Below, one piece after another: positions 1-62,580 of a DNA stretch of 62,580 nt (its first letter is position 1; each line of letters starts with the position of its first letter). The stretch is from an uncultured Oscillospiraceae bacterium (lineage in GTDB: Bacteria; Bacillota; Clostridia; Oscillospirales; Oscillospiraceae). The DNA is taken from the NCBI GenBank assembly GCA_944387205.1, contig CALXDZ010000088.1, positions 1-62,580 on the forward strand, read 5' to 3'. The notes under the pieces were generated by a model. It worked only from the letters and a program-made list of their open reading frames with translations, was not told the DNA's origin and searched no databases. A program made the position numbers and the translations under genes.

Positions 1-2
1 AC

Positions 3-281
3 TGGGGCGCCAAGTCCAAGCACTTCAAGATGGCCAACCAGGCCGTTATGAAGTCCCTGACCTACGCCTATGTGGGCCGCCGGCTGAAGAAGCGTGATTT
101 CCGCTCCCTGTGGATCACCCGCATCTCCGCCGCCTGCAAGCTCAACGGCATGAACTATTCCACCTTCATGCACGGCCTGAAGAAGGCCGGCATCGAGATC
201 AACCGCAAGATGCTCTCCGAGATGGCCATCTGCGATCCCGTTGCCTTTACCCAGCTGACTGAGGTCGCCAAGAAGGCCTGA
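3..281 (+). CDS. rplT: 50S ribosomal protein L20, C-terminal part
   Basis: Large-subunit ribosomal protein L20, which binds 23S rRNA early in 50S assembly. The frame is open from base 3 and the gene begins before the window; 92 residues are visible of the usual 115-120. Seen: the lysine/arginine-rich L20 core with [17 protein letters not shown] and the following helical segment with [20 protein letters not shown], which match the family closely. It is normally the last gene of an infC-rpmI-rplT operon, and a strong terminator follows here, consistent with that. Identification is secure; only the N-terminus is missing. Confidence 0.95.
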
Positions 282-308
282 TCCCTCAGAGGCAAACCAT
301 CCTGACAA

Positions 309-348
309 AAACACCGCCCGTTTCCTGTGGAAGCGGGCGGTGTTTTTT
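309..348 (+). terminator. Rho-independent terminator after rplT
   Basis: A 10-bp GC-rich stem (311-320 with 334-343) followed by a run of six T. It closes the ribosomal protein operon just before the promoter of the GntR operon. Confidence 0.9.
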
Positions 349-369
349 GTGTCCTTTACCCAAAGGGGA

Positions 370-398
370 TTGACAGTAAACCGTGTTACTTGTATAAT
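370..398 (+). promoter_or_regulatory. Consensus sigmaA promoter of the GntR/ABC operon
   Basis: TTGACA at 370-375 and TATAAT at 393-398 are separated by exactly 17 bases, a perfect match to the vegetative consensus. Such a strong promoter implies tight repression, which fits the inverted repeat overlapping the -10 and the repressor gene just downstream. Confidence 0.92.
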
Positions 399-418
399 AC
401 AGTTAGAAAGTGTATTAT
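394..418 (+). promoter_or_regulatory. Inverted repeat overlapping the -10: candidate operator
   Basis: ATAATACA (394-401) and TGTATTAT (411-418) are perfect 8-bp inverted repeats with a 9-base spacer, covering the -10 hexamer and the transcription start. Autoregulatory YtrA-type GntR repressors bind such sites, so the gene that follows is the likely ligand. The symmetry is seen; the binding is inferred. Confidence 0.7.
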
Positions 419-453
419 TCGACTGATACGGTTTGCGAAAGGGGGGGAGGCCT

Positions 454-855
454 TTGATCTCCTTCGCGGAATTTGTCCCCCGGGAGGGGAGCCCCATCTA
501 CTGGCAGATCGTCCGCTATGTTCAGCGGGGCGTGGTAGCGGGCACCATTCAAAGCGGAGACGAAATGCCTTCCCGCCGGACCTTGTCAGCCCTGCTGGGG
601 GTGAACCCCAATACGGTCCAAAAAGCCTGCCGCATTTTGGAGGAGGAGGGCATCCTCACCTCCCACACCGGAGCCAAGAGCCTGGTGACCGCCGATGAGG
701 CGGTGCGGCAGCGGATCCGGGAGGAGCTGCTGGAATATGATGCGGGGCAGCTGGTGCGGGGCTTGAAGCAGATGGGCATTACCCGGCAGCAGGCGCTGGA
801 AGTGGTGGACCGGCTGTGGGATCGGCCGGAGAGCGGAGAGGAGGAACGGGAATGA
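454..855 (+). CDS. GntR family transcriptional regulator, YtrA type
   Basis: Short GntR-family repressor of about 133 residues: a winged helix-turn-helix (about residues 10-78, with PIYWQIVRYVQRGVVAGTI and a recognition helix around NPNTVQKACRILEEEGIL) followed by a short helical dimerisation tail instead of a large effector domain. This is the YtrA layout, whose members usually sit first in operons encoding ABC transporters, as here. I chose the TTG at 454 because a GGGGGGGAGG ribosome binding site lies just before it (spacing only 3 bases); an upstream TTG at 433 has no such site. The last codons overlap the next gene in an ATGA. It probably represses its own operon through the inverted repeat at 394-418. 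Confidence 0.88.
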   Translation: MISFAEFVPREGSPIYWQIVRYVQRGVVAGTIQSGDEMPSRRTLSALLGVNPNTVQKACRILEEEGILTSHTGAKSLVTADEAVRQRIREELLEYDAGQLVRGLKQMGITRQQALEVVDRLWDRPESGEEERE

Positions 856-1667
856 AGAAGCATCTTTCGGTGGCCATGGTGGCAGTTCGGAGCATTCTGG
901 CTCCCCTGGTGGGCGTGCTGCTGGCTCTGGCGGCGGCGGAGGGAGCCATGCTGCTGCTCTCCCTCCGGATTTTTGGAGGACAGCGGCTGGAGCTGGTCTT
1001 GGGCGCAGCCGGCGCTGCCTTTTGGTATCGGGCGGCACTCCTGGTCCTGGCCCTGCTGCTGCGGTTCCGGAACCAGGGGCTGGAGAACACGATAGACCAT
1101 CTGCGGATCTCGGAGTGGACCGCCACACTGTGGTGGGGCCTCTGCTTCACCGCTGCCTATGTGATCCTGTGGGCGGTGCAGGTGGGTCTGTTGCTGGGAG
1201 GCAGTGCCTATGTCCTGAGCCAGACGCCGGAGCTGGCCGCCAGTCCACAGGCGGTATTTTTGGCCTCCTGGCGGTACGGATTTTTCCACGCCCTGCTGCC
1301 TCTGGACCAGTGGACGGGTTACCTGCGGCAGATCGCCGTGTGCCTGAGCGCCGGGATGAGCTGCGCCTCCTGGGCCTTCTGGCAGAGGCGGGACCAGAGC
1401 GGTGAGCAAAGGGCCATAGATCTGGCCCTTTGGTGGCGGAAGCTCCGGATCGACGGCGTGGGCTGGCTGAATCTGGGCCTGACGCTGGTGCTGCTGGACT
1501 ACAAGAGCCTGGCCGGTTTTTCCCTTGCCACATTCAACCAGAAGTGGGGGCCGCTCTCCGAGAGCTCAGTGGCGGATATTCTGGTGACCTTTGGACTGCT
1601 GCTCCTGACCCTTTTGTCGGTGCTGGGCGTGAGAAGAGAGGTGAAGAACCATGAAGCGCGGCTTTGA
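852..1667 (+). CDS. Multi-pass membrane protein of the GntR-ABC operon
   Basis: A membrane protein of 271 residues with hydrophobic segments near residues 10-35, 50-70, 95-120, 160-180, 200-220 and 235-255. Start at ATG 852, inside the ATGA overlap with the regulator and preceded by GAGGAGG. I recognise no named family; its place between a YtrA-type regulator and an ABC ATPase suggests a membrane subunit of the transporter. It overlaps the next membrane gene by 17 bases, so the two are co-translated and could form a heteromeric permease. There is no signal peptide and no enzyme motif. Function is inferred from context only. Confidence 0.8.
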   Translation: MKKHLSVAMVAVRSILAPLVGVLLALAAAEGAMLLLSLRIFGGQRLELVLGAAGAAFWYRAALLVLALLLRFRNQGLENTIDHLRISEWTATLWWGLCFTAAYVILWAVQVGLLLGGSAYVLSQTPELAASPQAVFLASWRYGFFHALLPLDQWTGYLRQIAVCLSAGMSCASWAFWQRRDQSGEQRAIDLALWWRKLRIDGVGWLNLGLTLVLLDYKSLAGFSLATFNQKWGPLSESSVADILVTFGLLLLTLLSVLGVRREVKNHEARL

Positions 1668-2154
1668 GCGCTGGGTCCCGCCGGGGATGAATGCCCGGCG
1701 GGAGCTGAGCGGGATCGGCGGCGGGCTGGTGGTGCTGTGGCTTTTTAGCCTGCAGTTTTTCATCCCGTATATGAGCTGCAGAAATATGCTCTATGTCACG
1801 GTGAACGGGATCAAGTCCATGAAGCCAGGTGCGGTGATGCCGGACTTCGTTACGCTGACTCCCGGGATATTCGGGGTCTTTCCCCTCTTTTTTCTGGGGA
1901 TGGTGGTCCTGACCATCAGCCATTTCCACTATCACCGCCAGGGCGGCAGCCGGCCCATCTATCTGATGCGTCGCCTGCCGAACCGGTGGGAGTACTGGCG
2001 GCGGTGCCTGACGCTGCCGCTGCTGGGCCTGCTGGCAGCAGTGTGTCTGATGTGTGTCCTGTTTGGCATCTACTTTGCCGTGTATCTTCTCTGCACACCG
2101 CCGGAGTGCCTGACGCCGGATCAGTGGACAAAGATTTGGAGGGTTGTGCCATGA
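1651..2154 (+). CDS. Small membrane protein, probable ABC transporter subunit
   Basis: 167 residues with three clear hydrophobic segments (about 21-42, 72-92 and 120-148) separated by a loop rich in basic residues around HYHRQGGSRPIYLMRRLPNRWEYW. The loop with RRLP resembles the cytosolic loops of ABC-2 type permeases of YtrC/YtrD type, but I cannot assign a family. It overlaps the upstream membrane gene by 17 bases and the downstream ATPase by an ATGA, the tight packing of a transporter operon. Most likely a permease half working with the ATPase at 2151. Confidence 0.75.
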   Translation: MKRGFERWVPPGMNARRELSGIGGGLVVLWLFSLQFFIPYMSCRNMLYVTVNGIKSMKPGAVMPDFVTLTPGIFGVFPLFFLGMVVLTISHFHYHRQGGSRPIYLMRRLPNRWEYWRRCLTLPLLGLLAAVCLMCVLFGIYFAVYLLCTPPECLTPDQWTKIWRVVP

Positions 2155-2879
2155 TCGAACTGCATGATGTGACCAAACGCTACGGGACCAAGCTGGCCCT
2201 GGACCAGGTGTCCCTGACCCTGGGACCGGGGGAGCTGGTGGGCCTCTTCGGGGAGAACGGCGCCGGCAAGACCACCCTCATCAAGTGCATCCTGTGCCTG
2301 CTGCACTGCAGCGGCACCGTGACGCTGGACGGGGAGGCCGTGAGCCGGAAGAATCTCCACCGCCTGTCCTTTGCCACCTGCGAGCACTCCTTCTTCCCCC
2401 GGCTGACGGCGGAGGACCACCGGGTCTTTTATCAGATGCACTTTCCCGCCTTCCGGGACAAGCGCTTCCGGGCTTTGATGGAGTTTTTCGAGCTGCCCAT
2501 GGGCAAGGCCCTGCGCCATTTCTCCACCGGGCAGCAAAACCAGTTCGAGGTGATCCTGGCTTTGTGCCAGGGGGCGGACTATATCCTGATGGATGAGCCC
2601 TTTGCCGGCAACGACGTGTTCAACCGGGAGGACTTTTACAAGGTGCTGCTGGGCATCCTGGAGCCCACGGAGACGGTGCTGCTGTCCACCCACCTGCTGG
2701 AGGAGGTGGAGCGCTTCATCGGCCGGGCGGTGCTCCTGCGCCAGGGGAAGATCGTGGGGGACGCCTCCATGAGCGACCTGGAGGAAAGTGGAAAAGATCT
2801 GATGACCTATGTGAAGGAGACCTACCACTATCGGCCGGACCGGGTCAGCAAGGCCCTTTCCGACCTGACAGATTCCTGA
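2151..2879 (+). CDS. ABC transporter ATP-binding protein
   Basis: ATPase subunit of 242 residues. Walker A GENGAGKTT at residues 34-42, an ABC signature written FSTGQQNQ rather than LSGGQ, Walker B with ILMDEPF, then a D-loop region and the switch histidine in LSTHLLEE. The degenerate signature with STGQ is common in CcmA/YtrB-type exporters. Start at ATG 2151, overlapping the previous stop. It presumably energises the two membrane proteins upstream. The substrate cannot be read from sequence; YtrABCDEF-like operons in Bacillus respond to cell-envelope antibiotics, which is only an analogy here. Confidence 0.92.
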   Translation: MIELHDVTKRYGTKLALDQVSLTLGPGELVGLFGENGAGKTTLIKCILCLLHCSGTVTLDGEAVSRKNLHRLSFATCEHSFFPRLTAEDHRVFYQMHFPAFRDKRFRALMEFFELPMGKALRHFSTGQQNQFEVILALCQGADYILMDEPFAGNDVFNREDFYKVLLGILEPTETVLLSTHLLEEVERFIGRAVLLRQGKIVGDASMSDLEESGKDLMTYVKETYHYRPDRVSKALSDLTDS

Positions 2880-2895
2880 GAAAGGGGGAAGCGTG

Positions 2896-4407
2896 ATGCG
2901 GTTTCGTTTGTCGGCTCTGCTCCTGGCGGCGGCTCTGGTGCTCTCCTGCGCCGGACTGGTGTGGGCCTCCGGGTCGGTGGGCGGCCGGTCGGATGATGTG
3001 GTGCTGATGGAGACCCTCCTGGCGGGGGACAGTACCGCCGCCCAGGGGGTCACGGTGGATCTGACCACCATGATGGACGGGCAGCTCCGGTGGCAGACCC
3101 GCTATACCACCGGCCCTGCGCCCACGGCCCATACGGACTTCACCTATATCTGGAAGGGTAAGAGCACGCTCGAAACGATATTCGTCAAAAATGATATCAG
3201 TACGGACGATTATATCGGCAGGATGTGGATGGATTTTCTGGGGTTTCAGAATTTCCGCAATCAGGACCCCCAGGAGGAGGGAGGCCTGCGGCAGCCCCTG
3301 GAGGACGTGGCCTCCCGCTGCCCCGCCGGAGCCCAGGACTACCGGGAGACGGTATATCTGAAGGACTACTATGAGGAGCTGCGCTTCTATGTCTCCCGTT
3401 CCGGCGCTTTGCCTGCGGGATTCAGCGAGAGCTACTTTGATCCGGATGGAAAGGGAATTCTGGATACCGCGACCGCGCTTCAGGAGCTGCTGCAGGAGAC
3501 CTTCCACCTGCCGGTACCGGAGGATGCGGCTCTGGAGGTCACCGTCAGCAAGAGCGAGGACGGCGCCATTACCGACTGGGAGGGAGTCCCGGTGGGGAAT
3601 GCCCTGACCCCGGAGGTCTCCTCGGTGACCACGGAGGAGGGAGTCTTTTTCACCTTCTCCGCCGCCTATGGGGAGGAGCCTCTGGACTTCAGCCGCTCTG
3701 AGATGGGCCGGGGCGTTTACTTCCTGCCGGTGGAGCGGATCCCCATTCCGGAGGATCAAAAGTTCTCCGACGAGGTGGAGGAGGTCACACCGGTGCTCCA
3801 CACGGAGAACTTCACCCTGGTGGCCCCCATTGCCCAGGAGGCCGAACAGGCCCGGCTGTGGGCCAGCCCCGACGGACAGTGGCTCTACCTGGTGGTCCGG
3901 GAGGGGAAGGCGTGGACCTTGACGGTGCTCTCCGCCGACAACCGGGACATGGTTTCCCAGTGTACCCTGTTCTCCGGCGAGGCGGCGCAGCAGGAGCTGG
4001 AAGCCCTCTGGGCAGAGGAGGGATACCTGCTCTGCGCCCTCTCCGACGGCAGCTTTGCCTTGGTGTCGGTGGGGGAGGACGGACAGGCCCAAGCGGCCTT
4101 TTCCGACACCCTGGCCCCGGTGTGGGAGAAGGTAAGCCGGTGGGATACGGTGTCCTTCGCCTTTGACGGGCAGCGGCTGGCTTTGGCGGGAAAGTCCGGC
4201 TTTTCTGTGGATACGGTGGATATGGACGAGTATTTCTCCACGGGGATGCTGAGCAGCAGCGTGATCCTATGCAGCTTCGACCTGGCGGTGTATGACAGGG
4301 AAGGCCTTGCCTATCTTGCCACCCTCCTCCACAACCAGGACCTGGGGAACACCCTGGGTTCCAGCGGCTGTGATCTGACAGAGAGACCACGGGTGTCGTT
4401 TTCCTGA
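2896..4407 (+). CDS. Secreted or membrane-anchored protein of the ABC operon
   Basis: 503 residues with an N-terminal signal sequence (RFRLSALLLAAALVLSCAG); the cysteine could be a lipidation site although the preceding residues only partly fit a lipobox, and VWA-S is an alternative peptidase I site. The rest is acidic and extracytoplasmic, with several four-strand-like stretches in the C-terminal half (around EQARLWASPDGQWLYLVV and CALSDGSFALVSVG) that resemble blades of a beta-propeller. It follows the ATPase by 16 bases with an AAAGGGGGAAG ribosome binding site and precedes the operon terminator. A GTG three bases upstream is an alternative start. Function unknown; probably an extracytoplasmic sensor or accessory of the transporter. 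Confidence 0.75.
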   Translation: MRFRLSALLLAAALVLSCAGLVWASGSVGGRSDDVVLMETLLAGDSTAAQGVTVDLTTMMDGQLRWQTRYTTGPAPTAHTDFTYIWKGKSTLETIFVKNDISTDDYIGRMWMDFLGFQNFRNQDPQEEGGLRQPLEDVASRCPAGAQDYRETVYLKDYYEELRFYVSRSGALPAGFSESYFDPDGKGILDTATALQELLQETFHLPVPEDAALEVTVSKSEDGAITDWEGVPVGNALTPEVSSVTTEEGVFFTFSAAYGEEPLDFSRSEMGRGVYFLPVERIPIPEDQKFSDEVEEVTPVLHTENFTLVAPIAQEAEQARLWASPDGQWLYLVVREGKAWTLTVLSADNRDMVSQCTLFSGEAAQQELEALWAEEGYLLCALSDGSFALVSVGEDGQAQAAFSDTLAPVWEKVSRWDTVSFAFDGQRLALAGKSGFSVDTVDMDEYFSTGMLSSSVILCSFDLAVYDREGLAYLATLLHNQDLGNTLGSSGCDLTERPRVSFS

Positions 4408-4420
4408 CAGCTATGCTGAA

Positions 4421-4460
4421 AAACGCGCGGACCGCACAAGCGGTCCGCGCGTTTCCTTTT
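4421..4460. terminator. Bidirectional terminator between the ABC operon and trmB
   Basis: A perfect 13-bp GC stem (4423-4435 with 4440-4452) with T-rich sequence on the plus side and a five-T run on the minus side. It serves both converging transcripts. Confidence 0.88.
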
Positions 4461-4478
4461 ATCTATATATCGGAGGGA

Positions 4479-5180
4479 TCAAGCCTTTTCTTCCGGTGCT
4501 TGGGCGGCCTCGGTCGGCTCCTCCGCCGGCTCCGGCTCGGTCCAGGGCACCATGGTGCCCACGCAGCGATGGATGGGGGTACCCAGCTCGTAGAACTTGG
4601 CCTCATAGTCGGTCATCACGCCCTGGGGACCCTGGGCGTGTAGGTCGTCCGTGACCTCCGAGAGGGCAAAGCCAAACTGGGGAAACTCCTCCACGGAGAA
4701 GGCGAACAGGGGGGCGTTGTCGGTCTTGAAGTGGATCTGACCGCCCTCCTTGAGCACCTGGCGGTAGAGTTTGAGAAAGTTGCCGTGGGTCAGGCGGCGC
4801 TTGGCGTGGCGCTTGCCGGGCCAGGGGTCGCAGAAGTTGATATAGATCCGGTCCACCTCGCTAGGGGCGAAGAACTCCGGCAGGCGGACGGCGTCGGCGT
4901 CCAGAAAGAACACGTTCTTCAGTCCCAGAGCTGTGCACCGCTCCATGGCCACCACCATGGCGTCAGGCACCCGCTCCACGGCCAGGAACAGCACGTCCGG
5001 CTCGCTCTGAGCAGTCTCAGCGGTGAAGCGGCCCTTGCCGCAGCCCAGCTCCAGGCGCAGCTCCCGTGCCTCCGGCTTGAGATCCCGCCAGTGGCCCCGC
5101 ATGGACAGAGGGTCCCGGACCAGACAGGCCTCGCAGCGCTCCATCCGGGGGATCAGGTTCTTTTTCTTGCGCATTCGCAT
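4479..5180 (-). CDS. trmB: tRNA (guanine-N7-)-methyltransferase
   Basis: SAM-dependent enzyme that makes m7G46 in the variable loop of tRNA. Seen: the SAM motif LELGCGKGRF, the conserved DPWPGKRHAKRR segment with the catalytic/tRNA-binding residues, the FKTDN motif and the TDYEAKF motif near the C-terminus. The C-terminal tail (about 20 residues, Glu/Pro/Ala rich) is an extension beyond the usual end. Start taken at ATG 5180 (MRMRKKKNL), the typical TrmB beginning, with AGGAG upstream; a GTG four codons earlier is too close to that site. Monocistronic. Confidence 0.95.
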   Translation of the reverse strand: MRMRKKKNLIPRMERCEACLVRDPLSMRGHWRDLKPEARELRLELGCGKGRFTAETAQSEPDVLFLAVERVPDAMVVAMERCTALGLKNVFFLDADAVRLPEFFAPSEVDRIYINFCDPWPGKRHAKRRLTHGNFLKLYRQVLKEGGQIHFKTDNAPLFAFSVEEFPQFGFALSEVTDDLHAQGPQGVMTDYEAKFYELGTPIHRCVGTMVPWTEPEPAEEPTEAAQAPEEKA

Positions 5181-5506
5181 GGAGAAAAACACTCCTAACT
5201 ATCTGATTTTCTTACAAAAACAAGGCTATTTTAGCACAGACGGCCTTCTATGTAAATGAAAAAAGGAGAGGGGGCGAAAATTGTGGAAAATGTTACAAAA
5301 CAGGATCTATGTTAGAAAATTAACATATATATCAAAATTTTAACGAAATTTTGTACGAACTGTAAAATTCACCAAAAGGAATGCTTTTCTCGGGCAATTG
5401 GACTTGATATCTTCGAAGATTGCCACTATAATAACAAATGGTATGTGGAGTGAAATCGATACATTTTGGATCGTATCAAAAAGCGGATTTGAGGAGGAAA
5501 AGGTAC
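5181..5506. other. Intergenic region upstream of the butyrate operon
   Basis: An AT-rich gap between the divergent trmB and crt genes. It holds the crt promoter (5404-5432), a 12-bp palindrome in that promoter, and an imperfect Rex-like sequence at 5281-5298. I see no gene in it. Confidence 0.7.
5404..5432 (+). promoter_or_regulatory. Promoter of the butyrate operon with palindromic spacer
   Basis: TTGATA (5404-5409) and TATAAT (5427-5432) with a 17-base spacer. A perfect 12-bp palindrome ATCTTCGAAGAT (5409-5420) starts on the last base of the -35 and fills most of the spacer, so a repressor bound there would block RNA polymerase. Confidence 0.85.
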
Positions 5507-6283
5507 ATGGCATTCGTGGAACTGGAAGTCAAGGAACACATTGGTGTCCTGACAATCAACCGTCCAGAGGCCCTCAATGCGCTCAATGACGAGGTCATCC
5601 GCCAGCTGGATCAGGTTCTGGATTCTCTGGACCTGAGCGTGCTGCGCTGCCTGATCGTCACTGGCGCAGGACAGAAGGCCTTTGTGGCCGGTGCCGACAT
5701 CGCCCAGATGAGCGGACTGACCAAGGCGGAAGGCGAGGCCTTTGGAAAACTGGGCAACGACGTTTTCCGCAAGCTGGAAACGCTGCCTATCCCCACCATT
5801 GCCGCGGTGAATGGCTTTGCGCTGGGCGGCGGCTGTGAGCTGTCGATGGCCTGTGACATTCGCCTGGCCTCCGACGCGGCCGTCTTCGGCCAGCCTGAGG
5901 TTGGCTTGGGTATCACTCCCGGCTTTGGCGGGACCCAGCGTATGGCTCGTCTGATCGGTATGGGCAAGGCAAAGGAACTGATCTATACCGCGCGCAACAT
6001 CAAGGCCCCTGAGGCCCTGAGCATCGGTTTGGTCCAGGCGGTTTATCCCGCCGAGGAGCTGATGGCCGAGGCAGAGAAAATGGCAAACCGCATCGCCGGC
6101 AACGCCCCCATCGCTGTCCGGGCCTGCAAGAAGGCCATCAACGACGGACTGCAGGTGGATATGGACGCGGCCCTGGTGGTGGAGGAGAAGCTGTTTGGCT
6201 CCTGCTTTGAGACCAAGGACCAGACCAACGCCATGACCGCTTTTGTGGAAAAGCGGAAGCATGACCCGTTTGTAAATTGCTGA
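5507..6283 (+). CDS. crt: Short-chain enoyl-CoA hydratase (crotonase)
   Basis: Hydrates crotonyl-CoA to (S)-3-hydroxybutyryl-CoA (in the butyrate direction, the dehydration). 258 residues, the normal family size. Crotonase signatures are complete: AFVAGADIAQM for the first oxyanion-hole strand, NGFALGGGCEL for the second, with catalytic Glu111 (in GGGCEL) and Glu131 (in QPEVGLG). Start at ATG 5507, 9 bases after GAGGAGG. First gene of crt-hbd-bcd-etfB-etfA, which gives the physiological assignment. Confidence 0.95.
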   Translation: MAFVELEVKEHIGVLTINRPEALNALNDEVIRQLDQVLDSLDLSVLRCLIVTGAGQKAFVAGADIAQMSGLTKAEGEAFGKLGNDVFRKLETLPIPTIAAVNGFALGGGCELSMACDIRLASDAAVFGQPEVGLGITPGFGGTQRMARLIGMGKAKELIYTARNIKAPEALSIGLVQAVYPAEELMAEAEKMANRIAGNAPIAVRACKKAINDGLQVDMDAALVVEEKLFGSCFETKDQTNAMTAFVEKRKHDPFVNC

Positions 6284-6343
6284 GATCAGCATTTTATAAA
6301 AAAGAAAGCCAACCACAAATTATGTATAACAGGAGGAAAAGTA

Positions 6344-7180
6344 ATGAAGGTTGCAATTTTTGGTGCAGGTACGATGGGCAGCGGCATTGCCCAGGTTTTT
6401 GCTGCGAAGGGCCACACCGCTCTGATGTATGCCAGCTCCGTTGCCTCCGCTCAGAAGCACAAGGATAAGCTGGCCGCCTCCCTGGCCAAGCGCGTGGCCA
6501 AGGGCAAGATGACCCAGGAGGCCGTGGACGCTCTGTTGGCCAACGTCCTGGTGGAGGAGAAGTCCGCCGCCGCCGATGCCGATCTGGTCATCGAGTGCGT
6601 CAAGGAGGACATGGCCACCAAGAAGGAGCTGCTTGCTGAGCTGGATGCTATGTGCAAGCCCGAGACCATTTTCGCTTCCAACACCTCCTCTCTGTCCATC
6701 ACCGAGATGGGCAATGGCCTCAAGCACCCCGTCATCGGTATGCACTTCTTCAATCCCGTTCCCAGCATGAAGCTGGTGGAGATCATCCGCGGTGCCAACA
6801 CCACCCAGGAGACCTTTGATTTCGTTTACAAGCTGTCCCAGGAGATCGGCAAGGATCCCGTTGAGGTGGCTGAGGCTCCCGGCTTTGTGGTCAACAAGAT
6901 CCTGATCCCCATGATCAACGAGGCTATCGGCCTGGTGGAGACCGGCGTTGCTTCCGTGGCTGACATCGATAAGGCCATGCAGCTGGGCGCCAACCATCCC
7001 ATGGGCCCCCTGGCTCTGGGCGATTTCATCGGTCTGGATGTGTGCCTGGCCATCATGGAGACCCTGTACAACGAGACCGGCGACTCCAAGTATCGTCCCG
7101 CTCTGCTGCTGCGCAAGATGGTCCGCGGCGGCCTGCTGGGCAAGAAGACCGGCAAGGGCTTCTACGATTACAGCAAGTAA
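6344..7180 (+). CDS. hbd: 3-hydroxybutyryl-CoA dehydrogenase
   Basis: Reduces acetoacetyl-CoA to 3-hydroxybutyryl-CoA with NAD(P)H. 278 residues. N-terminal Rossmann fold with GAGTMGSG (residues 7-14), [10 protein letters not shown] substrate loop, catalytic His134 in MHFFNPVP, and the C-terminal dimerisation domain with PGFVVNKIL and the closing KTGKGFYDY. Preceded by AGGAGG. The 60-base gap to crt shows no terminator, so the operon continues. Codons are strongly biased (CTG, GCC/GCT, AAG, CGT), as expected of an abundant enzyme. Confidence 0.96.
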
Positions 7181-7206
7181 GATTTTTTAGTGAAGGAGTA
7201 TAAGGT

Positions 7207-8349
7207 ATGGATTTTCATCTGACAAACGAGCAGCTGATGCTCCGTAAGATGTACCGCGACTTTGCCGAGAACGAAGTAAAGCCGTTGGCCGAGGAAATCG
7301 ATGAGGAAGAGCGCTTCCCCATGGAGACCGTCGAGAAGATGGCCAAGCTGGGCATGATGGGCATCTACTTCCCCAAGGAGTACGGCGGTGCAGGCGGCGA
7401 CGTGCTGTCCTATGCCATGTGCGTGGAAGAGCTGGCCAAGGTCTGCGGCACCACTGCTGTTATCGTTTCCGCTCACACCTCCCTGTGCTGCGCTCCCATC
7501 TTTGAGCACGGTACTGAGGAGCAGAAGCGTAAGTATCTGCCCGACCTGCTTTCCGGCAAGAAGATCGGTGCCTTCGGTCTGACCGAGCCCGGCGCCGGCA
7601 CCGATGCTTCCGGCCAGCAGACCACTGCTGTTCTGGAGGGTGATCACTATGTGCTCAACGGCTCCAAGTGCTTCATCACCAACGGCAACGTGGCCGATAC
7701 CTTCGTGGTCTTCGCTATGACCGACAAGAAGGCCGGCAACCACGGCATCTCCGCTTTCATCGTGGAGAAGGACTTCCCCGGCTTCTCTCAGGGCAAGCAC
7801 GAGAAGAAGATGGGTATCCGCGGCAGTTCTACCTGCGACCTGATCTTTGAGGACTGCATCGTGCCCAAGGAGAACCTGCTGGGCAAGGAAGGCAAGGGCT
7901 TCAAGATCGCCATGATGACCCTGGACGGTGGCCGTATCGGTATTGCTGCACAGGCTCTGGGCCTGGGCGAAGGCGCTGTCAACGAGGCTATCAAGTACAC
8001 CAAGGAGCGTGTCCAGTTCGGTAAGCGTCTGAGCCAGTTCCAGAATACCCAGTTCCAGCTGGCTGATATGCACACCCGGATGCAGGCCGCTCAGTTCCTG
8101 GTCTATTCCGCCGCTTGCAAGAAGCAGCTGCATGAGGATTATTCCATGGATGCTGCTATGGCGAAGCTGTTTGCAGCCGAGGCTGCCAGCGATGTGACCC
8201 GCCGTGCCGTTCAGCTGTTCGGCGGCTACGGCTACACCCGTGAGTATCCTGTGGAGCGCATGATGCGCGACGCCAAGATCACTGAGATCTACGAGGGTAC
8301 TTCCGAGGTCCAGCGTATGGTCATTTCCAGCCATCTGGGCGTGAAATAA
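7207..8349 (+). CDS. bcd: Butyryl-CoA dehydrogenase (acyl-CoA dehydrogenase)
   Basis: FAD enzyme that reduces crotonyl-CoA to butyryl-CoA; with EtfAB it bifurcates electrons from NADH to crotonyl-CoA and ferredoxin. 380 residues with the three-domain ACAD fold: the [13 protein letters not shown] flavin segment, [10 protein letters not shown], and the catalytic base Glu363 in [10 protein letters not shown]. Followed 20 bases later by etfB. The pairing with etfB-etfA distinguishes it from beta-oxidation dehydrogenases. Highly biased codon use like its neighbours. Confidence 0.95.
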
Positions 8350-8369
8350 GACAGGAGGTAAAGGTAAAA

Positions 8370-9170
8370 ATGAAAATCATCGTATGTGTGAAGCAGGTTC
8401 CCGATACCTCCGGTAAGGTGGCGGTGAACCCGGATGGCACTCTGAACCGTGCCTCCATGCAGACCATCACCAACCCCGACGATATGAACGCCGTCGAGGC
8501 TGCTCTGAAGATCAAGGACGAGACCGGCTGCAAGGTCATCGTGGTCACCATGGGTCCCCCGCCCGCCGCTGGCATGCTGCGTGAGCTGATGGCCATGGGC
8601 GCTGACGAGGGGTATCTGGTGTCCGCCCGTGAGTTCGGCGGTTCCGATACCTATGCCACCTCTCAGATCGTCGCCGCTGCCGTGAACAAGATCGGCGTGG
8701 AGAAGGATGACATCATCCTGTGCGGCCGTCAGGCCATCGATGGCGATACTGCTCAGGTGGGTCCCCAGATCGCTGAGAAGCTGCATCTGCCCCAGGTTAC
8801 TTATGCCGCCGACATCAAGAAGGACGGCGACACCATTACCGTCAAGCGCATGCTGGAGGACGGCTACATGACCATCAAGGTCAAGACCCCCTGCCTGCTG
8901 ACCTGCATCAAGGAACTCAACGAGCCCCGTTACATGAGCGTGGGCGGCGTATTCGAGGCTTACAGCAAGCCCCTGACCACCCTGGACTATGAGGCTCTGA
9001 AGGACGATCCCCTGATCGACGCCACCACCATCGGCCTGAAGGGTTCTCCCACCAACATCCTGACCTCCTTTACGCCTCCTCAGAAGGGCGCAGGCATGAT
9101 GCTGGAAGGCAACGATATGGCAACCTGCGAGAAGCTGGCTGGTATCCTGGCCAAGAAGCACATCATCTGA
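8370..9170 (+). CDS. etfB: Electron transfer flavoprotein, beta subunit
   Basis: Small subunit of the electron transfer flavoprotein, 266 residues. Starts with the family hallmark MKIIVCVKQVPDT, then the GPP...LRELMAMGADEG segment and the GRQAIDGDTAQVGPQIAE motif that binds the nucleotide/flavin. In clostridial butyrate synthesis EtfAB with Bcd carries out NADH-dependent flavin-based bifurcation. AGGAGG lies 10 bases before the ATG. Translationally close to etfA (18-base gap). Confidence 0.96.
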   Translation: MKIIVCVKQVPDTSGKVAVNPDGTLNRASMQTITNPDDMNAVEAALKIKDETGCKVIVVTMGPPPAAGMLRELMAMGADEGYLVSAREFGGSDTYATSQIVAAAVNKIGVEKDDIILCGRQAIDGDTAQVGPQIAEKLHLPQVTYAADIKKDGDTITVKRMLEDGYMTIKVKTPCLLTCIKELNEPRYMSVGGVFEAYSKPLTTLDYEALKDDPLIDATTIGLKGSPTNILTSFTPPQKGAGMMLEGNDMATCEKLAGILAKKHII

Positions 9171-9188
9171 GAGAGGAGTAAGTGAATT

Positions 9189-10322
9189 ATGGCTTTCAAT
9201 AATACTGATCTGGCTGCTTTCAAGGATGTATGGGTCTTCTGTGAGCAGCGCGAGGGCAAGCTGATGCCCACCGATTTTGAGCTGATCTCCGAGGGTCGCC
9301 GTCTGGCGGATGAGCTGGGCGTGGACCTGTGCGGCCTGCTGCTGGGCGACAACGTGGAAGGCATTGCCAAGGAGCTGGGCGGCTACGGCGCCGACAAGGT
9401 GTACGTGTGCGACCATCCCCTGCTGAAGACCTACACCACTGATGCCTATGCCAAGGTCATCTGCGACGTGATCGAGGACCTCAAGCCCGAGGCCTTCCTG
9501 ATCGGCGCCACCAACATCGGCCGTGACCTGGGCCCCCGCTGCGCGGCTCGTCTGCACACCGGTCTGTGCGCTGACTGCACTCACCTGGATGTGGACATGG
9601 GCATCTACAAGGACTTCCTGCGGGAGGCTTCCACTCTGCCCGAGGAGAAGATCGAGGGTATGGGCGTTGCCAAGGTGCTGGGCCAGGATCACGATGTGTC
9701 CCGTGACCTGAAGATGACCCGTCCTGCATTCGGCGGTCACCTGATGGCTTCCATCATCTGCCCCCGTTTCCGTCCCACTATGGCCACTGTCCGTCCCGGC
9801 GTTATGAAGAAGGCTCCCTTCGATCAGGCCAAGGCTGATGCCTGCGAGATCGTCAAGCCTGCCTTCTCTCTGAGCGAGGCTGACATGGAGACCGAGGTCG
9901 TCGAGGTCGTCAAGGCTGCCAAGAAGCTGGTTGACCTGATCGGCGCTGACTTCATCGTGTCCGTGGGCCGCGGCATCAGCAAGGATGTCGAGGGCGGCAT
10001 CAAGCTGGCAGAGGAACTGGCTGCCGAACTGGGCGGCGTTGTGGGCGGCTCCCGTGCCGTTATCGACTCCGGCTGGCTGAGCGCTGACCACCAGGTTGGT
10101 CAGACCGGCAAGACCGTGCATCCCAAGGTCTATGTTGCTCTGGGCATCTCCGGTGCCATCCAGCACAAGGCCGGCATGCAGGATTCCGAGTGCATCATCG
10201 CGGTGAACAAGAACGACACCGCCCCCATCTTCGAGATCGCTGACTACGGCATCTGCGGCGACCTGTTCAAGGTCACCCCCATGCTGACCGAGGCCATTCG
10301 TGCCGCCAAGGCTGCGAAGTAA
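9189..10322 (+). CDS. etfA: Electron transfer flavoprotein, alpha subunit
   Basis: Large subunit, 377 residues. The C-terminal FAD domain shows VVGGSRAVIDSGW, the HQVGQTGKTV motif and YVALGISGAIQH, diagnostic for EtfA; the N-terminal half has the Etf alpha/beta fold with IGATNIGRDLGPR. Last gene of the operon, followed by a strong terminator. The operon lacks a thiolase and a CoA-transferase, which must lie elsewhere. Confidence 0.96.
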   Translation: MAFNNTDLAAFKDVWVFCEQREGKLMPTDFELISEGRRLADELGVDLCGLLLGDNVEGIAKELGGYGADKVYVCDHPLLKTYTTDAYAKVICDVIEDLKPEAFLIGATNIGRDLGPRCAARLHTGLCADCTHLDVDMGIYKDFLREASTLPEEKIEGMGVAKVLGQDHDVSRDLKMTRPAFGGHLMASIICPRFRPTMATVRPGVMKKAPFDQAKADACEIVKPAFSLSEADMETEVVEVVKAAKKLVDLIGADFIVSVGRGISKDVEGGIKLAEELAAELGGVVGGSRAVIDSGWLSADHQVGQTGKTVHPKVYVALGISGAIQHKAGMQDSECIIAVNKNDTAPIFEIADYGICGDLFKVTPMLTEAIRAAKAAK

Positions 10323-10337
10323 GGGAAATCCCGCTAC

Positions 10338-10372
10338 AAAAAAGAGCCATCCATTTGGATGGCTCTTTTTTA
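10338..10372 (+). terminator. Terminator of the butyrate operon
   Basis: Stem AAAGAGCCATCC with GGATGGCTCTTT and a five-T run, directly after etfA. Confidence 0.92.
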
Positions 10373-10554
10373 CTTTTGTCCCGGCTGTTATCTGGCGTTA
10401 GGAAATCATTTTTCTAAGCGTTGGACTTGTATATTTGCTGACCTGAAACTGCGGAAAGATTGACTTGACCTGTTCCAATTTGCTATTTCTCTGTTGAGAG
10501 CGGAAAAATTTTTGGCTCAATGGGATGCTTTGTCTTCTTGCCGGGTATTACAGA

Positions 10555-10568
10555 TGAAACATGTTTCA
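10555..10568. promoter_or_regulatory. Perfect 14-bp palindrome in the ECF sigma leader
   Basis: TGAAACATGTTTCA is a perfect palindrome lying directly before the Shine-Dalgarno sequence of the ECF sigma factor gene. It could be an operator or a small translation-controlling hairpin. Confidence 0.45.
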
Positions 10569-10584
10569 AGGAGACCAAAGGCCT

Positions 10585-11055
10585 ATGCTGACAGACAAGG
10601 AGTTTCATACGGCGGCGGAGCGATACCTGGATATGGTCTATCGCCTTGCTCTCAATACCCTGCGCCATCCTGCTGACGCGGAGGACGCGGCCCAGAATGT
10701 CATGCTGCGTCTGTGCCAGTCCCGGGAGAAGCTGGAGGGGGAGGACCACCTGCGCTACTGGCTGGTGCGGGTGACCCTCAACGAGTGCAAGCGCCTGCGC
10801 AGCAATCCCTGGCACCGCAGGACGGTTTCCCTGGAATCCTGCCAGGAGCCGGTGTTTTCCGCTCCGGAGAGTCGCCAGCTCTTTTTGGATGTGATGGAAC
10901 TGCCTGCCCGCTATCGGGTGCCGCTGTACCTGTATTACTATGAGGGGTACTCTGTGGCGGAAGTGGGGAAGCTGCTTCACCTGAAGGTCTCTACAGTGCA
11001 GACACGCCTGGCTCGAGGCCGGGCGAAGCTGAAGGCAAGTTGGACGGAGGAATGA
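10585..11055 (+). CDS. ECF-type RNA polymerase sigma factor
   Basis: 156-residue sigma-70 family protein of the extracytoplasmic function type. Region 2 is seen in YLDMVYRLALNTLRHPADAEDAAQNVMLRL (residues about 15-45), region 4 in YYYEGYSVAEVGKLLHLKVSTVQTRLARGRAKLK near the C-terminus. Start at ATG 10585, since AAGGAG precedes it; the ATG at 10561 has no ribosome binding site. The next gene, 3 bases downstream, encodes a membrane protein that is the probable anti-sigma partner. Target promoters cannot be deduced. Confidence 0.9.
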   Translation: MLTDKEFHTAAERYLDMVYRLALNTLRHPADAEDAAQNVMLRLCQSREKLEGEDHLRYWLVRVTLNECKRLRSNPWHRRTVSLESCQEPVFSAPESRQLFLDVMELPARYRVPLYLYYYEGYSVAEVGKLLHLKVSTVQTRLARGRAKLKASWTEE

Positions 11056-11058
11056 GCC

Positions 11059-12063
11059 ATGAAAGAACTCTATCGCAAGACATTTGACGAGGTCCATGCC
11101 TCCGAACGGCTGCGGGAGGAGGTACGAAATATGAAAGCAACCGATCGGAATGCAAGGAAGTTCCGGAGGCCGACTGCCCTGGTGGCGGTCATGATTTTGC
11201 TGGTGGTGCTGGCAGGGACCGTGGCGGCAGTGACCGCCGGTGTACCGGGCAGCATTCAGGGGTGGTTTACCCGGGAGTGGACAGATCTGTCTGGAGAGGC
11301 TATGCCCCAAGAGCAGATGGATCTGATCCAGGAACTGACCCAGTCAGTGGGCGTCAGCGACACCGACAGCGGCGTAACGGTAACGCTGGATTCTGTCACT
11401 GTGGGGCAGAATATGCTGTGGATGCTGTTGAAGGTCAGCGGCACCTATGAGGCAGAAGAGGCCTGGCTCTATCACTTTGCTGACTCTGAAATAGACCTGG
11501 ATTCAGAAAAGGCGAGTGCTGTAAGCGCTCCAGGGATCTGGAGCATGGACTATGCTTACCAGGGCCTGGCAGAGGACGGGACGCTGACCATGCTGGCCCG
11601 CTTCTGTGTGGACTCCGGGATGGGTTCCCTGCAGGAGGGCGGCCGGATGACGCTGGTGCTGGGCGATCTGATGTACAGCGACAAGGTGGCTTTGAAAGGA
11701 AACTGGGCTATTTCCTTTGATCTGGAGCCGGTGGAGGACCAGATGATCCTGACCTTGGAGGAACTGACCGTTCCGGCGGTGGATCTGGATACGGACGAGC
11801 AGGGAATGGTGACGCTCCATGATGTGTGCGTCAGTTCCACAGAACTTCAGTTTGTCCGTGCCGCGGAGGACCAGAGGTGGAGAGAGCTGTTTCCAACCCT
11901 GGTGCTGGAGGACGGTACCGAGGTATGCAGTACCAGCGGCACCAGTGGCTTCCTGGACGAGGCCCATACAAAGTGGGGTAGTGTCTTTTACTGGCAGCTC
12001 CCCGTGGATATGGACCATGTGACAGGTATCCGTTTCCAAGATGAGGTCTTTTCCCTGCGGTGA
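11059..12063 (+). CDS. DUF4179-like membrane protein, probable anti-sigma factor
   Basis: 334 residues: a basic cytosolic head of about 38 residues, one transmembrane segment (about 40-62, ALVAVMILLVVLAGTVAAVTAG), then a large extracytoplasmic domain rich in beta-strands. This is the layout of the DUF4179 proteins that follow ECF sigma genes in Firmicutes and are thought to hold the sigma factor at the membrane. Three bases separate it from the sigma gene, so the two are co-expressed. The stimulus is unknown. Partner role is inferred from context. Confidence 0.8.
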   Translation: MKELYRKTFDEVHASERLREEVRNMKATDRNARKFRRPTALVAVMILLVVLAGTVAAVTAGVPGSIQGWFTREWTDLSGEAMPQEQMDLIQELTQSVGVSDTDSGVTVTLDSVTVGQNMLWMLLKVSGTYEAEEAWLYHFADSEIDLDSEKASAVSAPGIWSMDYAYQGLAEDGTLTMLARFCVDSGMGSLQEGGRMTLVLGDLMYSDKVALKGNWAISFDLEPVEDQMILTLEELTVPAVDLDTDEQGMVTLHDVCVSSTELQFVRAAEDQRWRELFPTLVLEDGTEVCSTSGTSGFLDEAHTKWGSVFYWQLPVDMDHVTGIRFQDEVFSLR

Positions 12064-12080
12064 GGCTTCTCAACAAAGAG

Positions 12081-12122
12081 AGCAGCGCTCCGGACCAAAT
12101 CTGATCCGGAGCGCTGCTTTAC
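12081..12122. terminator. Bidirectional hairpin between converging genes
   Basis: Perfect 14-bp stem (12081-12094 with 12105-12118) with only short T runs on each side; placed between the converging DUF4179 and DUF308 genes. Confidence 0.7.
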
Positions 12123-12133
12123 ATAAAAAAGAG

Positions 12134-12784
12134 CTATTTCTCTTCAGACTCTTCGGTGAAAGATACATCTACGGCATCGCTTTTCCGCTGTAAATGCTCT
12201 GCATGCTCTCCTTCCTGACGGACAATATCCTCTGCGGCGTGTTCTACAGCACGGGCCAGAGAGGAGATCCGGAAAATGGCCCACAGGTCGGAGATGCCCT
12301 CGTAGATCAGCACCAGGCCGATGAGACGCAGCAAGAGTGTCAGAGAGTCAAAGGGATTGAGGACCGCACCTACGCCCAAAAGGATGGTCAGGCAAGAAAG
12401 CAGAAAATAGATGCTCCACTTGGAAAAGTCCAGGGAGCGAAGCGTCATGGCCCGCTTGAGATTGACAGCGCCGTCCACCACAATGATCAGTCCCAATACA
12501 AAGGGCAGGATGCTGGCGATTACAGTGGGCTTGAGGAGAGTAAAGACGCCGAAGGCTGCTGCTACGATACCTGCCAGCAGCTCTGGATGAAGGCCTTCCA
12601 GACCACGGCGGGTAAAATAGGCGATGATGTTGAACACACCGTAGATAGTTACCACGCTGCCGATGCAGTAGCAGAGCATTTTGGCGCTGCCGTCCGGCCA
12701 GATGGCCAGCACTATGCCAAGGAGAAGATATAAAAGGGCGCTGAGGACAAAATTCCACTTGATATCCCGAAGAGTTTCCTTCAT
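12134..12784 (-). CDS. DUF308/HdeD-like membrane protein
   Basis: 216 residues with six evenly spaced hydrophobic helices in three pairs and the typical DUF308 signature GLIIVVDGAVNLKRAM and LRLIGLVLIYEGISDLW. Members (HdeD) are linked to acid resistance in enterobacteria, but the role in Clostridia is not known. The C-terminal 45 residues are hydrophilic and charged. ATG 12784 is chosen because AAGGAG lies 8 bases before it; a GTG three codons earlier overlaps that site. Confidence 0.85.
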   Translation of the reverse strand: MKETLRDIKWNFVLSALLYLLLGIVLAIWPDGSAKMLCYCIGSVVTIYGVFNIIAYFTRRGLEGLHPELLAGIVAAAFGVFTLLKPTVIASILPFVLGLIIVVDGAVNLKRAMTLRSLDFSKWSIYFLLSCLTILLGVGAVLNPFDSLTLLLRLIGLVLIYEGISDLWAIFRISSLARAVEHAAEDIVRQEGEHAEHLQRKSDAVDVSFTEESEEK

Positions 12785-12895
12785 GCCGATCACTCCTTTT
12801 GTGGCTCATGGAAAAAGCCGCATTCCCATGGCAGAAAAAGAAAGAAAACTTGTTTATTATTATACCACACAATCCTGGATTGTCATCCTGAATCC

Positions 12896-12932
12896 GACAA
12901 AAAACCCCGCCGGAAAAATTTCGGCGGGGCTG
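12896..12932 (-). terminator. Terminator after the DUF554 gene
   Basis: Stem CCCCGCCG with CGGCGGGG and a six-T run on the minus strand, just after the stop at 12938. Confidence 0.88.
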
Positions 12933-12937
12933 GAAAT

Positions 12938-13648
12938 TCACATAAAGGTGCAGAGCAGAATGGGAACAAAAAGGGCCAGCACATAGTTCATGACCTTCAG
13001 CTTGGTAATGCCCAGTAAGTTTAAGCCTAGAGCTACAATCAGGATTGAGCCCACTATCAGCATTTCAGTAAGGGCTGCACTGGGCTCGCTGGTAGAGACA
13101 TCCACCAGGAAAGGAGCCAAGAAATGAGCAACAGTGGCGATACCTCCCTGAACAATGAATACGGTGACAGCCGCAAGAAGAACGCCGATACCCAGAGAGG
13201 ATGCAAAGATGGTGGAGGAGACCAGGTCCAAAATGGACTTGGTGAAAAGCAAATCGTGATTGCCAGTGAGACCATCCTGCAGAGCGCCCATGACTGTCAT
13301 GGAGCCTACGCAGAATACCAGGGAGGAGGTGACAAATCCCTCCGCCAGAGAGGGACGCCCATCACCCTCCTTCTGGAATCGGTTCTCCAGTTTTTGAGCA
13401 AAGCGATTGAGGCGCCCATCCAGGTCCAAAAGCTCGCCCAGAATAGCGCCCACTACCATGGAGATGATAGGGATGAGGGCGTTGGAGCTGCCGCTCAGAC
13501 CGGTCAGACCAATGTATAGAGTGCATAGCCCTAAGCCCTTCATAACGGTATCCCGCAGACGCTCCGGCAGGACTTTTTCACCCAAAAGCATTCCCAGAAG
13601 GGAGCCGGTGATGACAGTAATAGTGTTGACGATGGTGCCCACTAGCAT
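12938..13648 (-). CDS. DUF554 family membrane protein
   Basis: 236 residues, seven predicted membrane helices, and the DUF554 (YdfK/YqgA-like) features: MLVGTIVNTITVITGSLLGMLLG at the N-terminus and GSMTVMGALQDGL in the middle. The family is thought to be a transporter but no substrate is established. It lies 7 bases after the tcdA stop and shares its transcript. ATG 13648 is preceded by AAAGGAG with a longer than usual spacing (about 12 bases). Confidence 0.85.
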   Translation of the reverse strand: MLVGTIVNTITVITGSLLGMLLGEKVLPERLRDTVMKGLGLCTLYIGLTGLSGSSNALIPIISMVVGAILGELLDLDGRLNRFAQKLENRFQKEGDGRPSLAEGFVTSSLVFCVGSMTVMGALQDGLTGNHDLLFTKSILDLVSSTIFASSLGIGVLLAAVTVFIVQGGIATVAHFLAPFLVDVSTSEPSAALTEMLIVGSILIVALGLNLLGITKLKVMNYVLALFVPILLCTFM

Positions 13649-13655
13649 AGGCTTG

Positions 13656-14384
13656 TTACACTCCTTTTCTTTTGGAAATCAAATTACGAACCACCTGTGA
13701 GCCCAAAAGAAGACCGGCGGTGGCCGGGACCCAGGGACTGCTGGCAGGGACGCTCCTTCGACCGGGAGGCGGGGCCTCCAGCTGTGCGGCGCAGACCGGC
13801 TCCTCGGGACTGAACACCACGTCCAGATGTTCGATGCCTCGCTTGCGCAGTTCCCGGCGCATGACCCGGGCCAAAGGACAGCCGTAGGTCTTGGCCAGGT
13901 CCGTGATCTCCAGTCGGGTGGGGTCCAGCTTGTTGCCAGTACCCAGAGCGGAGAAAATGGGAATGCCGCGGTTGAGAGCGGTCTCGATCAGGTCCAGCTT
14001 GCAGGACACCAAATCAATGGCATCCACAATATAGTCGTATTTGCAGCCTACAGGGAAGAAGAGGTCCCGGTGGTCGGCATCATATAGGGCCTGAATTGGG
14101 TGGAGGCGGATCTGGGGATGGATATCCCGGGCCCGGGCAGATACCGCTTCAGTTTTGGGTTGACCCAGGGTAGAGTGAAGAGCCTCCAGCTGCCGGTTGA
14201 GATTGGTGACGGCGACAGTGTCGCTGTCCACAAGTGTCAGTTCTCCCACCCCGGAACGAATCAAAACCTCGGCGGCGTAGCTGCCCACACCACCCAGTCC
14301 GAATACGGCCACATGACAGGTCTCCAAGTAGTGCTGGGCTTCCTGCCCCCAGAGCATCTCGCTGCGCAGAAACTGTTCGCTCAT
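13656..14384 (-). CDS. tcdA: tRNA threonylcarbamoyladenosine dehydratase
   Basis: E1/ThiF-family ATPase that cyclises t6A37 to ct6A in tRNA. 242 residues; ATP-binding AVFGLGGVGSYAAEVLIRSGVG, the metal/adenylate segment LVDSDTVAVTNLNRQ with the conserved Arg, DAIDLVSCKLDLIE, and the TcdA-type CPLARVMRRELRKRGI. It lacks the ubiquitin-like partner domain of MoeB/ThiF pathways, and the absence of the paired zinc CxxC motifs of MoeB supports TcdA. Upstream of the DUF554 gene in one transcript. Confidence 0.92.
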   Translation of the reverse strand: MSEQFLRSEMLWGQEAQHYLETCHVAVFGLGGVGSYAAEVLIRSGVGELTLVDSDTVAVTNLNRQLEALHSTLGQPKTEAVSARARDIHPQIRLHPIQALYDADHRDLFFPVGCKYDYIVDAIDLVSCKLDLIETALNRGIPIFSALGTGNKLDPTRLEITDLAKTYGCPLARVMRRELRKRGIEHLDVVFSPEEPVCAAQLEAPPPGRRSVPASSPWVPATAGLLLGSQVVRNLISKRKGV

Positions 14385-14410
14385 GGTTTGTTCTCTCCTG
14401 ATAAAAATAA

Positions 14411-14458
14411 AAAGGAAAAAAGGTTGGCTTTGATCAAATCAAAGCCAACCTTTTTTTG
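14411..14458 (-). terminator. Terminator after the parvulin gene
   Basis: Stem AAGGTTGGCTTTGA with TCAAAGCCAACCTT flanked by A and T runs on both sides; on the minus strand it directly follows the stop at 14467. Confidence 0.88.
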
Positions 14459-14466
14459 CTTATGCA

Positions 14467-16032
14467 TCAGCCAACAAATCTGATGCCGAAGCCTTCGGTG
14501 GCCTCGTAGCCTTCTGTCTTTTCAGCGTGCCAGTCGTTGACAGCCTGGGTCAACAGGTTGCTGCGCACCTGAACCATCCAATAGGGATCGCCAAAGCTGG
14601 AGAGATACATGATGTGATAGCCATAGGAGCTCTCCACAATGCCGGTGTCGCCCACTTTGCGGCTGGGATCCAAGCTCCAGTCCTTGAACTCAGTCACCAG
14701 ACTGCTGTCCTGAGAGATGTCAGGGATCAGTCCGCCGTCTTCCACACTGCCGGTGTCCTGAGAGTATTCCTTGACCAGCTCGATGAAGGAATCCTCAGTG
14801 GCAGCGCCAGCCTTCCACTGGGCCAGGATATCCTCGGCCTCAGCCTTGGCAGCGTCCTTCTTGGCCTGGACATCGGCCTCATGGCCCTCATCATCCTCGG
14901 ACAACTCAGTGCTTTCAGGCTGGATCAGAATGTGGCGAACATTGGCCACATCGTAATCGTTGCGGTAGCGGCCGTGGAACACCAGGATATAGGTGCCGGT
15001 GCCATCCACCTCGATAACGGTGGAATCCCCGTCCTGACGGGCCTCATCAAAGAGCCAGGTGGTCAGATCGTCACCGGAGTAGGTGGTGCCCTCATTGTCG
15101 GAGTAGGAAGCCTTATCCTCGGTGTCTGCCAGAGCTTCCAGACCTTCGCCGGCCTGATACTTGGCATACAGCTCGTCGGCGATGGTCTTGGACTCGGCCA
15201 TGGCAGCCTCGTTCTCCTCGTCAGTGGGCTCCACGGTGTTGCCGTCCTCATCGGTAGTGGTCTCGGCTACGCCGGAGACCAGAATCTGCTCATAGTCCAC
15301 CAGGTCATAGGAGTTGGGGTCCTCCTCATAGGCATCGCTGATCTGCTGGTCGGTGTAGGAGGCTTCGGTCTCGTCCTGGTAGGCCTGAGCATAGTAGGAG
15401 GCCACTAGAGATTGAGTCAGCAGCTCCTTGTAGATGTCCTCGGTCATGTACTTGCCGTACATCATCTGGAGGTAGTCAGCCCGGTCATAGTTGGTGCCGT
15501 TGGAGGAGTTCAGGCTCTCCACAGACTCATCCAGGGAGTCCAGGTTGTCCTGGATCTGCTGGTCCAGATCGTCCACGGTGAAGCCCTCTTCCTGGGCGGC
15601 GTCATACAGAGCGGTAGCGGTGACCATCTGATCCTCGGCCTGCTGCAGGAAGTAGTCGAACCAGGTGCCTCCGTCCTCCAGCATGGCGCAGTCCTGCGTC
15701 TTCAGGGACTTGCTGGTATCCAAGCCAAACATGGAGGCATAGCTGCCGTAGCTGCTGAGGAACTGGTTATAGACACTGCTGTAGTAATAATTGACCTCGG
15801 CGGCAGTGTACTTCTCGCCGTTGATGGTCACTGCGGTGGCCCGCTTCTGCAGGATGCCTGAATTCCAAGTCACCACGATGGCAGCCACCAGCAAAAAAAC
15901 AATAAAAATCGCGGCGTACATTCTGTCGCTGCGCTTTTGCTTCTTGCGCTCGGCGGCTTCCCGGGCGGTCTTGGGGTCCAGAATGCTGGGATCCTTCTCC
16001 TGACGGGTCTTCTTTTCTCTTGATGCGCTCAT
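14467..16032 (-). CDS. Membrane-anchored parvulin-type peptidyl-prolyl isomerase (PrsA/SurA-like)
   Basis: 521 residues: basic cytosolic N-terminus, one transmembrane helix (about 38-57), a helical SurA/PrsA-type chaperone region including INGEKYTAAEVNYYY, and a C-terminal parvulin domain (about 360-480) starting at NVRHILIQ and ending at YGYHIMYL. It is very acidic and carries long Asp/Glu/Ser-rich stretches. The family folds secreted proteins on the outer face of the membrane. Unlike PrsA it is anchored by a helix, not a lipid. Monocistronic, with its own terminator. Confidence 0.88.
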   Translation of the reverse strand: MSASREKKTRQEKDPSILDPKTAREAAERKKQKRSDRMYAAIFIVFLLVAAIVVTWNSGILQKRATAVTINGEKYTAAEVNYYYSSVYNQFLSSYGSYASMFGLDTSKSLKTQDCAMLEDGGTWFDYFLQQAEDQMVTATALYDAAQEEGFTVDDLDQQIQDNLDSLDESVESLNSSNGTNYDRADYLQMMYGKYMTEDIYKELLTQSLVASYYAQAYQDETEASYTDQQISDAYEEDPNSYDLVDYEQILVSGVAETTTDEDGNTVEPTDEENEAAMAESKTIADELYAKYQAGEGLEALADTEDKASYSDNEGTTYSGDDLTTWLFDEARQDGDSTVIEVDGTGTYILVFHGRYRNDYDVANVRHILIQPESTELSEDDEGHEADVQAKKDAAKAEAEDILAQWKAGAATEDSFIELVKEYSQDTGSVEDGGLIPDISQDSSLVTEFKDWSLDPSRKVGDTGIVESSYGYHIMYLSSFGDPYWMVQVRSNLLTQAVNDWHAEKTEGYEATEGFGIRFVG

Positions 16033-16210
16033 TGTTGTTCAATCCTCTCAATCTATCCAAGAATGCTCTTCGCAAAAAAGCGCGAGATTCACTTATCCAT
16101 TATACTTGATATATTCTCAATACGCAAGGAAAAAATACAGAAATTCGAGCTTTTCCGGTGAATGGCATGATGTTGGACAAAACCATATCACAGAGACCTG
16201 AAAACAACCT

Positions 16211-16249
16211 GAAAAAGAGAGGGACGGAAAAACCGTCTCCTCTCTTTGA
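16211..16249 (-). terminator. Terminator after the aldo/keto reductase
   Basis: About 14-bp stem with one bulge (AAAGAGAGG...CCTCTCTTT) and a five-T run on the minus strand, 34 bases after the stop at 16283. Confidence 0.85.
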
Positions 16250-16282
16250 CTATGAAAAGGTCTGCGGCAATTCTGCGCAGCC

Positions 16283-17293
16283 TTATTTCAAAAATGTAAG
16301 GTAATCCTTGTAGTTGTCCTCCAGCAGGCGGGGAGTATCCAAACCATAGGGGCATTTGGAAACACACTGACCGCAGTGGAGGCAGTCTTTGATCTTGGCC
16401 ATTTTCTCCTGATTGGCTGGGGTGAGCCACTCCTGAGTGGGGGCCCGACGGAGCATCAGAGACATCCGGGCACAGGTGTTGATCTCAATTCCTGCGGGAC
16501 AGGGCATACAGTAGCCGCAACCCCGGCAGAAGTCGCCGGAGAGCTCCTTGCGGTCCTTCTCAATGATAGCCTTGAGTTCATCCGTCAGCGCAGGGATCTG
16601 CCGGATGCACGCCAGGAACTCGTCCAGCTCCCAGTCGTGCTGCACACCCCAGATGGGGACAACACCAGGCTGCAGAGCCAGGAAAGCCGCTGCGGCGGTG
16701 CCGCTGCGGATCAATCCGCCAGCCATGCCCTTCATGGCGATGAAGCCCATGCCAGCTTTGGCGCACAGGTCCACCAGCTCCTGCTCCTGGGGTCCTGCCA
16801 GATAGCTATAGGGGAACTGAAGCGTGGCATAGAGACCGGATTCAATGGCCTCATGAGCCACAGCCAGGCGGTGGTTGCTGATGCCAATGTGGCGGATCTT
16901 GCCCTGACGCTTGGCCTCCATGGCCGCGTCATAAAGGCCGTCTGCTCCACCGGGCTTGGGGCAGAAAGCGGGGTTATGGAACTGATAGATATCGATGTAA
17001 TCAGTGCCCAGCATGTTTAGACTGGTCTCCAGATCCTTCCACATTTCCCCGGCATTGGAGGCAGCGGTCTTGGTGGCAATGACCACCTGGCTGCGCATGC
17101 CAGAGAAAGCGGCGCCCACCTTCGCCTCGCTGTCAGAGTAAGCCCGGGCGGTATCAAAAAATGTCATGCCTCCGTCAAAGGCACGGTGCAGCAGCCGTAC
17201 AGCATCTTCCTGACTGATGCGCTGAATGGGGAGACAGCCAAAGCCGTTCTTTTCAATGACAATTCCGGTGGAGCCCAGTGTGATGTTTGCCAT
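16283..17293 (-). CDS. Aldo/keto reductase with C-terminal 4Fe-4S domain
   Basis: 336 residues. N-terminal TIM-barrel of the aldo/keto reductase family: FFDTARAYSDSEAKVG with catalytic Asp and Tyr, and IATKTA with the Lys. The C-terminus carries CRGCGYCMPCPAGIEI and CLHCGQCVSKCPYGLD, typical of ferredoxin-like cluster binding in the YdhF/YghZ-like anaerobic branch. Start at ATG 17293 with AAAGGAGGAAGG. Substrate unknown; the clusters suggest electron exchange with ferredoxin rather than simple NADPH reduction. It is transcribed downstream of the structured RNA at 17336-17579 but separated from it by a terminator. Confidence 0.92.
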   Translation of the reverse strand: MANITLGSTGIVIEKNGFGCLPIQRISQEDAVRLLHRAFDGGMTFFDTARAYSDSEAKVGAAFSGMRSQVVIATKTAASNAGEMWKDLETSLNMLGTDYIDIYQFHNPAFCPKPGGADGLYDAAMEAKRQGKIRHIGISNHRLAVAHEAIESGLYATLQFPYSYLAGPQEQELVDLCAKAGMGFIAMKGMAGGLIRSGTAAAAFLALQPGVVPIWGVQHDWELDEFLACIRQIPALTDELKAIIEKDRKELSGDFCRGCGYCMPCPAGIEINTCARMSLMLRRAPTQEWLTPANQEKMAKIKDCLHCGQCVSKCPYGLDTPRLLEDNYKDYLTFLK

Positions 17294-17335
17294 AATCCTT
17301 CCTCCTTTGTATCCAAACCGGCAACAGCTGCCCGG

Positions 17336-17579
17336 CTGGAAAAAGAGAGGACAGCGCCGCTGTCCTCTCCTGCTTTCTTGTATCACCCCGCGCTGGCCGT
17401 GTAGACCCAGTTATAACCTGCACCTCAAAGGCCAGGTGGGTCGCCTCCAGCGTGCTTCATCGCTCCCAACTTCCAGCCGCAAACGGCAGCCGGGAGGCCT
17501 GCGAACCACACACTGATCTGGCATCCCTTATAACAAAAATGTGGGTTAAAAAAAGGCCTATCACGCACCGCGCAGGGTG
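17336..17579 (-). ncRNA. ssrS: Structured RNA, probable 6S RNA
   Basis: A 350-base stretch without a gene holds a complete minus-strand transcription unit: promoter at 17585-17613, then about 200 bases that fold into one long interrupted rod, then a terminator (about 17336-17372). The ends pair (TCACCCTGCGC near 17580 with GCGCGGGGTGA near 17380, one G-U). Going inwards the nested pairs are GGCC/GGCC, CCCA/TGGG, TTATAA/TTATAA, GCCAG/CTGGC, GTGG/CCAC and GCCTCC/GGAGGC. A closing stem, a large asymmetric central bubble and a terminal hairpin in about 200 bases is the architecture of 6S RNA, which traps sigmaA RNA polymerase in stationary phase. In Bacillus subtilis the 6S-1 gene lies beside yrvM (tcdA); tcdA is about 3 kb away here. 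No sequence match was run, so the family name is tentative. Confidence 0.6.
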
Positions 17580-17584
17580 ATTGT

Positions 17585-17613
17585 AAGATACTACTTTTTC
17601 CGGAAATTTGCAA
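17585..17613 (-). promoter_or_regulatory. Promoter of the structured RNA
   Basis: On the minus strand TTGCAA (17613-17608) and TATCTT (17590-17585) are 17 bases apart. Predicted start near 17579, the first base pair of the closing stem. Confidence 0.7.
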
Positions 17614-17643
17614 TCCCTTTTTCAAAAAAGCGGAAAAAGAATG

Positions 17644-17946
17644 TTAGGAGTCCTCTTCGTCCTCCAGGAGCTGTTCCATAAACAGGTCGTAGATCTCGTT
17701 AAGTTCTTCGTCACTGTCCAGAGTGGAGAGCAGTTCCTCGCCATTTTCCATGATGGACTTGAGAATCACCAGGCCATATTCCTCGGCTTCGGCTTCTGCC
17801 TGAGGATCATCCTCATCCTCTACCACAGGGAAAAACGCCATATAGGTCTGGCCATTGTGCTCCAGCGCATCCACATACTCCAGCTCAATATCATTTCCAT
17901 CCTCATCGGTGAGGGTGATGAAGTTGGGGCCAAATGCTTCACTCAT
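17644..17946 (-). CDS. DUF1292 family protein
   Basis: Very acidic 100-residue cytosolic protein with the DUF1292 core (FITLTDEDGNDIELEYVDALEHNG and MAFFPVVEDEDD). The family is widespread in Firmicutes (B. subtilis YrzB relatives) and has no known function. ATG 17946 follows AAGGAGG; a promoter TTGCTT-17-TACACT lies at 17995-18023 on the minus strand. Divergent from the PBP1A gene. The trailing acidic helix (LLEDEEDS) is the end of the protein. Confidence 0.9.
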   Translation of the reverse strand: MSEAFGPNFITLTDEDGNDIELEYVDALEHNGQTYMAFFPVVEDEDDPQAEAEAEEYGLVILKSIMENGEELLSTLDSDEELNEIYDLFMEQLLEDEEDS

Positions 17947-17994
17947 GGGTCGGTACCTCCTTATGCAATGGCTCCGCAGGGAGCGGTCAAGTAT

Positions 17995-18023
17995 AGTGTA
18001 ACGGTTTTTGGAAAGAAAAGCAA
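17995..18023 (-). promoter_or_regulatory. Promoter of the DUF1292 gene
   Basis: Minus strand TTGCTT (18023-18018), 17-base spacer, TACACT (18000-17995). Confidence 0.6.
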
Positions 18024-18153
18024 GCGGCAAGATGAGCCGGAATCAGAAAAAATAGGCTTGTTGCTCCTTGTTATTTTGGCGAAACAGAGGGCAATTATAC
18101 GATTCAGGAACTTTTTCCGGGGAAAAACCGTCTTTTTAGAAGTTGACAAAGGG

Positions 18154-18162
18154 TGTTATAAT
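18154..18162 (+). promoter_or_regulatory. Extended -10 promoter of the PBP1A gene
   Basis: TGTTATAAT matches the extended -10 pattern TGnTATAAT; no good -35 is present at 17 bases. A TTGACA lies at 18143-18148 but only 8 bases upstream, so it is not a -35 for this box. Confidence 0.55.
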
Positions 18163-18246
18163 GAAACCGTTAAGCTGGTGCAGCCTGTGAATTTCAAATA
18201 GGACAGGCACCAGTGTGGAATTTTTGAAAAAAGGAGGTGCCCTGTG

Positions 18247-20826
18247 ATGGAACACGGAAAGCGGGAATCTGAACGCAGAAATCGGACGGAACGGACCCGC
18301 GGGGAACACAGCACACGGCAGAGCACCAGAAAAAAAAGAGGTGGACACAAGGTCCGGAAGGTCATCGGCACATTGTGCCTGGTGGGTCTGCTGACCGGTG
18401 TGTTTTTTACCGGTATTTTTCTCACCTATGTGAACACCACCCTGGTTCGCCAGGCGGAGGTAGATCCGGAGAAGCTCAGTCAGGAGTCCAGCTCCATCCT
18501 CTACTACCAGGACAATGACACTGGAGAATGGGAAGAGCTGCAGATGCTCAAGAGCAGCAAAAAGCGTATTGAGATCCCGCTGAGCGAGATGCCGCAGTAT
18601 CTGCAGGATGCTGCCATCGCCATTGAGGACGAGCGGTTTGAGAGCCATCACGGTGTAGACTGGCTGCGCACGGGAAAGGCCGTGCTCAACCGTCTGACCG
18701 GCGGGTCCGTGATCGGTGGTTCCACTATTACTCAACAGCTCATCAAAAACCTGACCGGAGACAATGAGAACACCATCAAGAGAAAGATCCTTGAGATCGT
18801 CCGGGCATTGGAGTTCGAAAAGGAGTATTCCAAGGACGAGATCATGGAAATGTATCTCAATAATATTGCCCTGGGGCGGGGATGTGTCGGTGTCCAGACC
18901 GCATCCCAGCGGTACTTCGGCAAGGATACGAAGGACCTGACCCTGGCCGAGTGTGCCAGTCTCATCGGTATTACCAACAACCCATGGAAGTATGATCCTC
19001 TGCGGAACGAGGAGAGCCTGAAGAACAATCAGGACCGCAAGGAGCTGATTCTGGGGAAGATGCTGGAGCTGGAGAAGATCACCCAAGAGGAGTATGACCA
19101 GGCCATGGCGGAGCAGGTCCAGTTTGTGGAGGACGCTACGGATGATACCGATGACACCAGTACAGCGGATGAGTACAACTCCTTCTTTGTGGATCAGGTG
19201 ATCCGGGATGTGTCTGAGGACTTGGCGGAAGAACTGGGCATTTCAGAAAAGTCTGCGCTGAACAGCCTTTATTACGGCGGCTATCGGATCTACACCACCA
19301 TTGACCCGGAGATCCAGGAGATCGCTGAGACAGTGTATGAGGACGCATCCAACGCCAAGACCTCTGCCCGGGGACAGAAGCTCCATTCGGCTATCACCAT
19401 CGTAGAGCCTTCTACCGGCGATGTAGTGGCCATGGTAGGAGACCTGGGAGAGAAGGAAGGCGACCTGGTTCTGAACTGGGCCACCACTGTGCGTCAGTGC
19501 GGCTCCTCTATCAAGCCCATTGCCACTTATGCTCCTGCTTTGGATGCGGGAATCATCACGCCGGCGTCGGCCATTGACAACGCGCCGGTGCGGCTTTTGA
19601 ACGGAAAACCCTGGCCGCGGAACGACAATGGTGTCTATTCCGGTCTCATGACCCTTTCGGCGGCGGTGTCTGGTTCTGTTAACGCAGTGGCAGTCCGGGT
19701 CAATGAAATGCTTGGCGTGCAGAAGTCCTTTGATTTTCTGACGGAGAATCTGGGTATCACTACCCTGGTGTCCAGTGAGGATGATTCCAGCCGCAACGAT
19801 ATGAACTCTGCCTCTCTGGGCCTGGGCGGCCTGACCAACGGTGTTACCACCGAGGAGATGGCGGCAGCCTTTGCCACCTTTGCCAATAACGGCGTGTACA
19901 ACGAGCCCAGGCTCTATACCAAAGTCACTCAGGTGGACAGCAACGGTACCGAGACAGTGATCATTGAAAATGAGACCGAGTCCCACGCCGCCATGAAAGA
20001 GACCACTGCCTATATGGTTACAAAGCTGCTGCAGACCGCCGTTTCCAGCGGTACCGGCCGGGGGGCACAGTTCTCTGGCATGAGCATCGCAGGTAAGACC
20101 GGTACTACCAGTGAGAACTATGACCGTTATTTCGCGGGCTATACTCCATACTATGCGGCAGCGGTGTGGTGTGGTTATGCCAACAACGAGCGCATCGTTT
20201 CCAGCGTCAATCCCTCCGCGGCCTTGTGGAGGCAGGTCATGAGCAAGATCCATGCTAATCTGGAGGATATTGGATTCTCCCGTCCTGACGGCATGGTTCA
20301 GGTTACGGTGTGTAAGGACAGCGGCCTGCTGCCCAGCGATGCCTGCAGCCACGATGTTCGAGGCGAGAGCCGCCTGCAGACGGTCTGGGTGGCCAAGGGT
20401 ACGGAGCCTACGGAGACCTGTAATGTCCATGTGGATGTACAGTACTGCACAGAAGGTCAGTGCCTGGCCGGTGAATTCTGCCCGGAGGAGAGCGTGAAGA
20501 CAGTGTCCGTGCTGAACTACACCCGGGACAGCTTCGGTGCGGCGGTGTCGGATACGCCGTATCTTTTGGGAACGCTGGAGGCAGCCTCCAAGGAGCCGGA
20601 TGAAAATGGTGTGGTGGGCTGCCCCATCCACACCCAAGCGCAGCCGGAGGATCCTGTGGTTGTGGACCCCAATGATCCCAACGCCGGCGGCTCAACACAG
20701 AATCCGGACGAGGAAACCGGCGAAGAAACTGAAGAGGGCAGCGGCGACGGCGGAAATGGAAGTGGAAATGGAGAAGATTGGGTAAATGATTTGTGGAACG
20801 GAGGCTCTGCTTCCGCCAACAGATGA
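18247..20826 (+). CDS. ponA: Class A penicillin-binding protein 1A
   Basis: Bifunctional peptidoglycan synthase, 859 residues. Basic cytosolic head, transmembrane helix (about 39-62), glycosyltransferase family 51 domain with catalytic Glu127 in IEDERF and the QQLIKNL motif, then a transpeptidase domain with SSIK (Ser420-Lys423), SVN (477-479) and KTGTT (from Lys617). The C-terminal tail is low complexity (Asp/Asn/Pro, then Gly/Glu/Ser). ATG 18247 is 9 bases after AAAGGAGG; a GTG directly before it is an alternative. Monocistronic, with a strong terminator. Confidence 0.95.
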   Translation: MEHGKRESERRNRTERTRGEHSTRQSTRKKRGGHKVRKVIGTLCLVGLLTGVFFTGIFLTYVNTTLVRQAEVDPEKLSQESSSILYYQDNDTGEWEELQMLKSSKKRIEIPLSEMPQYLQDAAIAIEDERFESHHGVDWLRTGKAVLNRLTGGSVIGGSTITQQLIKNLTGDNENTIKRKILEIVRALEFEKEYSKDEIMEMYLNNIALGRGCVGVQTASQRYFGKDTKDLTLAECASLIGITNNPWKYDPLRNEESLKNNQDRKELILGKMLELEKITQEEYDQAMAEQVQFVEDATDDTDDTSTADEYNSFFVDQVIRDVSEDLAEELGISEKSALNSLYYGGYRIYTTIDPEIQEIAETVYEDASNAKTSARGQKLHSAITIVEPSTGDVVAMVGDLGEKEGDLVLNWATTVRQCGSSIKPIATYAPALDAGIITPASAIDNAPVRLLNGKPWPRNDNGVYSGLMTLSAAVSGSVNAVAVRVNEMLGVQKSFDFLTENLGITTLVSSEDDSSRNDMNSASLGLGGLTNGVTTEEMAAAFATFANNGVYNEPRLYTKVTQVDSNGTETVIIENETESHAAMKETTAYMVTKLLQTAVSSGTGRGAQFSGMSIAGKTGTTSENYDRYFAGYTPYYAAAVWCGYANNERIVSSVNPSAALWRQVMSKIHANLEDIGFSRPDGMVQVTVCKDSGLLPSDACSHDVRGESRLQTVWVAKGTEPTETCNVHVDVQYCTEGQCLAGEFCPEESVKTVSVLNYTRDSFGAAVSDTPYLLGTLEAASKEPDENGVVGCPIHTQAQPEDPVVVDPNDPNAGGSTQNPDEETGEETEEGSGDGGNGSGNGEDWVNDLWNGGSASANR

Positions 20827-20867
20827 ACCCGCTGAATCCCGGAAACCTTTTGAAAAACAATAGAAGG

Positions 20868-20902
20868 AAAGCCGGCGGCCAAACAGGCCGCCGGCTTTTT
20901 TG
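20868..20902 (+). terminator. Terminator of the PBP1A gene
   Basis: 12-bp stem AAGCCGGCGGCC with GGCCGCCGGCTT and a six-T run. Confidence 0.92.
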
Positions 20903-20910
20903 ACTATGCT

Positions 20911-21990
20911 TTATTCTGGGGACCGCCAGAGAACTAAATATCCCGCGTCGTGGAGCCGTTTGACCAAAAGCAGAAGAAGGGGGAAGAGGATCATACCTAA
21001 AAGTCCCATGGAGCTGTATCCCAGATACATGGCCAATAGGGAACAAAGCGGCGGCAGCCCCGCTTGATCCGCCATGAGCTTGGGCTCCATCAGACTGCGC
21101 ACCAGGGAAATCACTGCATAGAGCGCCAGAAGCCCAATGCTTCGGGGAATGTCGTCCGCCAGCAGACAGACAATGGCCCAGGGAACAAGAGCTGTTCCCG
21201 CACCCAGAATGGGCAGCGCATCCACCAGAGCAATGAGAAAGGCCAGCAGCAGGGCGTAGTCTGTCCCCAGTAGGAAAAAGCCGATCAGCAGCTCGGAGAA
21301 GGTCAGAAGGGTCAAAAGCAGCTGGGCCTTGCACCACCGACCCAAGGTGCCGTTGATGTTGCGGCGCATGCCTAGGGCTGGCTGGCGCAGGCGTTTGGGC
21401 AGCTGACACAGCAGAAAGGAGCGGATGTCTGGATAGCGGCTGGAAGTATAATAGACAGCCAGGACAGTGGTGATTAAAAATAATCCAATGCTGGGGAGCT
21501 GGGTGGCAAAGGCGGTCATCTCTCCCAGCATGCGGGCAGAGAAGTCGCCGGCGGCTTCTGCACCCTGTTGGGCTAGAGTGTCGCTGAGGCGCTCCACCCA
21601 AAGCTGCAGTTCTTGGGGACAGGCGGCACAGAGGCGCTGGGCCTTTTGCTGGACTTGGTCTACCAACCCGGGCAGCCCGCCCAGCAGGGTGGGCAGCTGA
21701 TCCAGCAAGGCGTAAGCCTCCTGAAACAGGCGGGAGAGCAGCCAAAAGACACCGAAAACCAGGGCGGACGCCAGCAGCAAGGTGAGAAGGGCGGAGGTAA
21801 AGCTGCGGCGAAATCCCAGCTTTTTCCGGCACCACAGCACCCAGGGCTCCATCAGACCGGACAGTCCAAGGGCGATGAGGAAGGGCAAAAGCCAGAACAG
21901 TGCATAGCGAAAAAACAGCCAGAACAGCACCAGTCCCGCCGCCGTGACGGCCAGACGCAGTAAAAAGTTGATTTGCCTGTTTCGATCCAT
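20911..21990 (-). CDS. AI-2E family transporter, YtvI-like
   Basis: 359-residue membrane protein with about eight helices in the AI-2E/TerC-like permease arrangement: two N-terminal helices, a long periplasmic-side amphipathic region (about 90-150) and a C-terminal bundle with the family motif LIALVDALPILGAGTALVPWAI. Closest in shape to YtvI, the sporulation-associated branch in Firmicutes. It faces the PBP1A gene and starts at ATG 21990 after GGAGAG. Substrate unknown. Confidence 0.85.
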   Translation of the reverse strand: MDRNRQINFLLRLAVTAAGLVLFWLFFRYALFWLLPFLIALGLSGLMEPWVLWCRKKLGFRRSFTSALLTLLLASALVFGVFWLLSRLFQEAYALLDQLPTLLGGLPGLVDQVQQKAQRLCAACPQELQLWVERLSDTLAQQGAEAAGDFSARMLGEMTAFATQLPSIGLFLITTVLAVYYTSSRYPDIRSFLLCQLPKRLRQPALGMRRNINGTLGRWCKAQLLLTLLTFSELLIGFFLLGTDYALLLAFLIALVDALPILGAGTALVPWAIVCLLADDIPRSIGLLALYAVISLVRSLMEPKLMADQAGLPPLCSLLAMYLGYSSMGLLGMILFPLLLLLVKRLHDAGYLVLWRSPE

Positions 21991-22129
21991 GGCTCTCCTT
22001 TCCCCACAGGACTGTACAAATTCCCCCTAAGTCAGGGAAGAATTTAGATGAGTTGACGGTTGCGTGATGGAAAAATCTATGTTATGATGAAAAAACAAGA
22101 AAGACAAATGACCATGGGAGGCGGACGAA

Positions 22130-22570
22130 TTGAGCATGCAGATCAAGTATTATCTGGTGGCGTCCGAGGCGCTTCCGGAGATTTTCATCAAGGTGGCAGA
22201 GGCCAAGCGAATGCTGCAGACGGGGGAGGCGGACACCGTAGGTGCTGCGACCCGTCAGGTGGGAATCAGCCGCAGTGCATTTTATAAGTATAAGGATGCG
22301 GTGCAGCCCTTCAATGACATGAAAGCGGGGCATATCATCACTTTTTATGCCATGCTGCGGGATACCACCGGTGTTCTTTCCAATGTGCTGTCTATTTTTG
22401 CCACATCCGGTGCAAATATACTGACCATCAACCAGAGCATTCCCACCAACGGCTGTGCGGCGGTGACAATCTCCGCAGAGACTTCGGAAATGACATCAAT
22501 GTTGGATGAGCTGATCTCCCGCGTTTCCGCTGCGGATGGTGTGGTAAAATTTGAAATTTTGGCGGGTTAA
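22130..22570 (+). CDS. ACT domain protein, PheB/UPF0735 type
   Basis: 146 residues: an N-terminal helical segment with a helix-turn-helix-like stretch (VGAATRQVGISRSAFYKYKDAV) and a C-terminal ACT domain (about 70-143, RDTTGVLSNVLSIFATSGANILTINQSIP). ACT proteins of this family sit before homoserine dehydrogenase or phenylalanine genes and probably sense an amino acid. TTG 22130 is chosen, 8 bases after GGGAGG; the ATG two codons later would be 14 bases away. First gene of an aspartate-family set with hom and lysC. Extended -10 TGTTATGAT at 22080-22088. Confidence 0.85.
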   Translation: MSMQIKYYLVASEALPEIFIKVAEAKRMLQTGEADTVGAATRQVGISRSAFYKYKDAVQPFNDMKAGHIITFYAMLRDTTGVLSNVLSIFATSGANILTINQSIPTNGCAAVTISAETSEMTSMLDELISRVSAADGVVKFEILAG

Positions 22571-22650
22571 CCCTGGAGAGGTGCGGCCTGCCTGCGGACA
22601 AGTCCGGGGCAGGCATACCGGGATCAAACATTAGGAAAGAGGAAGATGTG

Positions 22651-23847
22651 ATGGCAAAGATCGCCATTTTGGGCCTCGGCACAGTGGGAGGCGGTGTGGC
22701 CGAGGTGCTCAGACACAATGGCGCCTCCATCAGCGACAAGCTGGGAGAACCCTTGGAGCTGAGTAAAATTCTGGTACGGCATTTTCGTGACAATCCCTAT
22801 CGCTCTCTGATGACCGATGATTTCTCGCAGATCGAGGAGGACCCGGAGATCCAGGTGGTGGTGGAGACCATCGGAGGCATGGAGGCGGCATATGAATATA
22901 CCCGGCGGGCCCTTGAGGCCGGCAAGCACGTGGTTACCGCCAACAAGGAACTGGTGGCGGAAAAAGGCCATGAGCTGCTGGAACTGGCCCGCCGTAATCA
23001 TGTCAGCTACCTCTTTGAAGCCAGTGTGGGAGGAGGAATCCCCATCCTTCGTCCGCTGGTACAGTGTATGGCCGCCAATGAGATTGAAGAAGTCTACGGC
23101 ATCCTCAATGGTACCACCAACTATATCCTCACCCGGATGAACCGCAGCGGTGCCTCCTTTGCCGAAGCGCTGAAGGAGGCCCGGGAAAAGGGCTATGCGG
23201 AGGCGGATCCCACTGCCGATGTGGAGGGGCTGGACACCTGCCGCAAGATCTGCATTTTGGCGGATCTGGCCTTTGGCAGACAGATTTTGCCGGCCCAGGT
23301 CCTTACAGAGGGAATCTCTGCTCTGGACCTGGTGGATGTGAAGCTGGCGGAGGCAAACGGATGGCGGGTGAAGCTGCTGGGCCGGTGCCTGCGGCTGCCT
23401 CAGGGGCAGCGCGTTGCCTATGTGGCGCCCCACCTGGTCCGGGAGGATAGTCCCATTGCCAGTGTGGAGGACGTGTTCAACGCTATTGTGGTCCGTGGCA
23501 ACGCCACCGGAGAGGTCATGTTCTACGGCAAGGGAGCGGGAGATCTCCCCACAGCCAGCGCTGTGGTGGCGGATATCATCGACGCCCTGCGCCATGAAAA
23601 GGCGCCCAGCCCCATCGGCTGGAGCGCAGGGACGGAGGGCGTTGTGTCTGCCGAGGAGCTGAAGCAGCGGTGGTATGTGCGCACAGAGGCAGATCAGACT
23701 GCTGCCCAGGCGCTTTTGGGACCCTTGGAACCCTTGACGGACAAAATGGGTCTGCAGGCATTTTTGACGCAGCCCCTGCCTTTGGAGCGTCTGTACAGGG
23801 CCGGGGGGCCACTGAAGATGCACAGTTGCCTGCGGGTGCTGACCTGA
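22651..23847 (+). CDS. hom: Homoserine dehydrogenase
   Basis: Converts aspartate semialdehyde to homoserine, the branch to threonine and methionine. 398 residues, with the NAD(P)-binding GLGTVGGG near the N-terminus, HVVTANKEL, the substrate loop with GGGIPILRPL and GILNGTTNYILTRM, the catalytic EADPTADVEGLD segment, and a shortened C-terminal region in place of a full ACT domain. Feedback control may instead come from the separate ACT protein upstream. Start taken at ATG 22651 with GAGGAAG; the GTG just before it is an alternative. Confidence 0.95.
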   Translation: MAKIAILGLGTVGGGVAEVLRHNGASISDKLGEPLELSKILVRHFRDNPYRSLMTDDFSQIEEDPEIQVVVETIGGMEAAYEYTRRALEAGKHVVTANKELVAEKGHELLELARRNHVSYLFEASVGGGIPILRPLVQCMAANEIEEVYGILNGTTNYILTRMNRSGASFAEALKEAREKGYAEADPTADVEGLDTCRKICILADLAFGRQILPAQVLTEGISALDLVDVKLAEANGWRVKLLGRCLRLPQGQRVAYVAPHLVREDSPIASVEDVFNAIVVRGNATGEVMFYGKGAGDLPTASAVVADIIDALRHEKAPSPIGWSAGTEGVVSAEELKQRWYVRTEADQTAAQALLGPLEPLTDKMGLQAFLTQPLPLERLYRAGGPLKMHSCLRVLT

Positions 23848-23926
23848 CGAGAGATTTTGCATAGGATAGAGTGAAGCGAGGTACAGGGGGCATTCCCCTC
23901 TGCTCAGATAGAAGGAGTTGGGTACA

Positions 23927-25141
23927 TTGAGCTTAATTGTACAGAAATTTGGTGGAACCTCCGTCAAGGATGCGGAACGGATTTTCCACGTGGCTGGGAT
24001 CATTGCCGATACCTACCGGGCGGGAAACGACGTCATCGTAGTGCTCTCTGCCCAAGGAGATACCACTGATGATCTGGTGGCCAAGGCCCAGGAGATCGAC
24101 CCCCATGCCTCCCGTCGGGAGATGGATATGCTGCTTTCCACTGGTGAGCAGATCTCTGTGGCGCTGTGCGCCATGGCGCTGCGCAAGATGGGGCTGCCGG
24201 TCATTTCCCTGAACGCCTGGCAGGTGGGGATCCAGACCACCAGTGTGCACAGCAACGCCCGCATCAAGCGCATCGACAGTGAGCGGGTGAGAGCGGAACT
24301 GGACCAGCACCGGATCGTGCTGGTGACCGGTTTCCAGGGCGTCAACAAAAACGGGGACATCACCACTCTGGGCCGAGGCGGCAGCGATACCAGCGCCGTG
24401 GCGCTGGCAGCGGCCTTCCATGCAGATCTGTGCCAGATCTTCACCGACGTGGATGGCGTGTATACCTGTGATCCCCGGCTGGTGCCCAATGCCCGGAAGC
24501 TGGAGGAGATCACATACAACGAAATGCTGGAGTTGGCCTCTCAGGGAGCGCAGGTGCTTCATAACCGCAGCGTGGAGCTGGCCAAGAAATTCCATGTCAA
24601 TCTGGAGGTGCTGTCCAGTTACGAGCGCAAGCCTGGCACAAAAGTGAAGGAGGTCACAAAGAAAGTGGAAAAGACAAACATCACTGGTGTGGCAAAGGAT
24701 ACCAGTATCGCCCGCATTGCTCTGGTGGGCCTGCAGCATAACCCCGGCGTTGCCTTCCAGGTGTTCAACCTGCTGAGCAAGGCCAATATCAGCGTGGACG
24801 TGATTTTGCAGTCCATCGGCCGGGAGGATACCAAGGATATCAGCTTTACCGTTGCCAAGAAGGATTTGGAAGACGCCCAAAAGATTTTGCTGGAGAACAA
24901 GGAGGCTATCCACTTTGATCATCTGACGGTGGATGATAAGATCGGCAAGGTTTCCATTGTCGGCGCCGGCGTCATGGCGGAGACCGGCGTGGCAGCCAAA
25001 ATGTTTGAGGCACTGTATGAGGCGGGCGTCAATATCCAGATGATCAATACCTCCGAGATCCGTGTCTCTGTTCTCATCGACGAGGCGGATGTGAACAAAG
25101 CGGTCCGGGCTATCCACGCCAAATTCTTTGACGAGGAGTAA
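23927..25141 (+). CDS. lysC: Aspartate kinase
   Basis: First enzyme of the aspartate pathway, 404 residues. Amino acid kinase domain with KFGGTSV (residues 7-13), STGEQISVAL, the GRGGSDTSAVALA loop and FTDVDGVYTCDPR; C-terminal pair of ACT domains (about 265-400) that give allosteric control by lysine or threonine. TTG 23927 is 9 bases after AAGGAG; a TTG at 23918 is too near. A terminator follows. Grouped with hom. Confidence 0.95.
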   Translation: MSLIVQKFGGTSVKDAERIFHVAGIIADTYRAGNDVIVVLSAQGDTTDDLVAKAQEIDPHASRREMDMLLSTGEQISVALCAMALRKMGLPVISLNAWQVGIQTTSVHSNARIKRIDSERVRAELDQHRIVLVTGFQGVNKNGDITTLGRGGSDTSAVALAAAFHADLCQIFTDVDGVYTCDPRLVPNARKLEEITYNEMLELASQGAQVLHNRSVELAKKFHVNLEVLSSYERKPGTKVKEVTKKVEKTNITGVAKDTSIARIALVGLQHNPGVAFQVFNLLSKANISVDVILQSIGREDTKDISFTVAKKDLEDAQKILLENKEAIHFDHLTVDDKIGKVSIVGAGVMAETGVAAKMFEALYEAGVNIQMINTSEIRVSVLIDEADVNKAVRAIHAKFFDEE

Positions 25142-25168
25142 GTCTCAAAGCCACTTCCTGATACAGGT

Positions 25169-25203
25169 CAAGCCCCTGAGGGGATCCCTCAGGGGCTTTT
25201 CAT
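25169..25203 (+). terminator. Terminator after lysC
   Basis: Stem AAGCCCCTGAGGG with CCCTCAGGGGCTT and four T. Confidence 0.85.
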
Positions 25204-25232
25204 ATGCTGGCTGGGGGAAAGAAGACGTGGAC

Positions 25233-25262
25233 TTGACAAGGCCCTGGAAAAAATGTTATGAT
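25233..25262 (+). promoter_or_regulatory. Promoter of the mntP leader
   Basis: TTGACA (25233-25238), 18-base spacer, TATGAT (25257-25262) extended by TG at 25254-25255. Confidence 0.8.
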
Positions 25263-25281
25263 GTGCTAACAATTTGAAAAA

Positions 25282-25408
25282 TGCGTCCGTGAGGGAGTAG
25301 TGAGCGCGCTTTTGCGCGTGGCAAGTCAACATACTGGCCGGTCCCGGTCTGGCTTGCCTTAAATGACGAGACTCATGTATCACCGAAAGGCATACATGGG
25401 GTCAGTGT
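25282..25408 (+). promoter_or_regulatory. Manganese riboswitch (yybP-ykoY family) of mntP
   Basis: The leader carries the conserved marks of the yybP-ykoY aptamer: GGGAGTAG at 25293-25300, AGTCAACATACTGG at 25324-25337, GACGAGACT near 25365-25373, ACCGAAAGG at 25382-25390, and stems that bring the two Mn-binding loops together. This family binds Mn2+ and turns on export genes. A strong terminator hairpin (25416-25458) separates aptamer and gene, so control is transcriptional. Confidence 0.92.
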
Positions 25409-25415
25409 AAGTTGG

Positions 25416-25458
25416 GACGGCCCGGGTATCGCCTTGGATACCCGGGCCGTTTTTTTGC
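25416..25458 (+). terminator. Riboswitch expression-platform terminator
   Basis: 14-bp stem ACGGCCCGGGTATC with GATACCCGGGCCGT and seven T. It lies between the Mn aptamer and the mntP ribosome binding site. Confidence 0.88.
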
Positions 25459-25473
25459 TGGGAGGAAGAAAGT

Positions 25474-26037
25474 ATGGGATTGTGGGAACTGTTTGTCATT
25501 GCGGTTGGACTGTCCATGGATGCCTTTGCGGTGTCTATCTGCAAGGGCCTGGCCACGGGGCAGGTGCGCCTGCGGCACGCCCTGACCGCCGGCATCTATT
25601 TCGGTGGGTTTCAGGCCCTGATGCCGCTGGCGGGGTATCTGCTGGGGGTCCGCTTCCAGGGGCTCATCTCCGCTTTTGACCACTGGATCGCCTTTGTGCT
25701 GCTGGGTCTCATCGGTGCGAATATGATCCGGGAGTCCCGGGGCGAGGCAGAGAAGCTGGACTGCGACTTTGGCTTCCGGGCCATGCTGCCCCTGGCAGTG
25801 GCTACCAGCATCGACGCTCTGGCCGTGGGAGTCTCTTTCGCCTTTTTGCAGGTGGACAACATCCTGGCGGCAGTGGGCTTCATCGGTGTGGTGACCTTTG
25901 TGCTCTCCGCCGTAGGGGTCAAGGTGGGCAGTGTGTTCGGCGCCAAGTACCAGTCCCGGGCGGAGCTGTTGGGCGGTGTGGTACTGGTGGCCATGGGGCT
26001 CAAGATCCTGCTGGAGCATCTGGGAATTTTGCAGTAA
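25474..26037 (+). CDS. mntP: Manganese efflux pump MntP
   Basis: Six-helix DUF204 transporter, 187 residues, that exports Mn2+. The two internal repeats carry the membrane-embedded charged residues: [15 protein letters not shown] in the first helix and [15 protein letters not shown] in the fourth, with Asp residues that bind the metal. GGGAGGAAGAAAGT precedes the ATG. The Mn riboswitch upstream makes the assignment firm: high Mn2+ should switch the gene on. Confidence 0.95.
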
Positions 26038-26100
26038 AAAAGACCGCCTGTTCCGAAGGGGGAGGGGATATCCTCCCACCGGAACAGGTGGTCTTTGCTT
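26037..26100. terminator. Long bidirectional terminator between mntP and the shikimate-kinase-like gene
   Basis: Two nested stems: AAAGACC...GCCTGTTCC with GGAACAGG...GGTCTTT enclosing a GGGAGGGGATATCCTCCC hairpin. T runs occur on both strands. Confidence 0.85.
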
Positions 26101-26109
26101 TTGCTGAAT

Positions 26110-26619
26110 TTAGTCAAGGGGCAGACCGTGGATGACGGACAAGAGGCGGTCTACCACGTTGTCCTCCCCCTCACAGCAGGCCACAATGGCGTCGGCGTAC
26201 TGGGCGTAGAGGGGCTCCCGCTGATGATAGATGTCCCGGATGGTCATGCCCGGCGCGCAGGCGATGCCCCGGTCGATGAGCTGCTCCGGCATCCGGCTCT
26301 CCAGCTCCGAAATGGGGGTCTCCAGCCAGACCACCACGCCGTTTTCCTTCAGATGCTCCATGGCCTTGGAGGAAAAGACCATGCTGCCGCCGGTGGAGAT
26401 CACCGTATCCTGGCACTTCAGCTGCATCCCCTCGTAGCCCTCCGCCGCCAGAAAGCCGTCATAGCCCAGTTCCAGCAGCATCTCCTTGAGGGTCTTGCCG
26501 GAGCGGGCCTGGATGAGGTCGTCCACATCCACGAACTGATAGTTCATTCGCTGGGCCAGGGCCTGGCCCACCACGCTTTTGCCGGTGCCCGGCATACCGA
26601 TTAAAATGATGTTTTTCAT
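26110..26619 (-). CDS. Shikimate kinase-like P-loop kinase (AroK family)
   Basis: 169 residues. Walker A GMPGTGKS (9-16), the DVDDLI motif, STGGSM (family GGG), and the lid/REPLY region DRGIACAPGM...HQREPLYAQYAD. In canonical shikimate kinases the helix after the substrate Asp has EFR with an Arg that clamps the shikimate carboxylate; here it reads DGFLAAE, with Leu in that place, and RPLL becomes RGIA. It may therefore use a different substrate. ATG 26619 follows the queH stop by 61 bases on the same strand. Assigned to the family with confidence, to shikimate less so. Confidence 0.75.
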   Translation of the reverse strand: MKNIILIGMPGTGKSVVGQALAQRMNYQFVDVDDLIQARSGKTLKEMLLELGYDGFLAAEGYEGMQLKCQDTVISTGGSMVFSSKAMEHLKENGVVVWLETPISELESRMPEQLIDRGIACAPGMTIRDIYHQREPLYAQYADAIVACCEGEDNVVDRLLSVIHGLPLD

Positions 26620-26680
26620 ACTGCCTCCTCTGTATAGGGGTGGATTCCGGTGTTATTTGCAGGGAAGGGAGCGGACTGGC

Positions 26681-27250
26681 TCAGGCCTGCTCCTGAAAGG
26701 CCTTGGCGTCCCGGTCGATCTGCTTGCGGTAGCGGTCCTCCTCAGAGAACACGCAGCCGCAGTACTTTTGCATATAAAAGCCCTTTTCCCGGGCCATCTG
26801 ATTGCCCGCCCGGAAATTGGGGCGGAAATCCCGGTAGAGAAAGGTCACACCGTACACCTGAGCCCAGTGCTGCGCCGCCCGGGCGATGGCCTCGTGATCC
26901 TGATAGGTGCTGGCCAGCAGCGTGGAGGTGAAGGCGGCAAAGCCGTGCTCCGCAGCGTAGCGGGCCGTGCCCTCCAGCCGGTGGGAGTAGCAGTAGGCGC
27001 AGCGGTGGTCGATGTCATCGGCCACATGGCGGACAAAGTCCCGCAGGCCGTATTCCTCCTGTACCCGGACCTCCATGCCGATGGTGGGTACGTAGTTTAA
27101 AAGGCAGTCCCGCCGGGCCTGGTATTCCTTCCAGGGATGGATGTTGGGATTGTACCAAAAGGCTACCGGCTCAATGCCCTCCTGACGCAGCGGATCGATG
27201 CAGCTCAGAGAGCAGGGGGCACAGCAGCAATGCAGCAAAACAGTTTCCAT
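26681..27250 (-). CDS. queH: Epoxyqueuosine reductase QueH
   Basis: 189 residues, the QueH (DUF208) enzyme that reduces epoxyqueuosine to queuosine in tRNA, non-homologous to cobalamin-dependent QueG. Seen: the LLHCCCAPCS signature at the N-terminus, the RCAYCYSHRLEGTA motif, and KYCGCVFSEEDRY near the C-terminus; these cysteines hold the 4Fe-4S cluster and the second metal site. ATG 27250 is preceded by GAGGA. Upstream of the kinase in one transcript, with no obvious functional link. Confidence 0.95.
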   Translation of the reverse strand: METVLLHCCCAPCSLSCIDPLRQEGIEPVAFWYNPNIHPWKEYQARRDCLLNYVPTIGMEVRVQEEYGLRDFVRHVADDIDHRCAYCYSHRLEGTARYAAEHGFAAFTSTLLASTYQDHEAIARAAQHWAQVYGVTFLYRDFRPNFRAGNQMAREKGFYMQKYCGCVFSEEDRYRKQIDRDAKAFQEQA

Positions 27251-27421
27251 AGCTTGTCCTCACATGGAATGCAGCACCGAAAAAAGAGCGGCGCCAAGTA
27301 AAAAGTAATGGGGACATTATACTATGACAATGGGGGGATAGCAACCCCCAGAAATAGAACATAGGTAAAAATCTTTACGGAAAATTAACAGTGCATCCAC
27401 AATTTTGCAGCAGAATACCCA

Positions 27422-27450
27422 TTGCAGATTTCGTCAAATTCGGCTAGAAT
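27422..27450 (+). promoter_or_regulatory. Promoter of the dehydratase-activase operon
   Basis: TTGCAG (27422-27427), 17-base spacer, TAGAAT (27445-27450). Confidence 0.75.
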
Positions 27451-27513
27451 AGCTTCGTATGTTTAGACAAAGTGTCTAAGCGTTCTTTGGAACATGGCAA
27501 GGAGGTTCTTCAC

Positions 27514-30441
27514 TTGAGAGTGGGACTTGACGTTGGCTCCACCACCATCAAATGTGTGGTACTGGATGGGGACAACATCGTATATCATACATATGAGCGG
27601 CATTACAGCCACATTATGGAGAAGGCGCAGGAGCTGCTGCGCCGGATCGATCAGGAATATCTCCACGGCCGAAAAGCTATCTTCGCCATCTCCGGCTCCG
27701 CCGGCATGGGCCTGGCGGACGCCTGCGGCGTTCCCTTTGTGCAGGAGGTATTTGCCACCCGGGTGGCGGCCAATCGGCTGGCTCCTGGCACCGATGTGGT
27801 CATCGAGCTGGGAGGTGAGGACGCCAAGATCCTCTTTCTCACCGGCGGCACTGAGGTGCGGATGAACGGCAGCTGTGCCGGCGGAACCGGCGCCTTCATT
27901 GATCAGATGGCCACGCTGCTGAAAATGAGTGCCGACGAGATGGACCAGGCAGCTCAGAAAGCGCAGAAGACCTATACCATCGCCTCCCGCTGCGGCGTGT
28001 TTGCCAAGAGCGACATCCAGCCCCTGATCAATCAGGGGGCCCGGGCGGAGGACATCACCGCCAGCATCTATCAGGCGGTGGTGAACCAGACCATCGCGGG
28101 CCTGGCCCAGGGCCGGCCCATTCAGGGCAATGTGCTGTACCTGGGCGGTCCTCTGACTTTCTCCAGTTGTCTGCGCAAGGACTTTGACAAGACCCTGGGT
28201 GTCACCGGCACATGCCCGGAGAACAGCCTCCTGTTCGTGGCGCTGGGCGCTGCCTACTATGCCGATACTGCCTTTTCGCTCAGCAATGTGGCGGACCGAG
28301 TGGCCTCCAGAAGTGCTCAGGGAGATTATGCCAGCCAGCCGCCCCTGTTCCGCACCCAGGAGGAGTACGAGGCCTTCCGGGCGCGCCATGCCAAGGCTAC
28401 CGTGCCCCGCCGGGAATTTACCGACGACTGCGGACCGGTCCATATCGGCATCGATTCCGGTTCCACCACCGTCAAGATGGTGGTCATCGACCAGGCGGCC
28501 AACATCCTGTTCACCGACTACCGCCCCAATCTGGGTAATCCCATCCCTCTGATCCGGGAGGTGCTGGAGCGGATCTACCGGGAGCACCCGAAGGTGCAGA
28601 TCGCCAGCGTCACTACCACCGGTTACGGGGAGGAGCTGGCCAAGAACGCCTTCAACGCCGACTTCGGCGTGGTGGAGACCGTGGCCCACTTTACCGCCGC
28701 CCGCCACTTCATGCCGGATGTGGACTTCATCATCGACATCGGCGGCCAGGATATGAAGTGCTTCCAGATCGAGGACGGCGCCATCAGCAACATCTTCCTC
28801 AACGAGGCCTGTTCCTCCGGCTGCGGCAGCTTCCTGCAGACCTTTGCCCAGACTCTGGGCTACGAGGTGCCGGAGTTTGCCAAGCTGGGCCTCTTTGCCG
28901 ACCGGCCTGTGGACCTGGGCAGCCGCTGCACCGTGTTCATGAACTCCAGCGTCAAGCAGGCCCAGAAGGACGGCGCCTCCATTGAGAATATCTCTGCGGG
29001 ACTTTCCATCTCCGTGGTGAAAAACGCCCTCTATAAGGTCATCCGCGCTTCCTCTCCCGAGGAGCTGGGCCGGAACATCGTGGTCCAGGGCGGTACCTTT
29101 TATAATGAAGCGGTCCTCAGAGCCTTTGAGCAGGAGATGGGGGTGGAGGTCATCCGCCCCGACATTGCGGGCCTCATGGGCGCTTTCGGCGCTGCCCTCT
29201 ACGGAAAGAACCGCACTGCCGAGGGAAAGACCAGCAGCATTCTGACTGCCAAGGAGCTGGAGACCTTCACGCAGACCACCGAAAACCGGACCTGCGGCCT
29301 GTGCGGCAACAACTGCCAGCTGACCATCAACACCTTTGCCGGCGGCAAACAGCTCATCAGCGGCAACCGCTGTGACCGCCCGGTCACCGGCCAGGTGGAC
29401 ACCGGAGACGAGAATCTCTATGCCTTTAAGCGGCGGCTTTTGCTGGACTATAAGCCCGGGGAGAATCGCCGGGGCAAGATCGGACTGCCTTTGTGCCTGA
29501 ACTTCTATGAGCTGCTGCCCTTCTGGCACACCTTCTTTACGGAGCTGGGCTTTGCGGTGTACCACAGCCCCATGTCCTCCCGGAAGCTGTATCTGGAGGG
29601 CCAGGGCACCATCCCCAGCGACACCGCCTGTTTCCCCGCCAAGCTGGCCCACGGTCACATCCGCTTCCTTTCCAAGCTGGGGCTGGATGCCATCTTCTAT
29701 CCCTGCATGACCTACAACATCGACGAGGGTCTGGGGGATAACCACTATAACTGTCCGGTGGTGGCTTACTATCCGGAGGTGCTGGCGGGCAACTGCCCGG
29801 AGCTGTCCTCCACCAAGTTCATCTACGACTACGTGGGCATCCACCGCCCCAAGGACTTTGTCAAGAAGATGACCGTCATTCTGGCCAAGTACTTTGACGG
29901 CATCACCCGTCGGGAGGTCCAGGCCGCCGCTGACGCGGCCTATGCCGAGTATGAGCACCATATGGAGCTCGTCCGCCGCAAGGGCGCCCAGATCATCGCC
30001 CAGGCCCGGCGGGAGGGCAAGCGCATCATTGTGCTGGCCGGCCGTCCCTACCATGTGGACCCGGAGGTCAACCACGGCATCGATACCCTCATCACCCGGT
30101 ACCATGCGGCGGTGGTCACAGAGGATTCTGTCTCTCACCTGATGCAGAAGTTCCCCACCAGCGTCCTCAACCAGTGGACCTATCACTCCCGGCTATACGC
30201 GGCGGCCAAGTACTGCTGCTCTCAGCCGGACTGCGACCTGGTGCAGCTGGTGAGCTTCGGCTGCGGCGTGGACGCCATCACCACCGACGAGACCCGGGAG
30301 ATCCTCCAGGAGGGCGGAAAGCTCTATACCCAGCTGAAGATCGATGAGATTACCAACCTGGGTGCGGTGAACATCCGTCTGCGGAGCCTCTTTGCGGCTC
30401 TGGAGGAGAAGGATGAGGAGAAGCAGAAGCAATCGGTTTGA
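27514..30441 (+). CDS. 2-hydroxyacyl-CoA dehydratase activase-type protein (two ASKHA domains and DUF2229)
   Basis: 975 residues. Two tandem BadF/BadG/HgdC-type ATPase domains: the first begins RVGLDVGSTTIKCVVLD with Cys121 in CAGGTGAF, the second at about residue 310 (HIGIDSGSTTVKMVVID) with Cys433 and Cys437 in ACSSGCGSF for the [4Fe-4S] cluster. The rest (about 600-975) has CGLCGNNCQLTI and the DUF2229 fold. Such proteins hydrolyse ATP to inject an electron into (R)-2-hydroxyacyl-CoA dehydratases. TTG 27514 is 8 bases after AAGGAGG; a GTG at 27472 lacks a site. Related proteins are often about 1400 residues with the part encoded by the next gene fused on. Confidence 0.9.
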   Translation: MRVGLDVGSTTIKCVVLDGDNIVYHTYERHYSHIMEKAQELLRRIDQEYLHGRKAIFAISGSAGMGLADACGVPFVQEVFATRVAANRLAPGTDVVIELGGEDAKILFLTGGTEVRMNGSCAGGTGAFIDQMATLLKMSADEMDQAAQKAQKTYTIASRCGVFAKSDIQPLINQGARAEDITASIYQAVVNQTIAGLAQGRPIQGNVLYLGGPLTFSSCLRKDFDKTLGVTGTCPENSLLFVALGAAYYADTAFSLSNVADRVASRSAQGDYASQPPLFRTQEEYEAFRARHAKATVPRREFTDDCGPVHIGIDSGSTTVKMVVIDQAANILFTDYRPNLGNPIPLIREVLERIYREHPKVQIASVTTTGYGEELAKNAFNADFGVVETVAHFTAARHFMPDVDFIIDIGGQDMKCFQIEDGAISNIFLNEACSSGCGSFLQTFAQTLGYEVPEFAKLGLFADRPVDLGSRCTVFMNSSVKQAQKDGASIENISAGLSISVVKNALYKVIRASSPEELGRNIVVQGGTFYNEAVLRAFEQEMGVEVIRPDIAGLMGAFGAALYGKNRTAEGKTSSILTAKELETFTQTTENRTCGLCGNNCQLTINTFAGGKQLISGNRCDRPVTGQVDTGDENLYAFKRRLLLDYKPGENRRGKIGLPLCLNFYELLPFWHTFFTELGFAVYHSPMSSRKLYLEGQGTIPSDTACFPAKLAHGHIRFLSKLGLDAIFYPCMTYNIDEGLGDNHYNCPVVAYYPEVLAGNCPELSSTKFIYDYVGIHRPKDFVKKMTVILAKYFDGITRREVQAAADAAYAEYEHHMELVRRKGAQIIAQARREGKRIIVLAGRPYHVDPEVNHGIDTLITRYHAAVVTEDSVSHLMQKFPTSVLNQWTYHSRLYAAAKYCCSQPDCDLVQLVSFGCGVDAITTDETREILQEGGKLYTQLKIDEITNLGAVNIRLRSLFAALEEKDEEKQKQSV

Positions 30442-30487
30442 TTCGGCGCTCTGGACGCCTCAGTGACGAAAGGAAAGGTCATATACT

Positions 30488-31810
30488 ATGGAACACAGTT
30501 ATCCAAAGTTCACCAAGGAGATGAAGAAGACCTACACCATCCTGGTGCCCAACATGGCCGTGATGCAGTTTGCCATCCTCAAGGCGGTCATGGAGCACGA
30601 GGGCTATAAGGTGGAGGTGCTGGGCAACTGCGGCAGCGAGGTGGCTCAGCTGGGCCTCAAGTACGTCCATAACGACACCTGCTATCCTGCGCTGCTGGTG
30701 ATCGGTCAGTTCCTGGATGCGCTCAACTCCGGGAAATACGATCTGGACCACACGGCCCTGCTGATCACTCAGACCGGCGGCGGCTGCCGGGCCTCCAACT
30801 ACATCCATCTGCTGCGCAAGGCCCTGGTGCGGGCGGGCTATCCCCAGATTCCCGTGGCCAGCCTGAACTTCTCCGGCCTGGAGAAGGACAGCGGTTTTCA
30901 GCTCTCCCTGTCCGTTATCCGCCAGCTGCTGGCTGCCGTGTACTATGGCGATATGCTGGTGGCTCTGCGGGCCCAGACCATGCCCTATGAGGTCAACCCG
31001 GGGGAGACTGAGGCCATGACCCAGAAGTGGCTGGACTACATCTGCGACAATATCCGTCAGGGCACCGGCTACTCCTTCCGCGACATGAAGAAAACCATGC
31101 CCAAGATCGCGGCGGATTTTGCCACCATTCCTGTGCGCAGGGTGCCCAAGGTCCGGGTGGGCGTCGTGGGCGAGATCTACGTGAAGTACTCCCCCCTGGG
31201 AAACAACGATCTGGAGAACTTCCTGGCCTCTCAGGACTGCGAGGTCAACCTGCCTGGTCTGATGGGCTTTTTGCAGTACTGCATCTACAATATGGGCGAG
31301 ACGGCCCGGCTCTATGGCGGCTCCTGGGCGGAAAAGCATGTGCCTGATCTGCTGCTGAAGATTTTGGCCGGTCCGGAGAAGGCCATGGCCGACGCTCTGA
31401 AGAGCAACGGCTATCACGCCCCGCTGCCCTTCCATGAGCTGGTGAAGCTGGCCGACGGCATCATCGGCACCGGCGACAAAATGGGCGAGGGCTGGCTGCT
31501 GACCGCAGAGATGATCGAACTGGTCCAGTCCGGCTATGAGAACATCGTCTGCGCCCAGCCCTTCGGCTGCCTGCCCAACCACATCTGCGGCAAGGGCATG
31601 ATCAACAAGATTCGCGCCCTGTACCCCGAGGCCAACATCACCCCCATTGACTATGACCCCAGTGCCACCCGCGTCAACCAGGAAAACCGCATCAAGCTGA
31701 TGCTGGCGGTGGCCCGGGAGCGCCTGCCCAAGGCAGTGCCTGTGGAGGAGACCCAGCAGGAGGCTACGGGAAGAGAGAAGCTGCGTCGGGCAGAAAAAAC
31801 TCCGGCCTGA
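30488..31810 (+). CDS. 2-hydroxyacyl-CoA dehydratase-like protein (COG3581 type)
   Basis: 440 residues, related to the C-terminal part of long activase proteins and to 2-hydroxyacyl-CoA dehydratase subunits. Seen: NDTCYPALLVIGQFLDAL, ITQTGGGCRASNY, and CAQPFGCLPNHICGKG, whose cysteines fit a cluster-binding site. It follows the activase by 46 bases with GAAAGGAAAGG, and together the two make one complex. No substrate-specific dehydratase (such as HgdAB or FldBC) is nearby. The C-terminal 30 residues are charged and not conserved in appearance. Confidence 0.88.
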   Translation: MEHSYPKFTKEMKKTYTILVPNMAVMQFAILKAVMEHEGYKVEVLGNCGSEVAQLGLKYVHNDTCYPALLVIGQFLDALNSGKYDLDHTALLITQTGGGCRASNYIHLLRKALVRAGYPQIPVASLNFSGLEKDSGFQLSLSVIRQLLAAVYYGDMLVALRAQTMPYEVNPGETEAMTQKWLDYICDNIRQGTGYSFRDMKKTMPKIAADFATIPVRRVPKVRVGVVGEIYVKYSPLGNNDLENFLASQDCEVNLPGLMGFLQYCIYNMGETARLYGGSWAEKHVPDLLLKILAGPEKAMADALKSNGYHAPLPFHELVKLADGIIGTGDKMGEGWLLTAEMIELVQSGYENIVCAQPFGCLPNHICGKGMINKIRALYPEANITPIDYDPSATRVNQENRIKLMLAVARERLPKAVPVEETQQEATGREKLRRAEKTPA

Positions 31811-31849
31811 GCGCTGTCCAAGAAGAGAAAAGACTTGCAAGCTATCTGG

Positions 31850-31884
31850 AAAGAGGACGCCAAGTTGGCGTCCTCTTTTTTTTT
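31850..31884 (+). terminator. Terminator of the dehydratase-activase operon
   Basis: Stem AAGAGGACGCCA with TGGCGTCCTCTT and a nine-T run. Confidence 0.93.
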
Positions 31885-32033
31885 CAAAAGGCCGGCTATA
31901 ATAAACGAAAAACAGGTAAGGATGGCAAAAAGTGAGGGAATGAAGGATAAAAACATATAAATTTTATTTTCAATTTTAGGAAGATTTAAGGATCATACGC
32001 TACACTATCTTCAAATCAGAAAGGAGTGAGCAG

Positions 32034-34175
32034 ATGAAACAGTTGAGTGCACTTGCCCTTGCGCTGGTGCTGGCGGTGACCTGTCTCGGCACCATGGCCT
32101 GCGGTGCGGAGGTGGATGCCACCAAGATCCAACTTTCGGACAGTAAGATCACTGTGGACGGCGCCGCCATTTCCACAGATTCCGACCAGGCGGTCTATGC
32201 CGCCCACGATATCGTTTATTATGAGGACGGCAAGGACTTTACCTACGGAGAGGGAACGGAGGCCGACGCCCATTCTCAGGAAGAGGCTCAGGCCCACACG
32301 GTGGTGCATATCACCCAGCCCGGCACCTATTCCCTCAGCGGAACGCTCTCTGCCGGACAGATCGCCGTGGACCTGGGGGAGGACGCGGCGGAGGACCCCA
32401 GTGCGGTGGTGACGCTGATCCTGGACGGAGTGGACATCACCTGTACAGTAGCGCCGGCAGTGATTTTCTATAACGTCTATGAATGCGGTTCCACAGATTT
32501 GGAGACTGCCTCGGAGACAGTGGACACCTCTGCGGCAGGCGCCAACGTCATCATTGCTGACGGGACCACCAACCAGATCAACGGCTCCTATGTGGCCCGC
32601 ATCTACAAATCCTATACCCTCAGTGAGGACGGCACAGAGGTGGTGGACAGCAAGAAGCTGCACAAGTACGACGGCGCCTTTTACTCCAAGATGTCCATGA
32701 ATGTGGACGGGAGAGAGAAGGGAAATGGCGTGCTGAACATCCAGGCGGAAAACGAGGGCCTGGACACCGAGCTGCACCTGACCATCAACGGTGGTGAGAT
32801 CCACATCACCTCCGGCAATGACGGTATCAACACCAACGAGGACGGTGTGTCTGTCACCACCATCAACGGCGGCACACTGACCATCAATGTGGACGGCGCC
32901 ACCGGAGAGGGCGACGGCATCGACTCCAACGGCTATCTGGTCATCAACGGCGGCACAGTGACGACTGCCGCCTGCGCCGACAGCATGGACTCCGGCCTGG
33001 ATGCCGACAAGGGCATATACATCAATGGCGGTACAGTGACGGCCTCCGGCAACATGTATGACCAGATCGACGGCGGCGGACAAAACTACGCGGTCTTTTC
33101 CTTTACCTCCCGCCAGAGCGGGGGCGTGACCTATACCCTGCTGGATGGTGACGACCAGACGGCAGGGGAGTGGACCCCGGCCAATGACTTCACCTATCTG
33201 GTGGTCTCCTCTCCGGACCTGACGGCGGGCAGCTATACTCTGTGGGGCGGTGGTTCCCAGCTGGCCTGCAGCACCACCTCCACCATGGGCGGCATGGGCG
33301 GTCCTGGTATAGGGGGCATGGAGCCCGGCCAGCGGCCGGAAGGCCAGGAGATGCCGGAAGGACAGACCCCTCCAGATGGTATGACACCCCCGGAAAGCCA
33401 GACGCCGCCCCAGGATATGGAGCGACCGGAGGACATGACGCCACCGGATGGGGCTACGCCTCCTGACGATCTGGGGCAGCGGCCTGAGGGACCGGGCAGC
33501 CGGCCCGGCACTGGCATGGATGCTTCTGGTGTAATGACCAAGGTCTTTGTGGTAGAGGGGGGCGGCACCTTCTTCACCGGAATCACCGATGAGATCCAGG
33601 GCGCTTCAGATCTGCCCTTTTCCGATGTTTCACCGGAGGACTGGTGCTATGAGCAGATCCGGCAGCTCTATACCCTAGGTGTCCTCAACGGTACCGACAC
33701 CCACACCTTTTCGCCCGACGGAACCCTGACCCGGGCCCAGGCCGTAGTGCTGCTCTACCGCTGCGCCGGTTCTCCGGAGAGCGGCGAAGAGGTGACCTTC
33801 TCCGATGTAGCGCAGGATGCCTGGTGTGCTGACGCGGTGGCCTGGGCTGTGGAGAATGGTCTGGTCACGGGATATGAGGACAACACCTTTGCTCCCAATG
33901 CGGTCATCACCCGCCAGCAGCTGGCGGTGCTGCTCTATCGCTGTGCCGGCTCCCCGGAGAGCGACAGTGTGATCCTTGCGGAGTATAATGATGGCAAAGC
34001 CGTGGCGGAATATGCTGTGTCTGCTGTGAGCTGGGCATTGGAGACTGGCATCCTTACCGGAACCGATACCGCCACCATTTCCCCGGAGGGCACCGCCACC
34101 CGGGCACAGACTGCCGTGATCCTGGGGCGGTATCTGAGCCAGCTGAACCAGGAGAATGCAGACGCATCCGTGTGA
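32034..34175 (+). CDS. Secreted protein: Cthe_2159-type carbohydrate-binding domain plus three SLH repeats
   Basis: 713 residues. Signal sequence (1-22, ending TMAC-G). Residues about 60-410 form the repeated beta-helix of the Cthe_2159 (DUF4353) family, with many stacked INGG / ITSGNDGINTN turns. Residues about 420-500 are a Pro/Met/Gly/Glu-rich linker with repeating TPP.GMTPP units. From about 525 three S-layer homology repeats follow (SDVSPEDWCYEQIRQLY, SDVAQDAWCADAVAWA, YAVSAVSWALETGILTG). SLH domains bind pyruvylated cell-wall polymers, so the protein is displayed on the surface and probably binds polysaccharide. ATG 32034 follows AAGGAG. Monocistronic. Confidence 0.88.
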   Translation: MKQLSALALALVLAVTCLGTMACGAEVDATKIQLSDSKITVDGAAISTDSDQAVYAAHDIVYYEDGKDFTYGEGTEADAHSQEEAQAHTVVHITQPGTYSLSGTLSAGQIAVDLGEDAAEDPSAVVTLILDGVDITCTVAPAVIFYNVYECGSTDLETASETVDTSAAGANVIIADGTTNQINGSYVARIYKSYTLSEDGTEVVDSKKLHKYDGAFYSKMSMNVDGREKGNGVLNIQAENEGLDTELHLTINGGEIHITSGNDGINTNEDGVSVTTINGGTLTINVDGATGEGDGIDSNGYLVINGGTVTTAACADSMDSGLDADKGIYINGGTVTASGNMYDQIDGGGQNYAVFSFTSRQSGGVTYTLLDGDDQTAGEWTPANDFTYLVVSSPDLTAGSYTLWGGGSQLACSTTSTMGGMGGPGIGGMEPGQRPEGQEMPEGQTPPDGMTPPESQTPPQDMERPEDMTPPDGATPPDDLGQRPEGPGSRPGTGMDASGVMTKVFVVEGGGTFFTGITDEIQGASDLPFSDVSPEDWCYEQIRQLYTLGVLNGTDTHTFSPDGTLTRAQAVVLLYRCAGSPESGEEVTFSDVAQDAWCADAVAWAVENGLVTGYEDNTFAPNAVITRQQLAVLLYRCAGSPESDSVILAEYNDGKAVAEYAVSAVSWALETGILTGTDTATISPEGTATRAQTAVILGRYLSQLNQENADASV

Positions 34176-34196
34176 ATCCCATCAAGAATCAAATGG

Positions 34197-34224
34197 AGAG
34201 GCCGCCTTTTAGGGCGGCCTCCCG
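34197..34224 (+). terminator. Possible weak hairpin terminator after the SLH protein
   Basis: GAGGCCGCC with GGCGGCCTC around TTTTAG, but no T run follows. Confidence 0.4.
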
Positions 34225-34434
34225 CCTGGAAAATGGAAACTTCTTTAAGCGTACGTTTTACTGGCCGGTAGAAAAACGGCAAATTTGTGAATTTTTGAGG
34301 AGGAATTTCCAAGAAAAATACAGGGAAAAGAGCACTTGAAGGCAGGGACGAAACTGGGAATTTCAGCTAAAAGGGACTTCCCATTTTACCTGAAATATGG
34401 TACACTAACCAAAACAACAGGAAGGAGACAGACA

Positions 34435-34932
34435 ATGGAGATACGTAAGACGACACTGGAGGACCTGCCCACTGTTATGGCGCTCTATGACCAGGGCAGA
34501 CAGTACATGCGCAAAAACGGAAATCACAATCAATGGATCAAGGGATACCCCAGCGAGGAGCTGATTCGGGAGGACATCCAACTGGGCCGAAGCTATGTGG
34601 CTGAGGAGCAGGGGGAGTTGACTGCCGTGTTCTGCTTTTTCTACGGTAAGGACATCGAGGCGAGCTATCGCAATATCGACGGCGCCTGGCTGGATGATGA
34701 ACCATATGGTGTTCTCCACCGCATTGCCTCTTCCGGCAAGTATCCCAATATGACCGGCTTTTGCAGCGACTGGTGCCTGTCCCAGTGGCCCAATCTGCGC
34801 ATCGACACACACCGGGACAATGCTCCTATGCAGCGGGCGTTGGAGCGGCTGGGCTTCACCCGGTGCGGCGTTGTCATCATTGAGGATGGCTCAGAGCGGA
34901 TCGGGTTCCAAAAGCGCAGGGAAATTCAGTGA
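34435..34932 (+). CDS. GNAT family N-acetyltransferase
   Basis: 165 residues. GNAT fold: N-terminal IRKTTLEDLPTVMALYDQGR, a central acceptor segment, and the CoA-binding end (LRIDTHRDNAPMQRALERLGF, in which the usual V.P..RG.G pocket is weak). ATG 34435 follows AAGGAG; a longer reading from 34336 has no ribosome binding site. It lies 36 bases before a nitrilase gene, so the two may be co-transcribed. Acceptor unknown. Confidence 0.85.
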   Translation: MEIRKTTLEDLPTVMALYDQGRQYMRKNGNHNQWIKGYPSEELIREDIQLGRSYVAEEQGELTAVFCFFYGKDIEASYRNIDGAWLDDEPYGVLHRIASSGKYPNMTGFCSDWCLSQWPNLRIDTHRDNAPMQRALERLGFTRCGVVIIEDGSERIGFQKRREIQ

Positions 34933-34968
34933 CTTCTTTGCTGAAAAAATAAGGAGGCGTAGCAAATC

Positions 34969-35901
34969 ATGAAATTGCTGGAGAAGAACTGCCGGATCGC
35001 ACTGGTCCAGGGCACGCCTGTGCTCTTTGACCGCAAGGCTACCATTGACAAGGTGGTGGAGCAGATCCGGGAGGCCGGGAAGAAGGGTGCTCAGCTGATC
35101 GTGTTCCCCGAGTCCTATGTGCCCTGCTATCCCTACGGCATGACCTTCGGTTTCACCGTGGGCAGCCGGACGGCAGAGGGCCGCATCGACTGGAAGCGCT
35201 ACTATGACAACTCCGTCCTGGTGCCCAGCGAGGACACCCAGCGGGTGGGGCAGGCGGCCAAAGAGGTGGGCGCCTATGTGAGCCTGGGCATTACCGAGCG
35301 GGACGGCCGGACCTGCACCCTTTACTGCACCAATCTCATCTTCTCTCCGGAGGGGGAGCTGGTGGCCCATCATCGCAAGCTCAAGCCCACCGGTGCAGAG
35401 CGCTGCGTCTGGGGCGACGGCAATAAGGGCGCCTTCCCCGTGGTGGATTCGCCCTGGGGCGTTATGGGCAGCCTGATCTGCTGGGAAAACTATATGCCCC
35501 TGGCCCGTGCGGCACTGTATCAGAAGGGTGTGTCGCTGTATCTGGCGCCCAACACCAACAACAACTCTGAGTGGCAGGACACCATCCGCCACATCGCCAT
35601 CGAGGGCCACTGCTATGTGGTCAACGTCAACCAGTATGTGACCAAGGATATGTATCCCAAGGACCTCCACTGCCCCGATGAGCTGGAGGAGCTGCCTCAG
35701 GGGGTGTGCACCGGCGGCAGCTGTGTGGTGGACCCCTATGGCCACTATGTGGAAGAGCCGGTGTGGGACAAGGAGGATATCATCGTTTTGGACCTGGACA
35801 TGGAGCAGGTGCCCCGGAGCCGGATGGAATTCGACGCCATGGGCCATTATTCCCGTCCCGACGTGCTGGAGCTTATCATCCACGAGCCCAGAGAGGGCTG
35901 A
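34969..35901 (+). CDS. Carbon-nitrogen hydrolase of the nitrilase branch
   Basis: 310 residues. The catalytic triad is Glu in FPESYVP, Lys in HRKLKPTGAER, and Cys in GSLICWENYMPLAR. The ICWENYMPL context is that of true nitrilases (branch 1), which hydrolyse nitriles to acids, rather than amidases. ATG preceded by AAGGAGG. The natural nitrile is not known; a gut bacterium could use plant-derived or indole nitriles. It lies immediately before the terminator shared with sigG. Confidence 0.88.
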   Translation: MKLLEKNCRIALVQGTPVLFDRKATIDKVVEQIREAGKKGAQLIVFPESYVPCYPYGMTFGFTVGSRTAEGRIDWKRYYDNSVLVPSEDTQRVGQAAKEVGAYVSLGITERDGRTCTLYCTNLIFSPEGELVAHHRKLKPTGAERCVWGDGNKGAFPVVDSPWGVMGSLICWENYMPLARAALYQKGVSLYLAPNTNNNSEWQDTIRHIAIEGHCYVVNVNQYVTKDMYPKDLHCPDELEELPQGVCTGGSCVVDPYGHYVEEPVWDKEDIIVLDLDMEQVPRSRMEFDAMGHYSRPDVLELIIHEPREG

Positions 35902-35910
35902 GTATAGAGA

Positions 35911-35948
35911 AAAAAGTCCCGGCAGAGCTATGCTCTGCCGGGACTTTT
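35911..35948. terminator. Bidirectional terminator between nitrilase and sigG
   Basis: Perfect stem AAAAAGTCCCGGCAGAG with CTCTGCCGGGACTTTTT, T runs both ways. Confidence 0.93.
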
Positions 35949-36719
35949 TCATAGATTTTTCTTGATGGTGTTGATGGCGTTCTTCTCCAGGCGGGACACC
36001 TGAGCCTGGGAGATGCCCACCTCGCCGGAGACCTCCATCTGGGTCTTGCCCTCGTAAAAGCGCAGGGACAAGATTCGCCGCTCCCGCTCACCCAGGCGCT
36101 TGACCGCCTCCTTCAGGGCGATCTGCTCGATCCAGGCCTCGTCGGTGTTGCGGCTGTCCTTGACCTGGTCCATGACACAGACTGTGTCACCGCCGTCGGA
36201 GTAGATGGGCTCATAGAGTGATACCGGGTCCACAATGGCGTCCATGGCGAACACCACCTCCTCCCGGGGCAGATCCAGCTCTTTGGCGATCTCCTCCACC
36301 GACGGTTCCCGCTGATCCCGGGCCATCAGCTTTTCCTTGGCCTGCAGCACCCGGTAGGCGGTGTCCCGCATACTGCGGGAGACGCGGATGGCGCTGTTGT
36401 CCCGGAGATAGCGGCGGATCTCACCCACGATCATGGGGACGCCGTAGGTGGAGAACCGGACGGGCTGGGTGATATCGAAGTTATCGATGGCCTTGATGAG
36501 CCCCACACAGCCTACCTGAAAGAGGTCGTCCACGTTTTCGCCCCGGTTCAAAAACTTCTGGATGACGGACAGCACCAGCCGCAGATTGCCGTTGATGAGC
36601 TGCTCCCGGGCATCCATGTCCCCCTGCTTGGCCCGGCGCAGAAGCTCCATGGTCTCCTCGTTTTTCAGCACCTTCAGCTTGGAGGTATTGACGCCGCAGA
36701 TCTCAACCTTTCCCTGCAT
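35949..36719 (-). CDS. sigG: Sporulation sigma factor SigG
   Basis: Late forespore sigma factor, 256 residues. Starts with the SigG-specific N-terminus MQGKVEICGVNTSKLKVL, then region 2 (NLRLVLSVIQKFLNRGENVDDLFQVGCVGLIKAIDNFD, FSTYGVPMIVGEIRRYLRD), region 3 (REPSVEEIAKELDLPREEV) and region 4 (ERRILSLRFYEGKTQMEVSGEVGISQAQVSRLEKNAI). Controls spore maturation genes after engulfment. It is transcribed alone from a sigmaF/sigmaG-type promoter (36755-36784), unlike B. subtilis where it follows spoIIG. No frameshift or internal stop. Confidence 0.96.
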   Translation of the reverse strand: MQGKVEICGVNTSKLKVLKNEETMELLRRAKQGDMDAREQLINGNLRLVLSVIQKFLNRGENVDDLFQVGCVGLIKAIDNFDITQPVRFSTYGVPMIVGEIRRYLRDNSAIRVSRSMRDTAYRVLQAKEKLMARDQREPSVEEIAKELDLPREEVVFAMDAIVDPVSLYEPIYSDGGDTVCVMDQVKDSRNTDEAWIEQIALKEAVKRLGERERRILSLRFYEGKTQMEVSGEVGISQAQVSRLEKNAINTIKKNL

Positions 36720-36754
36720 TTAGATACCCTCCCGCACGTTCCAAAGCTTGGGTT

Positions 36755-36784
36755 CAGTATTGCCCCCGGGCAGCGGGAATATAC
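36755..36784 (-). promoter_or_regulatory. SigmaF/SigmaG promoter of sigG
   Basis: On the minus strand GTATA (36784-36780), a 15-base spacer and GGCAATACTG (36764-36755). This fits the sigmaF/sigmaG consensus GYATA-N15-GGnnAnAnTR at every fixed position, 36 bases before the sigG ATG. Confidence 0.85.
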
Positions 36785-36787
36785 AGA

Positions 36788-36816
36788 TTGACACTGGGAA
36801 AAAGGTGCGATAAAAT
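36788..36816 (+). promoter_or_regulatory. Promoter of the ABC exporter operon
   Basis: TTGACA (36788-36793), 17 bases, TAAAAT (36811-36816). It faces away from the sigG promoter. Confidence 0.88.
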
Positions 36817-36863
36817 GAGACATCTTTCGTAGAAAACTTGTCAGAAAGAAAGGAATTACAAGC

Positions 36864-37571
36864 ATGCTGAATCTCACCCATGTGACCAAGCGGTACGGAC
36901 GATTTGAAGCCTGCAGCGACGTTAGCTTTGCCGTGGAGGATGGGCAGATCGCTGTTCTGCTGGGCCCCAACGGCGCGGGAAAATCCACGCTCATCAAGTG
37001 CATTTCCGGCCTTTTGCGGTTTCAGGGCCACATTGAAATCTGCGGCGCGGACAACAAGTCCCTGGAGGCCAAGCGGGTCCTGGGCTATGTGCCGGAGATG
37101 CCGGCCATCTACGACATGCTGACGGTGGGGGAACATCTGGAGTTCATCCGCCGTGCCTACCGGCTTTCCGATGGGAAGGAGTACGAGGAGGCGCTGCTGG
37201 AGCGCTTTGAGCTGACGGACAAGCGGAACAAGCTGGGTAAGGAGCTGTCCAAGGGAATGCAGCAGAAGGTGTCCATCTGCTGTGCGCTGCTGCCCCGGCC
37301 CAAGGTGGTCATCTTCGATGAGCCCATGGTGGGTCTGGACCCCCACGCCATCCGTCAGCTGAAGGACACCTTCCATCAGCTGCGCCAGGAGGGCTGCTCC
37401 GTGCTTATCTCCACCCACATGATCGACAGCGTGGAGGACTACTGGGACGTGTGCCACATTATGATGCGGGGCCAGGTAGCTGCTACCCGCCGCAGCGGCG
37501 AGACGGCCGAGCAGAGCCTGGAGGAGCTGTTCTTTTCCATCACCGAAGGGACAGAGGAGGGAAAGGCGTGA
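36864..37571 (+). CDS. ABC transporter ATP-binding protein
   Basis: 235 residues. Walker A GPNGAGKST (34-42), Q-loop, signature LSKGMQQKV, Walker B VVIFDEPMVGLDP, switch His in ISTHM. The LSKGMQQ signature and GLDPHA continuation are typical of ABC-2 / CcmA-type exporters. AAGGAATTACAAGC precedes the ATG. Its last bases overlap the GTG start of the permease, so the two form one unit. The substrate is not evident. Confidence 0.93.
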   Translation: MLNLTHVTKRYGRFEACSDVSFAVEDGQIAVLLGPNGAGKSTLIKCISGLLRFQGHIEICGADNKSLEAKRVLGYVPEMPAIYDMLTVGEHLEFIRRAYRLSDGKEYEEALLERFELTDKRNKLGKELSKGMQQKVSICCALLPRPKVVIFDEPMVGLDPHAIRQLKDTFHQLRQEGCSVLISTHMIDSVEDYWDVCHIMMRGQVAATRRSGETAEQSLEELFFSITEGTEEGKA

Positions 37572-39136
37572 AGGCACTGTGGTATCTCACGGCGACCAAG
37601 CTGAAAAACCAGCTGAAAAGCCTCATCCGCAAGCCCGCGAGGCTGATCTATGTGGTCTTTATGCTGGCCATGCTGGGGCTGGTACTGTGGAGCGGAGAGC
37701 AGCTGGGGGAGATCGGCACTTTCCGGCCTATGGAGGAGCTGACGGCCATTGCCTTTGCCGTCTATGCCATCATGTTTCTCCTCTCCGTCAACGCCGGCTT
37801 TTCCCGGGGCGGGAGTCTTTTCAATCTCTCGGATGTAAATCTTATTTTCACCGCGCCCATCCGTTCCCAGACGGTGCTGTTCCACGGCCTGTTCCAGCAG
37901 ATGACAACTTCCCTGATAGTGGGATTTTTTCTGCTGTTTCAGTATGGGACTCTTCGGGGCAATTACGGCATCACCGTTTTTCAGCTGATAGGCCTGTTGG
38001 TGGGCTATGCCCTTTCCATCTTCCTGGGGCAGGTGACGGCCATGGTGCTCTATGCCATGACCAGCGGCCGGGAGCAGCGGAAGCTGCTGTGCCGGGTGGC
38101 GATTTATGGAGCAGCGGCCCTGTTTTTGGGCTACTGGATCCTCTGCGCGCTTCGGGAGGGGACAGACCAGATCTTGGCCCTGGGCGCGGAGGCGGCCAAC
38201 GGCTCTGTTCTGCGGGCCTTCCCGGTGGCGGGATGGTTGGCCATGGCTTCCAGCGGACCGTTAGAGGGCAGCTGGGGACTGACTGGGGCAGGACTTGCCC
38301 TTTGTGCTGTCTATCTGGGTGTGCTGCTGACAGTGATCTTCCGGGGCAATCCCGACTACTATGAGGACGTGCTCAAAAGCGCCGAGGTGACCCAGTCCGC
38401 TATCAACGCCAAAAAGGAGGGTACCATGACTCAGGCGTCCCCTGCCCGCGTGAAGGTAGGACGCACGGGCCTGGGCCGGGGCTGGGGTGCCGGGGTGTTT
38501 TTCTGGAAGCACCGGCTGGAGGACCGACGCTCCAAAGTTCTTTTGCTGAGTGCCAACGCCCTCATTTTTGCGGCGGTTACCATTGCCTTTAGTTTCTTTT
38601 TCAGCGAAGGGGGGCTCTTGTCGTCATTCCTCATGGCTACCTATCTCCAGGTGTTTACGGTCTTTGGGGGCCGCTTCAACTGGGAGTTGACCAAGCCCTA
38701 CATCTATCTCATCCCTGAGCCGCCCATGAAGAAGCTGCTGTGGGCCCTGGCGGGCCAGATCCCAACGGCCTTTTGGGAGGCGCTGGTGGTCTTTGTTCCG
38801 GTGGGTCTGATTCTGGAGCTGACGGTGGTGGAGATCGCTGCCTGCGTGGTGGCTCGGATGTCCTTTGCCATGCTCTTCACCTCTGCAGGCGTGGCGGTGG
38901 ACCGGCTTTGGGGCAGCGTCACCAGCCGGATGTTGGTGCTTGTTTTGCTGCTGCTGGTGACTTTGGGCTTGGCCTTGCCGGGCATTGCGGCAGCCATCGC
39001 AGTCAGGATCCTGTTTTGGGAGATGGGAAGCGCTGCCGTTCTGGCGGCCTTGTCAGTGTGCAATGTGCTTATGTCGTTGCTGGCTCTTTTCCTGTGTAGG
39101 AATATGCTCCAATATGCGGAACTGAATCAGCAGTAA
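37568..39136 (+). CDS. Putative ABC exporter permease (ABC_export type)
   Basis: 522 residues with about 12 hydrophobic segments, and soluble connections around 280-330. The ABC_export (PF16962) pattern is present: N-terminal TATKLKNQLKSLIRKPARLIY, then a membrane region, a central GRTGLGRGWGAGVFFWKHRLEDRR loop, then further helices ending in LCRNMLQYAELNQQ. GTG 37568 overlaps the ATPase stop codon (GTGA) and is preceded by GAGGGAAAGG. It must be the membrane partner of the ATPase. Confidence 0.85.
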   Translation: MKALWYLTATKLKNQLKSLIRKPARLIYVVFMLAMLGLVLWSGEQLGEIGTFRPMEELTAIAFAVYAIMFLLSVNAGFSRGGSLFNLSDVNLIFTAPIRSQTVLFHGLFQQMTTSLIVGFFLLFQYGTLRGNYGITVFQLIGLLVGYALSIFLGQVTAMVLYAMTSGREQRKLLCRVAIYGAAALFLGYWILCALREGTDQILALGAEAANGSVLRAFPVAGWLAMASSGPLEGSWGLTGAGLALCAVYLGVLLTVIFRGNPDYYEDVLKSAEVTQSAINAKKEGTMTQASPARVKVGRTGLGRGWGAGVFFWKHRLEDRRSKVLLLSANALIFAAVTIAFSFFFSEGGLLSSFLMATYLQVFTVFGGRFNWELTKPYIYLIPEPPMKKLLWALAGQIPTAFWEALVVFVPVGLILELTVVEIAACVVARMSFAMLFTSAGVAVDRLWGSVTSRMLVLVLLLLVTLGLALPGIAAAIAVRILFWEMGSAAVLAALSVCNVLMSLLALFLCRNMLQYAELNQQ

Positions 39137-39190
39137 GACGGTATACTAGGACGGGCGGCAACGGTCATAGACTGCATTGAGGTGAGTGAT

Positions 39191-39472
39191 ATGCAATGCA
39201 GGATCCGGGATATGCGCCGTAAGGAGGTCATCAACATCTGCGACGGCTGCCGACTGGGCTATGTGGCGGACGTAGACGTGAAGATCCCGGAGGGGCAGGT
39301 GGTGGCCATCGTCGTTCTGGGCCCCTGCCGGTTCTTTGGGCTGTTCGGCAGGGGAGAGGAGTACTATGTGCCCTGGGGCTGCATCCAGCGCATCGGGGAC
39401 GATATCATCCTGGTCGACAAGCCATTTCAGCATCCGTGTCCGGAGCGGCGGAAGAAGCGTCGGCTGTTTTAG
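39191..39472 (+). CDS. YlmC/YmxH family sporulation protein (PRC-barrel)
   Basis: 93 residues with the PRC-barrel signature of the YlmC/YmxH family: RDMRRKEVINICDGCRLGYVADVDV, an internal VVLGPCRFFGLFGRGEEYYVPW and ILVDKPF. B. subtilis relatives are made during sporulation and have no defined function. ATG 39191 is 6 bases after GAGGTG. Ends with TAG, which shows that TAG is a normal stop codon in this organism. Followed by a terminator. Confidence 0.9.
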   Translation: MQCRIRDMRRKEVINICDGCRLGYVADVDVKIPEGQVVAIVVLGPCRFFGLFGRGEEYYVPWGCIQRIGDDIILVDKPFQHPCPERRKKRRLF

Positions 39473-39475
39473 ATG

Positions 39476-39511
39476 CGGCAGGGCCCGGAACGGCCCTGCC
39501 GCTCTTTTTCA
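39476..39511 (+). terminator. Terminator after the YlmC/YmxH gene
   Basis: GCAGGGCC with GGCCCTGC stem, followed by CTCTTTTTC. Confidence 0.85.
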
Positions 39512-39535
39512 AAAGACAGCAAATGGAAAAGTACA

Positions 39536-39564
39536 TTGCACTTTTTTGTGGAATGTGGTACACT
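39536..39564 (+). promoter_or_regulatory. Promoter of trpS
   Basis: TTGCAC (39536-39541), 17 bases, TACACT (39559-39564). The leader to the ATG at 39641 is short and shows no T-box element. Confidence 0.7.
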
Positions 39565-39640
39565 AAAAAAGTTAAATTGCCGTTTTATGGCCTGAGCAGA
39601 AAGCAGGCCCCAAGATAACAAAACATAGAGGTGTTTTTCC

Positions 39641-40648
39641 ATGGCAAATGAAGTACAAAAAAAGCGGATCCTCAGCGGCATTCAGCCCTCTGGCGACCTG
39701 ACTCTGGGCTCCTACCTGGGTGCGATCCGCAACTGGGCGGCTCTGGCCGACAAATATGACTGCTACTATATGCTGGCGGATATGCACACCATCACGGTGC
39801 GTCAGGTGCCTGCGGAGCTGCGCCGCCACACCCTGACCCAGCTGGCCACCTATATTGCCTGCGGCCTGGACCCGGAGAAGAACGTGCTCTTCGTTCAGTC
39901 CCATGTGCCGGCCCATGCCCAGCTGGCCTGGGTGCTGGACTGCTATACCATGTTTGGTGAGCTCAGCCGCATGACCCAGTTCAAAGACAAGTCCGCCAAG
40001 AATGCCGACAACATCAATGCGGGCCTCTTCACCTATCCCGCTTTGATGGCTGCCGATATTCTGCTCTATCAGGCCGACCTGGTGCCTGTAGGCGGCGACC
40101 AGAAGCAGCACGTGGAGATCTGCCGTGACATTGCAGGCCGTTTCAATGGTATTTACGGCGAGGTATTTAAGATTCCGGAGCCCTATATCCCCCAGGTGGG
40201 CGCTCGGGTCATGAGCTTGACCTCTCCTGAGAACAAGATGAGCAAGTCCGACAAGGATCAAAACGGCTGCGTATATATGCTGGAAAAGCCCGAGGACATC
40301 CTGCGCAAGTTCAAAAAGGCTGTCACTGACTCTGAGGCCTCTGTCCGGTTTGACCCCGCCAATAAGCCCGGGGTGTCCAATCTGATGCAGATCTACTCCG
40401 CTGCCACCGGCCGCAGCTTCGAGGCCATTGAAAGCGAATTTGCCGGCCACGGCTACGGTGACTTCAAGGCCGCCGTGGGCGAGGCCGTGGTGGAGCTGCT
40501 GCGCCCCATCCGGGAGGAGACGGAGCGTTTGCTGGCGGACAAGGCCTACCTTCAGAGCGTTTACCGGGATGGTGCGGAGAAGGCTGCCCGGGTGGCCAAC
40601 CGTACCGTGGGCAAGGTCTATAAAAAGGTCGGCTTTATCGACCGGTAA
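39641..40648 (+). CDS. trpS: Tryptophanyl-tRNA synthetase
   Basis: Charges tRNA-Trp; class Ic, 335 residues. HIGH-like motif in SGDLTLGSYLGAI near the N-terminus, the MTQFKDKSAK segment, the GGDQKQHVE tryptophan/ATP site, and KMSKS as NKMSKSD. Last gene before tagO; only 12 bases separate the two, so tagO and wecB may be read from the trpS promoter. No frame anomalies. Confidence 0.96.
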   Translation: MANEVQKKRILSGIQPSGDLTLGSYLGAIRNWAALADKYDCYYMLADMHTITVRQVPAELRRHTLTQLATYIACGLDPEKNVLFVQSHVPAHAQLAWVLDCYTMFGELSRMTQFKDKSAKNADNINAGLFTYPALMAADILLYQADLVPVGGDQKQHVEICRDIAGRFNGIYGEVFKIPEPYIPQVGARVMSLTSPENKMSKSDKDQNGCVYMLEKPEDILRKFKKAVTDSEASVRFDPANKPGVSNLMQIYSAATGRSFEAIESEFAGHGYGDFKAAVGEAVVELLRPIREETERLLADKAYLQSVYRDGAEKAARVANRTVGKVYKKVGFIDR

Positions 40649-40660
40649 AGGGGAAGAGTC

Positions 40661-41821
40661 ATGCTGCTGGACAATCGACTTTTGGTCAATGTGTTTTTGG
40701 CCCTGGTGGTGTCGCTGGTGGTCAGCTTTCTCACCTCTCCCGTGGTGAAAAATTTTGCCTATAAGGTGGGTGCCATCGATGTGCCCAAGGATGCCCGGAG
40801 AATGCACAAGGTGCCCATTCCCCGCCTGGGCGGTCTGGCCATTTTCTTCGGCTTCATCGTGGGGATTCTGCTCTTTGGAAAAATCGACCGCCAGATGCAG
40901 GGCATTTTGCTGGGTGCCGTGGTCATTGTGGTGCTGGGTGTAGTGGATGACATTACCCCGCTGCCGGCCAAACTGAAATTTGTGGTGCAGATCATTGCCG
41001 CCCTAATCCCTGTGTTCCACGGTGTGGTCATCAGGGCTGTCTCCAACCCCAATTTGCTCAGTGACAACGCCTACTGGCAGATGGGAAATGTCAGCTCCGT
41101 GGTCATTACAGTGCTGTGGATCGTGGCCATTACCAACTCCGTCAACCTGATCGACGGGCTGGATGGACTGGCCGTGGGCGTGAGCACCATCTCTGCCACT
41201 ACTGTACTGGTGATCTCCCTGCTGGTATCCGATATGCAGGTGGCTATCGCCATGGCCGCTTTGGTGGGTGCCTGTGCGGGCTTCATGCCATATAACCTGA
41301 ACCCAGCCAAGATGTTTATGGGGGATACAGGTGCCACGTTCCTGGGCTATATCCTGGCCACTATGTCCATTCAAGGTCTGTTCAAGTTCTATGCCATCAT
41401 CTCCTTTGCCGTGCCCTTCCTGATCCTGGGCCTGCCCATTTTCGATACGGCCTTTGCCTTCATCCGCCGCATTGCCCACGGCCAGAGCCCCATGCAGGCC
41501 GACCGGAGCCATGTGCATCACCGGCTCATCGACATGGGCCTGAACCAGAAGCAGGCGGTGGCCACGCTGTATGTGATCTCTGCCATCCTGGGCCTGAGCG
41601 CCGTGGTGCTGACCACCAGCGGCGAAGTCAAGGCCATGGTGCTGCTGCTGGCGCTGTGCGTGGTGGGCGTGGTGGCTGCCCGGGTGGTCTTTCCCCGGGA
41701 GATTCGGGAGGAGCTCCACGAGGAGATGGAGGAGCTCAAGGAACTGGGTCACAGCAAAAATCAAGAGCCCAAGCCAGAGGAACCGGATGAACAGGCGCCG
41801 GAACACAAGGAGGACAAATGA
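40661..41821 (+). CDS. tagO: Undecaprenyl-phosphate N-acetylglucosaminyl-1-phosphate transferase (TagO/WecA type)
   Basis: Polytopic membrane enzyme, 386 residues, that puts GlcNAc-1-P on undecaprenyl phosphate, first step of teichoic acid or related cell-wall polymer synthesis. Features: RMHKVPIPRLGGLAI, the DDI Mg-binding motif (VVDDITPLPAKLKF), NLIDGLDGLAVG, and the HHRLID histidine loop. The C-terminal tail is charged, Glu/Pro/Lys rich. It ends in an ATGATG overlap with the UDP-GlcNAc epimerase. Confidence 0.93.
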   Translation: MLLDNRLLVNVFLALVVSLVVSFLTSPVVKNFAYKVGAIDVPKDARRMHKVPIPRLGGLAIFFGFIVGILLFGKIDRQMQGILLGAVVIVVLGVVDDITPLPAKLKFVVQIIAALIPVFHGVVIRAVSNPNLLSDNAYWQMGNVSSVVITVLWIVAITNSVNLIDGLDGLAVGVSTISATTVLVISLLVSDMQVAIAMAALVGACAGFMPYNLNPAKMFMGDTGATFLGYILATMSIQGLFKFYAIISFAVPFLILGLPIFDTAFAFIRRIAHGQSPMQADRSHVHHRLIDMGLNQKQAVATLYVISAILGLSAVVLTTSGEVKAMVLLLALCVVGVVAARVVFPREIREELHEEMEELKELGHSKNQEPKPEEPDEQAPEHKEDK

Positions 41822-42972
41822 TGGACAAGCTGCGTATTATGAGCGTGTTCGGCACTCGGCCGGAGGCCATTAAAATGGCGCCGCTGGTGAAGGAGCTGAG
41901 CACCCGAGAGGACATCGAGTCCATCTGCTGCGTCACCGCTCAGCACCGTCAGATGCTGGACAGCGTGCTGGAGGTCTTTGACCTGAAGCCGGACTGGGAT
42001 CTGGACATCATGACCCCCCGGCAGACCTTGTCCACCATCACCAGCAAGTGCCTCACCGGCATGGACGAGGCCATCGATACCCTCAAGCCCAACCTGATCC
42101 TGGTCCACGGGGACACCTCCACCACCTTTGCCGGAGCATTGTCTGCCTTCTATCACCAGGTGCCGGTGGGCCATGTGGAGGCAGGCCTGCGGACCTATGA
42201 CAAGTATTCTCCCTTTCCGGAGGAGATGAACCGCAAGCTGGTGTCCGCCATTGCGGATCTCTATTTCTGCCCAACCATCAACAACAAGAATAACCTCCTG
42301 CGGGAGGGCATCACCCAGGGCCTCTTTGTCACCGGCAATACGGTCATCGACGCTCTGAAGACCACCGTCCGGGAGGACTATCATTTCGCCACGGAGGAGC
42401 TCAATCATCTGCCCTATGGGGAGAAGAAGATCCTTCTGGTCACCTGCCACCGGCGGGAGAACTACGGTGAGCCCATGAAGCAGATCATGCTGGCCCTGCG
42501 GCAGATCGCCCAAGAGCATGAAGATGTGGAGCTGGTGTATCCCGTCCACCTCAGTCCTGTGGTGCGGGAGGCAGTGGATACCTACCTCCGGGGGGCGCCC
42601 CGGACCCATTTGATCGACCCGCTGCCTGCCGACGAGATGCACAATCTCATGGCCCGCAGCTACCTGGTGCTGACGGATTCCCGCGGATTGCAGGAGGAGG
42701 CACCGGCATTGGGCAAGCCTGTGCTGGTGCTGCGTCGGGAGACCGAGCGGCCGGAGGCCGTGGAGGCGGGCACGGTGCGTCTGGCCGGTGTGGACCAGAA
42801 AACCATTGTGGAGATGGCGTCCAGCCTTATCGATTCGCCGGAGGCCTACGCCGAAATGGCTCACGCCGTCAACCCCTACGGTGATGGTCATGCCTGCCGC
42901 CGGATCGCCGATGCCATCGAGTGGTATTTCGGCCGACGCCAGGAGCGGCCGGCGGACTATACCGGGAAATAA
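41821..42972 (+). CDS. wecB: UDP-N-acetylglucosamine 2-epimerase (non-hydrolysing)
   Basis: Interconverts UDP-GlcNAc and UDP-ManNAc for wall polymer synthesis. 383 residues with the GT-B like epimerase marks: FGTRPEAIKMAPLV, VHGDTSTTFAGAL, HVEAGLRTYDKYSPFPEEMNR, TCHRRENYG, and LTDSRGLQEEAP. Start at ATG 41821; the ATG directly before it (41818) is equally possible. AAGGAGG at 41807-41813. Partner of tagO: together they supply ManNAc-linked wall teichoic acid type linkage units. Confidence 0.95.
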   Translation: MDKLRIMSVFGTRPEAIKMAPLVKELSTREDIESICCVTAQHRQMLDSVLEVFDLKPDWDLDIMTPRQTLSTITSKCLTGMDEAIDTLKPNLILVHGDTSTTFAGALSAFYHQVPVGHVEAGLRTYDKYSPFPEEMNRKLVSAIADLYFCPTINNKNNLLREGITQGLFVTGNTVIDALKTTVREDYHFATEELNHLPYGEKKILLVTCHRRENYGEPMKQIMLALRQIAQEHEDVELVYPVHLSPVVREAVDTYLRGAPRTHLIDPLPADEMHNLMARSYLVLTDSRGLQEEAPALGKPVLVLRRETERPEAVEAGTVRLAGVDQKTIVEMASSLIDSPEAYAEMAHAVNPYGDGHACRRIADAIEWYFGRRQERPADYTGK

Positions 42973-42996
42973 CCGACCCCGGAAAGGAGGATCCCC

Positions 42997-43788
42997 ATGG
43001 AGCAAAAGCGCGTCACCAGGTTTTTGGTGGGTCTTGCCGTGCTGATCCTTCTGGTGGTGGCGCTGCTGGCTTACAGTGTATTGCCACAGACAACACACAT
43101 TGTATTGCCGGGTGAGAATGACACTGGAGAAGAGAGTGACAGCAGTCAGGAAGAGAGTGCTGTGGTACAGGTGAAGATCACTCCAGATACTGTTCAGCGG
43201 GCTATTGCTGAGCTTAAGCGGCCGGAGAGCTATTGCCGGGCCGTAACAGTGGATGATCTATGGAGCGGCGGCAGTGCCCGATCCCGTCTTCAAGTGGCTG
43301 TCAGCAAGAATTATACCCGGGTGGACGAGATATCGGTGACAGTGCATTGGGAAGAGTCTGACCAAGAAAGAACCAGGCCTGCATCGCAGTATCGCCACTC
43401 CATCACCAATGGAGAGGATACCTGGATCTGGTATGGCAGCTCCACTCATTGGACCAAGGTGGCCGCCGGGGACATCAGCGCCGACGATGAGCAGCACATC
43501 CCCACTTATGAGGATATTCTGGATTTGGATCCAGACCAGATCGCAGCGGCGGATTATCGGACCCTTTCCGGCGTGGAGTGCATCTATGTGGAGACGGAGC
43601 AGGACAGCAGCGGCTATGTTCAGCGCTACTGGGTCAGTGTGGAGACCGGGCTGTTGACTGCTGCGGAGCGCCTGGTGGAAGGAAGCCCTGTGTATCAGAT
43701 GGCGTCTCTGGCGCTGGACGAGGAGGGCCCCACCACAGCGGACTTCACTCTGCCCGACGGCTGGGTGCTACTGGAGCTGCCGGAGTAA
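42997..43788 (+). CDS. Membrane-anchored extracytoplasmic protein of unknown function
   Basis: 263 residues: short basic N-terminus, one transmembrane helix (about 8-28), a Ser/Glu-rich linker, and a beta-rich extracytoplasmic domain. The strand pattern (ISVTVHWEESD, SITNGEDTWIWYGSSTHWTKV, VECIYVETEQD, YWVSVETGLLTAAERL) resembles the LolA/RseB-like half-barrel, but I see no hallmark that settles it. Preceded by AAAGGAGG. Follows wecB in the same operon, so it may be a wall-related lipid-binding or sensor protein. Confidence 0.7.
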   Translation: MEQKRVTRFLVGLAVLILLVVALLAYSVLPQTTHIVLPGENDTGEESDSSQEESAVVQVKITPDTVQRAIAELKRPESYCRAVTVDDLWSGGSARSRLQVAVSKNYTRVDEISVTVHWEESDQERTRPASQYRHSITNGEDTWIWYGSSTHWTKVAAGDISADDEQHIPTYEDILDLDPDQIAAADYRTLSGVECIYVETEQDSSGYVQRYWVSVETGLLTAAERLVEGSPVYQMASLALDEEGPTTADFTLPDGWVLLELPE

Positions 43789-43808
43789 CGCTGTGTACAG
43801 GAAAGAAG

Positions 43809-43840
43809 ATCTGCCGCCCGAAAGGGCGGCAGACTTTTTG
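43809..43840 (+). terminator. Terminator of the tagO-wecB unit
   Basis: Stem TCTGCCGCCC with GGGCGGCAGA, loop GAAA, five T. Confidence 0.9.
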
Positions 43841-43891
43841 AGTGAGCGGCCTGATGGATGAAGATTTGCAAATCGGAAAAAGGAGAATACA

Positions 43892-44380
43892 ATGAACAAG
43901 AATGTGACATTTCGTCCCATGACGGAGGCTGACACGGGGATCCTCATGGGCTTTATTTGGGAAATGGCCCGCTATGAGCACCTAGAGGACCAGGTGGTGG
44001 TCACCGAGGAGCTGCTGCGGGAGTGGCTGTTTGAAAAGCATGCGGCAGAGGTGATCTTTGCCCTGGTGGATGGAAAGGAAGTGGGCTCCGCTTTATTCTT
44101 CTCCAGCTTCTCCACCTTCCTGGGCCGGGGTGGACTGTACCTGGAGGACCTGATCGTCCTGCCGAAGTATCGCCATCAGGGCTGCGGCAAGGCTCTTTTG
44201 AAGGAGCTGGCCCGCATCGCCGTGGAGCGTGGCTGCGGCCGGTTGGAGTGGTCGTGCCTTGACTGGAATCAGCCCAGCATCGATTTCTACCTCTCTCTGG
44301 GAGCCCAGCCTCTGGACCAGTGGACCGAGTACCGGGTGACAGGGGAGACCCTGCGGCGCCTGGCGGAGCCGGAGCAGTAA
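43892..44380 (+). CDS. GNAT family N-acetyltransferase
   Basis: 162 residues, full GNAT fold: N-terminal FRPMTEADTGILMGFIWEMARYEHLEDQV, DLIVLPKYRHQGCGKALLKELARIAVERGC (acetyl-CoA loop with the Q/RxxGxG/A motif as RHQGCGKA) and DWNQPSIDFYLSLGAQPLDQW. This end with SLGAQPLDQWTEYR is typical of the diamine/spermidine-acetyltransferase-like subgroup. AAAAGGAG precedes the ATG. A terminator lies immediately after. Confidence 0.9.
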   Translation: MNKNVTFRPMTEADTGILMGFIWEMARYEHLEDQVVVTEELLREWLFEKHAAEVIFALVDGKEVGSALFFSSFSTFLGRGGLYLEDLIVLPKYRHQGCGKALLKELARIAVERGCGRLEWSCLDWNQPSIDFYLSLGAQPLDQWTEYRVTGETLRRLAEPEQ

Positions 44381-44413
44381 AAAACGGCCGGACCACAAAG
44401 TCCGGCCATTTTC
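44381..44413. terminator. Terminator between the GNAT and small-protein genes
   Basis: Stem GGCCGGAC with GTCCGGCC; A and T runs on both sides, so it can serve both converging units. Confidence 0.85.
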
Positions 44414-44424
44414 GTGCAGCAATC

Positions 44425-44793
44425 CTATTGCAAAATCAGCAAAAGCCCCAGGGCGATAAGCAGTTCGTCGTCGGCGTCCTCCTTGAAGAGCAGGAAGAGG
44501 ATCAGCAGCAAAAGCAGGTCCCCGCTGTCCACTTTTTCCAGATGAAAGCGGTCCAGCAGACGGCGCAGAAAGCCGGAAAGACCGGCGGTCTCCCGCCGCT
44601 CTTCCTCTGTCTCCCACCCACTGTGACGGGGCGGAGGTCCATCGCTGTGGTCTTGTCCGCCGCGGCCCTCTGATGGACCTTCCGCAGACTGGAAGGGAGG
44701 AGGAAAGCCGCCGTTTCGCTCCTCCTGGGGGGATTCATCCACTGGGACCCGGGAATAGCCGCCCCGGTCGTTGCGCACATAGCGGTTGTACAC
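44425..44793 (-). CDS. Small protein with C-terminal membrane segment, unknown
   Basis: 122 residues. Hydrophilic Pro/Gly/Arg/Glu-rich N-terminal 70 residues, then LSGFLRRLLDRFHLEKVD and a strongly leucine-rich end (DLLLLLILFLLF...LLIALGLLLIL) that could be two short membrane segments split by an acidic KEDADDE turn. Last of three same-strand genes behind nth, 3 bases after the 144-residue protein. No family recognised. The acidic hinge inside the hydrophobic end is unusual. Confidence 0.65.
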   Translation of the reverse strand: MYNRYVRNDRGGYSRVPVDESPQEERNGGFPPPFQSAEGPSEGRGGQDHSDGPPPRHSGWETEEERRETAGLSGFLRRLLDRFHLEKVDSGDLLLLLILFLLFKEDADDELLIALGLLLILQ

Positions 44794-44796
44794 GTC

Positions 44797-45231
44797 CTAC
44801 ACCTCCCAGTTTGCGAAAAACGTCTTGGCCACGTGGATCAGCTTGGCAAGCTGCAGCGCCCGCTCCACCTGTTCCTGCCGCTCTGGCTTGAGGAAGGGGC
44901 GCAGGGCGTGGAGCAGTGCTGCCGCCTCGCTGTCCCGGCTGCTGCCCATCTCCTTGACCAGCGGAAGCAGACGGGAGAGGAGTTTGGGGTCCATTCCGCC
45001 CAGAAGCCCGCCCAAGGAGGACAGGGCGTCGCCGCTCAGTGCGGGGGCAGAGGACGAATGCCTTGGCCCGTCCTGAGGCTGCCGGGCAGGCGGAGCGCTG
45101 TCTCGCTCTTCCTTACGGGAGTCCTCCGAAGGTTCCATCCCGGCAGAGAGGGACTGGGCCATCTGCATCACCTGGGCCATCTGCTCCGGGTTGGACAACA
45201 GCGCGTTCAGTTTTTCCTCAAATTCAGCCAC
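44797..45231 (-). CDS. Small helical protein, unknown
   Basis: 144 residues, all predicted helix and disordered linker. The N-terminus MAEFEEKLNALLSNPEQMAQVMQMAQSLSAG looks like a short helical repeat; an unstructured Ser/Pro/Asp/Arg stretch (about 35-65) separates it from a Leu-rich helical C-terminus (LLGGMDPKLLSRLLPLVKEMG). I do not recognise a family. Lies between two other small genes with short gaps, implying one transcript. Confidence 0.7.
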   Translation of the reverse strand: MAEFEEKLNALLSNPEQMAQVMQMAQSLSAGMEPSEDSRKEERDSAPPARQPQDGPRHSSSAPALSGDALSSLGGLLGGMDPKLLSRLLPLVKEMGSSRDSEAAALLHALRPFLKPERQEQVERALQLAKLIHVAKTFFANWEV

Positions 45232-45252
45232 ACTGCCGCCCGCCCTTTCCGT

Positions 45253-45510
45253 TTATTTCTGCGCCGACTGGTTGATGCGGCGGATCAGCTCCACACCCTC
45301 CCGGCTCTCCATCAGCTTTCCGATCATTCGGCTAAGCTCTGCCGTGTCGCCTTGCGAGGCCGACCGGGCCGCCCGTTGGAGAGCGGCGCCGCCGTCCTGA
45401 TTGGTCAGCTGACGCATCAGCATCTGACCGTCTGAAGAGGATAAGATCGCCTTCAGGGCGCCCTGATTCTGCCGCAGGTTTTCGATCATGGACTTGGTCT
45501 TGTGATCCAT
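45253..45510 (-). CDS. Small helical protein, unknown
   Basis: 85 residues, helical, mildly basic, no signal. The order of helices and the phrase ALKAILSSSDGQMLMRQL resemble the start of the next gene (ALLSNPEQMAQVMQM), so the two may be distant paralogues. ATG 45510 is chosen: it has AGGAGG about 10 bases upstream; a longer reading would run through the terminator of nth. First of the three-gene set. Confidence 0.75.
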   Translation of the reverse strand: MDHKTKSMIENLRQNQGALKAILSSSDGQMLMRQLTNQDGGAALQRAARSASQGDTAELSRMIGKLMESREGVELIRRINQSAQK

Positions 45511-45570
45511 GGGAAATAAGCCTCCTGTCTGGGTCTGGTTGTGCCTGGTACAGGACAGTATATGTGGAGA

Positions 45571-45612
45571 ACAGAAAAAAAGTGCCTGCCTGAGGCAGAC
45601 ACTTTTTTCTCC
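45571..45612 (-). terminator. Terminator of nth
   Basis: Stem AAAAAGTG.CTGCC with GGCAG.CACTTTTT around a TGA loop, T runs on both sides. On the minus strand it directly follows the nth stop at 45618. Confidence 0.85.
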
Positions 45613-45617
45613 CTTTT

Positions 45618-46262
45618 TTACGCTTGGGGCGCCTTTTTCCCATAGTCGCAGTCCCCAAGAAGGGAGCAGGCGGCGCACTGGGGATTTCGGGCAGTGCACA
45701 CGGCCCGTCCGTGGAGCACCATCCGGTGGCAGAAATCGGAGGACTCCTCCGGAGGCAGTACCTTGCGCAGCTGCTGCTCCACCTTCAAAGGATCCTTGGA
45801 CCCGTCGGTGAGGCCCAGACGACCGGTGATGCGGATGCAGTGGGTGTCGCAGACGTAGGCAGGCTGCTTGTAGATGTCGCCCAGGATCAGATTGGCGGTT
45901 TTGCGGCCCACGCCGGGCAGACTGGTCAGCTCCTCCATGGTGCCGGGGACCTTGCCGTCAAAGCGCTCCAGCAGCTGCTTGGCGCACTCCACCAGGTCCT
46001 TTGCCTTGGTGCGGAAAAAGCCGCAGGAGCGGATGTACTCGCCCACCTCCTCCGGATCGGCCTGGGCAAAGGCCTCCAGGGAGGGGAACCGGGCAAACAG
46101 TGCCGGCGTCACCAGATTGACCCGGGCGTCGGTGCACTGGGCGGACAGACGCACGGAGAAAAGCAGCTCGTAATCCTTTTCATAGTTCAAAGAGCAAAGC
46201 GCATCCGGATAGAGCGCTTTCAGCTCCTGGATAATGCGCCCCACGGCGGCCTTGGATTTCAT
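45618..46262 (-). CDS. nth: Endonuclease III
   Basis: Bifunctional DNA glycosylase/AP lyase for oxidised pyrimidines. 214 residues; helix-hairpin-helix LPGVGRKTANLIL with the catalytic Lys, the catalytic Asp in CDTHCIRI, and the C-X6-C-X2-C-X5-C cluster in CTARNPQCAACSLLGDC. Normal length. Divergent from rarA across a 160-base gap. It is followed by its terminator. Confidence 0.96.
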   Translation of the reverse strand: MKSKAAVGRIIQELKALYPDALCSLNYEKDYELLFSVRLSAQCTDARVNLVTPALFARFPSLEAFAQADPEEVGEYIRSCGFFRTKAKDLVECAKQLLERFDGKVPGTMEELTSLPGVGRKTANLILGDIYKQPAYVCDTHCIRITGRLGLTDGSKDPLKVEQQLRKVLPPEESSDFCHRMVLHGRAVCTARNPQCAACSLLGDCDYGKKAPQA

Positions 46263-46429
46263 ATGGAATCACCTCGTATGATACCATACCACAATCTTCG
46301 GCAAAATTCTATGGGATTTGCACCAATTTCCCGGAAAGAGACCGGAAGAGGGCGGAAAAAGGTTGAAATCCTTTGTCTTTATGCTACAATGCTTATTGTG
46401 CCGTGGGCACAGGAAAGGAGGCGGTGCGG

Positions 46430-47701
46430 ATGGAGCGACCGCTGGCAGACGAGATTCGGCCCCAGTCTCTGGACGAGGTGGTGGGGCAGCGGCATTTGCT
46501 GGGCCCCAACGGGGTGCTGCGCCGCATCATTGAAAGCGGCGTCAGCGCCAACATGGTCTTTTACGGCCCCTCGGGCACGGGAAAGACCACCATTGCCAAC
46601 CTGATCGCCCAGAGGACCCACCGGACATTGTATCGACTCAACGCCACCACGGCGTCGCTGCAGGACATCAAGGACATCATCGCTGATGTGGGGACGCTGA
46701 TGGCCCCCGGCGGGGCGCTGCTGTACCTGGATGAGATCCAGTACTTCAACAAAAAGCAGCAGCAGAGCCTGCTGGAATTCATGGAGAACGGGAAGATCAC
46801 CCTCATTGCCTCCACCACGGAAAACCCCTACTTTTATGTCTATACGGCCCTGCTGTCCCGAAGCACGGTCTTTGAGTTCAAGGCTGTTTCTCCCAAGGAG
46901 GTGCTGCCCGCCGTGGAGCGGGCTCTGAAGATTGAACAAGAGCGCCTGGAGCTGCCCTTGAAGTGGGAGGAAGAGGTGCCTCTGGACATCGCCACCGCCT
47001 GCGGCGGGGATGTGCGCAAAGCCATCAATGCGGTGGAGCTGCTGTGCCGCTCTGCGCTGCCCGACCCGGAGGGGAATCTTGTTCTGACAAGGGAAGATGC
47101 TTCACAGCTTGCGCAGCGCAGCGCCATGCGCTATGACCGGGATGGGGACGCCCACTATGACATCCTCTCGGCTCTGCAAAAGTCCATTCGGGGCAGCGAC
47201 CCGGACGCGGCGGTCCACTACCTGGCTCGGCTTCTGGAGGCGGGCGATCTGCTCTCGCCCTGCAGGCGGCTGCTGGTCATTGCAGCGGAGGACATCGGCC
47301 TGGCCTATCCCCAGGCCATTGCCATCACCAAGGCCTGTGTGGACGCGGCAGTACAGCTGGGACTGCCGGAGGCCCGGCTTCCCCTGGCGGAGGCGGCCAT
47401 CCTTTTGGCTACCGCTCCCAAGTCCAACACCGCCCACAACGCCATTATCGCCGCCATGGCCGACGTGGCCAAGGGCAAGACCGGGGACATTCCCCGCTGC
47501 CTTCAGAACGTCCACGCCGACACCACCGGCTTTGACAACAAGCAGCACTATAAGTATCCCCACGACTATCCCAACCGCTGGGTGGAGCAGCAGTATCTGC
47601 CCGACGCCCTCCAGGGCGTCCGCTATTACCAGTGGGGGGACAACAAGACCGAGCAGGCCGCCCGGGCCTACTGGGAGAAGATCAAGGGCGGACCGCTGTG
47701 A
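46430..47701 (+). CDS. rarA: Replication-associated recombination protein RarA (MgsA)
   Basis: AAA+ ATPase of the clamp-loader clade that acts at stalled forks. 423 residues; Walker A GPSGTGKTT, Walker B LYLDEIQYF, sensor 1 STTENP, arginine finger LLSRSTVFEFK, then the tetramerisation C-terminal domain ending in EQAARAYWEKIKG. Start taken at ATG 46430 after AAAGGAGG. The gene converges with the S1-domain protein, one base apart. Confidence 0.95.
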   Translation: MERPLADEIRPQSLDEVVGQRHLLGPNGVLRRIIESGVSANMVFYGPSGTGKTTIANLIAQRTHRTLYRLNATTASLQDIKDIIADVGTLMAPGGALLYLDEIQYFNKKQQQSLLEFMENGKITLIASTTENPYFYVYTALLSRSTVFEFKAVSPKEVLPAVERALKIEQERLELPLKWEEEVPLDIATACGGDVRKAINAVELLCRSALPDPEGNLVLTREDASQLAQRSAMRYDRDGDAHYDILSALQKSIRGSDPDAAVHYLARLLEAGDLLSPCRRLLVIAAEDIGLAYPQAIAITKACVDAAVQLGLPEARLPLAEAAILLATAPKSNTAHNAIIAAMADVAKGKTGDIPRCLQNVHADTTGFDNKQHYKYPHDYPNRWVEQQYLPDALQGVRYYQWGDNKTEQAARAYWEKIKGGPL

Positions 47702-47702
47702 T

Positions 47703-48638
47703 TCAGCTGGGGTCCTGGGTGAATACCGTCTCTACGGCGGCCTTCCGGCAGCCGGGAGGGGAGTAGACCCAGCGCTGGAGTTGGCCATCAGTGATCTGAT
47801 AGCGGATGGGCTCCGGCATCTGGGGACGGGGAAGCCGGTCGATGATCTGGAGCTTTACCTTCATCTTCTCCGGCTGGATGCTTTTGATGTAGACCGAGAC
47901 GGCGTCTCCCACCGACAGCTGGGGGAAGGGGGCCGCCAGGCCCGAGAGGTTGGGCGTGAGCTCCACAAAGACGCCGTAATCCTGGAGACTGCGGACGATG
48001 CCCCGGACCGTCTGACCGGCACGGAAGCGGCTGGCGTTTTCCATCCAGGTGCCCAGCAGTTCCCGGTGGCTCAGGTGGAAGCGGTTTTTCTCCGGCTCCA
48101 CGGCGGTGACCACCGCCAACAGGTGCTGTCCCACCCGGACCCGGTCGCCGGGATGGGCGATGCGGGAGACGGAGAGGGACTCAATGGGCAGCAGGGAGAT
48201 GACGCCGCAGCCCATGTCCACAAAGGCGCCGAAGGACTCCAGGTGGGTGACCTTGCAGGCGATGACCATGCCGGGCGCCAGGTGGCGAAGCATCCAGTCC
48301 AGGGCCTGGGCCTGGGCCCGGCGACGGGAGAGGGTCAGGCGGGGCCGTCCGGCTTCATCCGCTTCCAGGGCGGTGACGCAGCAGCACACCGGCTTTCCCA
48401 CCAGGGACAGCACGGCGATCTCCCGCCCGGCGCCGCTGATAAGGGGGTGGATGGCCTCCTCTCTGGGGATGCGGCCGGTAAGGCCGCCCAAGGAGACCAC
48501 CAGGTCGTGGTTTTCCTCACAGCGCAGGACCGTCCCCTCCAGGATCGCGCCGGTTTTCTGCGCCTCCTGGATATCTGAAATTGTGTAAAGCACATTTCCT
48601 TGCATCCCTTCCGGGAGATACATTCTGTTTTCTGGCAT
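47703..48638 (-). CDS. S1 RNA-binding domain protein (three S1 repeats)
   Basis: About 311 residues with three S1-type OB folds: GAILEGTVLRCEENHDLVVSLGG (about 27-90), GMVIACKVTHLESFGAFVDMGCGV (about 118-190) and GQTVRGIVRSLQDYGVFVELTPNL (about 205-270). Related to the bacterial S1-like proteins of Clostridia. The start is uncertain: ATG 48638, 48623 and 48653 are all in frame and none has a clear ribosome binding site. The C-terminal 40 residues lie outside the S1 folds. Confidence 0.8.
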   Translation of the reverse strand: MPENRMYLPEGMQGNVLYTISDIQEAQKTGAILEGTVLRCEENHDLVVSLGGLTGRIPREEAIHPLISGAGREIAVLSLVGKPVCCCVTALEADEAGRPRLTLSRRRAQAQALDWMLRHLAPGMVIACKVTHLESFGAFVDMGCGVISLLPIESLSVSRIAHPGDRVRVGQHLLAVVTAVEPEKNRFHLSHRELLGTWMENASRFRAGQTVRGIVRSLQDYGVFVELTPNLSGLAAPFPQLSVGDAVSVYIKSIQPEKMKVKLQIIDRLPRPQMPEPIRYQITDGQLQRWVYSPPGCRKAAVETVFTQDPS

Positions 48639-48720
48639 AGCAAACCATCCCATCCGCCGCCATGTGCGGCTTGATATTTCTCTACTATATGCGGGGCGGC
48701 TTGGCTCCGTTGAGGAAAGG

Positions 48721-48927
48721 ATGAAAAAACAGATGGAACTGCATCTGCACGACAAAGTGGAATTGAAAAAACCGCACCCCTGCGGCAGCCGGCAGTGGGA
48801 GATTTTGCGGGTGGGCATGGATATCAAGCTGCGCTGCTTGGGATGCGGCCATGGGCCGATGCTGCCCCGGAGCAAGGCGGAGAAGAGCATCAAGAAAATT
48901 CTGATCGAGGAGGATCGGCATGAATAA
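48721..48927 (+). CDS. DUF951 family protein
   Basis: 68 residues, DUF951: LHLHDKVELKKPHPCGSRQWEILRVGMDIKLRCLGCG and RSKAEKSIKKIL. The two cysteine pairs (PHPCGS and RCLGCGH) suggest a zinc site and resemble S1-like or DNA-associated proteins. Present in most Firmicutes, function unknown. ATG 48721 with GAGGAAAGG. Overlaps the next small gene by 8 bases. Confidence 0.85.
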   Translation: MKKQMELHLHDKVELKKPHPCGSRQWEILRVGMDIKLRCLGCGHGPMLPRSKAEKSIKKILIEEDRHE

Positions 48928-49012
48928 AAAGACAAGAGCGGTAGCCATTGTTCTGGTGGCGGTGTTGGTACTGTCGCTGGTGGCATCCATGGTGCTGCCC
49001 TATCTGGCTTGA
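48920..49012 (+). CDS. 30-residue single-pass membrane peptide
   Basis: ATG 48920 to TGA 49012 encodes 30 residues: a basic MNKKTR start and then one hydrophobic helix. GAGGAGG lies about 7 bases upstream, inside the end of the DUF951 gene, which gives translational coupling. A terminator follows the stop at once. Small hydrophobic peptides of this type often follow DUF951 genes; function unknown. Confidence 0.65.
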   Translation: MNKKTRAVAIVLVAVLVLSLVASMVLPYLA

Positions 49013-49048
49013 GAGAAAAAGAGACGGAAGCCCCGTCTCTTTTTTCTT
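49013..49048 (+). terminator. Terminator after the membrane peptide
   Basis: Stem AAAAAGAGACGG with CCGTCTCTTTTT and further T. Confidence 0.9.
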
Positions 49049-49174
49049 TTCCCTTTTCCGGCGGAAAGCGGACCTCTCAGGGGGAGGGCCCTTTCCGCCG
49101 GCGCCGCCCCCTTTTTGCGACGGGATTTCCGGCGGCGCTGTCTTATAATGATGCCGTTGAGAGGGGGGCAGGCC

Positions 49175-50272
49175 ATGACGGTGGTATATGTGGACAGCGT
49201 GTTTTGTCTCAATACCCTGATGGACTACCTGCTTTTGCGCTGCACCGCCCGTCTGGCCGGCGTTCCGCCCAAGCGGTGGCGTCTGCTGCTGGCGGCAGCG
49301 CTGGGAGGCGGCTACGCGGTGGCGGTGTTTCTGCCGGGCTGCGGGTTTCTCTCGGCCCTTCCGGTCAAGCTGGCGGCGGGGGCGGCATTGGCGCTGACAG
49401 CCTTTGGGGCAGAGCGGAGGCTTCTGCGGCTGACACTGCTGTTTCTGGCGGTGTCCTGCGGCTTTGCCGGCTGCGTGCTGGCCCTGGGGCTGCTGTCGGG
49501 GACCAACCCGGTGGTCAATGGAGTCTTTTACACTCAATTTGACGCCAAGGTGCTGGCCATTTCGGCTGCCGCGGCCTACACGGTGCTCAGTGTGGTGTTC
49601 CGCCGGGGCGCCCGCCATGAGGGCGGCCAGCTGTATCAGGGAACGCTTTCCCTCTGGGACAAAGAGGTGGCCTTCACCGCCCTCCACGACAGCGGCAATA
49701 CCCTGGATGACCCGCTGACGGGGGAGCCGGTGCTGGTGATCTGGGCGGGGGCGGCAGAGGCGCTGTGGCCGCCGCAGCTGCGGGCCCTGCTGGGTCCGAA
49801 GGGGGTTTCCCAGCCGGTGGCGGCTCTGGAAAAGCTCCATGCCGCCGCGCCGGAGCAGGCCCGGGCCTTCCGCCTGCTGCCCTATCGGGCAGTTGGGGTG
49901 GCCCAGGGGATGCTGCTGGCGGTGCGCTGTGACTGGATGGAGCTGGACGGGGTCCGGTATCCGGGCCAGGTGGCGGCGCTGTCGGCCACAGAGGTCAGCG
50001 ACGGCGGGGGATATGCGGCCCTGTGGGGCGGCGAAAAGAGAAAGGTGGCAAAAGGGTATGGGACTTTGGCGAAAGCTGCGGGCACTGCTGGGACGGTTAG
50101 GACTGCTGCGGCCCGGCAAGGTGATGTACATAGGGGGGAGCGACACACTGCCGCCGCCCCTGAGCCGGGAAGAGGAGGCAGAGCTTCTGGGGCGCCTGGA
50201 CCAGGAGGATGCCCGGCAGGTGCTGATCGAGCGGAACCTAAGGCTGGTGGTGTACATCGCCCGGCGCTTTGA
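49175..50272 (+). CDS. spoIIGA: Sporulation sigma-E processing peptidase SpoIIGA
   Basis: Membrane aspartic protease that activates pro-SigE in the mother cell. N-terminus [19 protein letters not shown], then five hydrophobic helices and a soluble protease domain with the catalytic [17 protein letters not shown] (Asp-Ser-Gly). ATG 49175 follows GAGGGGGG. The conserved part ends at [10 protein letters not shown] (near 50033), where the family usually stops; the frame here runs on without a stop to 50272, giving 365 residues and overlapping the 5' part of sigE by 215 bases. The added 79 residues (Ala/Gly/Arg/Pro) look like translated sigE DNA in another frame. Confidence 0.9.
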
Positions 50273-50759
50273 AAATACTGGAGTGGGCATCGAGGACCTG
50301 ATCTCCATCGGGACCATCGGCCTTATCAAAGCGGTGGGGACCTATCGCACGGACAAGAATATCAAGCTGGCCACCTATGCCTCCCGATGCATCGAAAACG
50401 AGATTTTGATGTATCTGCGGAAAAACGCCTCCCGGCGGGGCGAGGTGTCCTTTGATGAGCCGCTGAACACCGACTGGGATGGCAATGAATTGCTGCTCAG
50501 CGACGTGCTGGGCACCGACGCGGACACTGTTATGCGGCCCATCTAGGAGGACGTGGACCGGCGGCTGCTGCGCACGGCGGTGGGGACACTGTCGGAGAGG
50601 GAAAAGGAAATCATCACGCTGCGCTTTGGGCTCCAGGGCGGTAAGGAGCAGACCCAGAAGGAGGTGGCGGACCGCCTGGGCATCTCCCAGAGCTACATCT
50701 CCCGGCTGGAGAAGCGGATCATCCAGCGGCTGAAGAAGGAGATCTTGCGGCTTTCCTGA
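50058..50759 (+). pseudogene. sigE: Sporulation sigma factor SigE interrupted by an in-frame TAG
   Basis: Mother-cell sigma factor. The frame from ATG 50058 gives the SigE N-terminus ([49 protein letters not shown]) and region 2-3 through [22 protein letters not shown], then stops at TAG 50544-50546. The same frame goes on with the rest of Sig[13 protein letters not shown], region 4 with [22 protein letters not shown], ending at 50759. In B. subtilis the aligned residue is Glu, so one G-to-T change (GAG to TAG) explains it. Full read-through would give 233 residues, close to the normal 239. As written, a 162-residue protein without region 4 is made. A GTG at 50553, just behind a TAGGAGG that includes the stop codon, could restart translation, but the 2-base spacing is poor. 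Confidence 0.85.
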
Positions 50760-50786
50760 ACGCTGTGGGAAAAATTGCGGGCATAC

Positions 50787-50815
50787 TTGACAAAACAAGC
50801 GGGAAATATTATACT
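50787..50815 (+). promoter_or_regulatory. Promoter of the valS leader
   Basis: TTGACA (50787-50792), 17 bases, TATACT (50810-50815). Confidence 0.9.
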
Positions 50816-50827
50816 ATTTGACAACAT

Positions 50828-51088
50828 GAAACAGGCGAAGAAGGGAAGCAGTAGGCGAACGGCAGAGCCTCAGAGAGGGGACGGATGGTGCAAGTCCCTG
50901 CCAGGCCGCCGCTGAAGTCGTCCCGGAGCCTTGGGCTGAACGGTATTTCCCAGTAGGCGCCAACGGGTCCTCCCGTTACAGAGGAGCGGCGTGTCTGCGC
51001 CGCATGAGTGCGTGCGTCAAGCACGAATCCAGGTGGTACCACGGACATTTGTTCGCCCTGAGTCTAGGACTCAGGGCGTTTTTGTTTG
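50828..51088 (+). promoter_or_regulatory. T-box leader of valS
   Basis: The region has stem I features (AGAGAGGGG at 50872-50880 and GGTGCAAG), a specifier candidate GTC (Val) at 50917-50919 in a CTGAAGTC context, and the T-box sequence AGGTGGTACCACGG at 51031-51044. A terminator (51053-51088) follows. Uncharged tRNA-Val pairs with the specifier and the T-box and turns transcription on. Confidence 0.93.
51053..51088 (+). terminator. T-box terminator of valS
   Basis: Stem CGCCCTGAGTC with GACTCAGGGCG and a T run. The alternative antiterminator uses the T-box sequence upstream. Confidence 0.85.
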
Positions 51089-51172
51089 TCCAAACAACTG
51101 CCCACGCTCTTGGAAGGGCAGCACAACGGATGCAATCAGAACCTCGAGTTCAGAGAAGAGGAGAAGTAACGT

Positions 51173-53821
51173 ATGAAAAAAGAACTGCCAAAGGTGTATG
51201 AACCGCAACAGGTGGAGAGCCGCATCTATCAGATGTGGATGGACGGGGACTGCTTCAACGGCGACCCTGATCCCAAGAAGCCTCCCTTTTCCATCGTCAT
51301 GCCCCCGCCCAACGTCACCGGCCAGCTCCATATGGGCCACGCCCTGGACTGCACCCTCCAGGATATCCTGACCCGTTTCAAGCGGATGCAGGGCTACTCC
51401 ACGCTGTGGCTGCCCGGCGTGGACCACGCTGGTATCGCTACCCAGATCAAGGTGGAGGAGGAACTGCGCACCAAGGAGGGCCTGACCCGCTATGACCTGG
51501 GCCGTGAAAAGTTCCTCCAGCGCGTGTGGAAGTGGAAGGAAGAATACGGCGGCCGCATCGTGGAGCAGCAGAAGAAGATGGGCGTCTCCTGCGACTGGAG
51601 CCGTTCCCGCTTCACCATGGACAAGGGCCTTTCCAAGGCCGTCCGGGAGACCTTCTGTGAGCTCTACGACAAGGGCCTTATCTACAAGGGCAGCCGTGTC
51701 ATCAACTGGTGTCCTCACTGCGCCACTGCCCTTTCCGACGCAGAGGTGGAGTATCAGGACAAGCCCGGTCATCTGTGGTATATCCGCTATCCTCTCACCG
51801 ACGGCTCCGGCGATCTGGTCATCGCCACCACCCGGCCTGAGACCATGATGGGCGATACCGGCGTGGCCGTCAATCCCGAGGACGAGCGGTTCAAGGACCT
51901 GGTGGGCAAGACCTGCATCCTACCTATTATGAACCGGGAGATCCCCATTGTGGCCGATGAGTACGTGGAGCTGGGATTTGGTACCGGCGCCGTGAAGATG
52001 ACGCCTGCTCATGACCCCAACGACTTTGAGGTGGGTCTGCGTCATAACCTGGAGGTCATCCACTGCATTGGTGACGACGGAAAGATCAATGAAAACGGCG
52101 GTCCTTACAATGGTATGGACCGGTATGAGTGCCGCAAGCAGATCGTCAAGGATCTGGAGGAGCAGGGGTATCTGGTCAAGACCGAGCCCTACAGCCACAA
52201 CGTGGGTACCTGCTACCGCTGCCACAACGACGTGGAGCCCATGATCTCCGCCCAGTGGTTCGTGAAGATGGAGCCTCTGGCCAAGGAGGCGCTGCGGGTG
52301 GTGAAGGACGGCGAGGTCAAGTTCGTCCCCGAGCGCTTCTCCAAGACCTATATCAACTGGATGGAGAATGTCCACGACTGGTGCATCTCCCGTCAGCTGT
52401 GGTGGGGCCATCAGATCCCCGCCTGGTACTGCGATGACTGCGGTCACATCAATGTGGGCCGCACCGATCCCACCAAGTGCGAAAAGTGCGGCTCTGAGCA
52501 CCTGACCCGGGACGAGGACGTGCTGGATACCTGGTTCTCCTCTGCTCTGTGGCCATTCTCCACCATGGGCTGGCCGGAAAAGACAGCGGATCTGGACTTC
52601 TACTATCCCACCTCCGTTATGGTCACCGGCTACGACATCATCTTCTTCTGGGTGGCCCGGATGATCTTCTCCGGCTGCGAGCAGATGCATGAGATCCCCT
52701 TCCACACCGTTCTGATCCACGGTCTGGTCCGGGACGACAAGGGCCGGAAGATGTCCAAGTCTCTGGGCAACGGTATCGACCCGCTGGAGATGGCTGAGAA
52801 GTACGGTGCTGACGCACTGCGCTTCAATCTTATCACCGGCAACAGCCCCGGCAATGACACCCGGTTCTACACGGAGAAGTGCGAGGCCATGCGCAATTTC
52901 GCCAACAAGGTCTGGAACGCCAGCCGCTTCGTGATGATGAACCTGACCATCGACAAGTGCACTCTGCCGGCGGCGGAGCAGCTGGAGCAGGAGGACAAGT
53001 GGGTCCTCTCCAAGCTCAACACCCTGGTCAAGGAGGTCACTGAAAACCTGGACAGCTACGAGATCGGCGTGGCCTCTGCCAAGGTCTATGACTTCCTGTG
53101 GGATACCTTCTGCGACTGGTATATCGAGCTGACCAAGACCCGTCTGGGCGGCGACGACGAGAGCGCCAAGCTGACGGCGCAGAATGTCCTTTGCTATGTG
53201 CTGACGGATCTTTTGAAGCTGCTGCATCCCTTCATGCCTTTCCTGACCGAGGAGATCTGGCAGGCCCTGCCCAAGATGGAGGGCGAGGAGAGCGGCTACC
53301 TGATGACCGCTCAGTGGCCTGAATACCGTTCCGAACTCAGCTTCCCCCAGGAAGAGGCTGCTATGGAGACGGTGATGGACACCATCAAGGCCATCCGGGC
53401 CCGGCGCTCCGAAATGAACGTGCCCCCCTCCCGGAAGGCGGAGGTGCTGATTGTCACTGCTACCCCGGACATCTATGCCCAGGGTCTCCACTTCCTGGAG
53501 CGTCTGGCCTACGCCAGTGCTGTGACCTTTGCGGATGCCGCGCCTGCGGATGTCAGCGGAATGGTCAGCGTGGTCACTTCCAATGCCACAGTCTATATGC
53601 CCTTGAGTGAGCTGGTGGACATTGCCGCAGAGTTGGAGCGGATCGCCAAGGAGAAGGAGAAGGCTGAAAACGGCCTGCGCATTGTGGAGCAGAAGCTCAG
53701 CAATGAGAAGTTCGTCTCCCGTGCTCCTGAGGCGGTGGTCAACGCCGAGCGGGAGAAGGCCACCAAGTACAAGGAGCTGATCGCTCAGCTGGAGGCCTCT
53801 GCCAAGGCCATGGGCAACTAA
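51173..53821 (+). CDS. valS: Valyl-tRNA synthetase
   Basis: Class Ia synthetase, 882 residues. HIGH motif as HMGH in NVTGQLHMGHALD, the CP1 editing domain in the middle (with TGVAVNPEDERFKDLVG), KMSKS in RKMSKSLGNGIDPL, anticodon-binding helical domain, and the C-terminal coiled coil (ELERIAKEKEKAENGLRIVEQKL). Highly biased codon use. ATG preceded by GAGGAGAAG. Controlled by the Val T-box in its leader. Confidence 0.97.
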   Translation: MKKELPKVYEPQQVESRIYQMWMDGDCFNGDPDPKKPPFSIVMPPPNVTGQLHMGHALDCTLQDILTRFKRMQGYSTLWLPGVDHAGIATQIKVEEELRTKEGLTRYDLGREKFLQRVWKWKEEYGGRIVEQQKKMGVSCDWSRSRFTMDKGLSKAVRETFCELYDKGLIYKGSRVINWCPHCATALSDAEVEYQDKPGHLWYIRYPLTDGSGDLVIATTRPETMMGDTGVAVNPEDERFKDLVGKTCILPIMNREIPIVADEYVELGFGTGAVKMTPAHDPNDFEVGLRHNLEVIHCIGDDGKINENGGPYNGMDRYECRKQIVKDLEEQGYLVKTEPYSHNVGTCYRCHNDVEPMISAQWFVKMEPLAKEALRVVKDGEVKFVPERFSKTYINWMENVHDWCISRQLWWGHQIPAWYCDDCGHINVGRTDPTKCEKCGSEHLTRDEDVLDTWFSSALWPFSTMGWPEKTADLDFYYPTSVMVTGYDIIFFWVARMIFSGCEQMHEIPFHTVLIHGLVRDDKGRKMSKSLGNGIDPLEMAEKYGADALRFNLITGNSPGNDTRFYTEKCEAMRNFANKVWNASRFVMMNLTIDKCTLPAAEQLEQEDKWVLSKLNTLVKEVTENLDSYEIGVASAKVYDFLWDTFCDWYIELTKTRLGGDDESAKLTAQNVLCYVLTDLLKLLHPFMPFLTEEIWQALPKMEGEESGYLMTAQWPEYRSELSFPQEEAAMETVMDTIKAIRARRSEMNVPPSRKAEVLIVTATPDIYAQGLHFLERLAYASAVTFADAAPADVSGMVSVVTSNATVYMPLSELVDIAAELERIAKEKEKAENGLRIVEQKLSNEKFVSRAPEAVVNAEREKATKYKELIAQLEASAKAMGN

Positions 53822-54133
53822 AATCCCAATAGCAAAAATAAAAGCACCCCTGCGGATCTTTCCGCAGGGGTGCTTTTTGCGCCTTTGGCTCAGTGAAAGG
53901 GGAAGAAATGGACAGAAAGCCGGAAAAATACATTTATTTTACGGATCTGTATTTTTTTGCGACAAAATTCGAAAAAGTGGGCAGACTATAATGGGACTAG
54001 CCTGATTTGACCCGGTCGGATCGAAAAACTTGGCCGGAGAGAGGAAAACGGCCGCCCTGTTCCGGCGGCAGTCAATGGTGAAAAGCGGCAAAGAATGTTG
54101 CTGAGAAAGTAATCTGCACAAAGGGGAAATTCT
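53822..54133. other. Intergenic region before the spoIIA operon
   Basis: A 312-base gap with the valS terminator at its start. A TATAAT at 53987-53992 has no matching -35. I could not find a convincing sigmaH promoter or Spo0A box, although spoIIA is expected to use both. No gene is seen. Confidence 0.55.
53841..53880 (+). terminator. Terminator of valS
   Basis: 16-bp stem AAAGCACCCCTGCGGA with TCCGCAGGGGTGCTTT followed by T. Confidence 0.93.
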
Positions 54134-54439
54134 ATGGAGATTCGGGAAAAGACCGTGGACCGCAATCTGCTGCTGGAGCTGTCCGGCGAGCTAGACCATC
54201 ACGCTGCCCGCAAGGCGATGGAGGAGATGGAGATGGCCATTGACGCGGCAGTGCCGCTGAAGCTGGTGCTGGATTTGGGTGGCGTCACCTTCATGGACAG
54301 CTCCGGCATTGCCCTGCTTTTGCGGGCCCGGCGCCGGATGGAGGCGCTGGGGGGGAATCTCATGGTGTGTCATGTGCCAGACCAGGCCCGCCGGGTCCTG
54401 GACGCAGCGGGGATCAACCGATTGATCACCATCCGCTGA
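54134..54439 (+). CDS. spoIIAA: Anti-sigma-F factor antagonist SpoIIAA
   Basis: STAS-domain protein, 101 residues, that frees sigma-F by binding SpoIIAB. The phosphorylated Ser sits in VTFMDSSGIALLL, as in SpoIIAA. The NLLLELSGELDHHAARKA beginning and LVLDLGGV are typical STAS strands. First gene of the spoIIA operon. AAAGGGGAAA precedes the ATG. Confidence 0.94.
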   Translation: MEIREKTVDRNLLLELSGELDHHAARKAMEEMEMAIDAAVPLKLVLDLGGVTFMDSSGIALLLRARRRMEALGGNLMVCHVPDQARRVLDAAGINRLITIR

Positions 54440-54502
54440 GGCGGGGAAGGAGAATTTCAGCGGGCTTGCCGGAGGCGGGGCCGCATGACAGGAGGAAGCG
54501 AT

Positions 54503-54946
54503 ATGAAAACGAGCAACTACATAAACATGGAATTTTTGAGCCGCAGCAGCAATGAGGCTTTTGCCCGGGTGGCAGTGGCCTGCTTTGCCGCCCAGCTGGA
54601 CCCCACGCTGGATGAGATCGGAGACATCAAGACGGCGGTCAGCGAGGCGGTCACCAACGCCATCGTTCACGCCTATCCAGATGAGCTGGGAAAAATCAGC
54701 CTCAAGGCCCGCATCTATGAGGGGAATGTGCTGGAGCTGGTCATCAAGGACTGGGGCAGGGGCATCCCGGATGTGGAGCAGGCCCGGCAGCCTCTCTTCA
54801 CCACCGGCGGCGAAGAGCGCAGCGGCATGGGCTTTACCATTATGGAGAGCTTTATGGACCGTCTCAGTGTCCGCTCCCGAGTGGGAAAGGGCACCACCGT
54901 GACCATGCGCAAGCGGATCTCGGTCCGGGCCACTGGTGCGAAATGA
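54503..54946 (+). CDS. spoIIAB: Anti-sigma-F factor SpoIIAB
   Basis: GHKL-type kinase and anti-sigma factor, 147 residues. N-box VSEAVTNAIVHAY, G1 box VIKDWGRGIPD, and GGEERSGMGFTIMESFMD; the C-terminus GKGTTVTMRKRI is typical. Start at ATG 54503 with AGGAGG 8 bases upstream. It overlaps sigF by an ATGA. It phosphorylates SpoIIAA and holds sigma-F in the predivisional cell. Confidence 0.94.
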   Translation: MKTSNYINMEFLSRSSNEAFARVAVACFAAQLDPTLDEIGDIKTAVSEAVTNAIVHAYPDELGKISLKARIYEGNVLELVIKDWGRGIPDVEQARQPLFTTGGEERSGMGFTIMESFMDRLSVRSRVGKGTTVTMRKRISVRATGAK

Positions 54947-55659
54947 CCGCCACACAGGAGGAAAACCTGGCTCTGCTGCAGGCGGCGCAGCAGGGGGACC
55001 AGGAGGCCTGTGAACGGGTGCTGACGGAAAACAACGGCCTGATCTGGAGCATCGTGCGGCGCTACTACGGCCGAGGTGTGGAGCCTGAAGATCTGTATCA
55101 GCTGGGGTGCCTTGGCTTTTTGAAGGCAGTCCAGGGCTTTGACTTCAGCTATGGCACCTGTTTTTCTACCTATGCTGTGCCTAAGATCGCCGGAGAGATC
55201 CGGCGGTTTCTCCGGGATGATGGAGCAGTGAAAGTAGGACGAAGCCTTCGGGAGCAAGCACAAATGCTTTACACTGTGCGGGAGCGCCTGCGGCAGGAGC
55301 TGGGCCGGGAACCGGTCCTTTCGGAGCTGTCCCAGGCCACCGGACTAGAGGTGGAGGAGATCGCCCGGGCGGATCTGGCGGCCGGTGCGCCGGAATCCCT
55401 CCAGCAGGAGACTGCAGAGGGGCTGACTCTGGAAGGAATGCTGGGCACCGAGGCACCAGAGGAGAGCATGGTGGAGCGCATCGCTCTGCGGGAGGCCATT
55501 GACCGGCTGCCGGAGAAGGAGAAGCTCACGATTCTCCTGCGCTTTTATAAGGGGCTGACCCAGGAGCAGGTGGCAAAGGTGCTGGGGGTGTCCCAAGTCC
55601 AGGTGTCCCGCCTGGAGCGCCGGGGGATCGGACATCTGCGGGAGAGCTTTGGGCCCTGA
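54943..55659 (+). CDS. sigF: Sporulation sigma factor SigF
   Basis: Early forespore sigma factor, 238 residues. Region 2 with NNGLIWSIVRRYYGRGVEPEDLYQLGCLGFLKAVQGFD and FSTYAVPKIAGEIRRFLRDD, region 3 with REPVLSELSQATGLEVEEI, region 4 with KEKLTILLRFYKGLTQEQVAKVLGVSQVQVSRLERRGI. Intact and of normal length, in contrast to sigE. The minus-strand DUF4130 gene overlaps its last 134 bases. No terminator is seen after it. Confidence 0.95.
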   Translation: MTATQEENLALLQAAQQGDQEACERVLTENNGLIWSIVRRYYGRGVEPEDLYQLGCLGFLKAVQGFDFSYGTCFSTYAVPKIAGEIRRFLRDDGAVKVGRSLREQAQMLYTVRERLRQELGREPVLSELSQATGLEVEEIARADLAAGAPESLQQETAEGLTLEGMLGTEAPEESMVERIALREAIDRLPEKEKLTILLRFYKGLTQEQVAKVLGVSQVQVSRLERRGIGHLRESFGP

Positions 55660-56404
55660 AATAGGCCGGACCCTGGAATTCGGTCATGGTGTTCCAGTAC
55701 CGCTTGGGCATATGGGTCATCCGCAGGCGGGGATTCTCCCGCTCCCGGATGGCGATGGTGTCATAAAACCGCTTCCACAGCGTCCGATAGCGGGCCTCGG
55801 TCTCGTCGGGACCGGCCATTTGGAAGTGCTCCAGGGGCAGGATTTCCGACCGCCCATCGGCGTAAAACAGGGCCTCCCGGTGGGTGCGGTCGTAGAGAAA
55901 GAGCCGCTCGTTTTGGTAACGGCTGCAAAAGTGACTGCGCAGCAGAGGCAGTACTCGGTTCTTCGGCTCAATTTCTCCGCCCAAGACACCGGAGAGCTCA
56001 GAGAATCGGACAAAACCCCGCAGGAGTTCCACCTCGTGCTCCAGGTGCCGGACCGCCCGGAGCAAAGGCAGGTAGGTCTCGTCTGTGAGACTGCGCAGCA
56101 GGGGCGGCCCAAGGCGGTAGAGCTTGCGGACGAAGCGGTACATGTAGAGCTCCTTTTCCTCTAGGCACGTTAGATGACACCGGCGCAGAAAGGGGCCCAC
56201 CGTGGGGGAGATGCGTACCAGACTGCGGTAGACCCGCCGAGCGTGGGCGGTGTCTGTGACCACAGTCCGGGTGGCGAATAGAGAAGGAGCAAAGTCCTCA
56301 TCGCTGTAGATGGCGGTGAGGACTTCCTTTTTGGTATAGCTGTCAAAGACGCAGCAGAGAAGGCCATCAAAGCTGCCATCGTAGAGATAGACCAGATCTG
56401 TCAT
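55526..56404 (-). CDS. DUF4130 / TIGR03915-type putative DNA repair protein
   Basis: 292 residues, the DUF4130 family, found beside radical SAM proteins of the TIGR03916 type and often fused to a uracil-DNA glycosylase domain, which is absent here. Conserved parts: VYLYDGSFDGLLCCVFDSY, EKELYMYRFVRKLYRLG, and the family end MPKRYWNTMTEF (near 55676). The frame then runs on for about 50 residues of Pro/Gly/Ala-rich sequence into the end of sigF; this tail is probably not part of the ancestral protein. ATG 56404 with GGAGG. Last gene of the SOS operon. Confidence 0.85.
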   Translation of the reverse strand: MTDLVYLYDGSFDGLLCCVFDSYTKKEVLTAIYSDEDFAPSLFATRTVVTDTAHARRVYRSLVRISPTVGPFLRRCHLTCLEEKELYMYRFVRKLYRLGPPLLRSLTDETYLPLLRAVRHLEHEVELLRGFVRFSELSGVLGGEIEPKNRVLPLLRSHFCSRYQNERLFLYDRTHREALFYADGRSEILPLEHFQMAGPDETEARYRTLWKRFYDTIAIRERENPRLRMTHMPKRYWNTMTEFQGPAYFRAQSSPADVRSPGAPGGTPGLGTPPAPLPPAPGSAPYKSAGES

Positions 56405-56455
56405 GGGAGCCTCCAGTCCAAAAATGAAAAAAGAAACAAAAGGCGCTCTGCGGCT

Positions 56456-57730
56456 TCAGGCACCGAAAGCGGGAGTGAACAGGGAGAGTTGCTCCATCTC
56501 CGGCTGGGGCAGGGAGGGGCGCTCGGCGGCGATCAGGCCCCGCAGGACACTGTCCGGGGTGAAGCGCAGCCCGTCAGCGACCTTGCCCCGGCAGGTGATG
56601 AAATACTGGGCCCGCTTCATCACTACACCAAGTTTTTTCAAGTCATCGTGGCCCAGGGAGCCCACCCTCCGAGCCACCAGGATGCGCCGGGCGCTGGTAG
56701 GGCCGATGCCGGGGACCCGCAGCAGCGTCTCCAGATCGGCGGAGTTGACCTCCACCGGGAAAAAATCAAGGTGGGCCAGAGCCCAGCTGCACTTGGGGTC
56801 CACCAGAGGATTAAAGTCGGGATTGCGCTCGTCCAACAGCTCCTCCGCCCGAAAGCCGTAAAACCGCAGCAGCCAGTCGGCCTGGTACAGCCGGTGCTCC
56901 CGCAGCAGGGGCGGCTTGGTGTCCCGGGAGGGGAGCAGGGCGTGCTCCACCACCGGCACATAGGCCGAGAAGAACACCCGCTTGAGTTGATAGCGGTCGT
57001 AGAGCCCCTGGGTCAGGGAGAGGATGTGGAGGTCCGTGTCCTGGGTGGCGCCGACGATCAGCTGGGTGCTCTGTCCGGCAGGGGCAAATTTAGGGGCGTG
57101 GCGGTATTTCACCAGCTCTTGCCGGTTGGCGGTCCACTGCTGCCGGATCTGGCCCATGGGCGCCAGAATGGCGGCCTTGGTCTTGTCCGGAGCCAGGGTT
57201 TTGAGCCCCGCCTCCGAGGGCAGCTCGATGTTGACGGACAGGCGGTCCGCCAGAAGGCCCAGAGCGGTGACCAGCTCCGGCGAGGTGCCGGGGATGGTCT
57301 TGGCATGGATATAGCCGTTAAAGCAGTAGGTGGTCCGCAGAATGGTCAGCGCCCGGATCATCAGCTCCGTAGTGTAGTCCGGGCTGCGCAGCACACCGGA
57401 AGAGAGAAACAGACCTTCGATATAGTTGCGCCGGTAAAAGCCGATGGTCAGCTCCGCCAGCTCCTCCGGGGTGAAGGCCGCCCGGCGGGTGTCGTTGGAG
57501 CGGCGGTTGACGCAGTATTTGCAGTCATAGACGCAGCAGTTGGTCAGCAGGACCTTCAGCAGCGTGACGCACCGTCCGTCGGCGGAGAAGCTGTGGCAGC
57601 AGCCGGCCACGGAGGAGGTGGTGTTGCCGATGTGACCCTTTCGAAAGCTCCGGCGGCTGCCGCTGGAGGTGCAGGCGGCGTCATATTTGGCGGCATCAGT
57701 GAGAATGGTGAGCTTTTCCAGAACATCCAT
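56456..57730 (-). CDS. Radical SAM protein, putative DNA modification/repair (TIGR03916 type)
   Basis: 424 residues. The radical SAM cluster motif is LTNCCVYDCKYCVNRRSND (C-X3-C-X2-C), followed by the TIM-like barrel (LFLSSGVLRSPDYTTELM, GYIHAKTIPGTSPELV). The C-terminus has a helix-hairpin-helix LRVPGIGPTSARRI and DPKCSWALAHLDFFPVEVN, which suggests DNA binding. The family is called putative DNA modification/repair, with unknown chemistry. ATG 57730 sits 4 bases after the stop of the small membrane gene and has no Shine-Dalgarno of its own, so it is translationally coupled. It shares the SOS promoter. Confidence 0.92.
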   Translation of the reverse strand: MDVLEKLTILTDAAKYDAACTSSGSRRSFRKGHIGNTTSSVAGCCHSFSADGRCVTLLKVLLTNCCVYDCKYCVNRRSNDTRRAAFTPEELAELTIGFYRRNYIEGLFLSSGVLRSPDYTTELMIRALTILRTTYCFNGYIHAKTIPGTSPELVTALGLLADRLSVNIELPSEAGLKTLAPDKTKAAILAPMGQIRQQWTANRQELVKYRHAPKFAPAGQSTQLIVGATQDTDLHILSLTQGLYDRYQLKRVFFSAYVPVVEHALLPSRDTKPPLLREHRLYQADWLLRFYGFRAEELLDERNPDFNPLVDPKCSWALAHLDFFPVEVNSADLETLLRVPGIGPTSARRILVARRVGSLGHDDLKKLGVVMKRAQYFITCRGKVADGLRFTPDSVLRGLIAAERPSLPQPEMEQLSLFTPAFGA

Positions 57731-57734
57731 GGTC

Positions 57735-57938
57735 TTATGCCGCTCGGCGGGCGGCGCGGCTCCGGGTGGTATGGGATGGGCTCTGATGCCAGTTGGCAGT
57801 GTGGGAGGCCGGGGCGCAGGAGCGGGCACTGCGGCGGCTGCGGGCCGAAGGCTGGTCAATAAAGTCCACCAATCGGATCAGCTGTCCGGTGAGATAGATC
57901 ACACCGATGGTGAGGAACAAGCAGGTCCAGAATGTCAT
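57735..57938 (-). CDS. SOS-controlled small membrane protein
   Basis: 67 residues: one N-terminal hydrophobic helix (about 4-24, in MTFWTCLFLTIGVIYLTGQ) followed by an Arg/Ser/Ala-rich tail. ATG 57938 is 8 bases after a perfect AAGGAGG and is the first gene after the LexA-type promoter. Four bases separate its stop from the radical SAM start, a sign of translational coupling. Small SOS membrane proteins such as YneA or SidA block division; this one shares only size and topology with them, so a division-inhibitor role is a guess. No family recognised. Confidence 0.7.
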   Translation of the reverse strand: MTFWTCLFLTIGVIYLTGQLIRLVDFIDQPSARSRRSARSCAPASHTANWHQSPSHTTRSRAARRAA

Positions 57939-57956
57939 AGCCAATACCTCCTTGAT

Positions 57957-57970
57957 AGAATATTTGTTCG
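57957..57970 (-). promoter_or_regulatory. LexA-like box A
   Basis: CGAACAAATATTCT on the minus strand matches 12 of 14 positions of the Bacillus SOS consensus CGAACRNRYGTTYC. It lies between the -10 and the ribosome binding site. Confidence 0.6.
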
Positions 57971-57978
57971 ATAACTTT

Positions 57979-58006
57979 ATTATACTCGAACAAACGTTTC
58001 TGTCAA
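57979..58006 (-). promoter_or_regulatory. Promoter of the SOS operon
   Basis: Minus strand TTGACA (58006-58001), 16-base spacer, TATAAT (57984-57979), both hexamers perfect. The spacer holds LexA box B. Confidence 0.9.
57987..58000. promoter_or_regulatory. Perfect LexA (SOS) box B
   Basis: CGAACAAACGTTTC matches all 14 positions of the Bacillus/Clostridia SOS box CGAACRNRYGTTYC and fills most of the space between -35 and -10, where LexA would block RNA polymerase. Confidence 0.9.
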
Positions 58007-58016
58007 GAAGGAAAAT

Positions 58017-58030
58017 CGAACAAAATTTTG
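58017..58030. promoter_or_regulatory. Weak LexA-like box C
   Basis: CGAACAAAATTTTG matches 11 of 14 positions; it lies just upstream of the -35 and may be a low-affinity site. Confidence 0.35.
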
Positions 58031-58180
58031 ATGACGGGAACAGAATAGAAGAATACGAAAGAGTGCTGGCATGAAATAAAGAGACCTGTGGAAGGGAATG
58101 CTGAATGTGACAAGGACAGCGGAAAACTTTTTTTCTGTCTGTTTCGTCTAAATTATGATAGGAAAGGAAGAAATTCGATC

Positions 58181-58654
58181 ATGAAGCGTATCCGTTTGGC
58201 TGCGTTTTTGACTGTGATACTGTTGCTGTCCGGCTGTGGAGCCAAGGAAGAGACCACGGTGGACCTGACAGCGTTTTTTGAACGTCTGAATCAGTCCTAT
58301 GCCTGGGGAGAGACCTATTTCATGGAGCAGGATGAGGAATCTTTGGAGAGCCTCTATCCAGGGCTGAAGGATTTGTCGACAAAGCAGCTTGTGGTAAAGG
58401 TGCCGCGGATGAGTGCGGCAGTCAATGAATATGTGTTTGCCGAATTTGAAACGGAAGAGGACGCTGAGACTGCCGGCGAGATCTTGCGCCAGCGGGTCCA
58501 GACCCAGGCCCAGGGCGGCGCTTGGTATCCTGCTGCTATGGAGGCCTGGGAACAGGCTAAGGTATTGGTCCATGGGCGGTATGTGGCCATGATCGCTGGT
58601 GGAGAGAACCAGGAGGCTTTGGAGAAAGCCTGGGAGGACCAGTTCAAGGCCTGA
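58181..58654 (+). CDS. DUF4358-type lipoprotein
   Basis: 157 residues; signal peptide ending in the lipobox LLSGC-G, so the mature protein is lipid-anchored outside the membrane. The mature part matches DUF4358: VDLTAFFERLNQSYAWGE, YPGLKDLSTKQLVVKVPRMSAAVNEYVFAEFE. No function is known. ATG 58181 with AGGAAAGGAAG. Divergent from the SOS operon, whose regulatory boxes lie between the two. Confidence 0.8.
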   Translation: MKRIRLAAFLTVILLLSGCGAKEETTVDLTAFFERLNQSYAWGETYFMEQDEESLESLYPGLKDLSTKQLVVKVPRMSAAVNEYVFAEFETEEDAETAGEILRQRVQTQAQGGAWYPAAMEAWEQAKVLVHGRYVAMIAGGENQEALEKAWEDQFKA

Positions 58655-58844
58655 AAAATTGTTACCGATTTGGGGTTTTTCCTGCGGAATTTTCTGCTAC
58701 AATGGTGCATGGTCCGATGTTGGAAGTCAGGCCTGAAAAAGGCCTGTTGCGGGGCCCAAAGGCCCATAGAGAGCACGATGCATCGGGGGACAGCCGCAGC
58801 GGGGTTTGCTGCGGCTGTCCCGCTGTTGAGAGAGGAGAGAGAAC
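58655..58844. other. Structured leader upstream of the acyltransferase
   Basis: 190 bases with a -10-like TACAAT near 58698 and several strong hairpins, the largest a GC-rich stem (58796-58826, GGACAGCCGCAGC with GCTGCGGCTGTCC). The hairpins have no T run, so they are not terminators. I do not recognise a riboswitch. Confidence 0.5.
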
Positions 58845-60233
58845 TTGGTTTTCAGTAGTCTTACGTTCTTGTTTTTCTATCTGCCGGTGGTGCTGGCGGT
58901 GTATTTTCTCACGCCGCTGCGCTGGCGGAATCTGGTGCTGCTGGTGGTCAGCCTGCTGTTTTACGGCTGGGGGGAGCCGGTGTACATCACCATCATGTTC
59001 CTCTCCATCGCCATCGACTATACCCACGGCCTGCTGGTGGAGAAATACCGCAGCGACGACCGGAAGGCCCGACGCTTTGTGATCCAGTCGGTGGTGTTCA
59101 ACCTCCTTCTGCTGGGCTTTTTCAAGTACTATGATTTCCTGGCGGCCAATCTTTCGCTCCTGCCGGGGATTCAGCTTCCCCAGCTGGGGATTCCGCTGCC
59201 CATAGGTATCTCCTTCTTCACCTTCCAGACCATGAGCTACACCATCGATGTCTATCGCCAGGACGCGCCGGTCCAGCGCAATCCCATCACCTTCGGCGCC
59301 TTCGTCACCATGTTTCCCCAGCTCATTGCCGGCCCCATCGTCAAGTACAAGCAGGTGGCGTCGGAGCTGGAGCACCGGGAATACAGCCCGGAGGCCTTTG
59401 CCCGGGGGGCGGAGCTGTTTGTGGTGGGATTGAGCAAGAAAGTGCTGCTGGCCAACGCCATCGGCTCTTTGTGGGAGACGGCCCGGGCGGCGGGTCAGGC
59501 CGGAACGCTGACGGTGGCGGGCGGCTGGCTGGGCCTGATCGCCTATTCCTTTCAGATCTACTTTGACTTCTCCGGTTATTCCGACATGGCCCTGGGCCTG
59601 GGACGGATGCTGGGCTTCACCTTCCCTCAGAACTTCGACCACCCCTATTTGTCCTGTTCGGTGACAGAGTTCTGGCGCCGCTGGCATATGTCCCTGACCT
59701 CCTGGTTCCGGGAGTATGTCTATATTCCATTGGGCGGCAACCGAAAGGGGACAGCCCGGACGCTGTGTAATATCCTGATCGTCTGGCTGCTGACCGGCAT
59801 CTGGCACGGAGCGGGCTGGAACTTTTTGCTTTGGGGTCTCTACTTCGCCTGCTGGCTGATCCTGGAGCGGACGGTGCCGGTGTTCCGCCGCCTGCCCGCC
59901 TGGCTGGCCCATGCCTATACACTGCTGGTGGCGGTGGTGGGCTGGGGCCTGTTTGCCCTGGAGGATATGGGCGAGTGCATCGCCTATCTGCGGGTGTGCT
60001 TCGGCGGAGGGGCGCTGTGGAGCGCTGCCGACGGCTATGCCCTGCGCAGTTACCTTCTGACTTTGGTGATCTTGGCTGTGGCATCCACCACAGTGGGACA
60101 AACGCTGTGGCAGCGCCTGCCCCAGAGGTGCCGGGAGGTGGCCGCACCGGTGTTGATGCTGGCGGGACTGCTGCTGTGCACCGCCTATCTGGTGGACGGC
60201 AGCTACAATCCCTTTTTGTATTTACGGTTTTAA
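58845..60233 (+). CDS. MBOAT family O-acyltransferase (AlgI/PatB type)
   Basis: 462-residue multi-pass membrane enzyme that moves acyl groups across the membrane onto cell-wall or exopolysaccharide sugars. About 10 helices; WHMSLTSWFREYVYIPLGGNRKG and TGIWHGAGWNFLLWG hold the catalytic His residues. TTG 58845 with GAGAGGAGAGAG just upstream. Partner of the next gene, whose product would complete acetylation outside the cell. Substrate polymer unknown. Confidence 0.92.
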   Translation: MVFSSLTFLFFYLPVVLAVYFLTPLRWRNLVLLVVSLLFYGWGEPVYITIMFLSIAIDYTHGLLVEKYRSDDRKARRFVIQSVVFNLLLLGFFKYYDFLAANLSLLPGIQLPQLGIPLPIGISFFTFQTMSYTIDVYRQDAPVQRNPITFGAFVTMFPQLIAGPIVKYKQVASELEHREYSPEAFARGAELFVVGLSKKVLLANAIGSLWETARAAGQAGTLTVAGGWLGLIAYSFQIYFDFSGYSDMALGLGRMLGFTFPQNFDHPYLSCSVTEFWRRWHMSLTSWFREYVYIPLGGNRKGTARTLCNILIVWLLTGIWHGAGWNFLLWGLYFACWLILERTVPVFRRLPAWLAHAYTLLVAVVGWGLFALEDMGECIAYLRVCFGGGALWSAADGYALRSYLLTLVILAVASTTVGQTLWQRLPQRCREVAAPVLMLAGLLLCTAYLVDGSYNPFLYLRF

Positions 60234-60245
60234 GGAGGGAAGAGC

Positions 60246-61361
60246 ATGAGCAGACGATACGCAGTGGGGCTCAGCGCCCTGTTCTGCCTGTTTCTGGGCG
60301 GGATGCTGGTGCTGCATCTGGGGTTGCCGGACCGGGAGAAATCCGAAGTGGAGAACCGGACCTTGCAGCAGGTGCCTTCCTTTTCCATTGGGGCGGTTCT
60401 GGATGGCAGCTTTATGGAGCAGACCGAGGACTATATCGCCGACCAGTTCCCCGGTCGGGACGGCTGGACCGAGGGAAAGGCCCGGGCCGAGCAGCTGCTG
60501 GGTAAGAAGGAATTCCATGGGGTCTATCTGTGTGGTGACCGGCTGATCGCCAAGGTGGAGGAGCCGGACCAGGAGCTGCTGGAAAAGGACCTGAGCTATG
60601 TGAAGGCTCTGGCGGAAAAGACGGACATTCCGGTGTATCTGGGGCTCATCCCCTCTGCGGCGGAGATCTGGAAGGACCGCCTGCCGGCGGGAGCCCAGAG
60701 CCTGGACCAGGCGGCATTCATCCATTCCATGGCCCAGGAGACAGGACTTCCCACGGTGGACTATCTAAGCGTTTTACAGGAGCACGCCGGGGAGGAGATC
60801 TTCTACCGCACCGACCATCACTGGACCTCGCTGGGGGCCTATTACGGGTATACCGCGGTGCTGAATGCCCTGGGGATGGAGCCGCTGGCACTGTCCTCCT
60901 TCACGCCTCAGCGGGTGACGGAGGACTTCAACGGGACCCTCTATTCCCGCTCCGGTGTCCACTGGCTGACGCCGGATGCCATCGATCTATATGTGACGGG
61001 AGAGAATTTCGAAGTTTCTTCCTGGCGGACCGGCAAAGAGGAGGCAGGGGAGCTCTACGACATGGAGTGGCTGGAGAGCAAGGATAAATATTCCCTGTTC
61101 CTGGGCGGGAACCAGCCCCTGTGCGTCATCAAGAATCCCCAGGCCCAGGGGGGGAAGATTTTGCTGGTACGGGACTCCTACGCCGACTCCCTGGCGCCCT
61201 TCCTGGCCACGGCCTTCTCCGAGGTCCATCTGGTGGACCTGCGGCACTATAAGGACTCTCTGAGTGACTACGCCAAAGAACAGGGCATCGACGCCATTTT
61301 GCTCTCGTACAGCGTACCCAACTTCCTGGAGGACACCAACCTGGGCTTTCTGGCCAAATGA
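60246..61361 (+). CDS. DHHW family protein (AlgX/AlgJ-like)
   Basis: 371 residues, with one N-terminal membrane helix or signal anchor (about 6-27) and an extracytoplasmic SGNH-like fold. The hallmark is FYRTDHHWTSLGAYYGY, the DHHW motif with the catalytic His-Asp, plus VRDSYADSLAP with the nucleophile Ser. It is encoded 12 bases after the MBOAT gene with AAGGAGG, so the two act as an O-acetylation pair. Confidence 0.9.
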   Translation: MSRRYAVGLSALFCLFLGGMLVLHLGLPDREKSEVENRTLQQVPSFSIGAVLDGSFMEQTEDYIADQFPGRDGWTEGKARAEQLLGKKEFHGVYLCGDRLIAKVEEPDQELLEKDLSYVKALAEKTDIPVYLGLIPSAAEIWKDRLPAGAQSLDQAAFIHSMAQETGLPTVDYLSVLQEHAGEEIFYRTDHHWTSLGAYYGYTAVLNALGMEPLALSSFTPQRVTEDFNGTLYSRSGVHWLTPDAIDLYVTGENFEVSSWRTGKEEAGELYDMEWLESKDKYSLFLGGNQPLCVIKNPQAQGGKILLVRDSYADSLAPFLATAFSEVHLVDLRHYKDSLSDYAKEQGIDAILLSYSVPNFLEDTNLGFLAK

Positions 61362-61363
61362 AA

Positions 61364-61407
61364 AAATAAGCGGCGCGGCATCTTTGAAGATGCCGCGCCG
61401 CTTATTT
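61364..61407. terminator. Terminator after the DHHW gene
   Basis: 20-bp perfect stem AATAAGCGGCGCGGCATCTT with its complement and T on both sides. Confidence 0.88.
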
Positions 61408-61425
61408 CGTTTAAGAAGGAAGGTC

Positions 61426-62580
61426 TCATCCCACTGGAGGCGTCCAGCAGGAGGAGGCGGGACACTGCTGGTTGATGGTGATATCGTTGCGGAGGAGGAA
61501 ATCCTCCAGCACCGCCTGAGAGCCGTCCACCAGCGTTTCATATTGCCGGCGGCTGGTGGAGTTGTTCTCCAGATACTGCACATCCGTGGGCTCACTGAGG
61601 CAGTAGAGGAAGTCCTCGTCGCTGCCCAGCACATAGATAGCCGCTCCCTGGATCTGGGAGAAGTCGGCGTTTTGGCCGAAGGTGTCGTAGAACTCCTGCT
61701 GGGTATAGGCCAGCAGCGTCCACACATGGCCGGTACCGGTGCTGCGGGCGGTGCCCTCATAGAGGGTGAAAAGGATCCGGCCTGCATCCGGGGGATATTC
61801 GTCCTGGCTGTTGTAGAGGCAGCACAGGTCGGTCCATTCACTGGGAATGGCGATGGTCATCCCGCTGGTGGGGTCATAGGCCTCCCGGACGGCGCCGGGA
61901 GTGCCATAGTCGGTCCGCAGTCCCTCCAGGAGGGCCTCATAGGCCAGGAGCTGGTCCTCCGTCAGGGAAGCGCGGCTGGTGTTCCGCAGGGTCAGCACCG
62001 CATGGCTGAAGCGCTCGATCTCCGAGTCGGTGCCGTTGTAGCGGAACCAGGAGAGGGTCCGGCCCAGCTCCGTCTGCTCAGAGGCGGAAAGGGAGGCGAT
62101 TTGAGCAAGGAAGGAGGAGGGATCGGCGTAAAACACCATCAGCAGGTCCTGAGACGAGAGCCTGGACAGAGGGAGAAGGCCGCTGGTGACCACGGTCTTG
62201 CTCAGCCCCGCCAGGAAGACAGGAGAGCCCACGGAGCAGTCCCCGGGGATGCTGCTGTCCAGAAGCTTCCGCTGACCGTTCCCTTCCACCTGGAATACCA
62301 GGTAGGGGGTGCCCAGGCGGCCCAGTCCGCCCACCCAGCCGTCCTCGTCCACATACATCCCGCCGGCCAGGCCCACAGAGCTGGGGGTGACGGCGTGGAA
62401 CTGATAGCCCACCAGATAGACCTCCGCCTGGACACCGTATTCCTCATAGGTCCAGACCGGATCCAGATAGGTGATGCGCCAGTCGTCATAGGCCGGCTCC
62501 CAGGCGGTGGGCTCCTGGGTCAGCTCGCCGGGATAGACCCGGAGCACCAGCTCCTTGGCCGCAGCCAGCACCTCCTCCGG
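61426..62580 (-). CDS. Unknown protein, N-terminus beyond the window
   Basis: At least 384 residues, read from the right edge and ending at 61426. It looks soluble or secreted: no membrane helix in the visible part, acidic, with tandem regions such as MTIAIPSEWTDLCCLY and FTLYEGTARSTGTGHVWTLLAYTQQEFYDTFG. I do not recognise a family. The start lies outside the window, so a signal peptide cannot be checked. Confidence 0.6.
   Translation of the reverse strand, partial: PEEVLAAAKELVLRVYPGELTQEPTAWEPAYDDWRITYLDPVWTYEEYGVQAEVYLVGYQFHAVTPSSVGLAGGMYVDEDGWVGGLGRLGTPYLVFQVEGNGQRKLLDSSIPGDCSVGSPVFLAGLSKTVVTSGLLPLSRLSSQDLLMVFYADPSSFLAQIASLSASEQTELGRTLSWFRYNGTDSEIERFSHAVLTLRNTSRASLTEDQLLAYEALLEGLRTDYGTPGAVREAYDPTSGMTIAIPSEWTDLCCLYNSQDEYPPDAGRILFTLYEGTARSTGTGHVWTLLAYTQQEFYDTFGQNADFSQIQGAAIYVLGSDEDFLYCLSEPTDVQYLENNSTSRRQYETLVDGSQAVLEDFLLRNDITINQQCPASSCWTPPVG

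Follow-up and report, generated by a model that had tools for sequence, protein, structure and literature searches.

Does the sigE gene of an uncultured Oscillospiraceae bacterium still give a single sigma factor when its reading frame carries a TAG, at 50544-50546, and then continues in the same frame? The original prediction offered four explanations for this TAG: a fresh mutation, an assembly error, programmed read-through, or translation in two pieces. The stretch of DNA analysed here (the window) is contig C88, 62,580 bases, of the draft genome of this bacterium, which comprises 2.42 Mb in 155 contigs and is, per its record, 86% complete and 5% contaminated. Its nearest named relatives are likewise Oscillospiraceae draft genomes.

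Several comparison sets were used. The genus set comprised 86 genomes. A full-length sigE was present in 73 of them, one being the source genome, and all 72 from the relatives were aligned; the 13 genomes with no full-length match, among them one that is 95% complete (G032), were left out of the 72. For the codon comparison the genus loci were joined by a further 80, taken from named genome records, giving 172 loci and, after removal of duplicates, 150 distinct contexts besides our own. The family-level SigE search covered 400 genomes, with the best matches listed, and the lesion scan of the window used compared stretches of six relatives (G001, G003, G006, G070, G084, and G085).

The TAG is present in the assembly as codon 163 of a sigE frame that runs from ATG 50058 to TGA 50757-50759, with 162 codons ahead of the stop and 70 behind it. 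Read through the TAG, the frame (50058-50756) scores 369.4 bits against the SigE equivalog model TIGR02835 (cut-off 348.6) with one internal stop, while neither half reaches the cut-off alone (Table 1). By E-value against this model, it ranks fifth among the 73 full-length matches in the 86 genus genomes. Its position is also that of sigE, the frame directly upstream giving a match to SpoIIGA (TIGR02854, below cut-off). The proposed continuation of the frame with a conserved region 4 to 50759 was borne out by both TIGR02835 and the Sigma70_r4 match of the second half. The stop had been placed exactly between sigma regions 3 and 4; it does lie ahead of region 4, but Pfam at E<=1 detected region 3 in neither half. 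Because Pfam matches only region 2 and region 4, the safer wording would be that the TAG appears to lie in the linker before region 4. A second intact sigE was also sought in the genome: the other TIGR02835 matches score lower, and those examined are sigK pieces, sigG, and sigF (matches on contigs C74 and C115 were left out).

Table 1. Coordinates of sigE, its stop, and the other sporulation features considered (window positions unless a locus is given).
Feature	Coordinates	Strand	Evidence
sigE up to the TAG (162 codons), with the pro-sequence and region 2	50058..50543	+	TIGR02835 251.4 bits (model 8-161); Sigma70_r2 (residues 56-124 of this half)
In-frame TAG; Glu in relatives, Asp in 4 distant ones	50544..50546	+	codon alignment
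AGGAGG and GTG 50553, proposed restart; apparent by-product of Glu-Glu-Asp-Val coding	50545..50555	+	occurs in stop-free relatives; 2 nt spacer
Remainder of the sigE frame, 70 codons, region 4, then TGA	50547..50759	+	TIGR02835 102.6 bits (model 165-233 of 234); Sigma70_r4 (residues 12-64 of this half)
spoIIGA (protease for pro-SigE), open	49115..50272	+	TIGR02854 126.7 bits, cut-off 209.55, sole family match; stop 50270-50272
spoIIAA, spoIIAB, sigF, open frames	54134..55659	+	SpoIIAB above cut-off; SpoIIAA, SigF below
sigG, open	35949..36719	-	NF006071 438.6 bits (cut-off 372); TIGR02850 434.8 bits (cut-off 457)
sigK N piece with recombinase alongside	L007:1423-1629; L007:1586-3115	+; -	sigK; large serine recombinase
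sigK C piece	L213:357-824	-	region 4 match ends at 41 of 50

We then asked which codon relatives carry at this site. All 72 full-length sigE genes of the same genus have Glu (GAG in 58, GAA in 14) and none contains a stop; the closest of them, a set that includes no conspecific, is 83% identical in DNA to our sequence. The same holds more widely: the 150 distinct other contexts encode Glu in 146 cases, Asp in 4, and a stop in none. Our sigE was also the only one with a stop among the matches listed in the search of 400 family genomes. The one other stop among the listed genus matches belongs to G009, in a fragment that is short and of sigK type; no relative's full-length sigE has one. The TAG is thus private to the source genome among the relatives examined. 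That the aligned residue of Bacillus SigE is Glu, as had been stated, agrees with the B. subtilis sequence given in the part of PMC10141391 available to us, aligned by eye. A Glu codon in related genomes had been named as support for a mutation and a conserved TAG as support for recoding; the comparison, with Glu in 72/72, favours mutation.

The age of the stop was estimated from the private changes of our sequence at positions whose conservation across the 72 relatives is 97% or more. Behind the stop there were 0 such changes at 47 conserved sites (72/72 relatives have as many or more), and ahead of it 1 at 93 (16/72 have as many or more). At a looser conservation of 90%, the counts were 1/52 behind and 2/103 ahead. 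Since region 4 shows no decay, the stop must be young if the segment behind it is free to drift; an undecayed region 4 would also be expected were region 4 still made. The Poisson upper bound for change since the stop is <0.029 substitutions/site for the second part and 0.015 for both parts, a rough figure that assumes free change without selection. Such values agree with a change that arose inside the species, and also with no change having taken place.

To see how the rest of the contig compares, we used a best-frame scan in place of an earlier lesion scan that had been swamped by wrong-frame ORFs. Its 44 best-frame homologous segments cover 43,346 of the 62,580 window bases, and 50544 is the sole stop in them with good identity on both sides, seen against all five relatives with sigE in the compared stretches. 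Stops at 18045, 22029, and 54110 were rejected, since each rests on a single relative whose identity is 20-35% on one flank or both. One segment, 8347-10379, was scored in an antisense frame, and its two plus-strand ORFs (266 and 377 aa) are open. The frameshift search of the earlier scan listed six candidates, with up to three listed for any one place: one is a frame change in spoIIGA of the relative G085, and the other five (near 8366, 9185, 40646, and 41821) were discarded, the ORFs at those places being open. Within its own contig, the window, the lesion is therefore isolated, and the contig does not look error-ridden, because the conserved frames compared, 43,346 bases in all, contain no further convincing stop.

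The remaining sporulation genes had been described as intact. Those named, spoIIGA, spoIIAA, spoIIAB, sigF, and sigG, are indeed open, and for each the best-matching sporulation family is the right one; however, SpoIIAA matches the wider anti-sigma antagonist family best and SigF the SigF/SigG subfamily, SpoIIAA, SigF, and SpoIIGA stay below curated cut-offs, and SigG lies above the cut-off of one model and below that of the other (Table 1). Spo0A (286.9 bits), SpoIVA (697.8), and SpoIIR (167.2) exceed their cut-offs and contain no stops. The sporulation pathway looks recently used, and its apparent retention would be surprising after an ancient loss of spore formation.

The protease gene overlaps its substrate gene, the spoIIGA stop lying 215 nt into sigE (window 50058-50272). 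In many genus loci, duplicates included, this stop falls 58-214 nt inside sigE, and in the majority of the more remote loci from named records it precedes sigE. In the single-contig genome G085 (L224, G085:C1:4000-23500), spoIIGA changes frame shortly before it ends, which places it in one open frame of 567 aa with sigE; a SpoIIGA-SigE fusion is possible there, and sigE in that genome retains its own ATG with GGAG ahead of it.

Two of the proposed explanations would preserve a working SigE. If the TAG were read through by design, full-length SigE would be made, and the frame behind the TAG is indeed intact and conserved. The stop is, however, found in no relative, and the gene for RF1 is present without a stop in the source genome. 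No CTA-anticodon tRNA was found among the 30 loci scanned, which cover all but two of the 32 tRNA matches, the two lacking a separate locus; as the genome is 86% complete, a tRNA gene may be missing from it. The 100 bases behind the TAG fold no better than shuffles (z 0.26). TAG also serves to end other genes of the window. Among five ORFs with a terminal TAG that were compared with relatives, three finish no more than one residue away from the relatives' copies, which use another stop in 7/9 cases and TAG in 2/9; the remaining two comprise one unmatched in the compared stretches and one with weak matches (29-43% identity) and blurred ends. Neither a stop conserved in relatives, conspecifics lying outside the comparison, nor a decoding tRNA or structure was thus found, and we regard read-through as barely credible. 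The alternative of two chains, with the TAG ending the first and reinitiation at GTG 50553, or at another start close by, supplying region 4 as a partner, draws on the AGGAGG that overlaps the stop, the in-frame GTG that follows it, the undecayed region 4, and the precedent of SigO-RsoA in B. subtilis, a two-chain sigma factor described in the available part of PMC10141391. This precedent makes the idea not absurd, though it has no support here. GGAGG occurs in 51 of the 72 stop-free relatives, GTG at the matching codon in 59, and both in 43. The spacer between the AGGAGG (50545-50550) and GTG 50553 measures 2 nt. Ribosome-binding sites usually stand further than this from the start codon. For these two reasons, the 43/72 relatives and the 2 nt spacing, the arrangement is best read as a by-product of the protein-coding sequence; no separate region 4 start stands out beyond coding coincidence, and the split occurs in no relative. 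It is very improbable that one codon change made SigE a pair of chains working together, with ribosomes stopping at the TAG and reinitiating at the AGGAGG that overlaps it; this would mean that a sigma factor of two subunits had newly arisen in a lineage that sporulates. The two-piece translation from which it would follow is very improbable too.

The simplest account is a private, young stop in sigE, either real or a base-call error. Under the second option, which covers faults of sequencing or assembly as well as a base from a minority strain taken into the consensus, the prevailing form of sigE would have Glu and SigE would be normal. This fits a draft in 155 contigs, a stop private to this genome in undecayed surroundings, and open frames in the other sporulation genes checked; the scan of its contig, which turned up no further convincing stop in the 43,346 bases compared, speaks against it. 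We consider such an error unlikely but a serious contender. The Glu in 72/72 relatives, the private stop, the absence of decay, and the isolated lesion fit both a fresh mutation and an error, and they do not separate the two. We favour, at a probability of roughly two in three, a private nonsense change of one codon, very recent in origin, in a sigE that is normal elsewhere. For it count the stop-free state of 72/72 genus sequences and 150/150 distinct contexts, as would be seen with a recent nonsense pseudogene, the undecayed sequence on both sides, and the lone lesion, together with the intact RF1, the absence of a CTA tRNA among the loci scanned, the three other genes that TAG ends where relatives end, and the stop-free Spo0A, SpoIVA, and SpoIIR. 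The observation on sigE is correct and the biology is ordinary; no new mechanism is shown.

If the nonsense allele is real, translation would end at codon 163, and the truncated SigE, having no region 4, would fail to read -35 elements. Because SigE would then end before region 4, the SigE step would presumably not be passed: from established knowledge of SigE, mother-cell development would halt there and carriers would form no spores. Should the stop be present in the reads, the window would offer a snapshot of sporulation loss at a first step: one codon has changed in the sigma gene that comes first in the mother cell, with the other checked genes still open.

Sporulation loss recurs in gut Firmicutes, as the accessible portion of PMC8340488 describes. 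The present case resembles it in that a sporulation-specific gene is out of action while relatives keep theirs; there, however, genes are missing, whereas here one codon of sigE is affected and the other checked genes are open. In serial patient isolates of C. difficile, the part of PMC3655144 available to us lists 21 variants, of which one is non-synonymous in SigE and 4 are premature stops. Point variants, some of them premature stops and one of them in SigE, thus arose there inside the host in a short time; the SigE variant was, however, a non-synonymous change rather than a stop and came from isolates for which there are reads, whereas ours is an assembly consensus. SigO-RsoA (PMC10141391, in the same available part) would be alike in carrying regions 2-3 and region 4 on separate chains, provided that the second sigE part is made, but it is a standing two-chain system, whereas ours is one stop in one assembly that is absent from the relatives examined. 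PMC3171730 was set aside as a precedent, since the nonsense mutation in its available text is in another gene. Our literature search named no split or read-through SigE, and it supports no claim of absence. Across the family, a SigE-model match better than 1e-30 is missing in 19/245 good genomes, by an eye count that missing contigs may explain in part. By the same kind of count, SigE is apparently absent from particular groups, with no match better than 1e-30 in 8/9 sampled genomes of the genus labelled g9, 3/3 of genus g42, and 3/9 of genus g5.

Another sigma gene of the mother cell whose genomic copy looks broken is sigK with its skin element, as far as PMC5025042 was available to us, and the sigK of our own genome is split likewise; our sigE is unlike it in containing no insert, and excision could therefore not restore it. 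The sigK pieces lie on two contigs, the N piece on C68 beside a large serine recombinase and the C piece on C144, the split falling after ..NLRLVAHIVKK at about residue 69. In two relatives, G001 and G008 (L244-L248), both pieces are on one strand, at distances of 11.0 and 15.8 kb, and a large serine recombinase lies between them. This arrangement has the layout of a skin element, and our own split appears to be of the same kind. Matches in G041 and G032 suggest a sigK split near model position 113-119, with pieces 35 and 23 kb apart, and skin-like elements may use two different sigK sites within one genus.

Our sigK C piece falls about ten positions short of the end of region 4 and finishes in ..SRSYVSRRH followed by a stop, inside the helix-turn-helix. 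The sigK matches of several genus relatives end at model position 216-220, and a short SigK tail may be a trait of the lineage. Downstream of sigE, a T-box leader (RF00230, 111.6 bits) lies at window 50829-51063 on the plus strand, ahead of the ORF 51173-53821, which from its sequence we take to resemble valyl-tRNA synthetase.
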